The position numbers and the translations under genes were made by a program. 64,000 nt of DNA from Planctomycetota bacterium (GTDB taxonomy: Bacteria > Planctomycetota > JAMOSO01): the NCBI GenBank assembly GCA_027063065.1, contig JAMOSO010000012.1:1-64000 (forward strand), given 5' to 3'. A model generated the notes under the pieces. That model was not told where the DNA came from and ran no database searches. It saw only the letters and a list, made by a program, of their open reading frames with translations. Each line of letters begins with the position of its first letter. Within the stretch, counting starts at the first letter, position 1. Shown here one piece after another: positions 1 through 64,000 of the stretch.

Positions 1-163
1 GATATTTAGAATATTTTTAGAATGAAACGAAGGTGATAGGTACTTGATATATCATTTATAGGGAGATAATTGGAATTGATAGCTAAATATAATAGGTGTG
101 TTTTTAGTAAAGTAGATTTTTGGAATACTTTTACATCATATATATTGGTGTAATAGCTAAAAT

Positions 164-183
164 CATAATAAATATTTATTATG
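164..183. repeat. 20-bp perfect AT-rich palindrome
   Basis: The sequence CATAATAAATATTTATTATG reads the same on both strands. It lies about 90 bases beyond the stop codon of the neighbouring histidine kinase gene, so it could help end that transcript, but there is no GC stem or clear T-run. In DNA this AT-rich such palindromes arise by chance fairly often. The rest of bases 1-273 shows no gene. Confidence 0.3.
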
Positions 184-273
184 TGATGTAGTATGTGTTA
201 ATTATAATCTAAATGATTATATATACACAATAGTTTGGTGGGTTCATATTTAATTATGATTTGGTTATTTATG

Positions 274-2256
274 TTATAAAAGAGGTAATTCTATTTTAAA
301 ACATACACCATCATCAATATTGGTGGCATCTAATTTGCCTTTATGGTGTTCATCGACAATTGTTTTGGACATATATAAGCCCAGTCCTGTTCCGTTTTTT
401 TCGTCTTTGGTTGAAAAGTACGGGTTGAATATATTTTTAATAATATGCGGAGGGATACCACCACCATTGTCACATATTGTAAGAACTGTTTGATTAATAG
501 AAATTTTAATTTTTGGTTTATTAATATTTTTTTCTTTAAAGTTATCCTGTGCATTTTTTAATATATTTAATATTACTTGCATCATTTCGCCGTCATATAT
601 ATCAATTTCTTTGAGGTTAGTATAGGTGTGTTCAATTGTTATACCTGATTGGTTTAAAGATTCGCCAATAATATTTAAAGCTTTCTCAACAATAACATCT
701 AATGAGACTTTAACAGAACTTTTGTTTGGTTTATAAAAGTTTCTAAAATCATCGATAATTTGGGTTAAATTTTGCACATAATGATTGATATTTTGAAATC
801 TTTTTTCAAAATACTTGTTTTGCTCTTTTCGTCCTTCTGGAGTTTCCAAGTCAAATACTTCTAATTTTAATTTTGTATCCAAGTTTAAGATAGTACTAGA
901 GATAGAGCTTAACGGTTGTCTCCATTGATGTGCTATCATACTAATCATTTCACCCATTTGTGCCAGCCGTGATTGCTCTAGCATTTTTTGGTCTTTTTGA
1001 ATATTTTTTTCAACTTCTAGTTTTACTCTTTTATTTAATGTTTTGTTTAATTCTTTTAAATCGTTGGTTCTTTCGTCTAATTTTTTTGTCATTAATGCCA
1101 TTGGCTTAATAATGCTATTTTTAATAGCAAAATATCCTATGATAAAAAATATGCCAACCAATATAAAAATAACTAAAATTAGGTTATTAAAGACATCGTT
1201 GCTTTGTGCTAAAATTATTTTTAATGGTATTATTACTACTAAAGTCCAATGCGTGTTGGGTTGTCTAATAATAATTGCCATAGACTTTTCGTGTAGTAGT
1301 AAATCGTTAGGTATGATGATAGTGTCTATTTTTGTTTGTGTATAGTTGTCATTGTCTTTTATCATCGCCACAATATTTTTAGCTTCACTATCTTTAAGAT
1401 TAGAAATCTCTTGTTGTAATTTGTTTGTTAATTTTTTGTATTTAGGTGAAAGATGGCAAGTGTTATTGTTTAATATTCTGCTATTTAAGCTGGCATAATT
1501 TGGAAATTTATCCGCTAGTTGATTTAATGTAATATAATCATTGTTGGTTTTAGATATATCATCATTGGGGAACGTTAAAAGTTTATTATTTCTGTCTACA
1601 ATAAATCCGTATCCACCTAAACTTTGTATGTTAGTTTTTAATAATTCTTTTAGCCCATGCAACATAACGTCTATAGTGGCCACTCCTATAAATTGATGAT
1701 TTTTATATATGGGTGTAGAGGCTGTAACCATTGGCTCAAACGAATAAGGGTCTATATAAGATTTGGACCAATAAATTTTAGATTTATTATAAAATTTGGC
1801 AGGCACATACCATTCTTCATGATGGTATCCTTTTCCTTTTGGGTCGTTGTAATTATTATAAAATTTTAATGTATTATTTTTATCTCTAGCAAAAAAGTAA
1901 CTATCACGTTTTTTTGTTTTATCAATACTGTAAGGCTCTGGCCATACGCCACCTCCAGCAATGAAGTGGCTATGCCCTTTTAAGTTGATTATTGTTTTAA
2001 TAATAGTTTTGTTTTTTTCTTTATCTGTTCCTAATGTAGTTGCTATATTTGCCATGGTTTCCGAAAGAACCTCGACCATGGTAAGCTTTTGGTTAATTAA
2101 GGCATTTATTTTTTGAGATAATATTTGTGTAGAGTTAAATGCATTTTGTTGGATATCTTTTTTATTAAAAACAGAAAAAACAACATATACAGCTACTATT
2201 AAAATGATAGCGCAGGTTAATATTAGAAAACCTAATTTATATTGTATGTTTTTCAT
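274..2256 (-). CDS. Membrane histidine kinase with periplasmic Cache sensor
   Basis: This is a two-component sensor kinase. An N-terminal membrane helix (about residues 9-29) is followed by a periplasmic dCache-type region (about 35-345) with the aromatic-rich blocks usual in such sensors. A second helix lies near 352-378. A coiled linker leads to the dimerisation domain, with phospho-acceptor His near 443 in the IAHQWRQP H-box, and then a HATPase domain with N box NILKNAQDNF (about 565), DNGGGIP (about 597) and GTGLGLYMSK (about 624). All catalytic boxes look intact. The start codon overlaps the stop of the upstream receiver-GGDEF-EAL gene by four bases, so the two are co-translated and probably partners. 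The MGEMISMIAHQWRQP style is typical of Campylobacterota kinases, which suggests transfer. The ligand is unknown. Confidence 0.9.
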   Translation of the reverse strand: MKNIQYKLGFLILTCAIILIVAVYVVFSVFNKKDIQQNAFNSTQILSQKINALINQKLTMVEVLSETMANIATTLGTDKEKNKTIIKTIINLKGHSHFIAGGGVWPEPYSIDKTKKRDSYFFARDKNNTLKFYNNYNDPKGKGYHHEEWYVPAKFYNKSKIYWSKSYIDPYSFEPMVTASTPIYKNHQFIGVATIDVMLHGLKELLKTNIQSLGGYGFIVDRNNKLLTFPNDDISKTNNDYITLNQLADKFPNYASLNSRILNNNTCHLSPKYKKLTNKLQQEISNLKDSEAKNIVAMIKDNDNYTQTKIDTIIIPNDLLLHEKSMAIIIRQPNTHWTLVVIIPLKIILAQSNDVFNNLILVIFILVGIFFIIGYFAIKNSIIKPMALMTKKLDERTNDLKELNKTLNKRVKLEVEKNIQKDQKMLEQSRLAQMGEMISMIAHQWRQPLSSISSTILNLDTKLKLEVFDLETPEGRKEQNKYFEKRFQNINHYVQNLTQIIDDFRNFYKPNKSSVKVSLDVIVEKALNIIGESLNQSGITIEHTYTNLKEIDIYDGEMMQVILNILKNAQDNFKEKNINKPKIKISINQTVLTICDNGGGIPPHIIKNIFNPYFSTKDEKNGTGLGLYMSKTIVDEHHKGKLDATNIDDGVCFKIELPLL

Positions 2257-3941
2257 AATAATGTTTCATCAGGCACAGAAAAATAATATCCTTGAAACTC
2301 ATCTACACCAATATCTTTTAGCATTGTAAAAATAGTTTTGTTATAAACATATTCAGCTATTACTTTAATGCCTAATTCGTGAGAGAATTGCACAATAGCT
2401 TTAACTAATATATATGATTTTTTATTTGTATCTATATTTTTGATTAGAGATCCATCTATTTTTAAATAATCCGGTTCTATTTCTAAAATATATTCAAAAT
2501 TAGAAAAGCCACTACCAAAGTCGTCAATCGCAAATTTAACGCCGTATTGTCTAAATCTTTTAATAAATTTTTTAACCTTCTTGTAGTCTTCCATACTTTG
2601 TGTTTCGGTTATTTCAAAAATAGCTCGGCTACCAATATGTTTATGTTTAGATATAAAGTTGGCAATCTTATTAATAAACTTGTCGTTATTTATGTCTGCA
2701 TAGTCAAAATTAATGCTTAGTGATTGATTAATTTCTGTTAATTTTTTGAGTGCTGAAAATACAATAATGGATGATAAATCTTTGTATAGACGTGTTTTAA
2801 TGGCGGTATCTAAAAAATAAAAAGGCGTAATTAGTTTTTGATTATCATCTTTTATACGCATTAAAATTTCGTGTTTTTTTATATTTTGGTATCTGTCTAC
2901 AATGGCTTGATATACGGGTACTACCCCGTTGCTGTGAATAGCCTTTTTAATAAGTGCTTTATATTTTAAAGATTCTTGTATATCTGTGGTATTATTAATT
3001 AAATTGTTATACACCATAAAATGTTTTTTGTGTTTTTTTGCATGATTGAGTGCAATTTCGGCTGTTTCTAAGGTGTGTGTTGTTTCAAATGATATACCAA
3101 TACTAACATCTATATAAATATCTTCCGTGTGGTTGTTGATTTTAATAAGTGAAATGGCGTTTAACAGTTTCTCTGTAAATGTTTCATAGTATAACGGGTC
3201 GAGTCGAGGGTTGTTTTCGAGTAAAATAAATTTATCTGCGGATAAACGAAAAATATTAAAATGGGTTTGGCGTACATAATCTGTTAAAAATTTTGCAAAT
3301 TCTTTTAATACAAAGGTTCCAATATTATCTCCGTAAAATTCATTGATAATTTTAAAACGATCTATATCTATTACTAATAAAACAGGATTTTTAAATGTAG
3401 CTATTTTTTCAAATAGAGAATATCTATTTAGCAAGCCGGTTACTTCGTCGTAATGCAGTTTTTTGTCTAAAGCTATAGTTCTTTCAAAAACTTCTTTCTC
3501 TAATTTTATTTTGTAATTTTTTGCTTCTTTTTTTAATTTTATTTCTTCAATTGTTTTTGCAATTTGAAATTTAAACTGTTCGATGTTTAAAGGTTTTAAT
3601 AAATAACCATTTACACCTAGTTTTATTGCTTCTACAAAAAATGATGATTCATTGTGGGCTGACAGAAACAAAACGGGTATTTCTTTGTTTGTTTCTCTAA
3701 TGGCTCTAAACATTTCAATGCCGTCTAGTTTTGGCATTTTTATGTCTGTTATAATTAGATCGTAGTCTTTTGCGTTAAATTGTTTTAAACCGTCTGAACC
3801 GTCTTTGGCAATGTCGATGAAGTCAAAAAAATTAGAAAACAATTCTAATGATGTTTCTCGGGCAACATTATCATCTTCAACATATAAAAGTTTATAGTTG
3901 GCGCATAATTTTTTTAATTGTTTGATATCTATGGTGCTCAT
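2253..3941 (-). CDS. Response regulator with GGDEF-like and EAL domains
   Basis: The receiver domain (about residues 12-125) has phospho-acceptor Asp66 in ITDIKMP and the conserved Lys in LKP. A GGDEF-fold region (about 160-310) starts with DEVTGLLNR but has SADKF where GGDEF should be, so cyclase activity is probably lost. The EAL domain (about 325-562) has EIL for EAL, FEITET, IDDFGSG, YLKID, IAEYV and FQGYYFS, so most metal and catalytic residues are kept and c-di-GMP phosphodiesterase activity is plausible. AGGTAA precedes the ATG at a good distance. The gene overlaps the following histidine kinase by four bases. A phosphorylation-controlled c-di-GMP hydrolase is inferred. Confidence 0.9.
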   Translation of the reverse strand: MSTIDIKQLKKLCANYKLLYVEDDNVARETSLELFSNFFDFIDIAKDGSDGLKQFNAKDYDLIITDIKMPKLDGIEMFRAIRETNKEIPVLFLSAHNESSFFVEAIKLGVNGYLLKPLNIEQFKFQIAKTIEEIKLKKEAKNYKIKLEKEVFERTIALDKKLHYDEVTGLLNRYSLFEKIATFKNPVLLVIDIDRFKIINEFYGDNIGTFVLKEFAKFLTDYVRQTHFNIFRLSADKFILLENNPRLDPLYYETFTEKLLNAISLIKINNHTEDIYIDVSIGISFETTHTLETAEIALNHAKKHKKHFMVYNNLINNTTDIQESLKYKALIKKAIHSNGVVPVYQAIVDRYQNIKKHEILMRIKDDNQKLITPFYFLDTAIKTRLYKDLSSIIVFSALKKLTEINQSLSINFDYADINNDKFINKIANFISKHKHIGSRAIFEITETQSMEDYKKVKKFIKRFRQYGVKFAIDDFGSGFSNFEYILEIEPDYLKIDGSLIKNIDTNKKSYILVKAIVQFSHELGIKVIAEYVYNKTIFTMLKDIGVDEFQGYYFSVPDETLL

Positions 3942-3997
3942 ATATTACCTGATACAGTATATATAATATGACTTATTAAACAAATCAATATATGGCA

Positions 3998-4948
3998 TTA
4001 TTTAGATAGGCTTGGTTCTATGTTTGGCTCTGTAGTTAAAAGTTCTAATTCTTGACGTATTTTTTTGTCTTCTTGTAATATTTGATTTTTTTCTTTTTCT
4101 AATAGTCGTAATTTTATTTTTAATTCTTCAGCTATGGCGTTTTGTTTGTCGATACGATTGGTTAGCTCCCCTACCCTTTTTTCGTTTAATTTGGCAATGG
4201 TTTTATATTCGGTAGATGATATTAAGCTTTTTTGTAGCTTCGCCTGAGAACTGTTTAATTGTTCGGTGGTTTTTGTTTTAGTTTTGTTAATATTAATGTC
4301 TGCCCATGCAATACAGCCTATGATAACAATTAGGCTGATAAACATAATGATGTTGTGTTTGGTTTTAAGTTGTTTGATTGTTTGTTGTTTTTCTTCTACT
4401 TCTTTGTTGGTGCGGTCTAGTTCGGTTTCTTTATATGAAAGATTGTTTTCGGCAATAGCGAGTTGTGCATGTGATTGATGTTCTTTTTCTACCGCTTCAT
4501 TTAATTTAATTACAAATTGATTGATGATGTCTTTGTGTTCATTTATTGGTATTACAGCATTTGCTTCGCGGTTTGGTGTTTCGTTGTTGTAGTTGTGATT
4601 GGTTGGCTCGTGTATGTTTTGATTGTTAGGGCTTTGGTATGTTTCCATTGGTTCTATTTCTACTTCTATGCTGTTTGATATTGGTTCTACAGTTGGTTGC
4701 TCTTCTGGCATTGACATGCCAAAGTAGTTAAATAATGCTTGTTTGCTGACATAGGTATAATGTTTTTTGCCACCCGCCCTTTTGACTTGAATTGCTGCGT
4801 TTGGTGGTATGCCGTCCTCTTGGTCTTTAATTTTGCGTAAGAAACGCCTGATTGTAATTTCGGCTTTGCCGCTAAGTTCTTGGGCTTCTTTAACGGATAT
4901 ATAACCTTGTGCGGTGGCTTCTTGTGGATTTAAAATATTATCACTCAT
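3998..4948 (-). CDS. HTH-type N-terminus, coiled coil and single membrane helix; unknown function
   Basis: I do not recognise this family. Residues about 15-75 look like a small helix-turn-helix of the MerR/excisionase kind (YISVKEAQELSG then ITIRRFLRKIK), followed by a low-complexity Glu/Asn/Pro linker (about 80-135). A coiled coil precedes a hydrophobic helix (about 200-220, IMFISLIVIIGCIAWA), and a second long coiled coil (about 225-305) follows. This is a membrane-anchored putative DNA-binding protein. It lies next to, and is transcribed away from, the 1.2 kb non-coding stretch holding repeated GATAGTGTC motifs, which could be its targets. It sits 56 bases upstream of the receiver-GGDEF-EAL gene. 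A role in anchoring DNA to the membrane or in regulation is only a guess. Confidence 0.7.
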   Translation of the reverse strand: MSDNILNPQEATAQGYISVKEAQELSGKAEITIRRFLRKIKDQEDGIPPNAAIQVKRAGGKKHYTYVSKQALFNYFGMSMPEEQPTVEPISNSIEVEIEPMETYQSPNNQNIHEPTNHNYNNETPNREANAVIPINEHKDIINQFVIKLNEAVEKEHQSHAQLAIAENNLSYKETELDRTNKEVEEKQQTIKQLKTKHNIIMFISLIVIIGCIAWADININKTKTKTTEQLNSSQAKLQKSLISSTEYKTIAKLNEKRVGELTNRIDKQNAIAEELKIKLRLLEKEKNQILQEDKKIRQELELLTTEPNIEPSLSK

Positions 4949-5097
4949 ATTTGATATTATTTCATATTTGATTAGTAAATGATAGGGAAAAATTTATAAG
5001 ATATATGGTTGATATGCTTAAGTTTGGTCTTTGAAACGGCTTGGTTTGATGACGCTGTGTATTTGTTATGTCGTTGTTATGGAGATATTCGGTGTGT

Positions 5098-5113
5098 GTA
5101 AAATGATAGTGTC
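5098..5113 (+). repeat. 16-mer GTAAAATGATAGTGTC, copy 1
   Basis: The 16-mer GTAAAATGATAGTGTC occurs here and again, identically, at 5277-5292. Its last nine bases, GATAGTGTC, occur a third time at 5191-5199, and a one-mismatch version lies at 5633-5641 in the large inverted repeat. Such spaced repeats in a gene-free stretch look like protein-binding sites. Confidence 0.6.
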
Positions 5114-5190
5114 GACTCTGTATCAATGTCTTTAGCGTGCCAAATCCATATCAAAACACAATCTTATTGAGTGTGGCAAGATACGGTCAA

Positions 5191-5199
5191 GATAGTGTC
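5191..5199 (+). repeat. GATAGTGTC motif, middle copy
   Basis: This is an exact nine-base copy of the core shared by the two 16-mers at 5098 and 5277, in the same orientation, 86 bases after the first core and 93 before the third. Confidence 0.5.
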
Positions 5200-5276
5200 A
5201 GGATAGCATCATGTTTGAATGATACTATAATGCTCTGGTCTTAAGGGTTTCATTGTTGTGTCTTTTGGCGTATTTG

Positions 5277-5292
5277 GTAAAATGATAGTGTC
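5277..5292 (+). repeat. 16-mer GTAAAATGATAGTGTC, copy 2
   Basis: This is identical to 5098-5113 and in the same orientation. A looser GTGTC and then CTATCAAAGAC follow, giving local dyad character. Confidence 0.6.
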
Positions 5293-5392
5293 TTGTTTGT
5301 GTCTAGTTGCTATCAAAGACATAAACATTGTCGTATCGTTGTAATGACGGTTAAATTTGAATGCTTTTGTAAAAAAGTTTAATCGATTTCTT

Positions 5393-5409
5393 GTCCAACG
5401 TCGTTGGAC
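5393..5409. promoter_or_regulatory. Perfect short inverted repeat GTCCAAC-GTC-GTTGGAC
   Basis: Two 7-base arms are perfectly complementary around a 3-base centre. It is more GC-rich than its surroundings and lies 22 bases before the parS-like site. It looks like an operator for a dimeric regulator. No nearby gene start explains it. Confidence 0.35.
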
Positions 5410-5431
5410 TGCGTTTGTGTGATGTTTTTAA

Positions 5432-5447
5432 AGTTTCACATGAAACA
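5432..5447. promoter_or_regulatory. parS-like 16-mer AGTTTCACATGAAACA
   Basis: It matches the well-known ParB-binding consensus TGTTTCACGTGAAACA at 14 of 16 positions, differing at position 1 and at one central base. It lies in a gene-poor stretch, where chromosomal parS sites often sit. No parA or parB lies in the window, and the central mismatch may weaken binding. It could also be an unrelated operator. Confidence 0.35.
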
Positions 5448-5607
5448 TATCATCTTATTTATTTTTATATATTTTTATGCAGAGATGGAATTATACTTTA
5501 ATCATGTTCTTGTTTTGGTGTTGTTATTGGCCTGATAACAGATTTTTGAAATATACGAGCGTTTTAATATTTAAAATATTATTGATAGGGAGGTGTGTTG
5601 CAAATAT

Positions 5608-5657
5608 TATCATATCACTATCAGATACTACATATAGTGTCTGATAGTGATATGATA
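5608..5657. repeat. Large inverted repeat, 21-bp arms, 8-bp loop
   Basis: The left arm at 5608-5628 and right arm at 5637-5657 are complementary at 20 of 21 positions, around TACATATA. The right arm contains ATAGTGTC and GATAGTGA, so it shares the motif repeated upstream. There is no GC-rich stem and no T-run, so an ordinary terminator is unlikely. A binding site for a dimeric protein or a cruciform-forming element fits better. Confidence 0.65.
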
Positions 5658-6068
5658 TCATATATACAGTGTATGTGTTTGGCGGTGATACGAACAAAAA
5701 TATATCATAATAAAATTTCAATTATTATTTTTATCTGCCGGTGGTATTTAAATCCTTTTAGATAAGTAAGTGCATAAAAGCACCATAAAATTATAAGCCT
5801 AAGTAAGAGCTTAAAATGATGTAGTAGATACGATAGAAATAGTAGATATTATTAGTCTAAACATAATAAGTATTCAACGGCAAAATTAGCGATTTATACA
5901 ATCTATAGTAAGGTGCTAGGTTGTTAATTTGTAACTGAGTTTTATGCGGAAAAGGGCGGTGGTTTTTATGAAAGAGCAATTGAAGATATGCAAATGTGTT
6001 ATTAGAAGTTATAAATAATAGGGCGGTAGTTTAGGTCTAATTTTGGATAGTGATTTAAAATGGCATAT

Positions 6069-6105
6069 AAAAAAAGCCGCTAATTTTTACATTAGCGGCT
6101 TTTTT
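6069..6105. terminator. Bidirectional intrinsic terminator after infA
   Basis: The stem AGCCGCTAAT / ATTAGCGGCT (6075-6084 and 6091-6100) is perfect with a 6-base loop. It has an A-run before and a T-run after it, so it can work in both directions. It lies about 20 bases past the infA stop. Confidence 0.85.
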
Positions 6106-6127
6106 ATTGAAATGTTTATTGAAGTTT

Positions 6128-6445
6128 TTATTTGCGTCCGCGCCAGTGTTTTTCACCAGTTTTGCGTTTGATGCTATTAAAACTATTTTGTTCTTCTCCA
6201 CGGGCAACGATTTCTCCATTTATTACTTGATGACGATATGTAATACGTCCTTTGGTTAAATCGTAAGGTGAAATTTCAACAGAAACTGTATCACCAACCA
6301 TGATGCGAATATGTCGTTTAGTCATTTTGCCACATAAACGAGCCTGTAATTCTTGACCAGTGTCAACCAGCTTACAGGCGTAAAGTCCATTGGAAAGATT
6401 TCCTTCAACGCTTGCGTGTACTGAAATCAACTCTTCTTTTGCCAT
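6128..6445 (-). CDS. infA: Translation initiation factor IF-1 with basic C-terminal extension
   Basis: IF-1 binds the ribosomal A site during initiation. The S1-like OB fold covers residues 1 to about 74. It starts MAKEELISVHASVEG, where the usual protein has MAKEE-IEV-G-V, and ends DLTKGRITYRH, where the bacterial protein normally stops at about 72 residues. Here about 31 more residues follow, ending in a Lys/Arg-rich tail (KRKTGEKHWRGRK). The ATG is preceded by AAGGTAG. The gene stands alone and ends in a strong terminator. The tail is in frame and not caused by a lost stop near the usual end as far as I can see. Confidence 0.93.
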   Translation of the reverse strand: MAKEELISVHASVEGNLSNGLYACKLVDTGQELQARLCGKMTKRHIRIMVGDTVSVEISPYDLTKGRITYRHQVINGEIVARGEEQNSFNSIKRKTGEKHWRGRK

Positions 6446-6826
6446 AAAACTACCTTATATTACTACAAAATTATTATAAAAAGGGGCGAATAAAAAGCAT
6501 GCGCCAGTTATTCACCCCAGGGAGGGGTAAACTAATTTAATAATTTTAACAGCTTAAATTGAGATGTAAAGGGCTAGAAAATAGAATGTCAACGTAAAGT
6601 TAAAATGTCCGCTTTTCCGCAAAGTAGAGATGTATGTTTTTAAAATTAAATACTAAAGTCAAGGAGGGGTTGTAGGTTGATACAAACGGTGGACAAGCCC
6701 ACTTGTGAGTCTTAGCTGTACACTTGTTGATGTGAAAAGTTAGATTTTTTAAACCAATTACGGGCTAGATATTTATTGGGAATGGTTTATCAAATATTGT
6801 TTTGTAAGATTGGTATTGCAATAAAA
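6446..6826. other. Intergenic stretch upstream of infA
   Basis: These 381 bases separate infA from the end of the next minus-strand kinase gene. I see no gene in them. A small GC stem ACCCC-AGGGA-GGGGT lies near 6515-6529. The stretch around 6650-6750 is less AT-rich than typical spacers here and could encode a small RNA, but no known RNA family was recognised. Confidence 0.4.
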
Positions 6827-8773
6827 TTAATTGATATTTTTGTTAACAGTGGCTTCGTTGTGATTAGAATTGTCTGTAAAAGAAATGGTAAAAGTAGCTC
6901 CATTTATATGGTTAGAAGCCTGTAAATTACCGCCCATTTCAGTCATAGCATTTGCTGAGTGATGTAGTCCAAAGCCATGGCCAGATTGTTTGGTTGTAAA
7001 TCCATAGGTAAAAATTTTAGCTAAATAAATTTCGGGTATGCCAGGGCCATTGTCGCTGATTTTAATAATGGGTTTTTTGTTGTCTATATATTTAATTTCT
7101 ATTTCTATAATATTGTCTTTAGGAGTGGTTGACATAGCCTCATAGGCGTTTTTAATTATGTTTGTTATAATATGAGCCAATTTGCTGCGGTGACATTTAG
7201 CTATTACGTTTTTTTCAAAATGCGTTTCAACTGTTACTTTATATTGTTGTAAATCAGTTTTCATTAATGCTAAAACTTTTTGGGTTTCTTCTGCTAAGTT
7301 TACTGTTTCTGTAAAATAGCCACCTTTGGCATAATCTTGTTGAGAATAAATGGCTTCTTTAATCATATAAATGGATTTGTCGGCACGCTGTATTAGTTGT
7401 AACTGTTCTATTTTTAGTGACTCAAACGTATGCGCCATTGCTATTATAAAATCAGGTATTTTTTTACCGCGTTTATCATTGGTTAAAAAATCATTAATGT
7501 TTTGTTGATTGGCTATAATTAAATCACTTAATTTGCGGACTTGTTCGGCAGGGCAGGCATTAATGCTTTGTTTAATTTGATAAAAACAAGTGCTAGTAGT
7601 GTTTAAAATATTACCAATGTTATGTAATATACCTGTGGATATTTCAGCCATACCTGCTTTATGTGCCGATTCTAGTAAGGCTTTTTGTGCTTGATTACGC
7701 TCGTTTAAAAGAGAGTCAATATCATGTTTTAGTAAATTTAAAGCATCATATACCTCACTATATTTGTCATTTGGATTGATTGGAAATAAATCTTGATTCA
7801 CTTCATCCCATGATAATCTAGCGATTGTACTGACAAGTTTATTAATTTCATCATCCGTGTGTGGTGTATTATCATTGGTTGCTAAATCTTGTTTTTCAAA
7901 CGTATAAATTAAATCAAACGCTTCTTGATCATTATTGACAAAATAGATATTTTTTTTAACAAAATATTGAAATGCCTTAATTGCAAATTTGTATAAGGTC
8001 GATCCACCTATAAAAATAATAGTTTGAGGTAGTATATTGTTGCCGTTTAAGTACTGCCACATTTGTTGAGAATATGCTCGTCTGGTGCGCCAGTCTCTTA
8101 CATGAGTATTTATAACATTTGATATACGATAATAATTGGCATTGTTTAGCAAGCCACTGTCGTATACTTTTTTTTGTATCGCAATCATAGGTTTTATATC
8201 GGTGTGTTTTAAATGTCCAGAACTAGTGATATACAAAATATTGTTGGCAATTATTTTAATATCTGATTTCCAATTATTAGATTTGTATACCCAATCAGGG
8301 TTAGTTGTAATGTTGCTTTGACCGTGTTTATATAGTATTTGATGAGCTTCTTTAATAGCTTGTTCTAAAGAATTTAAAAATAAAAAAGGAAATGGCGGGT
8401 CGTAGATTTTTAGGGCTAATTGATATATAAATTTTAAACGTGTAGGAGTATTAATGGATATAGTTGCTAATATACGTCCTTTATCAGCAAAATATTGATT
8501 TTTTTGCAGGGTACGATTTGATTTGTTAGGACGACCTTTAACAGAATTGTATTTGTGAATTTCTACAAAGGCGGTTTTATTTTTTAAATATTTATTGATA
8601 AATTGTTCTCTTAAGAGGTTGTAGGTAGCTATGTTTGCATTGGCTAAAGAACCTTTTATAATCACATATAATATACAGTTATCAATTACAGCAAATGAAA
8701 TGTAATAATTTGGACCTATTTCAATATTTTGCCATTCATCAGGTTGAAAAAAATGTTTAGAAGTATCTAACAT
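6827..8773 (-). CDS. Soluble histidine kinase with duplicated N-terminal domain
   Basis: No membrane helix is evident, so this sensor kinase is probably cytoplasmic. Residues about 1-150 and 165-300 look like two diverged copies of one domain: each has an ILY(V/I) strand with a Gly two to three residues on, then a helix, and ends near 'SLEQAIKEA' or 'NDQEAFDLI'. The fold may be STAS-like, but I do not recognise it. A coiled segment leads to an H-box of the GILHNIGN type (His384), where HN replaces HE/HQ. The HATPase domain has NIIKNAYEAM, ISDNGPGIP (about 571) and GHGFGLHHS (about 596). The HNxGN style is known in kinases that keep ATP-binding boxes. No receiver gene is adjacent and no clear ribosome site precedes the ATG. 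Partner and signal are unknown. Confidence 0.8.
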   Translation of the reverse strand: MLDTSKHFFQPDEWQNIEIGPNYYISFAVIDNCILYVIIKGSLANANIATYNLLREQFINKYLKNKTAFVEIHKYNSVKGRPNKSNRTLQKNQYFADKGRILATISINTPTRLKFIYQLALKIYDPPFPFLFLNSLEQAIKEAHQILYKHGQSNITTNPDWVYKSNNWKSDIKIIANNILYITSSGHLKHTDIKPMIAIQKKVYDSGLLNNANYYRISNVINTHVRDWRTRRAYSQQMWQYLNGNNILPQTIIFIGGSTLYKFAIKAFQYFVKKNIYFVNNDQEAFDLIYTFEKQDLATNDNTPHTDDEINKLVSTIARLSWDEVNQDLFPINPNDKYSEVYDALNLLKHDIDSLLNERNQAQKALLESAHKAGMAEISTGILHNIGNILNTTSTCFYQIKQSINACPAEQVRKLSDLIIANQQNINDFLTNDKRGKKIPDFIIAMAHTFESLKIEQLQLIQRADKSIYMIKEAIYSQQDYAKGGYFTETVNLAEETQKVLALMKTDLQQYKVTVETHFEKNVIAKCHRSKLAHIITNIIKNAYEAMSTTPKDNIIEIEIKYIDNKKPIIKISDNGPGIPEIYLAKIFTYGFTTKQSGHGFGLHHSANAMTEMGGNLQASNHINGATFTISFTDNSNHNEATVNKNIN

Positions 8774-8790
8774 AGCTGTATAACTATGTT

Positions 8791-9189
8791 TTACTTTGTG
8801 CCTTTTTCAATTGCGCAACTGGCATCTATTCCGCCCCTAGTATTATATTTAGTAAATACTTTTAAGTATTGAGGGGATAAAAGGTCAAAAATATCCTTAA
8901 AAATACGGTTTGTAGCATCTTCTTGGTAGATGCCGACATTGCGAAAGCTAACAAAATAATATTTTAAACTTTTTAATTCCACGATATTATCCTGTGGGAT
9001 ATAGGTAATTTCTATATCGGCGATATCAGGCAATCCAGAAAAGGGACATACGGCAGAAAACTCAGATGTTTTGTATTCGATTAATTGGCGTTCTCCTTTA
9101 TATGGAAAACACTCTAATATATTTGTGTTTATTGTGTCTTGACTTTGAAAAGATAAAACTTTTCCTTCTGCATAATTTTCATCAATCAT
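8791..9189 (-). CDS. queF: NADPH-dependent 7-cyano-7-deazaguanine reductase (QueF, short type)
   Basis: QueF reduces preQ0 to preQ1 in queuosine synthesis. At about 132 residues this is the short unimodular form. The catalytic Cys is in AVCPFSGLPDIAD, which also carries the catalytic Asp, and the QueF signature ELKSLKYYFVSFRN follows with GIYQEDATNRI. The frame stays open upstream to a TTG at 9219, but that codon lies inside a hairpin. The ATG at 9189 follows ACGAGAAA and removes ten non-conserved residues, so it is preferred. A QueD-like protein is encoded at 50.6 kb, so parts of the queuosine pathway are dispersed. Confidence 0.93.
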   Translation of the reverse strand: MIDENYAEGKVLSFQSQDTINTNILECFPYKGERQLIEYKTSEFSAVCPFSGLPDIADIEITYIPQDNIVELKSLKYYFVSFRNVGIYQEDATNRIFKDIFDLLSPQYLKVFTKYNTRGGIDASCAIEKGTK

Positions 9190-9207
9190 TATTTTCTCGT
9201 TATGATA

Positions 9208-9241
9208 ATCCCGATACAACCATTAATGATTGTATCGGGAT
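9208..9241. terminator. Hairpin between the lipoprotein gene and queF
   Basis: Perfect 12-bp arms (9208-9219 and 9230-9241) flank a 10-base loop. It begins seven bases after the stop of the DUF2846 gene on the minus strand and ends just before queF. There is no T-run, so it may be a weak terminator, an attenuator or an mRNA-stability stem. It lacks the preQ1-riboswitch A-rich tail. Confidence 0.6.
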
Positions 9242-9247
9242 ATTGGA

Positions 9248-9685
9248 TTATTGAGGTTGATAATATGAGGTTGAGCTTATTTCGGCTAAGCCTTCGGTGT
9301 CACTCATTTTTACAAGTGTATAAGCGCCAAAAAGACCTGGTTTAGCTTTTAAATAATATGCTTTGCCAGCTTCAAGGTTGTCGTATGTAATTGTATCTAA
9401 AGTAGATTTTGGAAACCCATTTTTTTGTAATTTTAATTTAAACGCACCTGCTTTAACGTGGATTGGGATATAAGCATTGTTAATTAAAGGGGTTACAGTC
9501 TTGTTGTCGTTTATAATCGCACTAAAATGTAATCCACGACTGATAAAGCTCTCAGGGCGATATAAATATACAACCGCTTCGTCAGTTTTAATTTGCTCTG
9601 CTTTAAAAGGCGTGCGAGGCATAACACAGCCTTGTAGTGTTATTAACACAAGCATTCCTACCATTAAAGTTAATTTGTTAATCAT
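9248..9685 (-). CDS. DUF2846-like lipoprotein
   Basis: A signal peptide ends in the lipobox LQGC (Cys20), so this is an exported lipoprotein. The rest resembles DUF2846 proteins: VVYLYRPESF near 38-48, a middle beta-rich part, then LEAGKAYYLKAKPG. The family has no settled function. CTAAGGAG precedes the ATG. Downstream is a hairpin and then queF, so they may share a transcript, but no functional link is evident. Confidence 0.75.
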   Translation of the reverse strand: MINKLTLMVGMLVLITLQGCVMPRTPFKAEQIKTDEAVVYLYRPESFISRGLHFSAIINDNKTVTPLINNAYIPIHVKAGAFKLKLQKNGFPKSTLDTITYDNLEAGKAYYLKAKPGLFGAYTLVKMSDTEGLAEISSTSYYQPQ

Positions 9686-9777
9686 TCCTGCTCCTTAGAT
9701 ATAAGTATAGTGATTATATTCATAAAGATGGCATTTGTTAATAAAATTATCGTAGCTTTTTGAATCAAAGCTAATTG

Positions 9778-9788
9778 GGCAACTAGGC
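9778..9788. promoter_or_regulatory. GGCAACTAGGC motif upstream of the GntR-type regulator gene
   Basis: This 11-mer recurs exactly at 14747-14757, upstream of the pseudopilin. Here it sits within the dyad AATTG-N10-CAATT. It could be an operator for the regulator whose gene starts 57 bases downstream. This is inferred from the repeat alone. Confidence 0.3.
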
Positions 9789-9808
9789 AATTAACCCGAT
9801 GATAATAT

Positions 9809-9836
9809 TTGTTTAAACTAAATATATGCTTATAGT
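9809..9836 (+). promoter_or_regulatory. Candidate promoter of the GntR-type regulator gene
   Basis: TTGTTT (9809-9814) and TATAGT (9831-9836) are 16 bases apart. The start would fall about at base 9843, directly before the ATG at 9845, implying a leaderless mRNA. The perfect palindrome GTTTAAAC (9811-9818) overlaps the -35 box and could be an autoregulatory site. Confidence 0.35.
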
Positions 9837-9844
9837 TGCTGATT

Positions 9845-10840
9845 ATGATAGGTAAAACAAATTTAATTATTAATTGGCTTACTGCTGAAATTGAATCGGG
9901 TAATTTTGCGGTGGGAGCGCCATTGCCAACTCGCATAGAAATTATGAATCGTTTTGGTGTTGCTCGTGCGACAGCAGATAAGGCAATTGCTAAATTAAGA
10001 GCTGACGGCCACATCTTTGGAAGACGTGGAGCTGGTACTTTTGTGGCTGCTAGATCTAGTCGGAATAGGGTGTTTTTAGTAAATCCGTCTCAAGAATGTT
10101 TAGATTATCTAACTCCATTGTTAAATGGCAAAATCGCTTATGAGATAGTCCAAAGTGATTTATTAGAGTCAATTTTTGAGCGTATTACACGTCCTGGAAC
10201 ACGTATTATTTGGGATAGACCCCGCGCGTGTGATAAGGGTTTGATTTTAAAATTAAATAAATGTGTGCCGTATCAATTAGTTATTAATAGGCGCGATCCC
10301 AATTTAAATTTTATCACTACAGATACGCAATTAGGAATAGGTAAAGGTATTGATGTAGTGCATAAAAAGATGGGCGATGATATTCCTTGGGTGGTGGTGT
10401 CGCCACCTGTTAATCCACAATGTTTTTTTTGGGCAGAACGTGAAGTGTTTTTTTATCAAGAACTCAATGCGCTTGGCAGGTTAGTTACGCTGAGTAAACG
10501 TATAGATTATGGTGGTTCATTGGCTACGGCCGAAGCTATGCAAGTATGGATTAATGAATTGCCAAAACGATTTGCGGTTTTTATCCCAGAGCGAGAATTA
10601 GTCAGAACGTTTTTGAAGGTATCATCTAAAATGGGATTGGTATCGGGTAAAGATTTTTGCATATTAATGACCGATCGTGATGATACTTTTGATATGGCTC
10701 CTGGTATTGTAGCTTTAGAACAAAACATAGTGTCTATGTTTTATGAAGCAGCCACATGGGCTTTGGATGAAGCACCTAAAAAATTAAAAAAATTAATTAG
10801 TCATAAAATACATAAAGGAGAATTTTATGGAACAGCTTAA
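9845..10840 (+). CDS. GntR-family transcription regulator with LacI-like ligand domain
   Basis: An N-terminal winged helix-turn-helix of GntR type (about residues 5-70) carries PLPTRIEIMNRFGVARATADKAI and the wing GRRGAGTFVA. The C-terminal part (about 75-330) is a periplasmic-binding-protein-like sugar-sensing domain as in AraR- or LacI-type regulators, ending near the cluster's first enzyme gene. The frame is open from a TTG at 9836, but the ATG at 9845 fits GntR starts better. No ribosome site is visible. It overlaps the next gene by 14 bases, so it heads the carbohydrate operon and probably controls it in response to a sugar. Confidence 0.85.
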   Translation: MIGKTNLIINWLTAEIESGNFAVGAPLPTRIEIMNRFGVARATADKAIAKLRADGHIFGRRGAGTFVAARSSRNRVFLVNPSQECLDYLTPLLNGKIAYEIVQSDLLESIFERITRPGTRIIWDRPRACDKGLILKLNKCVPYQLVINRRDPNLNFITTDTQLGIGKGIDVVHKKMGDDIPWVVVSPPVNPQCFFWAEREVFFYQELNALGRLVTLSKRIDYGGSLATAEAMQVWINELPKRFAVFIPERELVRTFLKVSSKMGLVSGKDFCILMTDRDDTFDMAPGIVALEQNIVSMFYEAATWALDEAPKKLKKLISHKIHKGEFYGTA

Positions 10841-11987
10841 AAAAGTTAAAGTGGCTGTTATTGGTGTTGGCAATATGGGTGCAGCGCATATTGATGTAAT
10901 TAAAACAATAGATAATATGCAAGTAGTGGCTCTGTGTGATATAGATAAAGAAAGAGCAGATAAAATAGCTAAAAAAGCTGATGTGTCTGTTTATTATGAT
11001 TATAAAACACTATTTAAAGAAGCAGATATAGATGCTGTTATTGTAGCTACACCACATTATGACCATACTACAATAGGGATTGCTGCATTGAAGGCAGGTT
11101 TTCATCTTTTGGTAGAAAAGCCTATCTCGGTACATAAGCAAGATTGTCAAAAACTTATTAAAGCACATACTAATAAAAAACAAATTTTTGCAGCGATGTT
11201 TAATCAACGTACTAATCCTCATTATAAAAAATTAAAACAATTAATAGATACAAACGCTTTAGGAAAAATCACACGTATCAATTGGATTATTACTGATTGG
11301 TTTCGTACAGAAAGTTATTATAAATCTGGTGGTTGGCGTGCCACTTGGAGCGGTGAAGGTGGCGGCGTTTTGTTAAATCAATGCCCGCATCAATTGGATT
11401 TACTGACATGGTTATTTGGTATGCCAAGCACTGTGCGTGCCAATATTGCAATTGGTAAATATCACGATATCGAAGTAGAAGATGAAGTAACCACTTATTT
11501 AGAATACCCCAATGGTGCAACTGGTATTTTTATTACTTCAACAGGAGAAGCTCCGGGTACCAATCGTTTTGAAGTTACTGGCACAATGGGCAAAGTAGTT
11601 ATTGAAGGTAGTGATGGTATTACTTTTGTGCGCAACGAAGTGCCTTGTGATGAACATAGCCTTAAGAGTAGTGCTGGCTTTGCGCCTCCAGAACTTTGGA
11701 ATGTTAAAATTCCTATTGACGGCTGTGGTTCTCAACACGAAGGCATTTTACGTAATTTTGCCAATGCTATTGTCAAAGGAGAGGATTTAATTGCTCCCGC
11801 ATCTGAGGGTATTAATTCAGTGGAATTGGCCAATGCTATGTTGTATTCGGGCATGTTGAATAAAACAGTAACAATGCCTTTGTCAGCCTCTGGTTACGCT
11901 AAGAAATTAAAAGAATTAATAGCTACTTCTAAACCTAAAAAAGAGGTGGTAAAAATTAATATCGATGATTTTGAAGACTCATTTTAA
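10827..11987 (+). CDS. Gfo/Idh/MocA-family oxidoreductase
   Basis: This is an NAD(P)-dependent sugar or sugar-derivative oxidoreductase. The Rossmann motif VIGVGNMGAAH opens the protein, CDIDKERA follows beta2, and EKPISVHKQD carries the catalytic Lys of the family. The C-terminal alpha/beta part contains GGGVLLNQCPHQLDLLTW, with the His typical of the active-site helix. AAAGGAG precedes the ATG, inside the end of the regulator gene. It pairs with the epimerase 11 bases downstream. The substrate is unknown; cyclitols, glycosides or amino sugars are all possible. Confidence 0.92.
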   Translation: MEQLKKVKVAVIGVGNMGAAHIDVIKTIDNMQVVALCDIDKERADKIAKKADVSVYYDYKTLFKEADIDAVIVATPHYDHTTIGIAALKAGFHLLVEKPISVHKQDCQKLIKAHTNKKQIFAAMFNQRTNPHYKKLKQLIDTNALGKITRINWIITDWFRTESYYKSGGWRATWSGEGGGVLLNQCPHQLDLLTWLFGMPSTVRANIAIGKYHDIEVEDEVTTYLEYPNGATGIFITSTGEAPGTNRFEVTGTMGKVVIEGSDGITFVRNEVPCDEHSLKSSAGFAPPELWNVKIPIDGCGSQHEGILRNFANAIVKGEDLIAPASEGINSVELANAMLYSGMLNKTVTMPLSASGYAKKLKELIATSKPKKEVVKINIDDFEDSF

Positions 11988-11998
11988 GGTAAACTATT

Positions 11999-12877
11999 AT
12001 GTATATGACAGGATTTGCCGACGAAGCGGCAATTACATTAGATGGTCAAATTAAAGCCACTCAAGAATTGGGTTGGCAATATATTGAATCGCGTTCCATT
12101 GATAAAATTAATATTCATAATTTAGATAATAAAGCATTTGATGAAGTAGAGGCTAAGCTAAAAGATGCAAACATTAAGATTAATTGTTTTGGATCAACTA
12201 TAGCTAATTGGCAAAAAGAAATCAATCAGCCTATTGATTCTTCTATCGAAGAAGCCAAGCGCGCCATTGAGCGTATGCATCGGTTAGATACAAAACTAAT
12301 TAGGATTATGAGTTTTGCATTATTAAAAGATAATGAGCCAGATAATCAAATGAAAGAAGAACGTTTTAAAAGATTACGATTAATTGTTGATATGTTTCTA
12401 ACAGAAGGTCTAACCCCTGTACATGAAAATTGTATGAACTATGGAGGCTTAAGCTATAAACATACATTAGAGTTAATTGATAATGTACCGGGATTAAAAT
12501 TAGTCTTTGATACGGGTAATCCAGTTTTTACCGATGATAGATCTCAGCCCAAACCTTATCCAAAACAAAATTCTTGGGAGTTTTATTCAGCTGTGCGCGA
12601 ACATATCAGTTACATTCATATCAAAGATGGCGTTTGGAATAACGCCAAAGAAGATTGTGATTATACATATCCTGGACAAGGTCAAGGGTGTGTAAAAGAA
12701 ATAATGGCAGATTTGATTAAAAATAATTATGACGGTGGGATTTCTATTGAGCCACATATGGCTGCTGTTTTTCATGATAACAATCAAGATGTAGACGAAA
12801 ATGAGATGTATAATATATATGTAGAATACGGCAAACAAATGCAAAAAATGATTTTGGATTTAGGCGGTATTTTATAA
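11999..12877 (+). CDS. Sugar phosphate isomerase/epimerase-like TIM barrel
   Basis: The protein has the xylose-isomerase-like TIM-barrel pattern of AP_endonuc_2 proteins. Metal-ligand segments include VHENCMNYGG (Glu), LVFDTGNPVF (Asp), YIHIKDGVW (His/Asp) and ISIEPHMAA (Glu). Length (292) is normal. It lies between two Gfo/Idh/MocA oxidoreductases and overlaps the second by one base (TAATG). Such pairs act together on oxidised sugars in several known pathways. The exact substrate cannot be read from sequence. Confidence 0.88.
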   Translation: MYMTGFADEAAITLDGQIKATQELGWQYIESRSIDKINIHNLDNKAFDEVEAKLKDANIKINCFGSTIANWQKEINQPIDSSIEEAKRAIERMHRLDTKLIRIMSFALLKDNEPDNQMKEERFKRLRLIVDMFLTEGLTPVHENCMNYGGLSYKHTLELIDNVPGLKLVFDTGNPVFTDDRSQPKPYPKQNSWEFYSAVREHISYIHIKDGVWNNAKEDCDYTYPGQGQGCVKEIMADLIKNNYDGGISIEPHMAAVFHDNNQDVDENEMYNIYVEYGKQMQKMILDLGGIL

Positions 12878-13935
12878 TGAAATTGCGCTGTGCTTTAATT
12901 GGGTGCGGTACAATAGCACCGACCCATTTAAATGCTATTGATAATTATCCTAATGCAGATGTAGTTGCCGTTTGTGATATACGATCCGAGCGTATGCAAG
13001 CATTGGTGATTAATCATCCGGATATAAAGCAAGTGGCTGATTACAATGATTTATTAGATAAATCTATTATTGATGTGATTGTGGTGTTAACGGAACACGA
13101 CCAGCACTTGCCTGTAGTGCAAGGAGCTTTAAATGCAGGTATTCATGTGTTGTGTGAAAAACCAGTAGCGGTTAATTTATTGCAATTAGACTCTTTAATG
13201 CAGGCGCTGAAAATTAAAAAAAGTATTGCAGGGGGTGTGTTTCAGCATCGCTTTGAACCATATAATATAGTTTTAAAAGAATGTTATAATTCAGGTTTAT
13301 TGGGCACTGGTTTAACTATTACATTAGAGCATCGTTGTTTGCGTGCAGCTGACTATTATAATCAGGATAAATGGCGTGGGACGTTAAAACACGAGGGAGG
13401 GTCTGTATTAATTAATCAATCAATCCATTTTTTTGATTTGTTATTATTTATTGCTGGGGATATACAATCGCTTAGTTGTTCATTAGCTAACCGAACTCAT
13501 GGAGATTTAATCGAAACAGAAGACTCTGCAGTTGGTACGTTAAAATTTAAATCAGGTTTATTGGGTAGCTTTGCAGTTACCTCGTCTAGCCAATGTGAAT
13601 CGTGGTCATATCGCATTACTTTAGCAGGTTCTAAGGCTACTGTAATTATTGCCGACGGTAAGCCGATGGTCGTTGCCGATGATACATTAAAACAAATTAT
13701 TGAAGATAAATTTAAGCGTCATTTAAATTTAGATAATGATAGTGCAGAAAAACATTATTACGGCGGTGGTCATAGCGATAATATTTGTGATTTTTTAGAT
13801 GCAGTAATTAACAATAGTAATCCAAAAGTTACTTTAGAATCAGCATCAATATCGACAGCTTTAATACATTATTTATATAAATCAGCTCAATTAAAACAAA
13901 CAATTAATTTTAATCCACCATATTTGGAGATTTAA
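12877..13935 (+). CDS. Gfo/Idh/MocA-family oxidoreductase, second copy
   Basis: It has the Rossmann motif LIGCGTIAPTHLNAI, CDIRSERM and the catalytic segment CEKPVAVNL. GGSVLINQSIHFFDLLLF is the active-site helix with His. It is clearly diverged from the first oxidoreductase of the cluster, so a distinct substrate or step is likely. It starts within the stop codon of the epimerase and is followed one base later by the next epimerase gene, giving an alternating oxidoreductase/epimerase order. Confidence 0.92.
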   Translation: MKLRCALIGCGTIAPTHLNAIDNYPNADVVAVCDIRSERMQALVINHPDIKQVADYNDLLDKSIIDVIVVLTEHDQHLPVVQGALNAGIHVLCEKPVAVNLLQLDSLMQALKIKKSIAGGVFQHRFEPYNIVLKECYNSGLLGTGLTITLEHRCLRAADYYNQDKWRGTLKHEGGSVLINQSIHFFDLLLFIAGDIQSLSCSLANRTHGDLIETEDSAVGTLKFKSGLLGSFAVTSSSQCESWSYRITLAGSKATVIIADGKPMVVADDTLKQIIEDKFKRHLNLDNDSAEKHYYGGGHSDNICDFLDAVINNSNPKVTLESASISTALIHYLYKSAQLKQTINFNPPYLEI

Positions 13936-13936
13936 T

Positions 13937-14731
13937 ATGGGTGCTAAAACAGCAGTTCAATTATTTACAGTTAGCGAATTTTGCAACACACCAAAAGATT
14001 TTGCTACAAGCATAAAAAAATGTAGTGATATAGGTTTTAAAGCAGCGCAAGTAAGTGGCGTAGCCTGTTTAAATGGTTTAAAACCAGATTTGTCAGCCCC
14101 AGAAGCTAAAAAAATATTAGATGATAATGATATGCAATGTATCATAACTCATCGTCCATGGGCATCTTTAGTAGATAATCTAAGTTATGAAATTGATTTT
14201 CATAAAGCTTTAGATTGTGATTATATTGCCATTGGTGGTGTGGATCAAAATATGTATGAACATACCGCTCAAGGTTATCGTCAATGGCTAAATGATGCTC
14301 GTCCTATTATTGCTAAGTTAAAAGAAAATGGCATTAAATTTGGTCATCATAATCATGCTCATGAATTTCAAAGAACTGAGTTTCATGGTATTACTTTAGA
14401 GGATATTTTAATCGAAGAGGGCGGTGAAGATTTATTATTAGAGTTTGATTTGTACTGGATTGCCCATGCAGGAGCTAGTGTTACAGAATATCTCAATAAA
14501 GGTAAAGGGCGTGTACCTGTCGTGCATTTGAAAGACAAAGAAATTATTGAGTTGAGTAACGATACGCATATGGCGCCTATTGGCGAAGGTGTTATGCCAT
14601 GGAGTGAAATTATCCCAGCTTGCGAAGCCGCTGGCGTGCAGTGGTATGCTATAGAACAAGATGTGTGTCGTCGCGATCCTTTTGACTGCTTACAGTCCAG
14701 TTGGGATTTTTTAACGTCGCTAGGTGTGTAA
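13937..14731 (+). CDS. Sugar phosphate isomerase/epimerase-like TIM barrel, second copy
   Basis: A compact 264-residue TIM barrel of the IolE/xylose-isomerase-like group. Metal-ligand segments include GHHNHAHEF, LLEFDLYWIAHAG, VVHLKDKE and WYAIEQDVC. The FDLYW-AHAG pattern is typical of 3-keto-sugar or inosose-handling family members. TTGGAGATTTAAT precedes the ATG. It is the last enzyme gene before a 109-base gap with regulatory-looking repeats. Confidence 0.88.
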   Translation: MGAKTAVQLFTVSEFCNTPKDFATSIKKCSDIGFKAAQVSGVACLNGLKPDLSAPEAKKILDDNDMQCIITHRPWASLVDNLSYEIDFHKALDCDYIAIGGVDQNMYEHTAQGYRQWLNDARPIIAKLKENGIKFGHHNHAHEFQRTEFHGITLEDILIEEGGEDLLLEFDLYWIAHAGASVTEYLNKGKGRVPVVHLKDKEIIELSNDTHMAPIGEGVMPWSEIIPACEAAGVQWYAIEQDVCRRDPFDCLQSSWDFLTSLGV

Positions 14732-14746
14732 TTGCTTAAAGGACAA

Positions 14747-14757
14747 GGCAACTAGGC
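14747..14757. promoter_or_regulatory. GGCAACTAGGC motif upstream of the pseudopilin gene
   Basis: This is an exact copy of the 11-mer at 9778-9788, 84 bases before the pseudopilin ATG. A second regulator-binding site in the cluster is a possible reading. Confidence 0.3.
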
Positions 14758-14795
14758 TGATAAAATAGGGCTAAAAATTGTTTGTTGGGGTTATC

Positions 14796-14823
14796 TGTCT
14801 ATTATTACTTGTAATGATAGACA
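14796..14823. promoter_or_regulatory. 28-bp inverted repeat before the pseudopilin gene
   Basis: Arms TGTCTATTATTAC and GTAATGATAGACA (13 bases each) are complementary at 12 of 13 positions around a 2-base centre. It ends 17 bases before the ATG and three bases before the ribosome site AAAGGAG. The two-base centre argues against an RNA stem-loop and for a DNA operator. Confidence 0.5.
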
Positions 14824-14840
14824 TTAAAGGAGAGTTTAAT

Positions 14841-15455
14841 ATGAAGCATATAATTAAAAAATTTACACTGATAGAATTATTGGTTGTGATTTCAATTATT
14901 TCAATTTTGGCCAGTATGCTTTTGCCTTCCTTAAATAACGCCAAACAAAAAGCATTACGTATTTCATGCTCTAATAATTTTAAGCAAATAGGCTTGGCAA
15001 TGGTTAATTATTCTAATGATTATCGCTCAATTTTGCCTAGACCAAGATTGATAGGCTCTGCTTTGTATGGGAATTATGCCAATCATACTGCTACTGGTGA
15101 TGGAAATGGTGGTTTGGGATTATTGTATATAGATAATTATATAAATAATTGGAATGTTTTTATATGTCCATCACAGGAAAATCCAAACACAACTACCAAT
15201 TGGTTGACTTATACAATGCGAGTAAATGCCATGCCAGATTGGTTAGATGGTGTTCATCAAGATGCTAAACCATGGAGCGCTTGGCGGTTTCCAACCAATG
15301 GTGCTTATTGGTTGTCAGCGGATTATTATTCAAATAATACGCATAAATATGCTGGATTAAATGTGCAATATAGTGATGGCCATGTAGTTTTTGAAGATTT
15401 TGATTGGGCAAATAAGTCCTACGATACGATGAATAAGTCATATGATTATAAATAA
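14841..15455 (+). CDS. Type II secretion-like pseudopilin (PVC-group style)
   Basis: The N-terminus [26 protein letters not shown] without further residues is the class III signal and hydrophobic helix of PVC-group pseudopilins, with Glu5 of the mature protein. The usual Gly before the cleavage site is replaced by Lys. The C-terminal part carries the typical VQYSDGHVV motif. The chosen ATG follows AAAGGAGAG; an open frame upstream adds 21 residues without a start signal. Many such genes sit next to sugar-degrading genes in Lentisphaerota, where their role is not established. Confidence 0.85.
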
Positions 15456-15465
15456 TGGAGATTAA

Positions 15466-17553
15466 ATGAATATCAGTACAGTATATTCTGGCGTACAAAA
15501 AATTACTTTTGGCAAGCCAGAATCAATTACCCCAGTTAGTTTAAGAAATATAGAAGCAGATATGGCTAATGCTAAAAATTTGCCAGAGGCTTTAGATTTA
15601 CCATTTGATTTAAATGAAATTAAATTTAAAACAACTGCAAGGGGTTGCGTAGTAGAGTTACCACTTGTGGAAGGCGAAGATGTACACGGGTTGGGTTTGC
15701 AATTAAAATCTCATTGTCAGACAGGCAAAAAAAAGGTATTGCGTGTAAATTCTGATCCAGTTGCGGATACGGGTGATTCTCATGCGCCAGTGCCATTTTA
15801 TTTGTCGACTAATGGATATGGGGTTTTTGTTGACACTGCCAGATACACTACTTTTTATTGTGGTTCGCATCAAAGGCGTCAAGATTCACAGGCGTCTTTT
15901 GATAGTTGCCAAAACGAAAATATCGGCACCAGCACAGAAGAGTTATATGACTCTAAAAAGAATACAAGCTCATCTATGATGATTGAGATTCCATCTGTAC
16001 AAGGTATAGATCTTTATATTTTTGCAGGGCCTAATATGCAAGTGGCGTTGCAAAGATATGTTATGTTTTCAGGAGGTGGATGTTTGCCACCTATGTGGGG
16101 TTTAGGTGTTTTATATCGTGGTTACGCTAAAAATAATCAAGATGATAGTGTTAAATTAGCTAAACATTTTAGAGAAAAACACATTCCTTGTGATGTGTTT
16201 GGTTTAGAGCCGGGTTGGATGGATAAATCATATTCTTGTAATTTTGCATGGAATGATACTAATTTTCCAGATACCGACACTTTTTTAAATCAAATGTATG
16301 ATATGGGTTATGAGCTTAATCTATGGGAACAGTTGTTTGTTCATCCAACAGCTTCTTTTTATAAAGATATGCAACCATATTCAGGTGATTTTGATGTATG
16401 GGAAGGCTTAGTGCCAGATTTATCTATGTCAGAGGCAAGGGATATTTATTCTAAGCACCAGTTTGATAATTTTATTCAACGTGGTATTCACGGTGTTAAA
16501 GTTGATGAATGTGATAATTCTGATTTTATCAGATTTCCTTGGTCATTTCCTGAAACTTCAGAGTTTCCTTCTGGTATGGATGGGGAACAAATGCATTCTA
16601 GTTTTGGCAGATTAGGTCAAGAGGCTATTATGCAAGGGTTTCGTAAAGCCAATAAGCGTACATATAGTAATTGTCGTTCTTCCCACGCTTTAGCATCCCC
16701 ATATCCTATGGCTGTATATAGTGATTTATATGATCATGATGATTTTATCCGCGGTACTGTAAATGCTAGTTTATCTGGTTTGTTATGGACGCCAGAAGTT
16801 AGACGTTGTAAGTCCGTTGATGACTTAATCCGCCGTATTCAATCGGTGGTGTTTTCGCCAATGACCTTGGTCAATGCGTGGACTATTAAAAATCCTCCGT
16901 GGTTACAATTTGATGAAACTAAAAATAACCAAGATATATTATTGGATAACGCCACTGAAGTAGAAGCTATTTGCAAAGAATTATTTGAATTACGTATGAG
17001 TTTACTACCGTATTTATATAGTGCCTTTGCAAAGTATAGGTTTTCTGGTTTACCTGTATTTCGTGCTTTAGTAGTTGATTATCCAGAAGATTTAGCGGTG
17101 AGGGATTTGGATACTCAATATATGGTTGGTGATTCATTGATGTTTGCACCATTAACGGCTGGCAATACACAGCGAGAGGTGTACTTTCCTCAAGGCAAAT
17201 GGGTAGATTTCTTTTCTCATCAAATATATGAAGGTGGGCAAGCCTATCAGTTAAAGGCAGATGTAAACCAGTTATTGTTGTTTGTTAAACATAATACTCT
17301 TTTGCCTTTTGCTAAACCAGTTGAGCATATCACAAAAGATATTTGTTTTGATATAACCGTCAGGGTTTATGGAGATACTCCCCAATCTTGCGAATTATTT
17401 AGTGATGATGGCTATAGTTTCGATTATGAAAATGGTCAATATGACAAATTAATTTTAAATTGGGATACAATTAATGGTGGTTCGTCGACAGTTTTATCTA
17501 ATGATAAATCGTTATCTAAATACAATATTACAGATTGGCAAAAAAAATATTAA
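15466..17553 (+). CDS. Glycoside hydrolase family 31 enzyme
   Basis: The N-terminal beta-sandwich (about 1-195) is followed by a TIM barrel (about 205-540) and C-terminal beta domains. GVKVDECDNSDF places the nucleophile Asp at about 347. YDHDDFIRGTV around 423-428 is the likely acid/base region. LFGLEPGWM-like and LLWTPEVR segments also fit GH31. There is no signal peptide, so it is probably cytoplasmic. Family members include alpha-glucosidases, alpha-xylosidases and alpha-galactosidases; the DECD variant does not let me choose. ATGGAGATTAA precedes the start. It lies ten bases after the pseudopilin gene. Confidence 0.88.
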   Translation: MNISTVYSGVQKITFGKPESITPVSLRNIEADMANAKNLPEALDLPFDLNEIKFKTTARGCVVELPLVEGEDVHGLGLQLKSHCQTGKKKVLRVNSDPVADTGDSHAPVPFYLSTNGYGVFVDTARYTTFYCGSHQRRQDSQASFDSCQNENIGTSTEELYDSKKNTSSSMMIEIPSVQGIDLYIFAGPNMQVALQRYVMFSGGGCLPPMWGLGVLYRGYAKNNQDDSVKLAKHFREKHIPCDVFGLEPGWMDKSYSCNFAWNDTNFPDTDTFLNQMYDMGYELNLWEQLFVHPTASFYKDMQPYSGDFDVWEGLVPDLSMSEARDIYSKHQFDNFIQRGIHGVKVDECDNSDFIRFPWSFPETSEFPSGMDGEQMHSSFGRLGQEAIMQGFRKANKRTYSNCRSSHALASPYPMAVYSDLYDHDDFIRGTVNASLSGLLWTPEVRRCKSVDDLIRRIQSVVFSPMTLVNAWTIKNPPWLQFDETKNNQDILLDNATEVEAICKELFELRMSLLPYLYSAFAKYRFSGLPVFRALVVDYPEDLAVRDLDTQYMVGDSLMFAPLTAGNTQREVYFPQGKWVDFFSHQIYEGGQAYQLKADVNQLLLFVKHNTLLPFAKPVEHITKDICFDITVRVYGDTPQSCELFSDDGYSFDYENGQYDKLILNWDTINGGSSTVLSNDKSLSKYNITDWQKKY

Positions 17554-17582
17554 TAATTTAATTTGATAAATAGGAGAAACAA

Positions 17583-18311
17583 ATGAAAAAAAAACTAATA
17601 CTGTTGTTGTCTATGGCTATGTGTGGTCAATATGCAAATGCTAAAGTAACTTTACTAGAGCATTTTACAAAAGCTAATAAGATTGATAATAAATTCTATG
17701 TAGCTGAGGATGTTTCTTCAGAGCATAAAGGTCAATTAAATGGTAAATTTAAATTTGTTGATGCCCGTTTTGGCAAAGGTGCAATAGGCAGTTCTGATTT
17801 TGATGATATAGTGTTTAATGCTAATAATATTGTTAATCCGTCGGAAGGTTCTATTGAATTATGGATTACAGTGGATAAAGATTTTGACAAATTAAATACA
17901 AACCAACGTATTCTTCGTGTGAATTTTGATAAGCATAATCAAATTGTTTTGTATTATAATTTAAAAGAACAACATCTTGTTTTTTGGATGAAAGATGAAG
18001 ATACTGAACCAAGTGTGTCACGTTATCATAGTAAAAATATTGCGGCTTTAATAGCTTCTCAAGGTGCGTTGGATTGGAAAAAAGGCGAGCATCATCACAT
18101 TTGTCTGTCTTGGTCTCCTAAAGTACAAAAATTATATATTGATGGCGTACTAAATAGCCGTGCATATTTTAGCTCTGTTACTGCAGTTCCTACAGATAAC
18201 AGTAAGTTGATTATGTTTACAGAAGAAGACAAAGCATTGATTTTTGATGAGCTAAGAATATGGGACAATATGAAAGAGCCCGAAAATATCACAGTTCGCC
18301 CAAGTCGTTAA
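17583..18311 (+). CDS. Secreted LamG/concanavalin-like protein
   Basis: A signal peptide (about residues 1-20, ending YANA) precedes one LamG-type jelly roll (about 24-235) with VTLLEHF at the front, SIELWITV in the middle, the HHICLSWSPKVQKLYIDG strand pair and IFDELRIWDN at the end. It matches the N-terminal third of the next gene along its length, so the two arose by duplication. It may bind a polysaccharide outside the cytoplasm. AGGAGAAACAA precedes the ATG. Confidence 0.8.
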   Translation: MKKKLILLLSMAMCGQYANAKVTLLEHFTKANKIDNKFYVAEDVSSEHKGQLNGKFKFVDARFGKGAIGSSDFDDIVFNANNIVNPSEGSIELWITVDKDFDKLNTNQRILRVNFDKHNQIVLYYNLKEQHLVFWMKDEDTEPSVSRYHSKNIAALIASQGALDWKKGEHHHICLSWSPKVQKLYIDGVLNSRAYFSSVTAVPTDNSKLIMFTEEDKALIFDELRIWDNMKEPENITVRPSR

Positions 18312-18332
18312 TTAAATTATTAAGGAAACTAT

Positions 18333-20885
18333 ATGAAAATTAAATCCATATTATTAATATCGGCATTGATATGTACTAAGACTATTTATGCCAATCCCCA
18401 AATTACATTGTTAGAACATTTTAATAATACTAAAAACATTGCTGGCCAACAGGTGGTTACACCTGAATATCCAGACACTAAATTTGGCAAAATTAACGGT
18501 GATGTTAAATTTGTTGATACTCGTTTTGGTAAAGGCGTATTGTGTTCTACTTATAAAGATAATGTAACTTTTGGTGCAAAAGGTATTGTTAATCCAGCTA
18601 GGGGTACAGTTGAGGCGTGGATTACACCGTCAGTTGATTTGGAAACAGTCAAAACTAATCAACAAGTATTTAAAATTAAATTTGATAACAATAATGCTAT
18701 TTCATTGTATTATAACGCTAAGGATAATAATTTTGTTTTTTATATTGTTGATAAAGATGATCCCTCTAGTTATCACCATAGTAAGGGCTATCCCATTATC
18801 CAACCAACGGTTAAGGTGTTTTGGAAAAAAGGCCAATCTCATCATATTGCTGTAAGCTGGTCAGATAAGGTGCAATTTGTGTTTCTTGATGGCAAAATGG
18901 CATGTCATGCTTATTTTAATTGCGCTATTAAAACCAGTGTAACACAAAGTAGTAAGGTGTTTATTTCTGGAGAGGGTGGTGATAGTTGTTTTATTTTTGA
19001 TGAATTTAGAATTTGGGACGATGTTCGTGCCCCTAGAAAATTAGATGTTGCACCTGTCTATGTGGATACTAATTTTGATGCTAAAAACCCAACTTGCAAA
19101 CGATGGTTAAATGCTAAAAATATTAGTTTAGGTTTTAATAAAGATAATGCATTGCCTATGGCAATTAAACCTTTAAATTCTAAAACATCTTGGACCACAG
19201 GAGCCTCTTCGCTAGAAGCCGATAAAAAGTTAAGCAAGATAATAACATGGTCTCAAAAAGACGGCGTAGCTATTTGTACTGTTAAATTTAACAATAAAAC
19301 AGAAGCTGATATTACAACTGATGTGGCGTTAAAATTTCCTATGTTAAAAGCCAGTGATATGGCTTTTATTCCTGTTGATGATGGTGTCTTTAAAGTTGGA
19401 ACAGGACGCACTACTAAAGGTTACATTAAAGGTGCTAGGTATGGCGTCAATGCAGCCTCTATCCCATTAATTAGTATTTACAGGCCAGAAATTGATGCTG
19501 GTTTGACAATCATTTCATCTCTTGATGATAAAAATGAAATCAAATGGGATTTGGGCGACGAAAATAAATCTAACATTTTAAGTATCACCCATAAAAAAAT
19601 AAAAATACCAGCAGGTCAGTCTAAGCAGATGCAATGGATGTTTGCCGGTCATCAGGCAGATTGGCGTTGTGCCCTTGATGTTTATACTAAAATCTATCCA
19701 GGTATTTTGGTGCCACCCCAAGGTGCGGTTGCTAAAGGCGATCAGGGTATGGTTATTGGTGGGCGTTCTAACCGTGAATTTTTAAAAGAGTTAGTTGATT
19801 TAGGGGTAGGTTGGCGTGAAGTTTCTATGGATCATCTTGGCAAGGGTGCTAACGAAGAAGGTCGTTTGCCAATTGGTTTTGGTAATTATATTCCTGATGA
19901 TTTAACTCCTTATCAACAAAATATAGAAGCCTTTAGGCAAAGCTTTGTCAATATGGATAAGGCAGGTATTGATGCTTTATTGTATATACAAGCTCGCGAT
20001 TGCCAAAATTTAGAACAAGCATTGAGGGACTTTCCAGATTCTGTGCAATATTATTCTAATGGCAAGCCTATGAATGGTGTCTTTGGTGCTACAATGACCT
20101 GCGAAAAAGGTTCTAAGTGGTATTTGCACTTAATTGATCAGGCTAAGCGCCAAATGTCTGTTTTTCCAAATGCTGATGGGTTTTTCTTTGATAACTCTTG
20201 GAATCCAGAATTTGCTGATATCATAGAAGCTATTGCAAAGGTAGCGCACGATGCAGGTCGTTCCATGACTACCAATGGTGCTAGTGCAAAATGTGTAGAG
20301 TTTTCTGATTCTATTATGGCAGAGACTCATTTAAGTCAGTTGGGTAATATGCAGTATTTGGGATTGGTTACGCCTATACATTATATCCCTATTTATATTG
20401 CAGGTGCTCCATTAGATGCTAAGCCACGTCATGGGGCTCCAGGTGTTATGCAAAATCTTAAGCGTGATTTAGGTGCTTGTTTGGTAAGAGGTGGCTTTTA
20501 TAGTTTTAATTCTTTTGGCACCAAATATTGGTCGCAAAAATCAATAACTTACTTTAAGCAGTATTTGCCTTTGCAAAAAGCATTGTATGGGCGTAAGTGG
20601 GTTCTTTCGGCTCATGCTTTAGAGTTGCCAGATAAATTAAAGGGCAATGTATTTGAAGCAAGAGACGGGGCGTGGTTAGTTGCGTTGGCAAAAGATGCCT
20701 ATGATGCTGGTGCAGCTGTGATTAAAGTAAGAGTGCCAGATACGTCTAAAGTATTGCAACAGGTTTTAATTAGGAAAGTAGGTGAAAGCTGGGCGCCTAT
20801 AGCTTTTAGCCAAATAGGTCAAGACATCACTATTAATTTAAAAGAAATTCCAGATTTAAGTTTGTTAAAGTTATATTGGCAGTAG
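18333..20885 (+). CDS. Secreted LamG plus putative TIM-barrel glycosidase
   Basis: A signal peptide (about 1-20, ending IYAN) leads to a LamG domain (about 24-240). A middle beta-rich part (about 250-440) and a TIM-barrel-like part (about 450-790) follow, then a short beta domain. GVGWREVSMDHLG, LLYIQARDCQN, DGFFFDNSWN (about 626-635) and MTTNGASAKC look like barrel strands with acidic active-site residues. I do not recognise the exact family; it resembles unclassified alpha-glycosidases. It is the last gene of the cluster, ahead of a hairpin. A secreted glycan-degrading role is inferred. Confidence 0.7.
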   Translation: MKIKSILLISALICTKTIYANPQITLLEHFNNTKNIAGQQVVTPEYPDTKFGKINGDVKFVDTRFGKGVLCSTYKDNVTFGAKGIVNPARGTVEAWITPSVDLETVKTNQQVFKIKFDNNNAISLYYNAKDNNFVFYIVDKDDPSSYHHSKGYPIIQPTVKVFWKKGQSHHIAVSWSDKVQFVFLDGKMACHAYFNCAIKTSVTQSSKVFISGEGGDSCFIFDEFRIWDDVRAPRKLDVAPVYVDTNFDAKNPTCKRWLNAKNISLGFNKDNALPMAIKPLNSKTSWTTGASSLEADKKLSKIITWSQKDGVAICTVKFNNKTEADITTDVALKFPMLKASDMAFIPVDDGVFKVGTGRTTKGYIKGARYGVNAASIPLISIYRPEIDAGLTIISSLDDKNEIKWDLGDENKSNILSITHKKIKIPAGQSKQMQWMFAGHQADWRCALDVYTKIYPGILVPPQGAVAKGDQGMVIGGRSNREFLKELVDLGVGWREVSMDHLGKGANEEGRLPIGFGNYIPDDLTPYQQNIEAFRQSFVNMDKAGIDALLYIQARDCQNLEQALRDFPDSVQYYSNGKPMNGVFGATMTCEKGSKWYLHLIDQAKRQMSVFPNADGFFFDNSWNPEFADIIEAIAKVAHDAGRSMTTNGASAKCVEFSDSIMAETHLSQLGNMQYLGLVTPIHYIPIYIAGAPLDAKPRHGAPGVMQNLKRDLGACLVRGGFYSFNSFGTKYWSQKSITYFKQYLPLQKALYGRKWVLSAHALELPDKLKGNVFEARDGAWLVALAKDAYDAGAAVIKVRVPDTSKVLQQVLIRKVGESWAPIAFSQIGQDITINLKEIPDLSLLKLYWQ

Positions 20886-20900
20886 TCAATATTGTATAAA

Positions 20901-20944
20901 AAAGGGTTGTTTAGAATGTGATATATTGTTTTAAACAATCCTTT
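20901..20944 (+). terminator. Stem-loop after the carbohydrate cluster
   Basis: A 13-bp stem (20901-20913 with 20932-20944) contains one G-U pair and an 18-base loop. It starts 16 bases after the last stop codon. The T-run is short, so it may be a modest terminator. Confidence 0.55.
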
Positions 20945-21067
20945 GTACAGATTGTTATAGTAATAGATAAAAAGACAGATGTGATAAAGTCTTTATTTGT
21001 CCGTTTGTTTATATATAATATATATAACCTTATGGTTGTGTATGATGATTCTCAAAGGGAGAAGCTC

Positions 21068-21097
21068 GTGTTTTTAACAATGTGTAACAATGTGTAA
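21068..21097 (+). CDS. Possible nine-codon leader peptide
   Basis: AAAGGGAG lies six bases before a GTG that opens the frame GTG-TTT-TTA-ACA-ATG-TGT-AAC-AAT-GTG-TAA, ending within the tandem repeats. The peptide would be MFLTMCNNV. The ribosome site is better than that of the downstream gene. Whether it is translated is unknown, and it could be coincidence. Confidence 0.2.
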   Translation: MFLTMCNNV

Positions 21098-21202
21098 CAA
21101 TGTGTAACAATGTGTAACAATGTGTAACAATGTGTAACAATGTGTAACAATGTGTAACAATGTGTAACAATGTGTAACAATGTGTAACAATGTGTAACAA
21201 TG
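21075..21202 (+). repeat. Tandem 10-bp repeat, 12 perfect copies plus ends
   Basis: The unit TGTGTAACAA is repeated twelve times without change from 21081 to 21200, preceded by a partial TAACAA. The array abuts the receiver-GGDEF gene: the first ATG of that frame (21200) is formed by its last base. A 10-bp period is close to one helical turn. Perfect identity means recent expansion or strong conservation. Copy-number change would move the upstream signals relative to the gene. Confidence 0.95.
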
Positions 21203-21211
21203 GGGTGTTAT

Positions 21212-22456
21212 ATGCAAAAAAACATTACTATCTTATATGTTGAGGACGAAGATGTTATTCGTGAGAATACCAAACGTCCGCTTACGCGTTTGTGCGATAC
21301 TTTAATAGTGGCTTCAGATGGTCAAGAGGGTTTAAATTTATATAAAAAATATCGTCCTGATATTGTAGTCTCGGACATCAAAATGCCAAATATGAATGGC
21401 ATTGAAATGTGTAGGGCTATTAAAAATATCGATAAAGACCAACATATTGTTTTTACTACCGCCCATAGTGAATGCGGATATTTTATGGACGCCATTGATA
21501 TGCAGATTGATTGTTATATTTTAAAGCCCATCGATTATGATTTGTTAGAAAACAAAGCAAATAAAATTATTGATACAATTAGTAATAAATACAAATTACG
21601 TCAACAAGAAATTTTAATAAATGAAATAGCTAAATTACAAGATAATTTATTAATAGTCTTAGACTGTAAACAGAATATCGTGTTTTCTAATGATAGATTT
21701 TTACATTTTTTTGATGTAAATACATTGGATGATTTTAAAGAAACATACAGTATATTAAGTTCTTTATTTATAGAAGGTGAAGATTTTTTTACTGCTTGTA
21801 ATGAAAATTGGTTATTAGATTTGCAAAAACTACCTAAAAAAGAACAAGTGGTTTCTATTATGAATAAGGCCTTGGCTGAACCGCAAGTTTTTTTAGTGTC
21901 TGTCAAAGAAATATCAGAAACCTCTCATACTATTTTAATTTTAACTGAAATCACTCATATAGCTGATGAAACAAAAGAGTTAAAGCAAAAGGCTTTTACA
22001 GATGATTTGACATCTATTTATAATCGAGCTTATTTTAATAAAATGCTCATCAAACAAATGCAGGATAATCAAGATTGTTTAAGTTTGATTTTATTGGACG
22101 TGGATAGATTTAAAGATTTTAATGATGTTTATGGTCATCAGGTTGGTGATAAAGTGTTACAATCTTTAGCTTCTATTATTAATGCTAAAATCAGAACAGC
22201 GGATATATTTGCTAGGTGGGGTGGCGAAGAATTTACTATAATTTTATCTGATACTAATTTGGCAAATGCTTTAAAAGTTGCAGAAAATTTACGACAGACT
22301 ATAGAAGAGTATATCTTTATAGGCGATTTAAAAGTAACTTGTAGTTTTGGTGTGGCGGAAGCTACCAAAGAAGATGTGCCAGATACCTTAATAAAACGAG
22401 CGGATGATGCATTATATCGGGCTAAAACTGGGGGGAGAAATAGGGTTGCCCAATAA
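21212..22456 (+). CDS. Response regulator with GGDEF diguanylate cyclase
   Basis: The receiver (about residues 5-120) has Asp55 in VSDIKMP and the conserved Lys in LKPID. A middle part (about 140-235) looks PAS-like. The GGDEF domain (about 250-414) has DDLTSIYNRAYF, LLDVDRFKDFNDVYGH and an intact GGEEF at 337-341, so c-di-GMP synthesis is expected. The frame also has an ATG at 21200 inside the repeat array; the ATG at 21212 follows TGGGGTG and gives a normal receiver start. It is followed after 20 bases by the binding-protein/peroxidase fusion and the kinase gene, its likely partner. Confidence 0.92.
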   Translation: MQKNITILYVEDEDVIRENTKRPLTRLCDTLIVASDGQEGLNLYKKYRPDIVVSDIKMPNMNGIEMCRAIKNIDKDQHIVFTTAHSECGYFMDAIDMQIDCYILKPIDYDLLENKANKIIDTISNKYKLRQQEILINEIAKLQDNLLIVLDCKQNIVFSNDRFLHFFDVNTLDDFKETYSILSSLFIEGEDFFTACNENWLLDLQKLPKKEQVVSIMNKALAEPQVFLVSVKEISETSHTILILTEITHIADETKELKQKAFTDDLTSIYNRAYFNKMLIKQMQDNQDCLSLILLDVDRFKDFNDVYGHQVGDKVLQSLASIINAKIRTADIFARWGGEEFTIILSDTNLANALKVAENLRQTIEEYIFIGDLKVTCSFGVAEATKEDVPDTLIKRADDALYRAKTGGRNRVAQ

Positions 22457-22476
22457 TAAATACAGCGGGAGGAAGT

Positions 22477-24300
22477 ATGCGTAAATTATTATTATGCTTA
22501 TGTGTGGTAATTAATATCTGTGTTTGTGATTTTGTATATGCTATAAATCATAAAGTTTCGGTGCAGTTATTATGGAAACATCAATTTGAATTTGCGGGCA
22601 TTTATGTAGCAAAAAATAAAGGTTTTTATCAAGAAGCTAATTTAGATGTGGATATAATACCTTTTGATGCCAATAGTGATATGGTGCAAAATGTATTGCA
22701 GCAAAAAATCACATTTGGCATAGGGTATCCCAGTATTATTTTACATGGCAATGATGTTGTTTTATTAAATGCTTTTTTTCAAAGCTCACCGCATATAATT
22801 GTTACGACAAATCCAAACATAAAAAACATTAAAGATTTTAAAAATAAAACTATTATGATTAATATGGATGCTGTTAAAATTGCTGCATTTGCAGGAATGT
22901 TATCCTCTGGAGGTATAACATTTGCTGATTTAAAAAAAGTTAAGCATCAATATAATTTAGATAGCATTATACATCATAAGGTAGATTTGATGCCTATGTA
23001 TATGTCTAATGAGTTATACCTATTAGATAAAAAAAACATATATTATAAAATTTTTGATCCACGTGATTTTGGTTTTGATTTTTATACGGATATTTTATTT
23101 ACATCGCTTAATTTTGTCAAACAGCACCCAAAAGAAGTCGCCGCATTTCAGAAAGCCACCATTAAAGGATGGTTATGGGCTTTTGAACATATTGAAGAAT
23201 CTGTAGATTTAATTTTAAAATATTATAATACCTCAAAAACTAAGGATGCATTATTGCATGAAGCACATGTGTTAAAAAATTTAGCCTTTTATAAGACAGA
23301 GGTTTTTGGACAGATTAAAGCTAGTAAACTCAAAGAAATTTATAATACATATTATATGCTAGATATAGTTAAAAAAGATTTAAATGTTCAAAAATTAATA
23401 TTTGGTTTTGTATATCAAGAGCCAATAATACCTATCCCACAGCATATTGAGTATAATGTTCAAAAGGCCAAATTAGGTAAAAATTTATTTTTTGATACAC
23501 GATTAAGTGCCGATAATACGGTTAGTTGTGCTACTTGTCATGTTATTGAAGAGGGTGGAGATGATAATGCTCAATTTTCTACTGGTATAAAAGGTAGTTT
23601 AGGCCATATCAATTCGCCAACAGTATTAAACGCTAGATACAATATAGCGCAATTTTGGGATGGCAGAGCAAAAGACTTAAAAGAACAGGTTAAAGGACCA
23701 ATAGAAAACCCTGTAGAAATGGGACATTCTTTAGAAGGCGTCGAACAGGTTTTAAAACGTGACCATAAATTACTTAATGAATTTAACCATATATATACTA
23801 CAGATTTGACACAAGAGAATATTATGGATGCCATAGCTGAGTTTGAAAAAACTTTAATTACACCTAATTGTCAATTTGATAAATATTTACGCGGTGACAA
23901 AACTGCTATTACAAAATATGCCCAAGATGGTTATAACTTATTTAAAAAATACGGTTGTATTAATTGTCATAATGGGATTAATATAGGTGGTAATTTATTT
24001 CAAAAAGTTGGTATTTATCCTAAGTTTTCAACAGAAGTACATAATTTAGGTATGACATCATTGGCTGGAAATCTGGTTGATAAGTTTTATTTTAAAGTTC
24101 CTTCTTTAAGAAATATTTGTAAAACAGCACCTTATTTTCATACAGGTGATATTAATAGTTTAGAACGAGCAGTAAAAATTATTAGTTATATGCAATTAGG
24201 AATAGTTTTGAGTCAAAGGGATACTGATAAAATAATGAGTTTTTTGCAATCGTTAGATGGTGAATATCCTGAATTTATGAAAGCTCAAACATGCGAATAA
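22477..24300 (+). CDS. Periplasmic NMT1/THI5-like binding domain fused to di-heme cytochrome c peroxidase
   Basis: A signal peptide (about 1-22, ending VYA) precedes a solute-binding domain of the NMT1/THI5 type (about 25-300), with VSVQLLWKHQFEFAGIYVAK and GFYQEANLDVDI as in sensor-linked binding proteins. From about residue 315 the protein is a MauG/cytochrome c peroxidase-type enzyme: LGKNLFFDTRLS, heme motif CATCH (351-355), INSPTVLNARYN, FWDGRAKDL, a second heme motif CINCH (494-498), and KTAPYFHTG. Both heme motifs and surrounding blocks look intact. The joined domains are in one unbroken frame. GGGAGGAAG precedes the ATG, and the stop overlaps the kinase gene by ten bases. A role in sensing a ligand or peroxide for the kinase is inferred. 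Confidence 0.9.
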   Translation: MRKLLLCLCVVINICVCDFVYAINHKVSVQLLWKHQFEFAGIYVAKNKGFYQEANLDVDIIPFDANSDMVQNVLQQKITFGIGYPSIILHGNDVVLLNAFFQSSPHIIVTTNPNIKNIKDFKNKTIMINMDAVKIAAFAGMLSSGGITFADLKKVKHQYNLDSIIHHKVDLMPMYMSNELYLLDKKNIYYKIFDPRDFGFDFYTDILFTSLNFVKQHPKEVAAFQKATIKGWLWAFEHIEESVDLILKYYNTSKTKDALLHEAHVLKNLAFYKTEVFGQIKASKLKEIYNTYYMLDIVKKDLNVQKLIFGFVYQEPIIPIPQHIEYNVQKAKLGKNLFFDTRLSADNTVSCATCHVIEEGGDDNAQFSTGIKGSLGHINSPTVLNARYNIAQFWDGRAKDLKEQVKGPIENPVEMGHSLEGVEQVLKRDHKLLNEFNHIYTTDLTQENIMDAIAEFEKTLITPNCQFDKYLRGDKTAITKYAQDGYNLFKKYGCINCHNGINIGGNLFQKVGIYPKFSTEVHNLGMTSLAGNLVDKFYFKVPSLRNICKTAPYFHTGDINSLERAVKIISYMQLGIVLSQRDTDKIMSFLQSLDGEYPEFMKAQTCE

Positions 24301-26633
24301 TATTATTAATACTTGTATCTATTTGTGCAGGTTGTACAAGTACTAATGTTGATTTGGAGTCTCTTCAAGAAAAGTTATTAATTGAAAATCAATATATTGA
24401 CAATATCGCTAGTGATATATTGTGTATAGAAAATTTGGACAAAATTAATGCTCGTATTAGTAAAATAGAGTCTATTTTAGACGATCCAAGCTTAGCTGAG
24501 ATTAAAAATTTTGAACAATTAAAAAAAGAATTTAAGTTAAAAATAAAATTATTACAAAGAATCATTTCTTATGGTGCTATATGTTGTAATTCTTTAGATT
24601 ATGTTCGTTTACATAAAAATGATAGCACTTATCGAATCATAAATATTAAAAGTGTAAATATTGATAATGAATTAACAAAGTTATATAAATTACCTTATAA
24701 TACTATTAATAGTAATATGTTGCATAAACATTACATTATCTTATTAAAGCATTATAAAGACTATAAATATTTGTTAAATAAATCTAATAAGCTAGATATT
24801 AAAAGTTTAATATATAAACTACATTATCCAAATCCAAATTATTCTTTTATATATACTATTTGTATAATTGTTTTTTTATTAGCTATTATCATATTTGTTT
24901 TATATAAAATAAATCGTAGCAATATGCGATGTGCAGTAATTTTATTAATTAGTTTTTTACTATTAATTTTTATTGTTTATCACAGTTTAAAATATAACTA
25001 TCACCAAAGAGAGCTCGTATATAAGCAACGTTATTTAGATAATGCCTTAAATAATTGTAAAGTTATAGAAAATACTAATAAGATTATGGCACAATTAATT
25101 TTTGATGGTTATATCAATAAGCCAATTATTAAACAATTATTTAAAAAACAGGATAGATTAGGGCTTTATAATTATTTAAAAAGTGATTATGAGAAATTAA
25201 AAAATAAATATTCTATTTTTGTTATACAGTTCCACTTGCGAGATACTACAAGTTTTTTAAGAATGAATGATCCAGGTAGATTTGGCGATCAATTAGGTAA
25301 TATTAGGGAAAGTGTTAATTATGTTAATAATACTTTTAAAACTTATTCTGGTTATGAAGTTGGTAGAATAAAAGGCGCTTTTAGAAATGTATTTGCGCTT
25401 ACTGACAATAAAGATTGTTTAGGCAGTGTAGAAATTAGTTTTTCGGTTAATTTTTTTATTCGCCAATATTTAAGCAATCATAAAGATACAAAAATTAATT
25501 TTTTAATTAATGGCAATAACTTATTACCCTCTGTCAAAAATTATTTTAAACCATCATCAATTGATGGTTTCTTTTATGATAAATCAGTTTTAAATGATTC
25601 ACAGGATAAAAATGTTCTACAAACAAATAAACATAAAAGACAGGAGAACTTAAAATTAATTTCTAAAAAAATTAAACTAGGCAAACCTTTTGTTGTTTAT
25701 TTTTCAAACGTACAAGAATTAGTTGCTATTATTCCTATTAAAGACAAATTTACAAATCAGGTAGTATCTGTAATACAGATAGACAATATAGATAAAGAAA
25801 TTGGTATTTTAAAACAGGAATTTTATAGGATGTTATTGGTTGTAATTTCAGCAATTTTTATTTTATTTTTATTTATTTATAAACAAATTGTAGCTAAATA
25901 TAATTTAGAGATTAAAATTGATAAAGCTTTGTATGAAAACACTAAACATTTGCAGGCTTTACAGCATCAGTCAAAATTGGCGCAAATGGGCGAAATGATA
26001 GGTGCAATTGCACATCAATGGCGACAACCTTTAAATGCCATTAGCACATCTATTCAAAATTTAAAATATGATTATCAAGATGGCTATTTACAAGATAAAA
26101 AATTTATTCATAAATTTATCGAGACAAATAAAACGACAATTAAATTTATGAGTAAAACAATAGATGATTTTAGAAGTTTTTTTAGGGTAGATAAACAAAA
26201 GTATCATTTTCAAATTAAAGAAGCTACACAATCTGTGATTAATATGCAATCGACACAGTTGTCTAATAATGGTATTATAATTAGTTTAGATGGGGATGAC
26301 TTTAGTTTTTATGGTTTTCCGGGAGAGTATCAACAAGTTATATTAAATATAATTAATAACGCCAAGGACGCTTTAATAGATAAAACAACAGCTAGGTTAT
26401 TAATTAAGATTACTATACAAGACAAGAAAATTATGATTAAAGATAATGCCGGAGGTATACCTAAGCATATTATTAATAGAATATTTGAGCCTTATTTTAC
26501 AACTAAAGAACAAGGAAAAGGCACAGGTATGGGCTTATATATGTCTAAAATGATAGTAGAAGATAATATGGGTGGTAAATTAACAGTGTATAATGAACAA
26601 GACGGGGCGTGTTTTTGTATAGATTTTTCTTAA
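24291..26633 (+). CDS. Membrane histidine kinase with two periplasmic regions
   Basis: The N-terminus MRIILLILVSICAGC has a lipobox-like end (Cys15). A helical region (about 20-180) precedes helix TM1 (about 185-205) and TM2 (about 213-233). A Cache-like sensor (about 240-510) contains RDTTSFLRMNDPGRFGDQLG, resembling sensor domains in Arcobacter kinases. TM3 (about 513-533) leads to the H-box IAHQWRQP (His575) and a HATPase domain with NIINNAKDAL, KDNAGGIP and GTGMGLYMSK. Catalytic residues look intact. The gene overlaps the peroxidase fusion, so the products are made together. The receiver-GGDEF protein two genes upstream is the probable target. Confidence 0.9.
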   Translation: MRIILLILVSICAGCTSTNVDLESLQEKLLIENQYIDNIASDILCIENLDKINARISKIESILDDPSLAEIKNFEQLKKEFKLKIKLLQRIISYGAICCNSLDYVRLHKNDSTYRIINIKSVNIDNELTKLYKLPYNTINSNMLHKHYIILLKHYKDYKYLLNKSNKLDIKSLIYKLHYPNPNYSFIYTICIIVFLLAIIIFVLYKINRSNMRCAVILLISFLLLIFIVYHSLKYNYHQRELVYKQRYLDNALNNCKVIENTNKIMAQLIFDGYINKPIIKQLFKKQDRLGLYNYLKSDYEKLKNKYSIFVIQFHLRDTTSFLRMNDPGRFGDQLGNIRESVNYVNNTFKTYSGYEVGRIKGAFRNVFALTDNKDCLGSVEISFSVNFFIRQYLSNHKDTKINFLINGNNLLPSVKNYFKPSSIDGFFYDKSVLNDSQDKNVLQTNKHKRQENLKLISKKIKLGKPFVVYFSNVQELVAIIPIKDKFTNQVVSVIQIDNIDKEIGILKQEFYRMLLVVISAIFILFLFIYKQIVAKYNLEIKIDKALYENTKHLQALQHQSKLAQMGEMIGAIAHQWRQPLNAISTSIQNLKYDYQDGYLQDKKFIHKFIETNKTTIKFMSKTIDDFRSFFRVDKQKYHFQIKEATQSVINMQSTQLSNNGIIISLDGDDFSFYGFPGEYQQVILNIINNAKDALIDKTTARLLIKITIQDKKIMIKDNAGGIPKHIINRIFEPYFTTKEQGKGTGMGLYMSKMIVEDNMGGKLTVYNEQDGACFCIDFS

Positions 26634-26699
26634 TTGTATCATATTGACTAAATGATAGGTCTAAGATTACAATAAAGGTTTTTAATAATTGAGTAATCT

Positions 26700-30139
<3,440 letters not shown>

Positions 30140-30148
30140 AGGTAGAAA

Positions 30149-31423
30149 ATGCTTACAGAAAAAAAAATATTAGATGCGCTTAGTTCTATAATTGATCCTG
30201 ATTTAAACAAGGATATTGTTAGCTTGGGTTTTATTAAAAATTTAAAAATAGATAATGCTCATGTCAGTTTTGATATTGAATTGACTACTCCAGCTTGTCC
30301 TATTAAAGATAAATTTAAAACCGATGCTCAAAATTGTGTCAAGGCTGTCGCAGGAGTGCAATCGGTTGAAGTAACAATGACCGCTATTAAAAAAAAGTTA
30401 AATGATAGTCGTACAAGTGGATTATCCGATGTAGGTTCTATTATTGCCATTTCATCTTGTAAAGGTGGCGTGGGCAAATCGACCATAGCTGCTATGGTGG
30501 CTAGGGAGTTAGCGTCCCAAGGTCATAGGGTAGGTTTGTTAGATGCTGATGTACATGGGCCTTCGGTACCAACTTTGTTTAATAAACGATGTGATGGGGT
30601 TCGCGTAACGGAGGACAAGTTTTTTGTGCCAGTAAAAGCTGAAGGCTTGCAGTTGATGAGCTTTGGTTTTTTATCTGGTGATGCTCCAGCGGTTATGCGT
30701 GGGCCTATGGTTGGTAGTTATATGCAACAGATGTTGCATAATGTTGCATGGGGTGAATTGGATTATTTGATAATTGATATGCCTCCTGGAACAAGCGATA
30801 TTATGTTGACTATTACTCAGCAAATCCAAATTGATGGGGCGGTTATTGTAACTACGCCACATAGTTTGTCTTTGACAGATGTCGGCAAGGGCATTATTAG
30901 TTTTGATAGGGTTAATGTGCCTTGTTTAGGTGTTATAGAAAATATGTCTTACTATGTTTGTGATGGTTGTAATAAAAAACACTATATTTTTGGTAAAGCT
31001 GGCGCAAAACAAATACAGGAGAGATTTGGCTTAGATATTTTAGCAGAGTTGCCAATAAGTGATGATTTGGGTAATAAACCTAAGGAGATTGTTGGTGAAA
31101 TTATCAAAGCTGTCGGCAAGCAGATGTTATCATCTGATAAAACCCCAGAGTTGAGTTTTGATGAGCAATATATAAGTTTAAAATGGTCAAGTGGCAAAGT
31201 AATAAAAGTGGCTAATCACGATTTACGTGTAGCTTGTCAATGTGCGACTTGCGTAGATGAAATGACAGGCAATGCTATTTTAGACCCGACAACTGTACCT
31301 ATTGATGTTAAGGCGGAAGAAGTAAAAATTATAGGTAATTATGCCCTACAAGTAGCTTGGAGTGATGGCCATAATACGGGATTATTTCCATTTAAACGTA
31401 TTAGGCAATTGGCAGTAAAATAA
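30149..31423 (+). CDS. mrp: Mrp/ApbC iron-sulfur carrier ATPase with C-terminal DUF971 domain
   Basis: An N-terminal MIP18/DUF59 domain (about 1-85, starting DALSSIIDPDLNKDIVSLGF) is followed by the P-loop ATPase with SSCKGGVGKSTIAA (about 106-119), LDADVHGPSVP and IIDMPPGTSD. ENMSYYVCDGC has the CxxC that binds the transferred cluster. The C-terminal 85 residues (about 335-424) look like DUF971: LKWSSGKVIKVANHDLR and WSDGHNTGLFPF. The Mrp-DUF971 join is a known but not universal arrangement. It overlaps xthA by one base. Confidence 0.93.
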   Translation: MLTEKKILDALSSIIDPDLNKDIVSLGFIKNLKIDNAHVSFDIELTTPACPIKDKFKTDAQNCVKAVAGVQSVEVTMTAIKKKLNDSRTSGLSDVGSIIAISSCKGGVGKSTIAAMVARELASQGHRVGLLDADVHGPSVPTLFNKRCDGVRVTEDKFFVPVKAEGLQLMSFGFLSGDAPAVMRGPMVGSYMQQMLHNVAWGELDYLIIDMPPGTSDIMLTITQQIQIDGAVIVTTPHSLSLTDVGKGIISFDRVNVPCLGVIENMSYYVCDGCNKKHYIFGKAGAKQIQERFGLDILAELPISDDLGNKPKEIVGEIIKAVGKQMLSSDKTPELSFDEQYISLKWSSGKVIKVANHDLRVACQCATCVDEMTGNAILDPTTVPIDVKAEEVKIIGNYALQVAWSDGHNTGLFPFKRIRQLAVK

Positions 31424-32190
31424 TGAAGTACTTAATATCTTGGAATGTTAATGGCATTCGTGCGTGTTTAAAAAAGGGATTTGCCAATTGGTTGGTAGAA
31501 GCTGCACCAGATGTTTGTTGTTTACAAGAAACAAAAGTCTTGGAAGAACAGTTAGACTATGATGCCAAAAATCCAGAGGGGTATGTTAGTCATTGGATAT
31601 CCGCCAAAAAAAAAGGTTATTCTGGTGTAAGCGCATATATTAAAAAGGGTTGCGAGCCTTTGGCAATTGGCAATTTAGGCATAGAAGAATTTGACGATGA
31701 AGGCAGGGTTATGATTTTGGAATACCCCGCGTATAGTATTATAAATTGTTATTTTCCAAATTCCCAAAGCGAGGGTAAACGTTTGGATTATAAACTGGCA
31801 TTTAATAATGCTGTTTTACAAAAATGTAACGAAATAGTATCTAATGGCAAAGGTGTTTTATTGTGTGGCGACTTAAATGTGGCGCATACCGAAATAGATT
31901 TAAAAAACCCAAAGACTAACCATAAAAATCCTGGTTTTTTACCAGAAGAACGCCAGTGGATGACCAGTTTTTTAGAGGCTGGATATGTTGATACCTTTAG
32001 AATGTTTACCCCTGAAGCGGGGCATTATTCGTGGTGGAGTTATCGTTTTCAAGCACGTCAAAAAGACATAGGTTGGAGAATAGACTATTGGTGCGTCAAT
32101 GATGGTTTTAAGCATAATGTAAAATCTGCTAAAATACTTAAAGAGGTAATTGGTTCAGATCATTGCCCTGTGACTATTCAAATTACTTAG
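31423..32190 (+). CDS. xthA: Exodeoxyribonuclease III
   Basis: This AP endonuclease/3'-exonuclease acts in base-excision repair. It has SWNVNGIRACLKKGF, CLQETKV with the metal-binding Glu, GDLNVAHTEIDL, a tyrosine-containing SWWSYRFQAR and the end motif GSDHCPV. The length of 255 is normal. Its start overlaps the mrp stop (TAATG). It ends one base before a convergent gene. Confidence 0.96.
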   Translation: MKYLISWNVNGIRACLKKGFANWLVEAAPDVCCLQETKVLEEQLDYDAKNPEGYVSHWISAKKKGYSGVSAYIKKGCEPLAIGNLGIEEFDDEGRVMILEYPAYSIINCYFPNSQSEGKRLDYKLAFNNAVLQKCNEIVSNGKGVLLCGDLNVAHTEIDLKNPKTNHKNPGFLPEERQWMTSFLEAGYVDTFRMFTPEAGHYSWWSYRFQARQKDIGWRIDYWCVNDGFKHNVKSAKILKEVIGSDHCPVTIQIT

Positions 32191-32191
32191 A

Positions 32192-33043
32192 TTATTTGCT
32201 TTGCAATAAAATTTTGTGCTCAGTAATTTTAATTAAACGTTGTTTATATAATTTGCCAATTGCCATTTTATAGCGTTTTTTGCTTATGCCAAAATAATGT
32301 TTGATAGCACTAGGCGAGCTTTTGTCGGTTAGTGATAGTTCTCCTTGATTTTCTTTTAATGTGGTTAATATTTGGTTGGCAACATCATCTAATTGTTCGT
32401 ACCCGCCTAGTTGTAAGCATAAATCTATTTTATTGTCTTCACGAATTTTCTTTATAAAGCCAGTTAGTTTTTGTCCTATATGAATAGGGGTAAATATTTC
32501 ATTGGTATATAGAACTCCGCGATATCTGTTATCAAAGATGGCTTGATAGCCTAGACGTGTTTTGTGGTGAATTAATATATCGACTTCTTGGTTTTCTTGT
32601 AATTGACTATGATCTGTGCTGATATATTTTTTGAGACGACTTGAACCCGCTATGCGGTTAGTGTCATCAATCATAATATAAACTGTATAGCTTTTACCTT
32701 CTTCCATTGGCACGCGTTGTTCACCTAATGGGACAAATAAATCTTTGCTTAATCCCCAGTCCAAAAAAGCACCAATATCGGTGGAGGAAACAACTTTTAA
32801 ATTGGCATATTCTCCAACTATTGCTAATGGGGTTTCAGTGGTTGCAACGGGACGGTCTTCTGAGTCAAGATATAAAAACACTTTTATCTCATCGTTAATT
32901 TTTAAATCATCAGTTGCATATTTCAAGGGTAATAAAATTTCACCAAGTTCGCCCGCATCTAAAAAAAAGCCAAAGTCTACTTCTCTATTGACGCGAAGGG
33001 TGGCATATTGACCTATTTCAGGAGGTAATGTTTCATTGTTCAT
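32192..33043 (-). CDS. cvfB: S1-type RNA-binding protein, CvfB family
   Basis: The family consists of several S1/OB domains and a C-terminal winged helix. Here four OB-like repeats cover about residues 8-215, each with a FGFFLD-, GAFLDWG- or YQAIFDNRYRGVLY-type core. A winged-helix-like segment (about 225-283) ends in KRYKMAIGKLYKQRLI. The ATG at 33043 follows TGAGG; a TTG at 33082 lies in the upstream gene and adds non-conserved residues. It overlaps the HEXXH membrane-protein gene by 11 bases. CvfB affects virulence gene expression in Staphylococcus; its role here is unknown. Confidence 0.88.
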   Translation of the reverse strand: MNNETLPPEIGQYATLRVNREVDFGFFLDAGELGEILLPLKYATDDLKINDEIKVFLYLDSEDRPVATTETPLAIVGEYANLKVVSSTDIGAFLDWGLSKDLFVPLGEQRVPMEEGKSYTVYIMIDDTNRIAGSSRLKKYISTDHSQLQENQEVDILIHHKTRLGYQAIFDNRYRGVLYTNEIFTPIHIGQKLTGFIKKIREDNKIDLCLQLGGYEQLDDVANQILTTLKENQGELSLTDKSSPSAIKHYFGISKKRYKMAIGKLYKQRLIKITEHKILLQSK

Positions 33044-33956
33044 CGATTGTTTCCTCAGTTTTAAATGTATTGATAACCTCAAGACGTATCTCAGATATAT
33101 GTTTAGATACTTCTGTCCAAGGTAAATATGATAATTTGTCTATTTCATTGTCGGTTAATCTAAATAATACGGCATGGGTTTTTTTGCCAAAATCTTTTTG
33201 CAATTGTTGGTGAGCTTTTTGGTATTGTTGATGTAATTTATAATTGCGGATAATAAAAAATATTAACAGTAATATAAAAGGAGTTTTACCTAATATACTA
33301 ATTATTAAGTTTGGAGAATATATTATATCAGCTACTTGGGATAGTAGGCACAGTAAAATACCGCAAAAAAATAATAAGACATCAGTTGGCTTGCGGATGC
33401 TTGATCCCCACCATCGTCTAAACTTACTTGAGCTAATATTATAGGCTAATAATTCTTCGTATTTGTGTGAATCGAGTGCCATACGGGCGATATGACAGCT
33501 TTCATGGGCAATAATTTCGGTTTTGGTATACATTAAAAACTTTTCTTTATGTTTAAATGAACTACGCAATTGAAAAAAAGAAAATTCGGCATCTGTTTGA
33601 ATTATTCCATCATCATCTTTAAAACCGATAGCCATTCCGCCAAAAATAAAGGATAGACCTTTGTTGCAAAAAAAAGCAGGCACCCAAGGGGTTTGACAAC
33701 AATATAAATCACTAATAGGTTTTTGGCACTGTGCTAGCTCTGTGTCATTTAAGCGCATACAAGGTTTATAAGATAAATCAAAAATATCAAATTGCCCTTT
33801 TGTATCAAATTGGCTTTGGATATATTGGTTGAATTTAGTGTTAGATTGCCATCTATTTTGTAAATTTTCTAAGGAATCGTTAACCCCTAGAATAAATCCA
33901 AGAGAATCAAATTCAATGACGTTATTAGGTGGACTGGGACTATCTTCTAGAGGCAT
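33033..33956 (-). CDS. Membrane protein with HEXXH motif, putative metallopeptidase
   Basis: I do not recognise a named family. The N-terminal half contains the zinc-peptidase motif HESCH in AHESCHIARMALDS (about 150-163), with Glu residues in KYEELLAYNIS about 16 residues later, in the gluzincin manner. Two hydrophobic helices lie near residues 190-240 (LLFFCGILLCLLSQ, then ILLLIFFII). A cytoplasmic-looking charged tail follows. There is no signal peptide. Its gene overlaps cvfB by 11 bases, so the two are co-expressed. Proteolytic activity is inferred from the motif only. Confidence 0.65.
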   Translation of the reverse strand: MPLEDSPSPPNNVIEFDSLGFILGVNDSLENLQNRWQSNTKFNQYIQSQFDTKGQFDIFDLSYKPCMRLNDTELAQCQKPISDLYCCQTPWVPAFFCNKGLSFIFGGMAIGFKDDDGIIQTDAEFSFFQLRSSFKHKEKFLMYTKTEIIAHESCHIARMALDSHKYEELLAYNISSSKFRRWWGSSIRKPTDVLLFFCGILLCLLSQVADIIYSPNLIISILGKTPFILLLIFFIIRNYKLHQQYQKAHQQLQKDFGKKTHAVLFRLTDNEIDKLSYLPWTEVSKHISEIRLEVINTFKTEETIDEQ

Positions 33957-34045
33957 AATCTGACATAATAACTGATTAGAATAGTTTTGTCTCTTTGAAA
34001 TTTCATAACTTATAATTATAGTGTTGTAAGGTAAAAAGGAAATAT

Positions 34046-34348
34046 ATGAAAAAATTAAATCCAGAAACTGATAATATGGATATGTTTTACAATTTAGCTC
34101 GTAAATTACGTCAAGATATTAGATCTGGCGACGAAGATTTACAGAATGCAACAGCTCAAAGAATCCGTATAATACCAGGATGGCGCAGTTTAGATGATGC
34201 GGAGATTATCTCTACTGCTATCTCATTAAAAATGGGTAAATTAGTTATAGCTTTAGAACATGGTTTTGATTCTTGGGGAGAATTACGTACCTTTGTTGGT
34301 GAAAAGGAGTTAGAGCGCATGGAGCAAGAAAATTTGGAGGATAAATGA
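34046..34348 (+). CDS. Small hypothetical protein
   Basis: I do not recognise it. The 100-residue protein is soluble and charged. A helical first half (LARKLRQDIRSGDEDLQNATAQ without more) is followed by ISLKMGKLVIALEHGF and DSWGELR. The last segment resembles the GF-SW-EL motif found before ankyrin-like repeats. AAAAAGGAAAT precedes the ATG. Its stop overlaps the start of mltA by four bases, so it is probably a real, co-translated gene. Confidence 0.6.
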   Translation: MKKLNPETDNMDMFYNLARKLRQDIRSGDEDLQNATAQRIRIIPGWRSLDDAEIISTAISLKMGKLVIALEHGFDSWGELRTFVGEKELERMEQENLEDK

Positions 34349-35496
34349 ATAAATACCTCGTGATAGTATTGTTGGTATTACTTAGTGCTTGTAAGTCTAA
34401 ACAGATAGATGTTGTTGGGCAGATGGGTAAAGCTTCGTCATTGGCATTTGAACAAGTTGATTTTGCTCAGATTCCCGGTTGGCAAGCAGATACTTTAAAA
34501 CCAGCCTTTAAAGCCTTTTTAAAAAGTATACCTAAAATTAAAAATAAACCAGATTGGCAATATGTATGTGCTACTGCTTTAAATGTAAATGCTGATAGGG
34601 AATATGAAGTACGCAGATTTTTTGAAAATAATTTTCAAGCTTTTGCCTTGATAGATAAAAATCAAAATAAAACAGGTATTATTACGGGTTATTATGAGCC
34701 ATTATTACATGGTTCACGCACCAAGACAGCTTTGTATAAGTATCCTATTTATACAAAGCCCAAAGATTTAGTTAGTGTTAATTTAAGTAAAATATATCCA
34801 GATTTAAAACATTTACGATTATGCGGACGTTTGTCAAACAATAAGCTTGTGCCGTATTATACCCGCTCTGAAATTGACAGTACTGACAACCCTTTAAAGG
34901 GCAATGAAATTTTTTGGGTAGAAAGTCGTATTAATCTTTATTTTTTGCATGTGCAGGGTTCGGGTCGTATACAATTAAATACGGGTGAGATAATCAAGGT
35001 TGGCTACAACGGTCAGAATGGCTATCCATATACTTCAATAGGTAAATTATTAGTAACATTGGGTGAAATTCCTGCCGAGGAAATATCTATGCAATCTATA
35101 AAAAAATGGTTTGCAAGTCATCCACAACGTTTTGAAGAGATTTGTTATGCAAATGATAGATATAATTTTTTTATGGAAATGCACAATGATTTTAGTGGTC
35201 CTATAGGCTCTTTAAATGTTCCCTTAACTCCTGGACGCAGTGTAGCTGTGGATAGAAAACATATTGAATTAGGAACGCCTGTTTTCTTATCTACACAGTA
35301 TCCAGATACTAACAAACCATTTAGACATTTAGTTATGGCGCAGGATACAGGAGCCGCTATTGTTGGCAGAATTCGTGCAGATTTGTTTTGGGGATTTGGA
35401 GCAACCGCCCAACATAGAGCGGGTATGATGAAAGAAAATGGCGAGATGTGGGTTTTATTACCAAATGGTGTTTTGCCAGAAAATGATGATTTATAG
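34345..35496 (+). CDS. mltA: Membrane-bound lytic murein transglycosylase A
   Basis: MltA cleaves peptidoglycan with formation of anhydromuramyl ends at the outer membrane. A lipoprotein signal ends LLSAC (Cys16). The MltA domain has TGYYEPLLHGSR, the central insert-containing barrel with VQGSGRIQLNTGE, and VGYNGQNGYPYTSIG. The C-terminal 3D domain has MAQDTGAAIVGRIRADLFWG with the catalytic Asp. The length of 383 is normal. The ATG overlaps the stop of the small upstream gene. Confidence 0.95.
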   Translation: MNKYLVIVLLVLLSACKSKQIDVVGQMGKASSLAFEQVDFAQIPGWQADTLKPAFKAFLKSIPKIKNKPDWQYVCATALNVNADREYEVRRFFENNFQAFALIDKNQNKTGIITGYYEPLLHGSRTKTALYKYPIYTKPKDLVSVNLSKIYPDLKHLRLCGRLSNNKLVPYYTRSEIDSTDNPLKGNEIFWVESRINLYFLHVQGSGRIQLNTGEIIKVGYNGQNGYPYTSIGKLLVTLGEIPAEEISMQSIKKWFASHPQRFEEICYANDRYNFFMEMHNDFSGPIGSLNVPLTPGRSVAVDRKHIELGTPVFLSTQYPDTNKPFRHLVMAQDTGAAIVGRIRADLFWGFGATAQHRAGMMKENGEMWVLLPNGVLPENDDL

Positions 35497-35526
35497 TTAG
35501 TTATATTTATAAAAGGTTAAAATTTA

Positions 35527-36798
35527 ATGTTTAAAAAATATTTGCATTCCGCCAAATTTGAAATTTTAACTGTTTGGGCAATAGCAGTATTTGTTTTTTT
35601 AGCACCATTTAGATTGCATACACAAGGGGCAAAGTCTATTGCTTACGCGATAATAATAGTGTATTTATTATCGCATTTATCAAAATTAAAAGTTTTTTTA
35701 ATAAAAAACAAACCAATGTGGGTGTTGGTGATAATAACGATTCTTATATCAATATCGATAGGTTATTCTGTATCTAGTTATGAAACTATTCACGCTTTAC
35801 GCAAATGGTTAAAATTAGTTGTTATTTTATGGGCTATTGCATTATTGTCAGTAAATAGTAAATATCGCGATTATATTATTGTGGCAGTTGCGTTAGGTGG
35901 AGCAGTTGTTTCGTCTGTGGCTATGTTTAATTTTTATGCTGGCATACCAGATTCTTGTATGCAATTTATTCCTCATGCATTTGAATTGGTACATGTTGGA
36001 CTGTCAAAATTTATGATCTGTATAGTACCATTTGGTTTATGGTTGTTTTTGTCTTCTAAGAAGTATTCTTTATATTTCTGGATAGGTTTTTATAGTTTTG
36101 CCTCAGCTATATTGGTTGTGTTTTCAGGTATTGCGCGCGGAGGTTGGGTAGCTTTGGTGTGTTCTGTAATTCCATTATTGTTTTTATTTAAAAAACAAAT
36201 ATTTCGGCGTAGAATGATATTATTTTTTGTTGTATTTTGCCTAAGTATAATTGTAAACATAAGTAGAATTAATAACAGAATAGTTAATGATGGGCATACT
36301 TCTAATAAGGTATTATCCGCAGAAATAGTTACAGAAGGTCAGAATGGCTTATTGAAAGGTCGGCCATTATTTTGGCGTGTTGGTTTAAATATGTGGTCAG
36401 ATTCAGCACAAAGTATGTTATTTGGCACAGGTTTTGGATGGCATAATTTTAAATCAATGTTTGTGCATAGATATAAAATGTTGTATCCAAATAAACCTAT
36501 TTTTGAAGTGCCATCGCATATGCATAATTTTTATATTAGTTTATTATTGCAACTAGGTATAGTTGGTGTAGTTTTGTTTTTATATTTCTTTATATATTTA
36601 TTGTCAATAGCTAAACAATTATTGGTTAGTGTTAGTTTAGATACAGCGTATTTATCTAGTTTGATGTTTATATCTTTATTTATGGCATTTATGTTTCAAA
36701 GTTTAATAGAGGAAGTTTCTTTAGATCAAGAAGGTTTATTGTTTTTTGCTATGGCAGGATTGTTAATGGCTACAAAATCAGAAGTGTGTGATGAATAA
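35527..36798 (+). CDS. O-antigen ligase family membrane protein
   Basis: A polytopic membrane protein with about ten to twelve hydrophobic helices. The large periplasmic loop contains LLKGRPLFWRVGLNMW and GTGFGWHNF, then VPSHMHNFYISLLLQLGI, where the conserved His of Wzy_C/WaaL proteins is expected. It probably transfers or polymerises surface polysaccharide on lipid carrier. The gene overlaps the GT4 glycosyltransferase gene by eight bases, which supports a role in lipopolysaccharide assembly. Confidence 0.85.
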   Translation: MFKKYLHSAKFEILTVWAIAVFVFLAPFRLHTQGAKSIAYAIIIVYLLSHLSKLKVFLIKNKPMWVLVIITILISISIGYSVSSYETIHALRKWLKLVVILWAIALLSVNSKYRDYIIVAVALGGAVVSSVAMFNFYAGIPDSCMQFIPHAFELVHVGLSKFMICIVPFGLWLFLSSKKYSLYFWIGFYSFASAILVVFSGIARGGWVALVCSVIPLLFLFKKQIFRRRMILFFVVFCLSIIVNISRINNRIVNDGHTSNKVLSAEIVTEGQNGLLKGRPLFWRVGLNMWSDSAQSMLFGTGFGWHNFKSMFVHRYKMLYPNKPIFEVPSHMHNFYISLLLQLGIVGVVLFLYFFIYLLSIAKQLLVSVSLDTAYLSSLMFISLFMAFMFQSLIEEVSLDQEGLLFFAMAGLLMATKSEVCDE

Positions 36799-37924
36799 GG
36801 TTTTTCATATAGTACCGCCATTTCAAACTATACCCTTGTCTAAAAGTAGCGGTATTAATTTGGTAGTTCAAAAAATTGCTGAGGGTACAAGTGATTTTGA
36901 AAACCATATTGTTTGCATTAGGCACCCAGAATATGTTGATGACGAATATCGTAATGGCGTGTATTATCATAGAGTTTATATAAGTGCAATTTATAAAAGA
37001 GTATTTCAAAAATGGACTAGATGGGATCCTAATAGTTATGTAAAACGTGTTGCAAGGATAATTAATAAATATAAACCTCAAATATTACATTTTCATAATA
37101 AGCCAATGGTCATGGGTGGTGTAGTAAAACTGCTTACATATAAACCTAAAATTTTATATGAAGTTCATAATGAAAGTTCTGATCCTATACCTCATTGTTT
37201 TGATTGTTTGGTAGGGTGTAGTAAATTTATTATGAATAATATGGCTCAACGTAATAATTGGCATGGTATGTCTAGGGTTGTTTATAATGGAGTAGATTTA
37301 AACCGCTTTCATGCCACTATTGATACACAGCCTAAAGTGTTTCAGAATCATAATTTAGAGAATAAATTTGTTATATTATGTATAGCACATATTTCTGAAA
37401 TTAAAAATCCATTATTTTTAGTAGAAACAATAGTTCAAAAATTATCCAATTTTTCACAGATTAGACTATTAATTGCTGGTCAAATAAGGCGTGATAAAAA
37501 CCCTAATGAGGATAGAACTAAATATGCACGCAAAGTAATAGAAGCTTCTGACGAGCGTATTATTTTGTTAGATCATGTTGATTACCAAGATATGCCAAGG
37601 TTGTTAAATATGTGCGATTTGTATATTCAACCATCCAAAAGCGAAGCTATGTGTTTAAGTGTTTTTGAAGCAATGGCAACTAAAAAGCCTGTGATTGTAA
37701 CTCGTGCAGGTGGTTTGCCAGAATCAGTTGGTTTAAACCAAGAGGGTGGGATTATTGTCGATTTAGACAATAAGCAAGAGTTGGCAAATGCCATTAAGTC
37801 TTTTATTGAAGATAAGTCATTTTTACAAGCTCAAGCCGAAAAAGCGTACAATAGGGTAGTTGATTTTTCTTGGCAACGCACAGTTTCAGAAGCCCAAGCT
37901 TTATATACTGAAATTTTACAATAA
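36791..37924 (+). CDS. Glycosyltransferase family 4 protein
   Basis: A GT-B fold glycosyltransferase. The acceptor half (about 1-170) has FHIVPPF and a Gly-poor SSGINLVVQKIA; the donor half has VVYNGVDLNRFH, VILCIAHISEIKNP and the nucleotide-sugar motif PSKSEAMCLSVFEAMATKKP with the E-x7-E pair, then GGLPE. A GTG at 36788 lies directly before the ATG at 36791; the ATG is preferred. It overlaps the O-antigen ligase gene and likely adds a sugar to lipopolysaccharide or another surface glycan. The sugar is not known. Confidence 0.88.
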   Translation: MNKVFHIVPPFQTIPLSKSSGINLVVQKIAEGTSDFENHIVCIRHPEYVDDEYRNGVYYHRVYISAIYKRVFQKWTRWDPNSYVKRVARIINKYKPQILHFHNKPMVMGGVVKLLTYKPKILYEVHNESSDPIPHCFDCLVGCSKFIMNNMAQRNNWHGMSRVVYNGVDLNRFHATIDTQPKVFQNHNLENKFVILCIAHISEIKNPLFLVETIVQKLSNFSQIRLLIAGQIRRDKNPNEDRTKYARKVIEASDERIILLDHVDYQDMPRLLNMCDLYIQPSKSEAMCLSVFEAMATKKPVIVTRAGGLPESVGLNQEGGIIVDLDNKQELANAIKSFIEDKSFLQAQAEKAYNRVVDFSWQRTVSEAQALYTEILQ

Positions 37925-37972
37925 TACTTAACTTAATTTTAATTTGTTTTTACAGAAATTACTGAGTTTGAG

Positions 37973-38293
37973 TTATTCATACATATCAACAAACCCGCCG
38001 TCTGGAAAACGCAATCCACTTAGTATTAAACCAATGTCTTTGGCACAGCGACGCATATAAAAATTCATAGTAGCAAGTTCACGATGGTTTGATAATAAAA
38101 AAGGTATTGCAACGGCATTACATTCTTTGCCATTTAGCAAACCTGTACAGGGTTCGATTTTATCTAGTATAACTGCTTGTGCAAAATCGAATGTCAGCCT
38201 ATGTCTGTCAATAAGTATCCTTAATTGGGTAATTTTATCCTTAAAAGAGTCTTCATCTAAATTTTGACATAATATATAAGTCAATTCTTGCAT
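37973..38293 (-). CDS. Small hypothetical protein, 106 residues
   Basis: I do not recognise it. It is soluble and mostly helical. It contains two separated Cys in EPCTGLLNGKEC and a C-terminal GLRFPDGGFVDMYE. AAGGA stands at a good distance from the ATG, which supports it as a real gene. It lies alone between the glycosyltransferase (convergent) and aroC (same strand, 94 bases away). Confidence 0.55.
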   Translation of the reverse strand: MQELTYILCQNLDEDSFKDKITQLRILIDRHRLTFDFAQAVILDKIEPCTGLLNGKECNAVAIPFLLSNHRELATMNFYMRRCAKDIGLILSGLRFPDGGFVDMYE

Positions 38294-38387
38294 ATTTGCA
38301 TTCCTTAGAGTGTTTTATATGTAATCTTTGAAATAGATTAAAATTATTTGCTTAGATTTGTTTGTTTTTACAGTATTTATACATTTA

Positions 38388-39476
38388 TTAATGTAATTGC
38401 ATCGCATTTTGACGTAAGGCGTGGTCGGCTAGTGTAATAGCTACCATTGCTTCGGCGATTGGTATAAAGCGTGGCAATAAACAAGGGTCATGACGTCCTT
38501 TGGTGCTGATGGTAGTTTTTTGTTTGTAGGTGTTGACCGTGTTTTGTGTTTGAGGTAATGACGAAGTTGGTTTAATAGCTGCGCGAATTAATATCGGCAT
38601 ACCGCTACTGATACCGCCTAAAATACCACCATGATTATTTGTTGATGTGATGATATGATTGTCTGCAATATTAAAACAATCGTTATTTTCAGAGCCTTTT
38701 GCAGTGGCTACTGCAAAGCCTGACCCAAATTCTACACCCGTAACAGCGGGAACGGAAAACAATGCCTTGGCTAAATCTGCTTTGAGTCTATCAAATACGG
38801 GTTCACCCCATCCTGCCGGTAAGCCTGTGGCGATAATTTGTGCAATACCTCCTATAGAATCTTTTTCTTCGTGTAATTTATGAATGAGAGCTTCCATTTT
38901 AATGGCAGTATTGACATCAGGGCAACGTACAGGATTGGCTTCAATTTGTGATGATGTAATTAATTCAGGGTTATTAATATTGGCGATAATATCGCCTACT
39001 TGTTGGGTATAAGCTAAAATATTGACATTCCAATATTGTTTTAATAATTTTTTTGCAACTGCACCAGCGGCTACTCTGACGTTGGTTTCTCTGGCACTAG
39101 CCCGTCCACCACCGCGATAATCTCTAAAGCCGTATTTAGCATTATAAGTAAAGTCTGCATGTCCAGGGCGGTAGTTATCTTTAATGTTAGAATAATCTTT
39201 AGAGCGTTGATCTGTATTGCGGATTAAAACTGCTAATGAAGTGCCTGTAGTGCGCCCTTCAAAAACTCCAGATAAGATTTCGGCTTGATCTGCTTCTTGG
39301 CGTTGGGTTACTATTTTGCTTTGCCCAGGGCGACGACGGTCTAAATCGGGCTGAATATCGTCAATGGATAATTTTAAGCCGGCAGGTACACCATCAATGA
39401 TAACCACATTGCCAGGACCATGAGACTCTCCAGCAGTTGTGATTTTAAAAGTAGTTCCGATGCTGTTGCCTGCCAT
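38388..39476 (-). CDS. aroC: Chorismate synthase
   Basis: It makes chorismate from EPSP using reduced FMN, the last shikimate step. It has AGNSIGTTFKITTAGESHG, DRRRPGQSKIVTQR, RPGHADFTYNAKYGFRDYRGGGRAS-type blocks (in part) and GRHDPC near the end. Length 362 is normal. TTAGGAAATTACT precedes the ATG. It follows aroK by nine bases, in an htpG-aroK-aroC order. The pheA product encoded at 54.5 kb uses its product. Confidence 0.97.
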   Translation of the reverse strand: MAGNSIGTTFKITTAGESHGPGNVVIIDGVPAGLKLSIDDIQPDLDRRRPGQSKIVTQRQEADQAEILSGVFEGRTTGTSLAVLIRNTDQRSKDYSNIKDNYRPGHADFTYNAKYGFRDYRGGGRASARETNVRVAAGAVAKKLLKQYWNVNILAYTQQVGDIIANINNPELITSSQIEANPVRCPDVNTAIKMEALIHKLHEEKDSIGGIAQIIATGLPAGWGEPVFDRLKADLAKALFSVPAVTGVEFGSGFAVATAKGSENNDCFNIADNHIITSTNNHGGILGGISSGMPILIRAAIKPTSSLPQTQNTVNTYKQKTTISTKGRHDPCLLPRFIPIAEAMVAITLADHALRQNAMQLH

Positions 39477-39485
39477 AGTAATTTC

Positions 39486-40004
39486 CTAAGAGATAAAGTT
39501 AAATTCTGCTAAAATTTTATCAGCCACTTCTTCGATGGTCAATAAATCAGTATTAATGCAAGAGTTTGCTAGTTGTTTATAGATTGGTGTACGTTGATTT
39601 AAAATTTCTTGTAAATATTCAACGGTAGGATTATTTTGTAAGAAAGCAGGTAATCCTTTTTTGATTTTCATTCTATCAAATAATGTTTTTGCTGACGCAT
39701 TTATCCAAACTATTTTACCTATTGTATTGAGCAATGAATGATTGGCTATACATAAAGGAGTACCACCACCTGTCGACAATACTGTTTTGGTTAAACTGCT
39801 ACAATTTTGCAAAGCTTGGGCTTCTAACTTTCTAAATGCATCCTCGCCGTCCTGAATAAAAATTTCACGACAACTGCGTTTATGTTTGTCTAATTGGATA
39901 ATTTCTAAGTCTAAATCTAAAAATTGATAATTGAGACGGTGGGCAATTACTTTACCCACCGCCGATTTACCACAACTGGTAAAACCAATTAAAACTAAAT
40001 TCAT
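39486..40004 (-). CDS. aroK: Shikimate kinase
   Basis: It phosphorylates shikimate at the 3-OH. The P-loop GFTSCGKSAVGK (about 7-18), LDLE with the Mg/shikimate Asp, the FRKLEAQAL block with shikimate-binding Arg and STGGGTPL are all present. The length of 172 is normal. Its ATG overlaps the stop codon of htpG, and aroC follows nine bases on. Confidence 0.95.
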   Translation of the reverse strand: MNLVLIGFTSCGKSAVGKVIAHRLNYQFLDLDLEIIQLDKHKRSCREIFIQDGEDAFRKLEAQALQNCSSLTKTVLSTGGGTPLCIANHSLLNTIGKIVWINASAKTLFDRMKIKKGLPAFLQNNPTVEYLQEILNQRTPIYKQLANSCINTDLLTIEEVADKILAEFNFIS

Positions 40005-41818
40005 TAGCTAGCTAATATGCTAATAATTTTATTACTACGGTTAATAAATTCACCCATTTTAGTTGGATCAAAATTGTTTTGACCTATTAGGGCTAGATCG
40101 TGCACGTGCTTACAGATTAAATCTACTTCTGTAGTCTTTTTGGCAGCATCTAAGCTAGTTAATTTGGCTGCTAAAGGACTAGCTGAATTAATAATCAAAT
40201 CATATTCATCGACAAAGGTGCGTTCGGTTAAGTTCATCGCCTGCATTTCATGTAAGCGGCGTTGATGTTCTGGTAAAATCACTACAGCAGGGATATCAGC
40301 AGAACCTAATTCTTTGACTTCTATTTTGACTTTTTTATCACCAATTGATTTTTTAAATAACTTGATAATCTGTTTATTTTCTTTTTGCTCTTCTTTACTG
40401 TCTTCTTTGTCGGCATTAGTAGTAGCATCTTCTAAATTAGAATCAATACGTTGAAATTTCATACCGCCGCCACCATATTCTAAAAATTGAATTAGATGTG
40501 GATCTATAGAAGAGTTTAAAATAAGCACTTCTTTATTTTGTTTTTTAAACATTTCTATGTAACTGGCTTGTGCGTGTTCATCACTGGCGTAATAAATTTT
40601 ATTTTCGTGATTTTCTTTGGCGCGCTCTAAGTAATCGCTTAAATTTGTCCATTCACCAGAATTAGCACTTTTAAATATAATGCTATCTTTGACTCGATCA
40701 TAAAATTCGCGATCTTGAATAGCGCCAATTTTAACTACAGGGTTAATATCTTTCCAAAAGCCAACGTAGTCGTCAAAGTTGTTTTTGCGTAAACCATTTA
40801 ATTTATCGGCGATTTTTTTGGTGATACGTGCGGCAATTTTCTTTAATTTTGGATTGCCCTGCAATGATGAGCGGCTTACATTTAATGGCATATCTGGCCA
40901 ATCGATAACACCGCGTAACATCTCTAAAAATGGAGGTACTATATCCTGGGTTTCATCAGTTACGAATACCTGATTGCTAAACAATTTAATGCGACCTTTA
41001 TTGCCATTAGGATCATTGGTTAATTTTGGAAAATATAAAATACCACGTAGATTTAATGGTAAGTCAAAATTTAAATGAATCCAAAACAAAGGTTCTTCGC
41101 CAGTTGGAAACATTTTAGTGTAAAATTCTTTATATTGTTTTTCTTTAACTTGAGAAGGGTTTTCTGCCCAAATAGCTTTTTCAGTATTAATTTGATTGTC
41201 GTTTAATTTTAAATCAAACGGGCAATATTGCCAATAGCGCTCCATAGTTTGACGTGTGGAATACTCATCGGCAAAATTTTCAGAATCTTTATCCAAGTAT
41301 AGTGTTATTTCTGTGCCAACATCCGTTTTGTCGCAACTGTCCATTGAGAACGATGTAGAACCATCGCATTCCCAGTAAACTGCTTCTGCGCCTTCTTGAA
41401 ATGAAAGGGTGCGGATTTCGACTTTAGTAGAAACCATAAAAGAAGAATAAAAACCCAACCCAAAGTGCCCAATAACTTGAGCGTCTTGGCCAGCATCTTT
41501 AAACTTTTTAACAAAGTCCTCTGCGCTAGAAAGAGCTATTTGATTGATGTATTTTTTTACTTCTTCAGCGGTCATACCAAGACCGGTATCTTTAATAGTG
41601 ATGGTCTTTTTTTCAGAATCGGTGGTAACAGTAATGTTATGTTTAATATCCTTGTGATTGCTTTCACCAGTAATAATTAAATGATGATGTTTAGTGATAG
41701 CATCCACTGCATTTGAGAGCAATTCACGCAGAAAAATATCGTGCTCAGAATACAGCCATTTTTTAATAATTGGAAATAAGTCATCTGTACTTACAGAAAT
41801 AGTGCCTTTTTCAGCCAT
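40004..41818 (-). CDS. htpG: Molecular chaperone HtpG (Hsp90)
   Basis: A 604-residue Hsp90-family ATPase. The N-terminal GHKL domain has LRELLSNAVDAITK, DTGLGMTAEEV and VIGHFGLGFYSSFMV. The middle domain carries GVIDWPDMPLNVSRSSLQ with the catalytic Arg and the C-terminal dimerisation part ends near KIISILAS. A promoter is visible upstream. No CIRCE element lies in front of the gene. It is translationally coupled to aroK. Confidence 0.97.
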   Translation of the reverse strand: MAEKGTISVSTDDLFPIIKKWLYSEHDIFLRELLSNAVDAITKHHHLIITGESNHKDIKHNITVTTDSEKKTITIKDTGLGMTAEEVKKYINQIALSSAEDFVKKFKDAGQDAQVIGHFGLGFYSSFMVSTKVEIRTLSFQEGAEAVYWECDGSTSFSMDSCDKTDVGTEITLYLDKDSENFADEYSTRQTMERYWQYCPFDLKLNDNQINTEKAIWAENPSQVKEKQYKEFYTKMFPTGEEPLFWIHLNFDLPLNLRGILYFPKLTNDPNGNKGRIKLFSNQVFVTDETQDIVPPFLEMLRGVIDWPDMPLNVSRSSLQGNPKLKKIAARITKKIADKLNGLRKNNFDDYVGFWKDINPVVKIGAIQDREFYDRVKDSIIFKSANSGEWTNLSDYLERAKENHENKIYYASDEHAQASYIEMFKKQNKEVLILNSSIDPHLIQFLEYGGGGMKFQRIDSNLEDATTNADKEDSKEEQKENKQIIKLFKKSIGDKKVKIEVKELGSADIPAVVILPEHQRRLHEMQAMNLTERTFVDEYDLIINSASPLAAKLTSLDAAKKTTEVDLICKHVHDLALIGQNNFDPTKMGEFINRSNKIISILAS

Positions 41819-41854
41819 ATTAAGTCTCCATAATGTGAATAAAATAAAGGCAGA

Positions 41855-41882
41855 ATTATAGCCTTAATATGCTTTGGTTCAA
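41855..41882 (-). promoter_or_regulatory. Sigma-70-like promoter of htpG
   Basis: On the minus strand TTGAAC (41877-41882) and TATAAT (41855-41860) are 16 bases apart, 37 bases upstream of the htpG ATG. The -10 box is a perfect consensus. Confidence 0.65.
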
Positions 41883-41944
41883 GCTTAACAATTGGTATTT
41901 TTTCAGCTTTATTCATACAAAAAAACCTTTAAGATTAACTGCAT

Positions 41945-43078
41945 ATGATTAAATGTATTTATTTTGATACACAGCAATGTAATTCATGTAATTTTATGGA
42001 TATTGGCTATGCAAAAAGCATAGCGGTTAAACAACAAATATGTGATAATGCCTTTGCCGGTATTGTTAATCCTATAGTTCCTAGTGATTATGTAATACAA
42101 TCTCGCAATAAAGCTAAAATAGGAGTGTTGGGTTCGGTTGATGAACCAATTTTTGGTTTTTTAGATAGAGATGGCAATGCTCATGATATTGTACATTGCC
42201 CATTGCATTTGGCAGATATTAACAGTTTATTATCTTTGATTAAGGATAATCTTAAAAATTATAAATTAATTCCTTATGATATTATAACGCGTAGAGGTGA
42301 GTTAAAATATCTATTAGTTACCCAAAGTGAACAAACTCAAGAGATTATGTTGCGTTTTGTTTTGCGTTCTAGTGAATCAACACCACGCATTAAAAAACTA
42401 TTTAAAGAAGTTTTAAAAGATAAATTTGCACAATTAAAGGTGCTGACAGTTAATATTCAACCTGAACCTAAGGCTGTTCTGGAGGGGCAAAAAGAGATTT
42501 ATTTAACTGATGCAACTGTGATTAATGCTGATTTAGATGATGTTAAATTAGTGTTGGGCACGCGTAGTTTTTTTCAAATCAATTCAAATGTAGCAATTAA
42601 ACTTTATAGACAAGTAGGTCAAATTTTAGACAATATCCAATCTAAATCGTTATTAGATTTATATTGTGGGGTGGGCGCATTTGCTTTATTTGCAGCTCAA
42701 TCTAATCGCAATGTGCTTGGGGTTGAAATTTCTAAAGAGGCTATAAGATGTGCTAATTTAGCTAAACAGCAACATAAAGCATCTAAGTGTATTGAATTTA
42801 TTGCAGACGATGTATCAAATTTTATTAAAAATAATAGCAGATTTTTTGATGTTGTTTTAGTTAATCCGCCACGTAGAGGCTTAAACGATATAATTATTAA
42901 GCATATTATTAAACTCTCTCCCGAGCATATTATTTATTCTAGTTGTAACATTAAGACACTAAAACGTGATATTAATGAGTTGAGTTCGCAATATGTTTTA
43001 ATGGAGATAACTCCTTTTGATATGTTTGCCATGACAGCACATATAGAGTGTTTGGCTCTATTTAAAAAAAGGATTTAG
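41945..43078 (+). CDS. rlmC: 23S rRNA (uracil-C5)-methyltransferase RlmC-like
   Basis: This SAM-dependent methyltransferase has an N-terminal 4Fe-4S Cys set (CIYFDTQQCNSCNFMD without more), SRNKAKIGV, the SAM motif LLDLYCGVGAFALFAA and VEISKEAI. The catalytic Cys is in YSSCNIKTLKRD, and VLVNPPRRGL is motif IV. The Cys-rich start and length of 377 fit RlmC (U747) more than RlmD. There is no TRAM domain. The gene is divergent from htpG. Confidence 0.87.
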   Translation: MIKCIYFDTQQCNSCNFMDIGYAKSIAVKQQICDNAFAGIVNPIVPSDYVIQSRNKAKIGVLGSVDEPIFGFLDRDGNAHDIVHCPLHLADINSLLSLIKDNLKNYKLIPYDIITRRGELKYLLVTQSEQTQEIMLRFVLRSSESTPRIKKLFKEVLKDKFAQLKVLTVNIQPEPKAVLEGQKEIYLTDATVINADLDDVKLVLGTRSFFQINSNVAIKLYRQVGQILDNIQSKSLLDLYCGVGAFALFAAQSNRNVLGVEISKEAIRCANLAKQQHKASKCIEFIADDVSNFIKNNSRFFDVVLVNPPRRGLNDIIIKHIIKLSPEHIIYSSCNIKTLKRDINELSSQYVLMEITPFDMFAMTAHIECLALFKKRI

Positions 43079-43113
43079 ATTTGTTTGTGGAATATATTTA
43101 AGACGTTATATCG

Positions 43114-43132
43114 ATAAGACAAGTTGTCTTAT
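43114..43132. promoter_or_regulatory. 19-bp palindrome before the hemerythrin/HD-GYP gene
   Basis: ATAAGACAA-G-TTGTCTTAT has perfect 9-base arms around one base. It ends 26 bases before the ATG at 43159 and abuts TATAAT (43132-43137), so a protein bound there could block transcription. The regulator is unknown. Confidence 0.5.
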
Positions 43133-43158
43133 ATAATCTGTAATTTAAGGAAATTTAA

Positions 43159-44748
43159 ATGGATGTTGATAAAAGTATTTTTACAACGACCGCTGAGGTT
43201 GTTTCAGAGCTGTTACAAACTACGTTTAAGGAATATTCAATCCAAATGCATTTTGCAGAGCTCTTGCGGATATTATCTAAGTTGGCTTGGTTAAAGATAG
43301 ACGATAAGGGCTGTGTGTTTTTGCTTAATAAACACAATGAGCTTGTCATGATAGCTCATAAAAATTTTAATAAAAATGAGTTAACTACTTGTGCTAAAGT
43401 TGCAGCTGGTCAATGTTATTGCGGTAAAGCTGCCGCTTTAAAAACAATTGTTTATCGAGATAACAATGAACACATAGGTGTTGAGTTTCAAGGCGAAACA
43501 ACTCAAAAACATTATTCTATTCCACTGTTGGCCGGTAAAGAATTATTAGGTGTTGTAGTTCTTTACTTTGCAGAGGAGCATAATCCGCAAGAAGAAGAAA
43601 AAAGCTTTTTAACTTTTTTATCAACGGCCTTATCCACTGTTATTGGTAAAAAGATTTTAGAGGAAAAATTTAAAATTAATCAGTTTAGAGCGGAGTATTT
43701 TCAAAGGGAGCTTTTGCATAAATTGGTAATAGCTTCAGAATTTAGAGATAACGAAACAGGCAACCATGTTAGACGGGTAACAGATTATGCTGTTTTATTA
43801 GGTAAAAAATTAAATTTATCTAATCATCAAATTGAATTATTAAAAAATGGTATCCCTTTGCATGATGTTGGTAAGATTGCAATTCAGGATTCTATTTTGT
43901 TAAAACCAGACAAATTAACAAAAGCCGAGTTTGACATTATCAAGACGCATACTACAGCAGGTGCTAATTTGTTAAAAGAAACAACTAGCGAATATTTAGA
44001 AGTAGCTAAAGATATAGCTTTAAGCCATCATGAAAAATGGGACGGTAGCGGTTATCCACGTGGCTTAAAAAGAGAAGAAATACCTCTATTTGCTAGAATT
44101 TGCGCAGTGGCAGATGTTTTTGATGCGCTTAGCTCTGCTAGGCCGTATAAACAAGCGTGGGCATTAGATGATATTTTAAATTTATTAAAAAAAGAATCAG
44201 GTAAACATTTTGACCCTAATTTAATTGAAATATTCTTGGATTCTATAGATGAAGTATTACAAATTCAGTCTTTATATCAAGATGCTGTTATTGATATTGA
44301 ACAACGTGAAATAGGTATAAAATTTGCCAATCAGGATGAGACTTTTGTAGCTTGGTCGGATAATCTTTTAACAGGTATCGATGTTGTCGATAATGAACAT
44401 AAATATTTAATTAGATTGATTAATAATTTATATAGCAATATAGAGCATGCATTAGGTATAGAAACTATTATTGCCACTTTACGAGAGTTACGAGAATATA
44501 CTTTTATCCATTTTAGAGATGAAGAGAAAATATTGAAGAAATACAAATATAATGATATTAAACATCATATTCGTTTGCATAGATTTTTTGAAAAAAGACT
44601 TGAAATATTTGAAAACGAAATTATGGAAATGCCGTTTTTAATAGGCTTTGAGATTTTAGATTTCTTAAAAGATTGGTTAGTAAAGCATATTTTGCTAGTA
44701 GATACTAAAATAAAAGAAAACTTAGAGGGTCTCCAAGAAATTAAGTAG
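43159..44748 (+). CDS. GAF-like, HD-GYP and hemerythrin domain protein
   Basis: A c-di-GMP phosphodiesterase with an oxygen- or iron-sensing module. The N-terminal part (about 10-170) is GAF-like. The HD-GYP domain (about 190-370) has His235-Asp236 in LHDVGKIA and GYP at 298-300, with the usual spacing and other conserved residues (RICAVADVFDALSS). The C-terminal bacteriohemerythrin (about 393-525) has all seven ligands: His414, His451, Glu455, His470, His474, His510 and Asp515. The domain order places the sensor after the enzyme. TAAGGAAAT precedes the ATG and a palindrome overlaps the likely promoter. It overlaps rnd by 27 bases, convergently. Confidence 0.93.
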   Translation: MDVDKSIFTTTAEVVSELLQTTFKEYSIQMHFAELLRILSKLAWLKIDDKGCVFLLNKHNELVMIAHKNFNKNELTTCAKVAAGQCYCGKAAALKTIVYRDNNEHIGVEFQGETTQKHYSIPLLAGKELLGVVVLYFAEEHNPQEEEKSFLTFLSTALSTVIGKKILEEKFKINQFRAEYFQRELLHKLVIASEFRDNETGNHVRRVTDYAVLLGKKLNLSNHQIELLKNGIPLHDVGKIAIQDSILLKPDKLTKAEFDIIKTHTTAGANLLKETTSEYLEVAKDIALSHHEKWDGSGYPRGLKREEIPLFARICAVADVFDALSSARPYKQAWALDDILNLLKKESGKHFDPNLIEIFLDSIDEVLQIQSLYQDAVIDIEQREIGIKFANQDETFVAWSDNLLTGIDVVDNEHKYLIRLINNLYSNIEHALGIETIIATLRELREYTFIHFRDEEKILKKYKYNDIKHHIRLHRFFEKRLEIFENEIMEMPFLIGFEILDFLKDWLVKHILLVDTKIKENLEGLQEIK

Positions 44749-45852
44749 GTCGTCGCCAAAGCTTTGTTTTTGCCAATTGCGCACAATAGGATTGCTAAAG
44801 CTTTGTTTTGCTTCGGTGCGGTTATTACATTGGGCTAATATTTCTAAATGTGTAGCTTGCCAAATTAATGGGGCAGCAATGTTTAAATTTTCGCCTAAAT
44901 TTGTACGCCATTTTTTTAATTTTTTTAATTTTTTGGCTTGGTTATCGTTTAGCATCTTTGCAATTGGCATTTCTGGTGAATAATAAAATGGTTCGCTATC
45001 TAGGCCTTTTTGAATTGCCTGTTTAATACCGTCTATATTTGGGCGTGGCAATTTTAGTTCTCGCGAAGGTAGTTTTTCTGTTTTGGCACAATGTTCAGCG
45101 AATTTTAAAATTAAATCATTATGAAAAATTCTAAAAGGAGGCACGCCTTTTTCTAAGGCAATTTTATCGCGATATATAAAAATTTCACGATATATAGCCT
45201 TAGCTTTTGGTGATAGTCGTTTAACAAATTTGGCTTTTAAAAAATTTTCTTCTGGTGGTGATGGTTGACGATAGGGTATTGCCTTGGACAGGGCGCTTTC
45301 TTCTTGAACCCATTCTAAACGGTTTAATGTTTTTAACTTTGCAGTTTGTTTAAAATATAACTCATGTAAAAATTTAACATCTGCTTTGGCGTATGTAATT
45401 TGTTTAGAGTTCAAAGGACGTTTTGTCCAGTCGCTACGTTGTAAACTTTTATCTTTTGGTATATCTATATTTAGGGTTTCTTTAATAATGTTGTCTAAAC
45501 CCAGTTTGGTGTGTCCTAAAAAAGCAGCCGCAATTGATGTGTCATATAGGTTGCCAAAGGTGCAATTATAATCTCGTTTAAAACTAGTAACATCATAAGA
45601 ACCACTGTGTAGTAATAATAAGTGTTTTGGGTTTTGAAAAATCTCGATTAATGGGTCAATATTTTTTAAGGCGATAGGATCGACTAAAAATTGTTTGTTA
45701 TCATAACCTACCTGAATTAAACAAATAAATTCTGGGTAGCGAAAAAAGCCATTTGATTCCATATCAATGGCTATGATTTTTTGTTCGTGTAATTCGTTAC
45801 ATATTCGTTTTAAATCACCTTGATTGTCGATGTAGCCATTATAGTAAGTCAT
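44722..45852 (-). CDS. rnd: Ribonuclease D
   Basis: This DEDD-type 3'-exonuclease matures tRNA ends. Exo motifs are AIDMESNG (Asp and Glu), HSGSYDVTSF (Asp) and TYAKADVKFLHELY (Tyr and Asp). An HRDC domain (about 215-290) follows, starting near KAIYREIFIYRDKIALEKGVPP in part, and a C-terminal helical part ends the protein. Length 376 is normal. It shares four bases with the RmlD-like gene upstream and overlaps the hemerythrin gene at its end. Confidence 0.93.
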   Translation of the reverse strand: MTYYNGYIDNQGDLKRICNELHEQKIIAIDMESNGFFRYPEFICLIQVGYDNKQFLVDPIALKNIDPLIEIFQNPKHLLLLHSGSYDVTSFKRDYNCTFGNLYDTSIAAAFLGHTKLGLDNIIKETLNIDIPKDKSLQRSDWTKRPLNSKQITYAKADVKFLHELYFKQTAKLKTLNRLEWVQEESALSKAIPYRQPSPPEENFLKAKFVKRLSPKAKAIYREIFIYRDKIALEKGVPPFRIFHNDLILKFAEHCAKTEKLPSRELKLPRPNIDGIKQAIQKGLDSEPFYYSPEMPIAKMLNDNQAKKLKKLKKWRTNLGENLNIAAPLIWQATHLEILAQCNNRTEAKQSFSNPIVRNWQKQSFGDDLLNFLETL

Positions 45853-46745
45853 TTATTATTAAGTCTTTCGTTTTCTTTATTTATAAAATTTTTAATTATA
45901 TCAGAAGGGCTGTGAGGTGAGTAGCCTATGTTAAAAGCTTTTTCACTTTTTAAACTTACGTCTTTTGCGCGCGGGGCAGGCATATTAATATCGTCTTGAT
46001 TGACAGTAATAATGTTTGGATTGTTAATTTTTAATTGCATGGCTAATAGATGTCCAAGTTCAAATCTGGATAGGCTTGTTTTGCCTCCTAAGTGAAATAT
46101 GCTAGAAGGTTGTGTAATGCTTAACAATAAGCCTTGAGCGGCATCAAATGCGTCAACTGGTGTGCGAACTTCATCCACAAATAGTTTTAAAGGTTGGTAA
46201 GTTTTAATGGCATTGGCCATGCTTCTTAAAAGGCATTTTGTTTGTGGTGGTGCCCAACCAAACATTAATGGCAATCTGCAAATAGTAGCTTGATCATATC
46301 TTTGCAAGATTTTTGTTTCGGCAATTACTTTTTGTTCGCCATATCTGCTTAAAGGGTTATATGGTGATGTTTCGTCGTAAGGGGCGTGTTGACCGTCAAA
46401 AATTAAATCACTAGAGCTAAACACAAATGGGATATGCGTATCGCTAGCTAAGCCAGCTAAATCAGCTGCTGCATATATATTTAATTTGTCGGTGTGTGGA
46501 TTGTTTTGACATTCGTTGGGGTTTGAATGAGCAGCTAAGTGTATAATTGCATCTGGTTTTGTATTTTTTAAATATGTTTTTATTTGTTTGTAATTACACA
46601 AATCTACATTTTGTAAATAAGGATATTGATGTTTTTGGGCGCTTTGACAAGCAAGTCCCCAAGCATCCCAATTGTTTTTAGATGCTTTTAAAAGGTTATG
46701 GCCTACAAAACCAGTTGCTCCAGTTATTAATAGTTTTGGTTGCAT
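45849..46745 (-). CDS. RmlD-like NAD-dependent sugar reductase/epimerase
   Basis: An extended short-chain dehydrogenase. The Rossmann motif is ITGATGFVGHNLLKAS, IIHLAAHSNPNECQ resembles RmlD proteins, and SRYGEQKVIAE contains the catalytic Tyr-x3-Lys. It probably reduces dTDP-4-keto-6-deoxy-mannose or a related sugar for surface glycans, but other rml genes are not nearby. It is co-translated with rnd, which has no obvious functional link. Confidence 0.8.
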   Translation of the reverse strand: MQPKLLITGATGFVGHNLLKASKNNWDAWGLACQSAQKHQYPYLQNVDLCNYKQIKTYLKNTKPDAIIHLAAHSNPNECQNNPHTDKLNIYAAADLAGLASDTHIPFVFSSSDLIFDGQHAPYDETSPYNPLSRYGEQKVIAETKILQRYDQATICRLPLMFGWAPPQTKCLLRSMANAIKTYQPLKLFVDEVRTPVDAFDAAQGLLLSITQPSSIFHLGGKTSLSRFELGHLLAMQLKINNPNIITVNQDDINMPAPRAKDVSLKSEKAFNIGYSPHSPSDIIKNFINKENERLNNK

Positions 46746-46748
46746 ATC

Positions 46749-48107
46749 TTATGCGTGTGAACGCAATCGCTTTACCATAATAGAAGGTAAATTATCATAG
46801 GAGCTACGGCGTTCTAAACGTCTAAAAAACATATATGCTTTTTGTCGGTTGTTTTGTTCCAACAGTTCAAATGCGTTGTCTGTTTCTTTTGAGTTTTTTA
46901 GTTTTTCTTCGCGTACTCTAGGTTCATCTGCGTTAAATACTTCGTATAGTTTTATGGATTTTTTTAATCCACGGATGTTTGATTTACCCAAATATCTAAC
47001 TAAAAAAGCTTTAGGATTGTTTAAACGTTGGTAGGTATATTCTGTGATTATAATTTTAGCACTTAGTTCTTTGGTAATACCCTCGCAGCGTGAGGCTAAA
47101 TTAACAGTTGAGCCAAAAGCCCCCGATCCCATACGGTGATTTGTACCTGCAATGCCTATGGCTACTTGTCCAGTATTGATGCCTATGCCAATTGAGATGG
47201 GCTCATATCCAGCACGTTTGCGTCCAGTATTATATATAACAATGCGATCTTGCAATGAGATAGCAGAATGTAGGGCGTTGTTGGCAGCCATTTTATTATC
47301 GTATTTATATAATGCCATGATACCATCGCCAATATATTGATATACAAAGCCACCAAAACCGCGAATGTCAGGTTCCATAACTCTAAAGTATGAATTTAAA
47401 AATTTAAAACATTCAGTGGATGATATGCTTTCTGAAAATGTGGTAAATTTACGAATATCACAAAATAGTACGGAATATGGTTCTTCACGACTATGTACAG
47501 AGTCAATGTCAAAATTTCTTTGTCCAACGGCTTGTTCAAAAGGGCTTGGTACAAATTTTCTAAATAGTTCAATTTGTTCAAGGAGCTTATTATTTTGATC
47601 AATTACTTTTAATGATGCTAACTTGGCTTGTTGTTTGGCTTTTTTTCTTTCGGCTGTTTCTCGTTCAAGAGCCATTTTTAATTCGGTTAACTCTCTTTGA
47701 TTATCTTTGGCAATATTACGAATATCAGATACATCATAGCTTATTTTATTTGATGTACTTGGCGATATTTGTAAAAATAACCCTTGTACTTGTGTGCCAT
47801 CACTTAAAGGTGTTATATGCATTGCAAATTCAAAATCGCGTCCATCACTTTTTATTAAATTAACACGTTTTTTACTTTGATTTTCACCGTTTTCTAAACA
47901 TTCTTTAAATAGGGTTATATATGGGTCAGCTAAGCGAAAGTCTCTTAAATAATGACGGGTTTCATAAGAATCAATATCGAGCGTCTGGTGATATTTTGGA
48001 TTAGAATATGTAATTTCTAGTTGATTATTTAAAATAATAATTAAATCACTACTATTTTTAAATAACTCAATATGCCCTAATGTGGTTTCTAATGAAGTTT
48101 GTAGCAT
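46749..48107 (-). CDS. PAS domain and class III adenylate/guanylate cyclase
   Basis: A PAS domain (about 10-125, with SSDLIIILNNQLEITYSN) is followed by a coiled coil (about 140-190) and a class III cyclase domain (about 205-400). Metal-binding Asp residues lie in VLFCDIRKFT (about 217) and QYIGDGIMALY (about 261), and GIGINTGQVAIG follows. FGSTVNLASRCE has the transition-state Asn and Arg. It lacks membrane helices. It likely makes cAMP or cGMP in response to a PAS input. No receptor for the product lies in the window. Confidence 0.9.
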   Translation of the reverse strand: MLQTSLETTLGHIELFKNSSDLIIILNNQLEITYSNPKYHQTLDIDSYETRHYLRDFRLADPYITLFKECLENGENQSKKRVNLIKSDGRDFEFAMHITPLSDGTQVQGLFLQISPSTSNKISYDVSDIRNIAKDNQRELTELKMALERETAERKKAKQQAKLASLKVIDQNNKLLEQIELFRKFVPSPFEQAVGQRNFDIDSVHSREEPYSVLFCDIRKFTTFSESISSTECFKFLNSYFRVMEPDIRGFGGFVYQYIGDGIMALYKYDNKMAANNALHSAISLQDRIVIYNTGRKRAGYEPISIGIGINTGQVAIGIAGTNHRMGSGAFGSTVNLASRCEGITKELSAKIIITEYTYQRLNNPKAFLVRYLGKSNIRGLKKSIKLYEVFNADEPRVREEKLKNSKETDNAFELLEQNNRQKAYMFFRRLERRSSYDNLPSIMVKRLRSHA

Positions 48108-48206
48108 AAAATGGTATAATCCTTTGTAAGATATAACTCTTCTACCTAAGAAAGTAGTATATGAACATTATGGTTAAATTCAAGATGATATTCGTGGAGA
48201 TAGTGG

Positions 48207-49649
48207 GTGTTTAGTATATTAGATTGGTGTGTTTTAGTGGTCTATTTAGTGCTGTCTTCTGGTTTAGGTTTGGCTTTAGCTGGTAAAAGTAAAAATGCAG
48301 GGGAGTTTTTATTTGGTGGTCGTAGTATGCCTTGGTTTGCGGTGGGGGTGTCATTGATTGCTACATCGGTTAGTGTAAATACTTTTTTAGGTAATCCATC
48401 AGAAGCGTATCAGCATAATATGACTATGTTGATGTATAGTCTTGGGGGATTATTGGCCATACCCGTAATATGGTTTATCTTTATACCACGATTTGCCCAA
48501 GCTAATGTTTCTTCTGCGTATCAACTTTTAGAATTGCGTTTTAATCGTTCTGTACGTTTGGTTGCGGCTGGTTTTTATACGGGGCATTTAGTGTTGCGCA
48601 CAGGCGTTACTATATTTGGACCCTCTTTAATCTTATCTGAAATATCAGGATTATCGCCTAGTTTATCAATTATTATTACTGGCGTTATTGCAGTAGCTTA
48701 TACTTGTGTTGGCGGTATTCGTGCTGTTATTTGGACAGATGTGATTCAGTTTATAGTATTGTTTGGTGGCGGTGTATTTGTGTTGGTTTATATAGGTATG
48801 CAATTTAACTCTTTTTCAGATGCGTGGAATATTGCTTCGCAAGCGGGGCATACACAAATAATAGATTTGGATATGGATTTGGCAAATGCTAGGACGTTAT
48901 TTTCGGCAAGTTTAATTTATGTTGTTTTTGAAATTGCCATACGCGGTTGTGATCAACAGTTTGTTCAACGCTATATATCGGTTGGTTCGGCACGGCATGC
49001 TAATTATTCTTCATTGCTTTCGGTGGTAATAGGTTTTTTTGTAGCCTTTTTATTTTATACAGTCGGTATATTTTTATGGAGTTATTATCACGCTGTAGCG
49101 CCGTTGCCCGAGTCGATTAGGGTGGATAAGATTTTTCCTTATTTTATTACTCACGCATTGCCAGTAGGTTCGGCAGGTTTATTGGTAGCTGCTATTTTTG
49201 CCGCGGCGATGAGTTCGTTAGATTCTGCAATTTCAGCATTGGCTAATACTACAGTAATGGATTTTTACAATAAGGACGATTCTACTTCGGTTAAGTTGGT
49301 ACAAATTTGGACTGTGATTTGGGGGTGTGTCGGTATCGCAGCAGCTTTTATTTGCTTAAATGATAGTAGTAATTTATTGCAGATGGCTTATAAATATTTA
49401 TCTTTATTTACGGGGCCACTATTGGGCTTTTTTTTAGCGGCTTTCTTTTTTAGTAATATTAAGCCTTATGCTTTGATTATAGGGGCGTTATCTGGAATGC
49501 TATTTTTAGGTGTCTATCCTTATTTAGTTGCGTATTATGGGTTTGTTAAACTTGCTTGGGTATGGAATCCAATCATAGCTTTGTGCGCAATGTTTAGTAT
49601 GATATTGATTATTCATATCTTTGGTAATTTCATATTTAAATGTAAATAA
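48207..49649 (+). CDS. Sodium:solute symporter family protein
   Basis: A 480-residue integral membrane protein with about 13 helices. It has LSSGLGLALAGKSKN, FLFGGRSMPWFAVGVS, ATSVSVNTFLGNPSE, AYTCVGGIRAVIWTDVIQ and AAIFAAAMSSLDSAISALA, which includes Na+-site residues of the SSS family. The GTG start follows GGAGATAG. Substrate may be a sugar, carboxylate or amino acid. It is divergent from the cyclase gene and 29 bases before trxB. Confidence 0.9.
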   Translation: MFSILDWCVLVVYLVLSSGLGLALAGKSKNAGEFLFGGRSMPWFAVGVSLIATSVSVNTFLGNPSEAYQHNMTMLMYSLGGLLAIPVIWFIFIPRFAQANVSSAYQLLELRFNRSVRLVAAGFYTGHLVLRTGVTIFGPSLILSEISGLSPSLSIIITGVIAVAYTCVGGIRAVIWTDVIQFIVLFGGGVFVLVYIGMQFNSFSDAWNIASQAGHTQIIDLDMDLANARTLFSASLIYVVFEIAIRGCDQQFVQRYISVGSARHANYSSLLSVVIGFFVAFLFYTVGIFLWSYYHAVAPLPESIRVDKIFPYFITHALPVGSAGLLVAAIFAAAMSSLDSAISALANTTVMDFYNKDDSTSVKLVQIWTVIWGCVGIAAAFICLNDSSNLLQMAYKYLSLFTGPLLGFFLAAFFFSNIKPYALIIGALSGMLFLGVYPYLVAYYGFVKLAWVWNPIIALCAMFSMILIIHIFGNFIFKCK

Positions 49650-49678
49650 TATAAATTAAATTTTTAATGGAGAAAAAA

Positions 49679-50602
49679 ATGAGTGATGTAATTATTATTG
49701 GCTCTGGCCCAGCAGGTTGTACTGCGGCCATTTATGTGGCACGTGCTGGATATACCCCAGTTGTATTACATGGCAATCAAGCAGGTGGCCAGTTAATGAC
49801 AACCACTGATGTTGAAAATTTTCCTGGTTTTCCAAATGGTATTATGGGGCCTCAGCTTTGTATGGATATGATTAAGCAGGCAGAAAAATTTGGAACAGAA
49901 TTTAAAACAGAGTTAGTCAATAAAGTTGAGTATGGTAAAGAGGGCTCAAAGCATAAGGTTATTACTGATTCTGCAACTTACGAGGCTCATGCAGTTGTCA
50001 TTGCCACCGGTTCGAGTGCTAAACTTTTAAGCCAGACAAAAGGCCATGATGATTATTGGGGCAAGGGGGTAAGTGCTTGTGCTACTTGTGATGGTTTTTT
50101 CTTTAGAGGTAAAGATGTTGCTGTAGTTGGCGGAGGGGATACTGCCATGGAAGAGGCTACTTATTTAGCTAAAATTTGCAATAAAGTGTATTTAATTCAC
50201 CGTCGCAATGAGTTTCGTGCTTCTCAAGTAATGATAGATCGCTGTAAAGAAGTAGAGAATATTGAGATGATTACTCCAGTAGTTATTGATGAAATTACAG
50301 GGGATGATACTAAAGTTACAGGACTTAATATTAAAAATATGCAAGATGAATCAATTAGTAGTATATCTGTAGATGGGTTGTTTTATGCGATAGGTCATAA
50401 TCCAAATACTTTAGCTTTTGGTGAAGAGTTAGCCAAAGACGAAGAGGGCTATGTTATTAATGATTATCGCACACAGACTAATATAGCAGGTGTCTTTTGT
50501 GCAGGAGATGTTGGCGATAAACTATATCGTCAAGGTATTGCTGCGGCTGGTTCTGGTTGTAAGGCAGGCATAGAAGCTATTCGTTATATAGAAAATTTAT
50601 AA
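49679..50602 (+). CDS. trxB: Thioredoxin reductase
   Basis: It reduces thioredoxin with NADPH. It has IIGSGPAGCTAAIYVARAG, the redox-active SACATCDGFFF, VVGGGDTAMEEATYL and FCAGDVGDKLYRQGIAAAGSG. The ATG at 49679 is preceded by GGAG; an ATG 12 bases earlier contains that ribosome site and is less likely. Length 307 is normal. It ends before a convergent stem-loop. Confidence 0.95.
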   Translation: MSDVIIIGSGPAGCTAAIYVARAGYTPVVLHGNQAGGQLMTTTDVENFPGFPNGIMGPQLCMDMIKQAEKFGTEFKTELVNKVEYGKEGSKHKVITDSATYEAHAVVIATGSSAKLLSQTKGHDDYWGKGVSACATCDGFFFRGKDVAVVGGGDTAMEEATYLAKICNKVYLIHRRNEFRASQVMIDRCKEVENIEMITPVVIDEITGDDTKVTGLNIKNMQDESISSISVDGLFYAIGHNPNTLAFGEELAKDEEGYVINDYRTQTNIAGVFCAGDVGDKLYRQGIAAAGSGCKAGIEAIRYIENL

Positions 50603-50606
50603 TATA

Positions 50607-50637
50607 ATTAAGGTGTAGCATTTTATGTTACACCTTA
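50607..50637. terminator. Convergent stem-loop between trxB and the QueD-like gene
   Basis: Perfect 10-bp arms (50607-50616 and 50628-50637) enclose an 11-base loop and are flanked by A- and T-rich sequence on both sides. It can serve both converging genes. Confidence 0.65.
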
Positions 50638-50645
50638 AATTTTAT

Positions 50646-51740
50646 TTATGATGGTAAAGCGGGACCAAGGTTTCCCCATGACAATGATGCACCATTGCCA
50701 GGTGTATTAAATAAATCAATTCGGTCAAGTTGAGGTAAATCGGATAATAGTTGTTTTTTAATCCATTTTAAGGTGGATTCTAGCGAGCCATTACTGTTGC
50801 TTGTTAATGTGTCTAAGCGATGATGGTCTAATAGTATGTAGCTGGGCTTAAAGATACTTTTTACATCACCGTAATCAACTGTCCACCCCATTATTTTATC
50901 GAGTGGAGCAGATAAATGTAATCGGCATATATAGCTGTGGCCATGCATATTACGGGCTTTGTGATTTTTTGGAGCATCAGATAGTATTAATGCACTTTCA
51001 AAGCGTTGTTCTTTCCATATCCTATAATTAGTGCCATCAAAATGGCAACCTGCAGTAGCGGTTTCGTAAACAGTTATCCAGCTTAATGGAAGGGTATTTT
51101 TTAATTTATGCCAAATCCAAGCGGATAGCATTTCGCTAGTAGGATTTTCTAAGCCTTTTATATCATTAAGACATTTATAATTTAATTGATTAAATATATC
51201 CTGCCAAGCCCGATCTATAACCGCATAATTTATGCCCATATTTTGGTTGTCAGCTAATGTTTGATTGCAATGAATAACAACTTCAAAGCCGTGTCCGTGC
51301 ATTCGTCCGCATTGGTGTCCTTTTTCCACATTTGGAAGATAGTGAGCGGATTCAAATCGGTATTTACGCCATATATGCAATTTGTTTTCAATGTCTAGGT
51401 CAACACCATTATCATCGGTGCTTTGTACACCAACTTGGGTTATATTTGGTATTTGTAATTGGTTGCGAATAAACCGGACGATATTTTCATCAGTTGGTAT
51501 ATCAATTATCTTGTTAAGATGGTTGTAATTAAGGGGGCTGATTGCACGGTTGATTTCTGTGGTTAACATATCAGATTCACCACCTTTAAAAGATTTCCAA
51601 GCTTGAGGAAGATTGGCAAATACTCTTGCAGAAAATGTATGGCCATGTAGCGCATTGGCAGGGTCAGATTCTTTAAATATGGGTATTTGTAGCGCGCTAT
51701 GAAATTTAGCAGTAGAAATATATATTAATTGAGAGTTCAT
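50646..51740 (-). CDS. Three-domain 6-pyruvoyl-tetrahydropterin synthase/QueD-like protein
   Basis: Three PTPS-type domains lie in one chain (about 1-125, 131-247 and 250-364). Each has an HGH zinc motif: ALHGHTFSARV, RMHGHGFEVV and NMHGHSYICRL. Only the middle one has the catalytic Cys just before it (KGHQCGRMHGHG), the NPTSEML motif and YETATAG with the Glu. The first and third have lost the Cys. So one active site is probably kept, with the other domains structural or altered. QueD makes 6-carboxytetrahydropterin for queuosine. GGTGAT precedes the ATG. It lies six bases after the GAF/HD-GYP gene. Confidence 0.85.
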   Translation of the reverse strand: MNSQLIYISTAKFHSALQIPIFKESDPANALHGHTFSARVFANLPQAWKSFKGGESDMLTTEINRAISPLNYNHLNKIIDIPTDENIVRFIRNQLQIPNITQVGVQSTDDNGVDLDIENKLHIWRKYRFESAHYLPNVEKGHQCGRMHGHGFEVVIHCNQTLADNQNMGINYAVIDRAWQDIFNQLNYKCLNDIKGLENPTSEMLSAWIWHKLKNTLPLSWITVYETATAGCHFDGTNYRIWKEQRFESALILSDAPKNHKARNMHGHSYICRLHLSAPLDKIMGWTVDYGDVKSIFKPSYILLDHHRLDTLTSNSNGSLESTLKWIKKQLLSDLPQLDRIDLFNTPGNGASLSWGNLGPALPS

Positions 51741-51746
51741 TTTATA

Positions 51747-53294
51747 TCACCATTGATAATCTTTGATTTGTTCAGGGCTAAGCTCTTCTTGGCAATATTG
51801 TTTCATAACGCCTTCATTGATGAAACATTCAAATATATTGCCATCGATATGGTTGTCTTTAATCATAAGGCCCATAATTTTTAATGCCTGATTTAATGAC
51901 ATAGGTTGTTTATAAGGTCTGTCTTTAGCTGTTAATGCTTCAAAAATATCTGCTACCGCCATAATTCTTGCGGCTAAAGATAGGTCTTTTTTAGATTTGC
52001 CTTTGGGATATCCGCTACCGTCAAGTTTTTCATGGTGTGAGCCTGCTATTTCTGGTACGTGACATAAATCTTTTGGAAACGGCAATTCTTCAAGCATTTC
52101 TATCGAATGCACCACATGATCTTGAATAATTTGTCGCTCTTGATTATTGAGTGTTCCTTTGGCAATTTTTAAATTTTCACATTCCCATTGAGCTAGCAGT
52201 GGTTGTGTTTTATTGTTGATTGTGCATGGTATCTTTGCAATTTGATCTATTTTGGCTTGATCTTCTTTGCTCATAAATTCACTGCCAGTATTGGCATTCA
52301 TAACAAAGTTTTGATTTTCTTCAATATCACTAACGTCAACTATAATATTTTTGCCCAGGGCTTTTTTTAATGCTGCTATTTCACGATCTCTTTTTAAAAT
52401 TTCAAATCGTAAATTAATAGTTTCGGCACCATCTAAGATTGTTTCGAGTTTAGTTGCCTTACATAGTATATGATCTGGTGTGATAATTTTACCAATGTCA
52501 TGTAGTTGCCCAGCAATGCGTATTTCTTCTAGTTGTTGTTGGTTAAACTTATAGGTTTTAAAAGGACCTGTTTTGATGTTGGATATTTTTTTGGCTATCA
52601 TACAAGCTATTTTTGTTACTCGCCTGACATGACCTGTTTGAAATGCACTTTTAACATCGATAGCATTTGATATTGACGAAATAAATGAATACAAAAAGTT
52701 TTTTAAATCGGCAACTAACTGGGTATTGTTAATGGCGACGGCAGCTTGTGATGCCATTGCTTCAATTAATTTTTTATCTTCCTTATTAAAGGCAATAACT
52801 TTATTGTTGTCGTCTAATGCATTTAATAATTGTAAAACCCCAATAACATTATCTAAATGGTCTTTGAGCGGAACAACAATCATTGATTGTGATTTATATC
52901 CTGTCCGCGAGTCAAATTCTTTTGTGCCGGTAAAGTCAAAACGATTACATTTGTATACGTCGGCTACGTCAATAACCTCTCCTATAGTCGCTGCAGCAGT
53001 GCTTACGCTAGCTAAATTAGGATATTTGCCTATTTTCATAGGTAGGGGTGGCCATGTTATTTGGCTATGTGAAGCACCCATCCAAATTTTAAGTGTGGTA
53101 TTGGCAACTATTTTAAAATGTAAATACTCATTTTTATTGTCTAGTATGTATAAGGTAGCTCCATCGGCGTGGGTTAATTCTTGGGCGCCGTTGACAATCA
53201 GTTCTAATAGTTTATTTAAATCTTTTTCGCTAGATAAAGCCGTATTGATTACTTGTAGACGGTTAAAGCGTATATCTTGATTTACTGGGCTCAT
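51747..53294 (-). CDS. GAF domain and HD-GYP domain protein with long internal insert
   Basis: A putative c-di-GMP phosphodiesterase. The GAF domain (about 15-180) has GATLYILDNKNEYLHF-type blocks in part and IGVLQLLNA. The HD-GYP domain starts near 215 with TGHVRRVTKIACMIAKK and has the HD pair at His265 in LHDIGK. The GYP motif is near 427, about 160 residues away; in the other HD-GYP protein of this window it is 63. About 95 extra residues (about 285-380) lie between the HD pair and the next conserved helix. SHHEKLDGSGYPKG and AVADIFEALTAKDRPY are intact. CAAGGAAAG precedes the ATG. Confidence 0.9.
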   Translation of the reverse strand: MSPVNQDIRFNRLQVINTALSSEKDLNKLLELIVNGAQELTHADGATLYILDNKNEYLHFKIVANTTLKIWMGASHSQITWPPLPMKIGKYPNLASVSTAAATIGEVIDVADVYKCNRFDFTGTKEFDSRTGYKSQSMIVVPLKDHLDNVIGVLQLLNALDDNNKVIAFNKEDKKLIEAMASQAAVAINNTQLVADLKNFLYSFISSISNAIDVKSAFQTGHVRRVTKIACMIAKKISNIKTGPFKTYKFNQQQLEEIRIAGQLHDIGKIITPDHILCKATKLETILDGAETINLRFEILKRDREIAALKKALGKNIIVDVSDIEENQNFVMNANTGSEFMSKEDQAKIDQIAKIPCTINNKTQPLLAQWECENLKIAKGTLNNQERQIIQDHVVHSIEMLEELPFPKDLCHVPEIAGSHHEKLDGSGYPKGKSKKDLSLAARIMAVADIFEALTAKDRPYKQPMSLNQALKIMGLMIKDNHIDGNIFECFINEGVMKQYCQEELSPEQIKDYQW

Positions 53295-53318
53295 TTACTT
53301 TCCTTGTTACACAGTGTT

Positions 53319-53343
53319 AAAGGCGGGTTAAATACCCGCCTTT
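53319..53343. terminator. Intrinsic terminator after secG
   Basis: The stem AAAGGCGGGT / ACCCGCCTTT is perfect with a 5-base loop. It lies between the secG stop and the start of the GAF/HD-GYP gene, both on the minus strand. The T-run is short. Confidence 0.75.
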
Positions 53344-53346
53344 ATA

Positions 53347-53736
53347 TTATTTCTGTAAACCAGGCTCAGTTGCAAGTTTTTGTTTGTTGCCAGATGTTGT
53401 TTCTGGAGTTTTAACATTTGTCGCTGGCTTAGCTGTTTTTGTTGCTATTTTTTTAGATGTTGCTTTTGGCATTGTGGATGATACGGGAACATCGTCCATT
53501 AAGCTTTTGTCCGAACTGCCCATTTTACCTAAAACAACAATTAAAACTAGCATTACTACAGCTAGTATAGCGGTAAATCTAGCTAATACATTAATAGTTT
53601 TTGTGCCAAAAATGGCCTCGCCTTGACCGCCGCCAAGCATACCTGCTACACCGTCGCCCTCGCTGCGTTGCATAAGCACAACGAGAATCATAATGATACA
53701 GCATAAAACATAAAAAATTTGTAGTGCAAGTAGCAT
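53347..53736 (-). CDS. secG: Protein-export membrane protein SecG
   Basis: It is the small subunit of the SecYEG channel. Two hydrophobic helices (about 3-22 and 52-72) flank the loop VLMQRSEGDGVAGMLGGGQGEAIFG in part, which has the conserved QRSEG-G-GG pattern. The C-terminal 50 residues are a Lys/Thr/Pro-rich tail, longer than in Escherichia coli. It follows tpiA by eight bases, an order seen in many bacteria. Confidence 0.93.
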   Translation of the reverse strand: MLLALQIFYVLCCIIMILVVLMQRSEGDGVAGMLGGGQGEAIFGTKTINVLARFTAILAVVMLVLIVVLGKMGSSDKSLMDDVPVSSTMPKATSKKIATKTAKPATNVKTPETTSGNKQKLATEPGLQK

Positions 53737-53744
53737 ATTATTTT

Positions 53745-54500
53745 TTAGCTATTATAAGTAGCAATACCTTTAAAAGAGTCAGCTTTTAGAGCAGCGCCAC
53801 CAACAAGTGCACCGTCAATATCAGGTTGGTTCATAAGTTCTTTAGCGTTTTCAGGTTTTACACTGCCACCATATTGAATACGTACTTTTTGAGCTAGCTC
53901 ATCGCTGTATAGATTGGCAAGAATTTGACGTGCTTGAGCATGTGTTTCTTGAGCCATTTCAGGTGTAGCAACTTTACCAGTTCCTATTGCCCATACTGGT
54001 TCGTAAGCTACGGTTATTTTTTCCATATCTTCGGCACTAATGCCGTCAAGGGCAGCGGTTAGCTGTGTTTTAATTACTTTTTCAGTAATGCCACCTTCGC
54101 GTTCTTCTAAAGTTTCTCCAATGCATAAAATTGGCAATAAGCCTTCCGCTAGGATTTTTTTAGTTTTTGCATTTACGATAGCGTCTGTTTCGCCAAAAAT
54201 GGTGCGACGTTCAGAATGGCCAACTAATGCATAAGTTGCGCCTACAGCTTTTACCATTTCAGTTGTTACTTCACCAGTAAATGCACCTTCGTTGTTTTCA
54301 GAACAATTTTGCGAACCGACACCTATGTTTGAACCAGCTAATATCTTAGCAACGCCTTCAAGGGCAATGGGGTTAGTGCATACTGCTAAATCAACGTCAT
54401 TAATGTCCGCTAAGGCTTCTTTTAATTCAGTGGCATAAGCACGAGCCTTATCGGCAGTAAAAAACATTTTCCAATTTCCAGCGATAAAAATTTTTCTCAT
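53745..54500 (-). CDS. tpiA: Triosephosphate isomerase
   Basis: This glycolytic TIM barrel interconverts glyceraldehyde-3-phosphate and dihydroxyacetone phosphate. It has AGNWKMF with the catalytic Lys, LVGHSERR with the His, AYEPVWAIGTGK with the Glu and YGGSVKPEN. Length 251 is normal. AAGGAGTAATATT precedes the ATG. It lies between pheA and secG on one strand. Confidence 0.97.
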   Translation of the reverse strand: MRKIFIAGNWKMFFTADKARAYATELKEALADINDVDLAVCTNPIALEGVAKILAGSNIGVGSQNCSENNEGAFTGEVTTEMVKAVGATYALVGHSERRTIFGETDAIVNAKTKKILAEGLLPILCIGETLEEREGGITEKVIKTQLTAALDGISAEDMEKITVAYEPVWAIGTGKVATPEMAQETHAQARQILANLYSDELAQKVRIQYGGSVKPENAKELMNQPDIDGALVGGAALKADSFKGIATYNS

Positions 54501-54511
54501 AATATTACTCC

Positions 54512-55591
54512 TTAGTTGTTTTGTGGTGTTGTAATAGGAAATGACCCAAGAACCTGTACTTGTTTAGCTATTTGACTGAGCTCTTTAATTAAATTAGCTA
54601 CATTAGGATCTTCGGCATGACCGTTAAAGTCTATAAAGAAAATATAATCCCAAGCTCTAGTTCTTAATGGACGGGATTCTATTTTAGTTAATGTTACGTT
54701 ATGCGTTTTAAAAGGTGATAGTATATTTATTAATGCTCCAACTTCATCATGGGCTTCAACAATAATTGATGTTCTATCTTTGCCAGTTGCACCTGCAAAT
54801 GTATCGGCAATTACAAAAAATCTAGTAGTATTTTTACTATCATCTTCTATGTTTGTTTTAATTGTTTTTAAGCCATATAGTTCAACTGCTTCGATAGAGC
54901 ATATTGCAGCAGAGCCTTCTTCGTCAACTACTAGCTGGGCTGCTTTAGTTGTGGAAGCGGTTTCAATTAGTTCTGCATCAGGGTAATGATTTGCCAAGTA
55001 TTTGCGACATTGAGCAAACGGTTGAGGATGAGAATAAATCCTTTTTATTTTAGTGTCGCTTTTAACTGCCAAATTTTGATGAATTGCACAATAAATATCG
55101 GCACAAATTTTAAGGTTATTATCAGCTAACATATCTAATGTTTGATAGATAGATCCTTCCATAGAGTTCTCAGCAGGAACAACGCCATAGGCAATGGTGC
55201 CGCTTGAAACGGCTTTGAATACTTCTGGTATTGAGGCTTGTGCAACCGTTTCAATAGAGTTGCCAAATTTGGATTTGGCAGCTAAATGTGTAAAGCTTGC
55301 TTCGGGGCCTAAATAAGCAACTTTAATAGGTTTTTCCATAGCAATAGATGCCGACATTATTTCTCGCCATATATTACGCATCATAAAATCAGGTATTTTT
55401 TGTCCCGCTTCTTGATTTAGTTTTGTAATTTTGTCATATACAGCTTTTTCACGGTCTGGGGCAAATGGGTTTGCATTGTTTTTATGTTTTAAAGCACCGA
55501 TTTGTTTTACAATATTAGAGCGTTCACTAAGGATAGATACTAACCGTTGGTCAATTTCGTCGATATTTTGTCGTAAATCCTTTAAACTCAT
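54512..55591 (-). CDS. pheA: Bifunctional chorismate mutase/prephenate dehydratase
   Basis: The P-protein converts chorismate to phenylpyruvate. A chorismate mutase AroQ domain (about 1-90) begins LKDLRQNIDEIDQRLV. The prephenate dehydratase domain (about 95-270) has YLGPEASFTHLA, PAENSMEGSI and the catalytic NTTRFFVI. The ACT domain (about 280-355) contains TKIESRPLR and binds phenylalanine for feedback control. Length 359 is normal. It lies 11 bases before tpiA. Confidence 0.96.
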   Translation of the reverse strand: MSLKDLRQNIDEIDQRLVSILSERSNIVKQIGALKHKNNANPFAPDREKAVYDKITKLNQEAGQKIPDFMMRNIWREIMSASIAMEKPIKVAYLGPEASFTHLAAKSKFGNSIETVAQASIPEVFKAVSSGTIAYGVVPAENSMEGSIYQTLDMLADNNLKICADIYCAIHQNLAVKSDTKIKRIYSHPQPFAQCRKYLANHYPDAELIETASTTKAAQLVVDEEGSAAICSIEAVELYGLKTIKTNIEDDSKNTTRFFVIADTFAGATGKDRTSIIVEAHDEVGALINILSPFKTHNVTLTKIESRPLRTRAWDYIFFIDFNGHAEDPNVANLIKELSQIAKQVQVLGSFPITTPQNN

Positions 55592-55700
55592 ACGGTTACA
55601 CTATCCAAAAACATTAATAAAGGCGTTATTGTAGTGGTTATGATTTCAGTGTCAATGAATTAAGATTTATAGACTAAGACTGATATTAGACAGTATTATA

Positions 55701-56231
55701 TTATTTGCGTCTTTTGGTGTATTCTATAATTTTACTATTTGGCAGTTGGTCACTTGATGGGCCATTGCGTATAAAAAAGACTTTCATTTTTTTATGCTTT
55801 AAAAAAGCAGGTTTTGATGAACTCTAACATACTATAATGGCAATTTGCTTATCGCTAATAGTTATTATGTGCAACTTGAATATGTGGCAAATTCTGCACC
55901 AATATGTTCAGCAATAAGATTTTTAAAATGCAAATGACACCTATCCTCATTTTCAAATTTATCTTCATTTAGACCAAATGTCTCACCGCTATCTGTTACT
56001 CCAATTAAGATAATACCACCTTTAGTATTTAAAAAAGCAACAATACCTTTAAGCCATGCTGTTTCTATTTCTTTGCCAAACTATTGGTGTGTAGATTCAT
56101 GCGCATGGTGGATTAAATTCGACAGTGTTGCTTTCACCAATTTTAATAATATCTTTGATACTTTCTATGGGGTTGTTTGTGTCAAATAGGTTTGCAGTAA
56201 CAGAGAGGGCAATATTTTTTTTACCAGCCAT
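55701..56231 (-). pseudogene. Decayed AlbA_2 (Schlafen AAA_4-like) domain gene
   Basis: Reading the minus strand from 56231 in shifting frames gives consecutive parts of one AlbA_2-type protein: an opening ending IIKIGESNTVEF, then [11 protein letters not shown] in a second frame, [18 protein letters not shown] and [17 protein letters not shown] in a third, IQVAHN after another shift, and finally AFLKHKKMKVFFIRNG to EYTKRRK with a stop at 55701. At least four frameshifts or in-frame stops interrupt it. These proteins are often associated with mobile or defence regions. It lies directly after the fabV terminator. Surrounding bases 55592-55700 show nothing else. Confidence 0.75.
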
Positions 56232-56264
56232 AATGCCCCATATAATTGCTATATGGGGCATTAT
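56230..56264 (-). terminator. Terminator-like hairpin after fabV
   Basis: Perfect 15-bp arms (56230-56244 and 56250-56264) with a GGGGC core enclose a 5-base loop three bases past the fabV stop. No long T-run follows on the minus strand. Confidence 0.65.
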
Positions 56265-56266
56265 TG

Positions 56267-57457
56267 TTAAGTTAGTTTTAAATCTATTTCGACATCGGCA
56301 TCGTAGTCGACGCCTTCAAAGCCAAAACCAAAAAGCGAGAGAAATTCTTGCTTGTAGCCTTCGATGTCTGTGATTTCAGTGATGTTATCAGAATCTAAAT
56401 TGTCCCATATTTTGCCTATTTCTTCTTGAACATCTTCACGCATTTCTAAATCATCAACTCTTATACGTCCTTTTTCGTCCAATAAAGGCTCTTGTCCAGA
56501 AAATAATTTACTGGCAAACAACCGGTAACATTGTTCGATGCATCCTTCTTGAATGCCTTTATCTTTCATTACTCTATATAATAATGAAATATATAAAGGC
56601 ATAACGGGAATGGCCGAGCTAGATTGAGTTACTAAAGCTTTGTTGACAGAAGCGTAAGCTTTGCCATTAATGTCTTTTAAAAGCTCGGTGATTTCAGGAG
56701 CTGTGGCTTCTAGATGGTCTTTTGCTCCGCCGATTGTGCCTTTACCGTATATGGATTGGGTAATTTTTGGGCCTCTATAGCTATATGCTACTGTGAGGCA
56801 GTCTTCTGCTAAAACATTGGCTTCTTTTAACGCCTTCATCCACATAAACCAATCTTCACCACCCATTACTATTTTTGTATGCTCAATTTCTTCTTCAGAG
56901 GCGGTTTCTATTGATACTGGTGTTACTTTACAATTGTTGACATCTAAAGTTTTACACTCATATTTTTTTTCGATGGGTTTTAAAACAGATGCGTAGTTTA
57001 TGCCTGTATCAGGGTGTGTTCTTCTTGGTGAGGCCAATGAGTATATGACTAAGTCCACAGATTTCATGGAAGATTTAATTTCTTCGATGGTTTGCTGTTT
57101 AAGTTCGTTAGAAAAAGCGTCACCGTTTATGCTTTTGGCGTACAATCCTTTTGCTCTTGCTTTTTCTTCAAAAGCTACCGAGTTGTACCAGCCTGCAGAT
57201 GCGGGGCGTTTTTTCTTGGTGTCGGCAGGGCGTTCAAAGAAGACTCCTAATGTGTCTGCTCCGTATCCAAATGCAGCGGTTATGCGTGATGCTAAACCAT
57301 AACCATTTGATGCGCCTATAACTAACACTCGGCTTGGGCCCTTGCCTGCTTTGGGTTGGGCTTCAATGTAATCGATTTGCTGCTGTACATTTGCGGCACA
57401 CCCTTGTGGGTGAGCTGTTGTACATAGAAATCCACGTATTTTTGGTCGTACTATCAT
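56267..57457 (-). CDS. fabV: Trans-2-enoyl-ACP reductase FabV
   Basis: FabV performs the last reduction step of fatty-acid elongation and is naturally less sensitive to triclosan. It starts MIVRPKIRGFLCTTAHPQGC and has the NADH motif VLVIGASNGYGLASR, VIYSLASPRR and YSYRGPKITQSIYGKGTIG with the Tyr and Lys-containing active site. Length 396 is normal for FabV. It stands alone with its own hairpin. No fabI gene is in the window. Confidence 0.96.
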   Translation of the reverse strand: MIVRPKIRGFLCTTAHPQGCAANVQQQIDYIEAQPKAGKGPSRVLVIGASNGYGLASRITAAFGYGADTLGVFFERPADTKKKRPASAGWYNSVAFEEKARAKGLYAKSINGDAFSNELKQQTIEEIKSSMKSVDLVIYSLASPRRTHPDTGINYASVLKPIEKKYECKTLDVNNCKVTPVSIETASEEEIEHTKIVMGGEDWFMWMKALKEANVLAEDCLTVAYSYRGPKITQSIYGKGTIGGAKDHLEATAPEITELLKDINGKAYASVNKALVTQSSSAIPVMPLYISLLYRVMKDKGIQEGCIEQCYRLFASKLFSGQEPLLDEKGRIRVDDLEMREDVQEEIGKIWDNLDSDNITEITDIEGYKQEFLSLFGFGFEGVDYDADVEIDLKLT

Positions 57458-57586
57458 TTTAGATATTCTATGTTTTTAAAGTTAAAATACAAGAGGCTTT
57501 ATTTCTTTATTTTGAGATGATAGAATAAGGTTTTAGTTCTGCTGCTCTTTGTGGTTTGGACATAATCCAGCATAAAGGACGTGTAA

Positions 57587-58786
57587 ATGAAATTTGATGA
57601 AATTAACTTAAAACCCGAGCTTCAGAAGGCTTTTAAAAAAATGGGTTTCACCGATTTAACCCCTATTCAAGAAAAAACTTTACCTTTGGTAATGGATGGT
57701 AAAGATATATTAGGTATTGCTCAAACAGGTTCTGGTAAGACGTCTGCTTGTGCAGTGCCAGTAGTTCAACGGGTTGACGATACTAAAAATACCTTGCAAG
57801 CTTTGATTTTAGTGCCTACAAGGGAGCTTGCTTTACAATATGAAGAAGAGGTTTCGAGGGTTGCTAAATTTAGTAAGGTAAAGGCGTTTGCTGTGTGTGG
57901 CGGTATGGATATGTCTCCTCAGTTGGCAAAGCTTAAAGATGGTGTCCATATATTAGTAGCTACTCCGGGTAGGTTGATAGATATGTTGTATAATACTGAT
58001 TTAAAGTTATCTGATGTTGCTACGGTTGTGTTGGATGAGGCTGATGAGATGTTGAAAATGGGTTTTGTTGAGGATGTTGATTTTATTATGTCCTGTCTTG
58101 TGCATAAGCATCAGACTTTGCTGTTTTCAGCTACGATGCCCAAAGAAATAGAGCGTTTGACAAAAGCTATATTGCATGAGCCTGTTACAGTTCGTTTGAC
58201 TACAGGTGAAAAGAGAATGCCCACTAGTTTGGAACATTTTTTTAAAAAGGTGCATTGGAAAGAACGTTTAAATGATTTGTTTCAATACTTAGAGACGGAA
58301 CAGGTGGGTCAAGCTATACTATTTGTTAATAGTCGCGATAAAGTTACGGAATTATCTAGCGCATTAAATAAAAAATTTGATTCAGTTGAATGTATTCATG
58401 GTGGTTTGGAGCAAATTAAAAGATCTAATATTTTTAATAAATTTAAAAGTAAAAAAATCAAATTTATGGTAGCTACAGATGTTGCTGGTAGGGGTTTAGA
58501 TTTTGATCATGTAACCCATGTAATTAATTATGATTTTCCTTTTAATTTAGAATCTTATACGCACAGAACGGGGCGTGCAGGACGTATGGGGCGCAAGGGT
58601 GTGGCTTTGACTTATGTGGGTAATAGGGATTTGTTTGAGGTGAAAAAATTAGAAGATAAATTGCAGTTAGATGCTAAATGGCTTGGAGTACAGCCAGATT
58701 TGTCTAAGGCTAAGAAACAGTCGGGGGCGTTTCAAGGTGGTAAAAAAGGTGTTTACAAAAAACACAGATCTAAGTCTGCGAGATAG
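57587..58786 (+). CDS. DEAD-box RNA helicase
   Basis: An ATP-dependent RNA helicase. The order of motifs is complete: GFTDLTPIQ (Q), [41 protein letters not shown] and HRTGRAGR. A short Lys/Arg/Gly-rich tail (about 375-399) probably helps RNA binding. It is closest in layout to RhlE/CshA-type proteins, but the subgroup is not certain. AAAGGACGTG precedes the ATG. Confidence 0.95.
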
Positions 58787-58789
58787 GTA

Positions 58790-59118
58790 AAGCGTCTACG
58801 CACGATAATCCAATTTATATAGTCGATGATATTGTACATTATACAGTTGCAAATATGCCAGGGGCAGTTGCGCTTTCTTCTGCATAGGCACTTACCAGTA
58901 CGACGTTGTCGTATGGTGTAAGTTAAGTATTGCTGATAACGGGGCTGAAAAAAGCTTGTTTGCTAAATAGTGGCTTGTTAAAAGGTTTAAATGTTTATAA
59001 GGATAGTTGTGTGTATCGTTCGGTGGCCGACGGTTTAGGTGTTGGGTATGTTTCTGCAAATGAATTAATTGCTCGATATAAGATAGATATTAAAGCTCTT
59101 GATATTGTTTTTTTTTGA
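58790..59118 (+). pseudogene. Remnant of alanine dehydrogenase (C-terminal part)
   Basis: The plus strand encodes the C-terminal stretch of alanine dehydrogenase in broken form: [20 protein letters not shown] then [10 protein letters not shown], a TAG, ALTSTTLSYG, a shift to LSIADNG and back to GLKKA, then GLLKGLNVYKDSCVYRSVAD. The missing N-terminal two-thirds is not present: the remnant abuts the helicase gene. An in-frame TAG and two frameshifts show it is dead. It includes a short open frame (58930-59118) that is not a separate gene. Confidence 0.75.
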
Positions 59119-59134
59119 GCTATTATACTACGTG

Positions 59135-59153
59135 TGATATATGTAATATATCA
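59135..59153. promoter_or_regulatory. Palindrome TGATATAT-GTA-ATATATCA
   Basis: Perfect 8-base arms surround a 3-base centre, 53 bases before the ATG of the secreted 194-residue protein. It may be an operator, but it is AT-rich and could occur by chance. Confidence 0.35.
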
Positions 59154-59206
59154 GTTGTTTTATAATATATATTAGAAAGTTAACCCTTATTATTTAGGAG
59201 AAGATT

Positions 59207-59791
59207 ATGGGGATATGTAAAAATGTAGCAGTAACAGTGTTAATGGTTGGTTTGTTAGCAACCACAGCTTTTGCAAGCGGTAAAGTAAATACGTGGGGTC
59301 GTGTTGATATAACCGGCTTAAGCCCACGGATAAAACTGGATATGGTTAGATCTGAAACTAGCAAACAGGTAAATTTTTTACGTCAAACTTGGCGCAAAAA
59401 TTTAGCACCATATTGTTTGTCATCACATATTTTTTTTACTGAAGATGTGTGGCGTCATATTCGCTTAACTATTATGCCTGGAGCTAGCGGTGAAATAAAT
59501 GTAATGTTTTTAGGTGCATATCGTCCTAAAGCTCAGGAAGAGGAATTTGGTTCGCCTTGGTATCAATACACCAATATCAAAATTAATGGTAATGAAGTCA
59601 ATTTAGAAGATGATACAAATTGGAAATTTAAAGGTGGTTCAAAGTTTATTAATGCAGTTGGACCAAACGGTGAAAATGTCAAATGTGTATTGGGCAAAGT
59701 GCACTCTAATGCTGTATATCGTGCTCCGGCTATAAAGAACACTAAAATGGTTATCGAATTTGACGTAAAATTAAATAAAATAGCTAAATAA
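59207..59791 (+). CDS. Secreted protein of unknown function
   Basis: I do not recognise the family. A signal peptide (about residues 1-23, ending FASG) is followed by a 170-residue mature part that looks beta-rich, with IRLTIMPGASGEINVMFLGA and TKMVIEFDVKL strands. A single pair of Cys (in APYCLSS and VKCVLG) could form a disulfide. AGGAGAAGATT precedes the ATG. It stands alone between the alanine dehydrogenase remnant and a bidirectional terminator. Confidence 0.7.
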   Translation: MGICKNVAVTVLMVGLLATTAFASGKVNTWGRVDITGLSPRIKLDMVRSETSKQVNFLRQTWRKNLAPYCLSSHIFFTEDVWRHIRLTIMPGASGEINVMFLGAYRPKAQEEEFGSPWYQYTNIKINGNEVNLEDDTNWKFKGGSKFINAVGPNGENVKCVLGKVHSNAVYRAPAIKNTKMVIEFDVKLNKIAK

Positions 59792-59814
59792 TACAAGTTA
59801 ATTATATAATTAAT

Positions 59815-59849
59815 AAAAAAGGCCTCAATGTAATGTTGAGGCCTTTTTT
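59815..59849. terminator. Strong bidirectional terminator
   Basis: The stem AAAAAAGGCCTCAA / TTGAGGCCTTTTTT is perfect with a 7-base loop. It separates the secreted-protein gene from the convergent 885-residue gene and can serve both. Confidence 0.9.
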
Positions 59850-59850
59850 A

Positions 59851-62508
59851 TTAGTCTTTTAATATTTTTAAATTATTAGGTAACACAAAGTATGGCATAC
59901 ATTGTTTGTAGACTAATTTATTTTTATAAAATAATAATTTACCTGCTTCTTGGGCACTTTTTTCAAAAAGACGATAATGTCTACGCCAATTCATTTTATC
60001 ATTTTCATCTTTGTATATCATTGCTTTTTCTCGTGCTTCTTTTGATTTATGTCTAAAATCCCATCGGCATCTGGCAAAAGCTGCTACAAAGGTGTCGCTT
60101 GTGACCCAGTTAGAACCTGCCGAAGCAATGCAACTATCCCATCTAAAATCTGATAGGCAATCTACAAGCTGATAACGCAAACCCATATTGTTATTAATAA
60201 ACATAGGTAATATAAGTCTCCCCTCTGAAGAGTCTGTGGCAGGCTCCATACTAAAGCCTGTTTGTCCACCGCCTGGAGCTATAATGCAGATAGCAGGACA
60301 TGATGTTATTAATGAGTTTTTGCGTGCTTTATGGGGTATTAATGTTAAATCAAAGAGGCTGGGATCATTATGTAAAATATTGTTTAGGTTGTTTGAAACT
60401 TGTTTAACAGTGCTAATTTGAGGTTTATTGACTTGTAATTCTTCTGCTAAAACTTCTGGAATATGCGATTCTTTTAGTTTATTCATAAGTCGTATTTTGG
60501 CGCGTAGATTTTTAACTTCTTTAGAAATCCAATGTTTTTGTGGAAATTCATCTGTAAAATGATTTTTTTCAAAATCGCCAGATAAGTTTTCTTGCATCTC
60601 TATTATCTTTTTTAGCATCGTTTTAGCACGACTTTTTTTGATGCGCGCACTATGGGCTAATTCATCGATTTGATCATATTTTTCTCTATTTGACTTTTTA
60701 GTTTCTTTTAATTGTTGTAAATAATATTTATGATCACGACTTGTATCTTGAATACGTTGGTTTAACACTTCTATTTGTTGTGTATAAATCCGTTCTAATC
60801 TATATTCTGTTGCTACTCTTCGCAAGATTCTATCTTGTTTCCATTCTGTTGAGCCACGTTGGTTGAGTTCCATAAATTCATCAAAACTGGGCGCTACTTT
60901 ATGTTTTATTAATAATTCGATTAATTCATCAAAATATACACAATGCATTTCTTGGTGGTTAAATTTAAAATTAATAGAGCGTATTTTCATAATCTCCGGT
61001 ATATAAGCTTTGGCATTTTTTGGCATATTAATTAGTTGCTCAGGTACTTTTCCACATCTTAAAAATTGACGTAGTGCCATAGCACGTTTATTTTTTTTAT
61101 TTGCTAAATCACCCCATAAAATTGCGATATCTGTATATAAGTGCCAAAATTCATCAATGATATTTAAATTTAAATCATTAATTTCTAAATCTATAAAGCT
61201 TGCCCAACTGTGTTGATATTTTAATAAGTATCTTTTTAAGGCAATGTCAGCTTCGTTGGTTAATTTGTCTTGTTTATTTAATTTTAATGATGTGTCAGTT
61301 TCTATCCGGTTTTTTAAATTTTTAATAAAATCTGTTAAAAATTTTTGCAATTCATTTCTAAATAGGATCTTAGATATGTAATTAATTGCAGAATTAACTT
61401 CTATCCCCCAGATATTAAGGCAACTTTGACCAAGTTTGCTATAACTGATGGTTTGGCATATTTCTAAGCGTGTTTTATATATATTTTTGACAATTTCGCT
61501 TTGTTCTTCAATTAATAAATTAATTTGATCCCATTGCGCGGATAAATTTGCACTATTTTTAGGACAAGGTTTTGTGGGGTATGGTTTGAAATTGTTTAAA
61601 GAATTACGATAGTTTAGTATGGTTTTATGCCATCGTTTTATCTGAATATGTAATGTATGTAATGGGGAATCGGCTGCAAATCCTGCGCTAAGTTTTTCTA
61701 GGTATGACGAATAGGCTTTGAATTGATGTAATAATTCTAAGTATGTTTCAAACAGTTTATCGATGCCAAGTTGCGTGGTTGTATTAGTATGATTAATGTT
61801 TGTGTTAATGGCGTTTTGTTTTGTTACGGTGTTTTTTGTTATGGGTATTTCTAATTTAAATTGTGTATTTAATACATTTTTCCAATTATTTTTTGATATT
61901 AAAATTGGTTTGGTGTCCATCATTTTTTCTAATACCACCGCTATTCTATGGTATTCTTTGGGAGAATCTATATCGGCCCATACAAATATAAAATCGGCAT
62001 TTTTTACCCGTTCTTTAAATGTCGAAACTTCTTCTCGGTTTTGCATAGAAGGGATTTGGCAAGTTCTAGGTATTGCCCCATACTTACTTAAAGTGCTTTC
62101 TAAGCTGGAATAATTTGTATTTGGAGGGATAATTAAAATTATATGTTTATCTGTTAAATTAAAATCTATTAAATCATTGTTTTGTTTATTGTGTTTTCTT
62201 GTGTCTATGCTGGCAGTTATTGGTTTTATCTGTTTTATCAATCTTTGTTGTATTTCAATTTTAATTTTATCTGATGATCCGGCGATGATTTCGATATGGG
62301 GCAGAGTATACATTAAACGTAAAAATTTGCCTAAGCCAGATTCTTTACTTGGTGGGTTTTCCCAAATAATTAGGGCTTGCTCTTTAAAAATATCCAAAGA
62401 AATATTATTGTCGATAGTTTTAATTTGTTTAACCTTCTCAGCCAACTTTTTTATAATAGTGCTTTTAAGAATATTGTTAGTTTTTAAATAAACAGTGGTA
62501 TTGTTCAT
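59851..62508 (-). CDS. Large protein of unknown function, 885 residues
   Basis: I do not recognise this family. Two alpha/beta segments (about 1-95 and 115-225) resemble degenerate receiver- or Rossmann-like folds: NISLDIFKEQALIIWENPP, and KHIILIIPPNTNYSSLESTL with a later ADFIFVWADID. A helical central part (about 250-560) leads to a strong coiled coil (about 570-690). The C-terminal part (about 730-885) is rich in Gly, Trp and Cys, with IIAPGGGQTGFSMEPATDSS, GRLILPMFINNN and SAGSNWVTSDTFVAAFARCR, and looks well conserved. There is no signal peptide or membrane helix. The start lies 11 bases after the truD-family neighbour's stop. Confidence 0.75.
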   Translation of the reverse strand: MNNTTVYLKTNNILKSTIIKKLAEKVKQIKTIDNNISLDIFKEQALIIWENPPSKESGLGKFLRLMYTLPHIEIIAGSSDKIKIEIQQRLIKQIKPITASIDTRKHNKQNNDLIDFNLTDKHIILIIPPNTNYSSLESTLSKYGAIPRTCQIPSMQNREEVSTFKERVKNADFIFVWADIDSPKEYHRIAVVLEKMMDTKPILISKNNWKNVLNTQFKLEIPITKNTVTKQNAINTNINHTNTTTQLGIDKLFETYLELLHQFKAYSSYLEKLSAGFAADSPLHTLHIQIKRWHKTILNYRNSLNNFKPYPTKPCPKNSANLSAQWDQINLLIEEQSEIVKNIYKTRLEICQTISYSKLGQSCLNIWGIEVNSAINYISKILFRNELQKFLTDFIKNLKNRIETDTSLKLNKQDKLTNEADIALKRYLLKYQHSWASFIDLEINDLNLNIIDEFWHLYTDIAILWGDLANKKNKRAMALRQFLRCGKVPEQLINMPKNAKAYIPEIMKIRSINFKFNHQEMHCVYFDELIELLIKHKVAPSFDEFMELNQRGSTEWKQDRILRRVATEYRLERIYTQQIEVLNQRIQDTSRDHKYYLQQLKETKKSNREKYDQIDELAHSARIKKSRAKTMLKKIIEMQENLSGDFEKNHFTDEFPQKHWISKEVKNLRAKIRLMNKLKESHIPEVLAEELQVNKPQISTVKQVSNNLNNILHNDPSLFDLTLIPHKARKNSLITSCPAICIIAPGGGQTGFSMEPATDSSEGRLILPMFINNNMGLRYQLVDCLSDFRWDSCIASAGSNWVTSDTFVAAFARCRWDFRHKSKEAREKAMIYKDENDKMNWRRHYRLFEKSAQEAGKLLFYKNKLVYKQCMPYFVLPNNLKILKD

Positions 62509-62519
62509 AATTTATTGTT

Positions 62520-63545
62520 TTAGGTTATAAAGAACTCTCTTAACAAATTGGTTGCATATGAGCCTTTCGGTAAGCTAAATTGAAAGCTTAATCCTTGTGG
62601 GTGTTGGGTTATATCTAGTGCATTTAACCAGATAATTCCCATACGTCTACTTCCTGGTAGACGAGCTTTTTTAAATAATTCACTGTCTATACCTTCTTGA
62701 ATAAATATTTGTGTTTCAATTTCAGCAGGTTTACCTTGTGTTGGTGGTATTTTATAGCCAGGTAATGCGCCTGTATAACATATTTCACGATTTTCAAAAC
62801 GTTGTTGTTCGATAGTTGGTTCTTCTACAGTAAATAATCCGCCACGTTGTGTGCCTTTGGCTAAATCTCCAGCTAAAATATTTTGGTAATCCCCATTTTC
62901 AATGCGAGTTTTGAGCCATAAATTAAAAATATAACTTTGATATGCACTGTGTAATAAATCGCGTAAGTTGCGCTTGCGTTCGCGATATTCGCCGTTTAGC
63001 AATGCTTTGCCTTTGTTGATGTTTTTTTCGTGAAATCCAAAACGCTGTTCACCAAAAAAGTTTGGTAAACCGTATTTTAAAATGGTTTTTTTAATTGGTA
63101 AAATATCATCTAACAATGCACCGGTATGCACATTGATTATAAATCTATTACCTAACAAATGCCCCATTCTTAATTTGTTGATATGCCTACCATAGCTATT
63201 GATTTTGTATGGTAGGGCATCTTTTATTTTTTTGATTAGGTCGTCTTCGTTATCGTGTGGTAAATTGATACTAAAGGTTTGTGTAGTAGTAGCCCATTTA
63301 TCTTTACGTCCAGCACAACCTATATCACGACTGCGAATGTTTAACAGTTTACTCAGGTTTTCTAAAACCTGAGTGGTGCTTTCTTCTTGGCGCGTTAATG
63401 AGATATACAAGTGGTCTCCATGTCCAACGGGTTTGTAAAGCGGTATTTCTGAGACGATAAAGTCTTGAGCAGTGGTTTTAATTTCGCCTTTTTGGCGTAA
63501 ATTTTGATGTAGGTAGGGCAGGCTTTGTATATGGTTAATTGGCAT
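62520..63545 (-). CDS. truD: tRNA pseudouridine synthase D
   Basis: TruD makes pseudouridine 13 in tRNA-Glu. It contains IKTTAQDFIVSEIPLY, the catalytic Asp in IGCAGRKDKWATTTQ, LGNRFIINVH, GLPNFFGEQRFG and RDLLHSAYQSYIFNLWL. The C-terminal part has LPGSRR and the end SYATNLLREFF. Length 341 is normal. It lies three bases after the rfaE2-like gene on the same strand. Confidence 0.96.
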   Translation of the reverse strand: MPINHIQSLPYLHQNLRQKGEIKTTAQDFIVSEIPLYKPVGHGDHLYISLTRQEESTTQVLENLSKLLNIRSRDIGCAGRKDKWATTTQTFSINLPHDNEDDLIKKIKDALPYKINSYGRHINKLRMGHLLGNRFIINVHTGALLDDILPIKKTILKYGLPNFFGEQRFGFHEKNINKGKALLNGEYRERKRNLRDLLHSAYQSYIFNLWLKTRIENGDYQNILAGDLAKGTQRGGLFTVEEPTIEQQRFENREICYTGALPGYKIPPTQGKPAEIETQIFIQEGIDSELFKKARLPGSRRMGIIWLNALDITQHPQGLSFQFSLPKGSYATNLLREFFIT

Positions 63546-63548
63546 AAT

Positions 63549-64000
63549 TTATAATTTTTTAATTTTCGATATGGTATCAGTAGTCGATGGGCAATTATGT
63601 TTGTCTATTAAATGCAATCGGCCGTTTAACTCACGCATTACGGGGGCTTCTACACAATCTTGACCATAGGTAGCATCATTGATGTGTACGTTTGGTCGTA
63701 ATTCTCGCAGTAGTTCTACAGGTGTTTCTTCGTCAAATTCAGTGATAAAATCAACCATGCCCATGGCGGCCATTACGGCAGATCGAGAATGTAAATTGTT
63801 AATGGGTCGGTCTGAACCTTTAGATCGTTTGATTGATTGATCGGTGTTTAGCGCCACTACTAAATAGTCTGCTTGGGCTTTGGCTTGATTTAAAATAAAA
63901 ATATGACCTGGGTGAATAATATCAAAGCATCCGTTTAAAGTAGCTACGGTGTGTCCTTTTTGTTGTAGTTCAGCAATAATATTAGCTAGTTGAGGTCGTG
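63549..64000 (-). CDS. rfaE2: Heptose-1-phosphate nucleotidyltransferase domain (RfaE2/HldE), cut by window end
   Basis: The frame stays open to the window edge, so the 5' end is missing. The visible part has TLNGCFDIIHPGHIFIL with the nucleotidyltransferase HxGH motif, VALNTDQSIKRSKGSDRPIN, RSAVMAAMGMVDF and FDEETPVELLRELRPNVHI. This enzyme activates glycero-manno-heptose 1-phosphate for the lipopolysaccharide core. The expected tail with the nearby Cys and STT-type end is present. Whether a kinase domain is fused upstream cannot be seen. A GTG at 63857 would cut off the active site and is rejected. Confidence 0.9.
   Translation of the reverse strand, partial: RPQLANIIAELQQKGHTVATLNGCFDIIHPGHIFILNQAKAQADYLVVALNTDQSIKRSKGSDRPINNLHSRSAVMAAMGMVDFITEFDEETPVELLRELRPNVHINDATYGQDCVEAPVMRELNGRLHLIDKHNCPSTTDTISKIKKL

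Follow-up and report, generated by a model that had tools for sequence, protein, structure and literature searches.

The window analysed here, a 64,000-nucleotide stretch of a Planctomycetota genome, contains a gene in which a solute-binding domain of the NMT1/THI5 type is joined in frame to a di-heme peroxidase of the cytochrome c peroxidase (CCP) type, between the genes for a receiver-GGDEF response regulator and a histidine kinase. The question raised by this locus is what a peroxidase is doing within a signalling operon. The gene linkage of the peroxidase half proves more interesting than the fusion itself, and the counts are strong: the nearest Campylobacterota relatives of this enzyme are encoded directly upstream of receptors, nearly all of which carry a DAHL domain, and this suggests that the CCP is a general partner of DAHL receptors.

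Organization of the operon and the fusion gene

The coordinates of the operon and its domains are collected in Table 1. An earlier note, made from the letters of the sequence alone, had described one unbroken frame with two intact heme motifs in a two-component operon, and each of these points was confirmed: the 607 codons run without a stop, the motifs read CATCH and CINCH, and the fusion gene begins 20 nt behind the response regulator gene and overlaps the kinase gene by 10 nt. While the genes are as the note stated, it missed the low GC content of the operon, the DAHL domain of the kinase and the repeat array upstream.

Table 1. Features of the operon and their positions in the window
Feature	Position	Strand	Evidence or remarks
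10-bp repeat array, 12.8 perfect copies (TAACAATGTG)	21075..21202	+	TRF, 100% matches
Response regulator, receiver and GGDEF output	21200..22456	+	Pfam Response_reg 3.3e-23, GGDEF 2.3e-44
NMT1-CCP fusion gene	22477..24300	+	607 aa, open frame without internal stop
NMT1/THI5 solute-binding domain	22549..23409	+	residues 25-311 of fusion
Di-heme peroxidase domain	23419..24297	+	residues 315-607 of fusion
Heme-binding motif 1, CATCH	23527..23541	+	residues 351-355, fusion CCP domain
Heme-binding motif 2, CINCH	23956..23970	+	residues 494-498, fusion CCP domain
Ile569	24181..24183	+	conserved AVxxM position; Met in 63/64 relatives (column counts)
Histidine kinase gene	24291..26633	+	780 aa; Pfam HisKA 1.1e-6, HATPase_c 1.9e-17
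Divergent DAHL domain of kinase (probable)	24363..24845	+	residues about 25-185; custom profiles, not Pfam
Second periplasmic region of kinase, dCache-like	24987..25820	+	residues about 233-510; Pfam dCache_3 6.1e-5, below cut-off
Kinase core	25959..26630	+	residues 557-780

The fusion protein opens with a hydrophobic segment (residues 5-23) that could be a signal peptide or an anchor. Residues 37-241 match Pfam NMT1 (PF09084, E 3.6e-42; profile positions 2-215 of 216) and residues 329-475 match CCP_MauG (PF03150, E 6.9e-53), both far over the cut-off. In a PDB sequence search the solute-binding proteins 4nmy and 3ix1 align to residues 24-267 (E 1e-11 to 1e-12), and the di-heme peroxidases 9qdt and 1iqc align to residues 314-601 (E about 1e-78). 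The peroxidase part starts at residue 315 with the motif EPIIPIP, at the very point where stand-alone CCPs start after the signal peptide and have their mature N-terminus. In the predicted structure, residues 98-210 and 253-313, in the NMT1 half, are modelled poorly. Across the whole genome there is a single NMT1 match and a single CCP match, and both are this gene.

The CCP_MauG superfamily is marked by two features, a pair of CxxCH motifs and a catalytic Gln with a catalytic Glu, and the fusion has both. By column counts the C, C and H of both motifs are invariant in 64 relatives, and the catalytic residues Gln404 and Glu414, near the peroxidatic heme, are likewise kept in 64 of 64, so that these CCPs are probably still redox-active, judging by their sequences. 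One departure is Ile569, which takes the place of a conserved Met that we take to be the ligand of the second, high-potential heme in CCPs; for this reason the fusion is not classed as a canonical CcpA-type peroxidase. With Met572 lying three residues further on, about one helical turn, the redox potentials of the fusion may differ from those of canonical CCPs.

The response regulator has the receiver residue D59, a GGEEF motif at 341-345 and an RxxD I-site at 332-335, and an alternative start for its gene lies at 21212. The repeat array, which is unique to this place in the whole genome, runs up to the start codon of this gene, and its copy number could vary expression of the operon. Every 10-bp unit contains an ATG at the head of a five-codon frame, which ends 2 nt short of a later ATG.

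The note had also held the fusion to be unusual, and the architecture searches agree. Whole-protein searches of 59 and 392 genomes of the window's phylum and of three overlapping Campylobacterota samples (397, 104 and 249 genomes) found no second NMT1-CCP fusion; each half was matched many times, never both in one frame. One candidate (G816, open frame 740) turned out to be an ordinary CCP adjoining a DAHL gene. In a scan of a public collection the closest relatives of the NMT1 half are N-terminal domains in large sensor proteins of Campylobacterota (those inspected are histidine kinases), and those of the CCP half are stand-alone Campylobacterota CCPs. The fusion is an unusual new variant.

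Linkage of CCP genes to DAHL receptor genes

The downstream neighbour was examined for the 64 Campylobacterota CCPs nearest to that of the window, 60 of them among the strongest matches of the Campylobacterota search and four from the public collection scan. It is a same-strand receptor gene in every case, at a distance of -35 to +134 nt; the two genes overlap in 42 of the 64 pairs and are within 5 nt of each other in 57. Pfam DAHL (PF19443) is found in 62 of these 64 receptors, or in 62 of 65 when the window kinase, itself one of the three without a match, is added. The outputs of the 65 receptors are diverse (GGDEF in 37, of which 34 with EAL; HATPase in 14; MCP in 10). A CCP that reports to its receptor would be expected to show just this, a constant CCP-DAHL pair for sensing combined with outputs that can be exchanged. 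The linkage is therefore not special to the fusion, whose CCP half belongs to a receptor-linked clade of Campylobacterota CCPs.

The converse relation was examined by a Pfam DAHL scan of 397 Campylobacterota genomes, which gave 135 matches over the cut-off. A CCP of E<=1e-80 is encoded directly upstream of 105 of these genes, and a weaker, paralogous or broken CCP occupies the same place in 26 of the remaining 30, for a total of 131 of 135. The four exceptions are a gene at a contig edge, a gene upstream of a CCP-DAHL pair, a receptor gene preceded in the usual place of the CCP by one for a 110-aa protein with a single CxxCH motif (L199, G415:C31, about 2376-2708) and a gene with none (L212). 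Eight canonical CCP paralogues of 330-350 aa from four of the same Campylobacterota genomes served as a control, and none has a DAHL neighbour. Since other bacteria commonly have CCPs without DAHL, the rule is tight from DAHL to CCP and not in the reverse direction.

The arrangement extends to other groups. A CCP lies directly upstream of six of the eight over-cut-off DAHL genes in the window's phylum, and the same order is found in Neptuniibacter (L028) and in a Stygiobacter genome (L232). Two loci of the window's phylum (L238 and L240) have DAHL genes without a CCP in the DNA examined. Weak DAHL matches (E 1e-4 to 1e-5) in L227, L228, L229 and L231 were set aside, as a custom HMM found no DAHL in them.

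Several loci show variations. In L204 (G416:C76), L209 (G168:C1) and L213 (G313:C1) the CCP before the DAHL gene is split in two frames, representing either pseudogenes or sequencing errors, and L206 (G304:C5) has a row of DAHL, CCP and DAHL genes on one strand. Short CCPs of 303-304 aa in L268 and L269 are followed by membrane proteins without a match to the DAHL profile, perhaps with more divergent DAHL-like domains; L269 and L007, a locus discussed below, are from the same genome.

The nearly one-to-one linkage from DAHL to CCP offers a simple joint answer to two puzzles, the recently named sensor domain DAHL on the one hand and, on the other, DocA, which is needed for chick colonisation but reportedly not for peroxide resistance: the peroxidase would be the sensor of the receptor. 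According to a review, in Campylobacter jejuni the CCP gene docA lies immediately upstream of docB (Tlp10), and docA mutation lowers colonisation (PMC3156733); Cj0020 is under distinct regulation (PMC5656828). This pair is a single published example of the adjacency. The literature search found no statement that DocA and DocB act together or that the pairing is general, and no paper tying the DAHL family to peroxidases, which is weak evidence of novelty as the search covered only part of the subscription papers.

Alternatively, the CCP may be a protective enzyme that only detoxifies peroxide and is co-regulated with a DAHL receptor that binds small molecules itself. The conservation of Gln404 and Glu414 in all 64 relatives is in keeping with such a role, as is the report that the DAHL domain of Tlp10 detects several small molecules including malate (PMC9796306), which also implies that a protein partner may be dispensable for a DAHL domain. 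This alternative nevertheless leaves unexplained the fixed order of CCP and then receptor, the gene overlaps, the three or more unrelated outputs and the persistence of the pair across phyla, and the eight canonical paralogues checked are never in the receptor-linked place. Furthermore, neither of the two CCPs of C. jejuni contributes to H2O2 resistance (PMC3156733). A purely protective role is thus unlikely, and a sensory role for the CCP is preferred.

A probable divergent DAHL domain in the window kinase

The window kinase has hydrophobic segments at residues 3-21, 186-204, 212-230 and 511-529 and its phospho-acceptor at H575; the CCP of the fusion is directly upstream on the same strand. 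Up to E 1, Pfam DAHL gives no match to this kinase. However, by hhalign residues 27-179 align with a profile made from CCP-linked DAHL domains (probability 83, E 9e-6); the alignment is colinear and includes the conserved ExFKSxNAxxxNS region, and the profile finds nothing in three other segments of the operon proteins. An HMM built from 61 CCP-linked DAHL domains gives this segment 22.7 bits, compared with a best score of 10.1 bits in 2000 shuffles, and ranks the kinase first among 48 ORFs of the window, with the caveat that this HMM was trained on CCP-linked receptors. Identity to DAHL domains is low (16-20%). The region is predicted to be all-helical (pLDDT 77.8) between the first two hydrophobic segments, and a Foldseek search with the model found no significant match to a solved structure. 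The N-terminus of the kinase is therefore a probable, not a proven, divergent DAHL domain.

This domain bears on a second alternative, in which the fusion of the window acts through NMT1 only and its peroxidase is a passenger of recombination that may be impaired. Such a fate would be consistent with the finding of the fusion nowhere else in the genomes searched, with the replacement of the conserved second-heme Met by Ile and with the apparently recent acquisition of the operon (judged by GC content, see below). Against it, the frame is open, neither CxxCH motif is disrupted, Gln and Glu of the catalytic site are retained, and the DAHL domain came along with the peroxidase. A passenger role is accordingly regarded as improbable, more so than a protective one.

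Proposed mechanism

The operon is best read as a periplasmic sensor, a membrane kinase and a diguanylate-cyclase pathway. The CCP half of the fusion would act in the periplasm as the partner of the N-terminal DAHL domain of the overlapping kinase. When the heme state of the CCP changes, through reaction with peroxide or through reduction from the electron transport chain, it would sit differently on the DAHL domain and so set the activity of the kinase. Phosphate would then pass from H575 to D59 of the receiver-GGDEF protein and change the level of c-di-GMP, and the NMT1 domain would provide an additional small-molecule input to the same periplasmic partner. What is observed is the architecture, the CCP-DAHL gene linkage across phyla, the affinity to Campylobacterota and the low GC; we infer that CCP and DAHL touch, that peroxide is the stimulus, which way the response goes and that this kinase phosphorylates this regulator. 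Taken as a whole, the account of a CCP co-sensor of a DAHL kinase that feeds GGDEF, gained an NMT1 domain and crossed phyla as a spliced operon appears probable.

The earlier note proposed a ligand- or peroxide-responsive switch feeding c-di-GMP signalling. An input of redox state or ligand to c-di-GMP remains the most sensible reading, but it is incomplete, since the link between CCPs and signalling is not confined to this fusion and the path likely runs from CCP to DAHL. Indeed, the operon seems to have been acquired and its kinase has a DAHL-like sensor of its own, which together favour this path over two merely neighbouring sensors.

The evidence is evenly balanced on a broader proposal, that DAHL domains in general are receptors for a dedicated di-heme peroxidase, by means of which members of several phyla sense peroxide or redox state in the periplasm and pass it to interchangeable outputs (c-di-GMP, kinase and chemotaxis), the window having a recombined co-sensor with two inputs. 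A CCP acting as the sensor of a DAHL receptor would be an unusual case of such an enzyme as a signalling partner, and the NMT1-fused form would join two inputs.

The same gene linkage would be predicted by control in the opposite direction, in which the DAHL protein acts on the localisation, maturation or reduction of the peroxidase and signalling runs outwards. As the outputs of the receptors (kinase, GGDEF/EAL and MCP) are made for inward signalling, this reading is very improbable, and a signal from the CCP inward is retained.

Origin of the operon

The operon looks to have been acquired horizontally from Campylobacterota. In the CCP tree the CCP of the window pairs with that of an Arcobacteraceae locus, L001 (support 99/94; 56% identity), and both fall inside the DAHL-linked clade of Campylobacterota (99/96), apart from the DAHL-linked CCPs of the window's own phylum. 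Two NMT1-domain sensor genes (3-4980 and 7944-10743) are found on the L001 contig within 3 kb of its CCP-DAHL-kinase pair, so that parts of the window's fusion lie side by side there.

In L007, from a Campylobacterales metagenome-assembled genome, a response regulator-GGDEF gene precedes a one-piece gene for an NMT1-SBP-PAS-kinase protein, in the order found in the window. Identity between the two loci is 51% for NMT1, 60.6% for the kinase core and 40% over the full length of the response regulator. Homology to the NMT1 part of the L007 kinase stops at fusion residue 311, and the CCP starts at residue 315. The simplest account, based on these alignments, has a CCP-DAHL cassette taking the place of the middle part of an L007-like NMT1-kinase gene in a Campylobacterota operon, which would have fused NMT1 to the CCP and left the kinase as a separate overlapping gene before the transfer to the window's phylum.

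The GC content of the three operon genes (24-31%) is lower than that of the neighbouring genes (36-40%), which makes a recent transfer likely, with a chimeric assembly as the alternative. Contamination or misassembly of Campylobacterota DNA would fit the sharp drop in GC, the Campylobacterota affinity and an assembly in 71 contigs, but it is the least probable of the alternatives because the stretch is flanked by higher-GC genes within a single contig of 70.6 kb, contamination is estimated at 0.2% and the fusion is absent from every Campylobacterota genome searched.

On the 3' side of the kinase, a DUF1858-like gene and genes for ThiC and ThiI (named by eye) follow on the same strand (26700-30139) with normal GC. 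NMT1/THI5 proteins can bind thiamine precursors. A thiamine link through ThiC and ThiI (27178-30139) was nevertheless dropped, since GC content jumps where the kinase gene ends, which points to an acquired segment that stops before them, and their proximity is possibly a coincidence. The window has no Rfam match and hence no candidate TPP riboswitch.

Comparison with known systems

The nearest described arrangement is that of DocA (Cj0020c) and DocB (Cj0019c, Tlp10) in C. jejuni, which resembles the window in that a CCP gene stands directly before a DAHL receptor gene and differs from it in having an MCP output and no NMT1 domain. The L007 operon shares with the window its gene order and three homologous parts; in L007, however, NMT1 and kinase are one protein of 968 aa with SBP_bac_3 and PAS between them, and the gene contains no CCP. 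Bacterial di-heme CCPs of solved structure (1iqc, 4aal and 1eb7; E about 1e-61 to 1e-79) share with the fusion its two CxxCH motifs and its Gln and Glu catalytic residues; the fusion is set apart by the fused NMT1 domain, the Ile in place of the second-heme Met and the linkage to a receptor.

In working principle the proposed CCP-DAHL pair is like TorT-TorS, ChvE-VirA and LuxP-LuxQ, in which a soluble periplasmic protein is the co-sensor of a membrane receptor. The partners in those systems are binding proteins, whereas the pair proposed here would consist of a heme peroxidase and a DAHL receptor domain.
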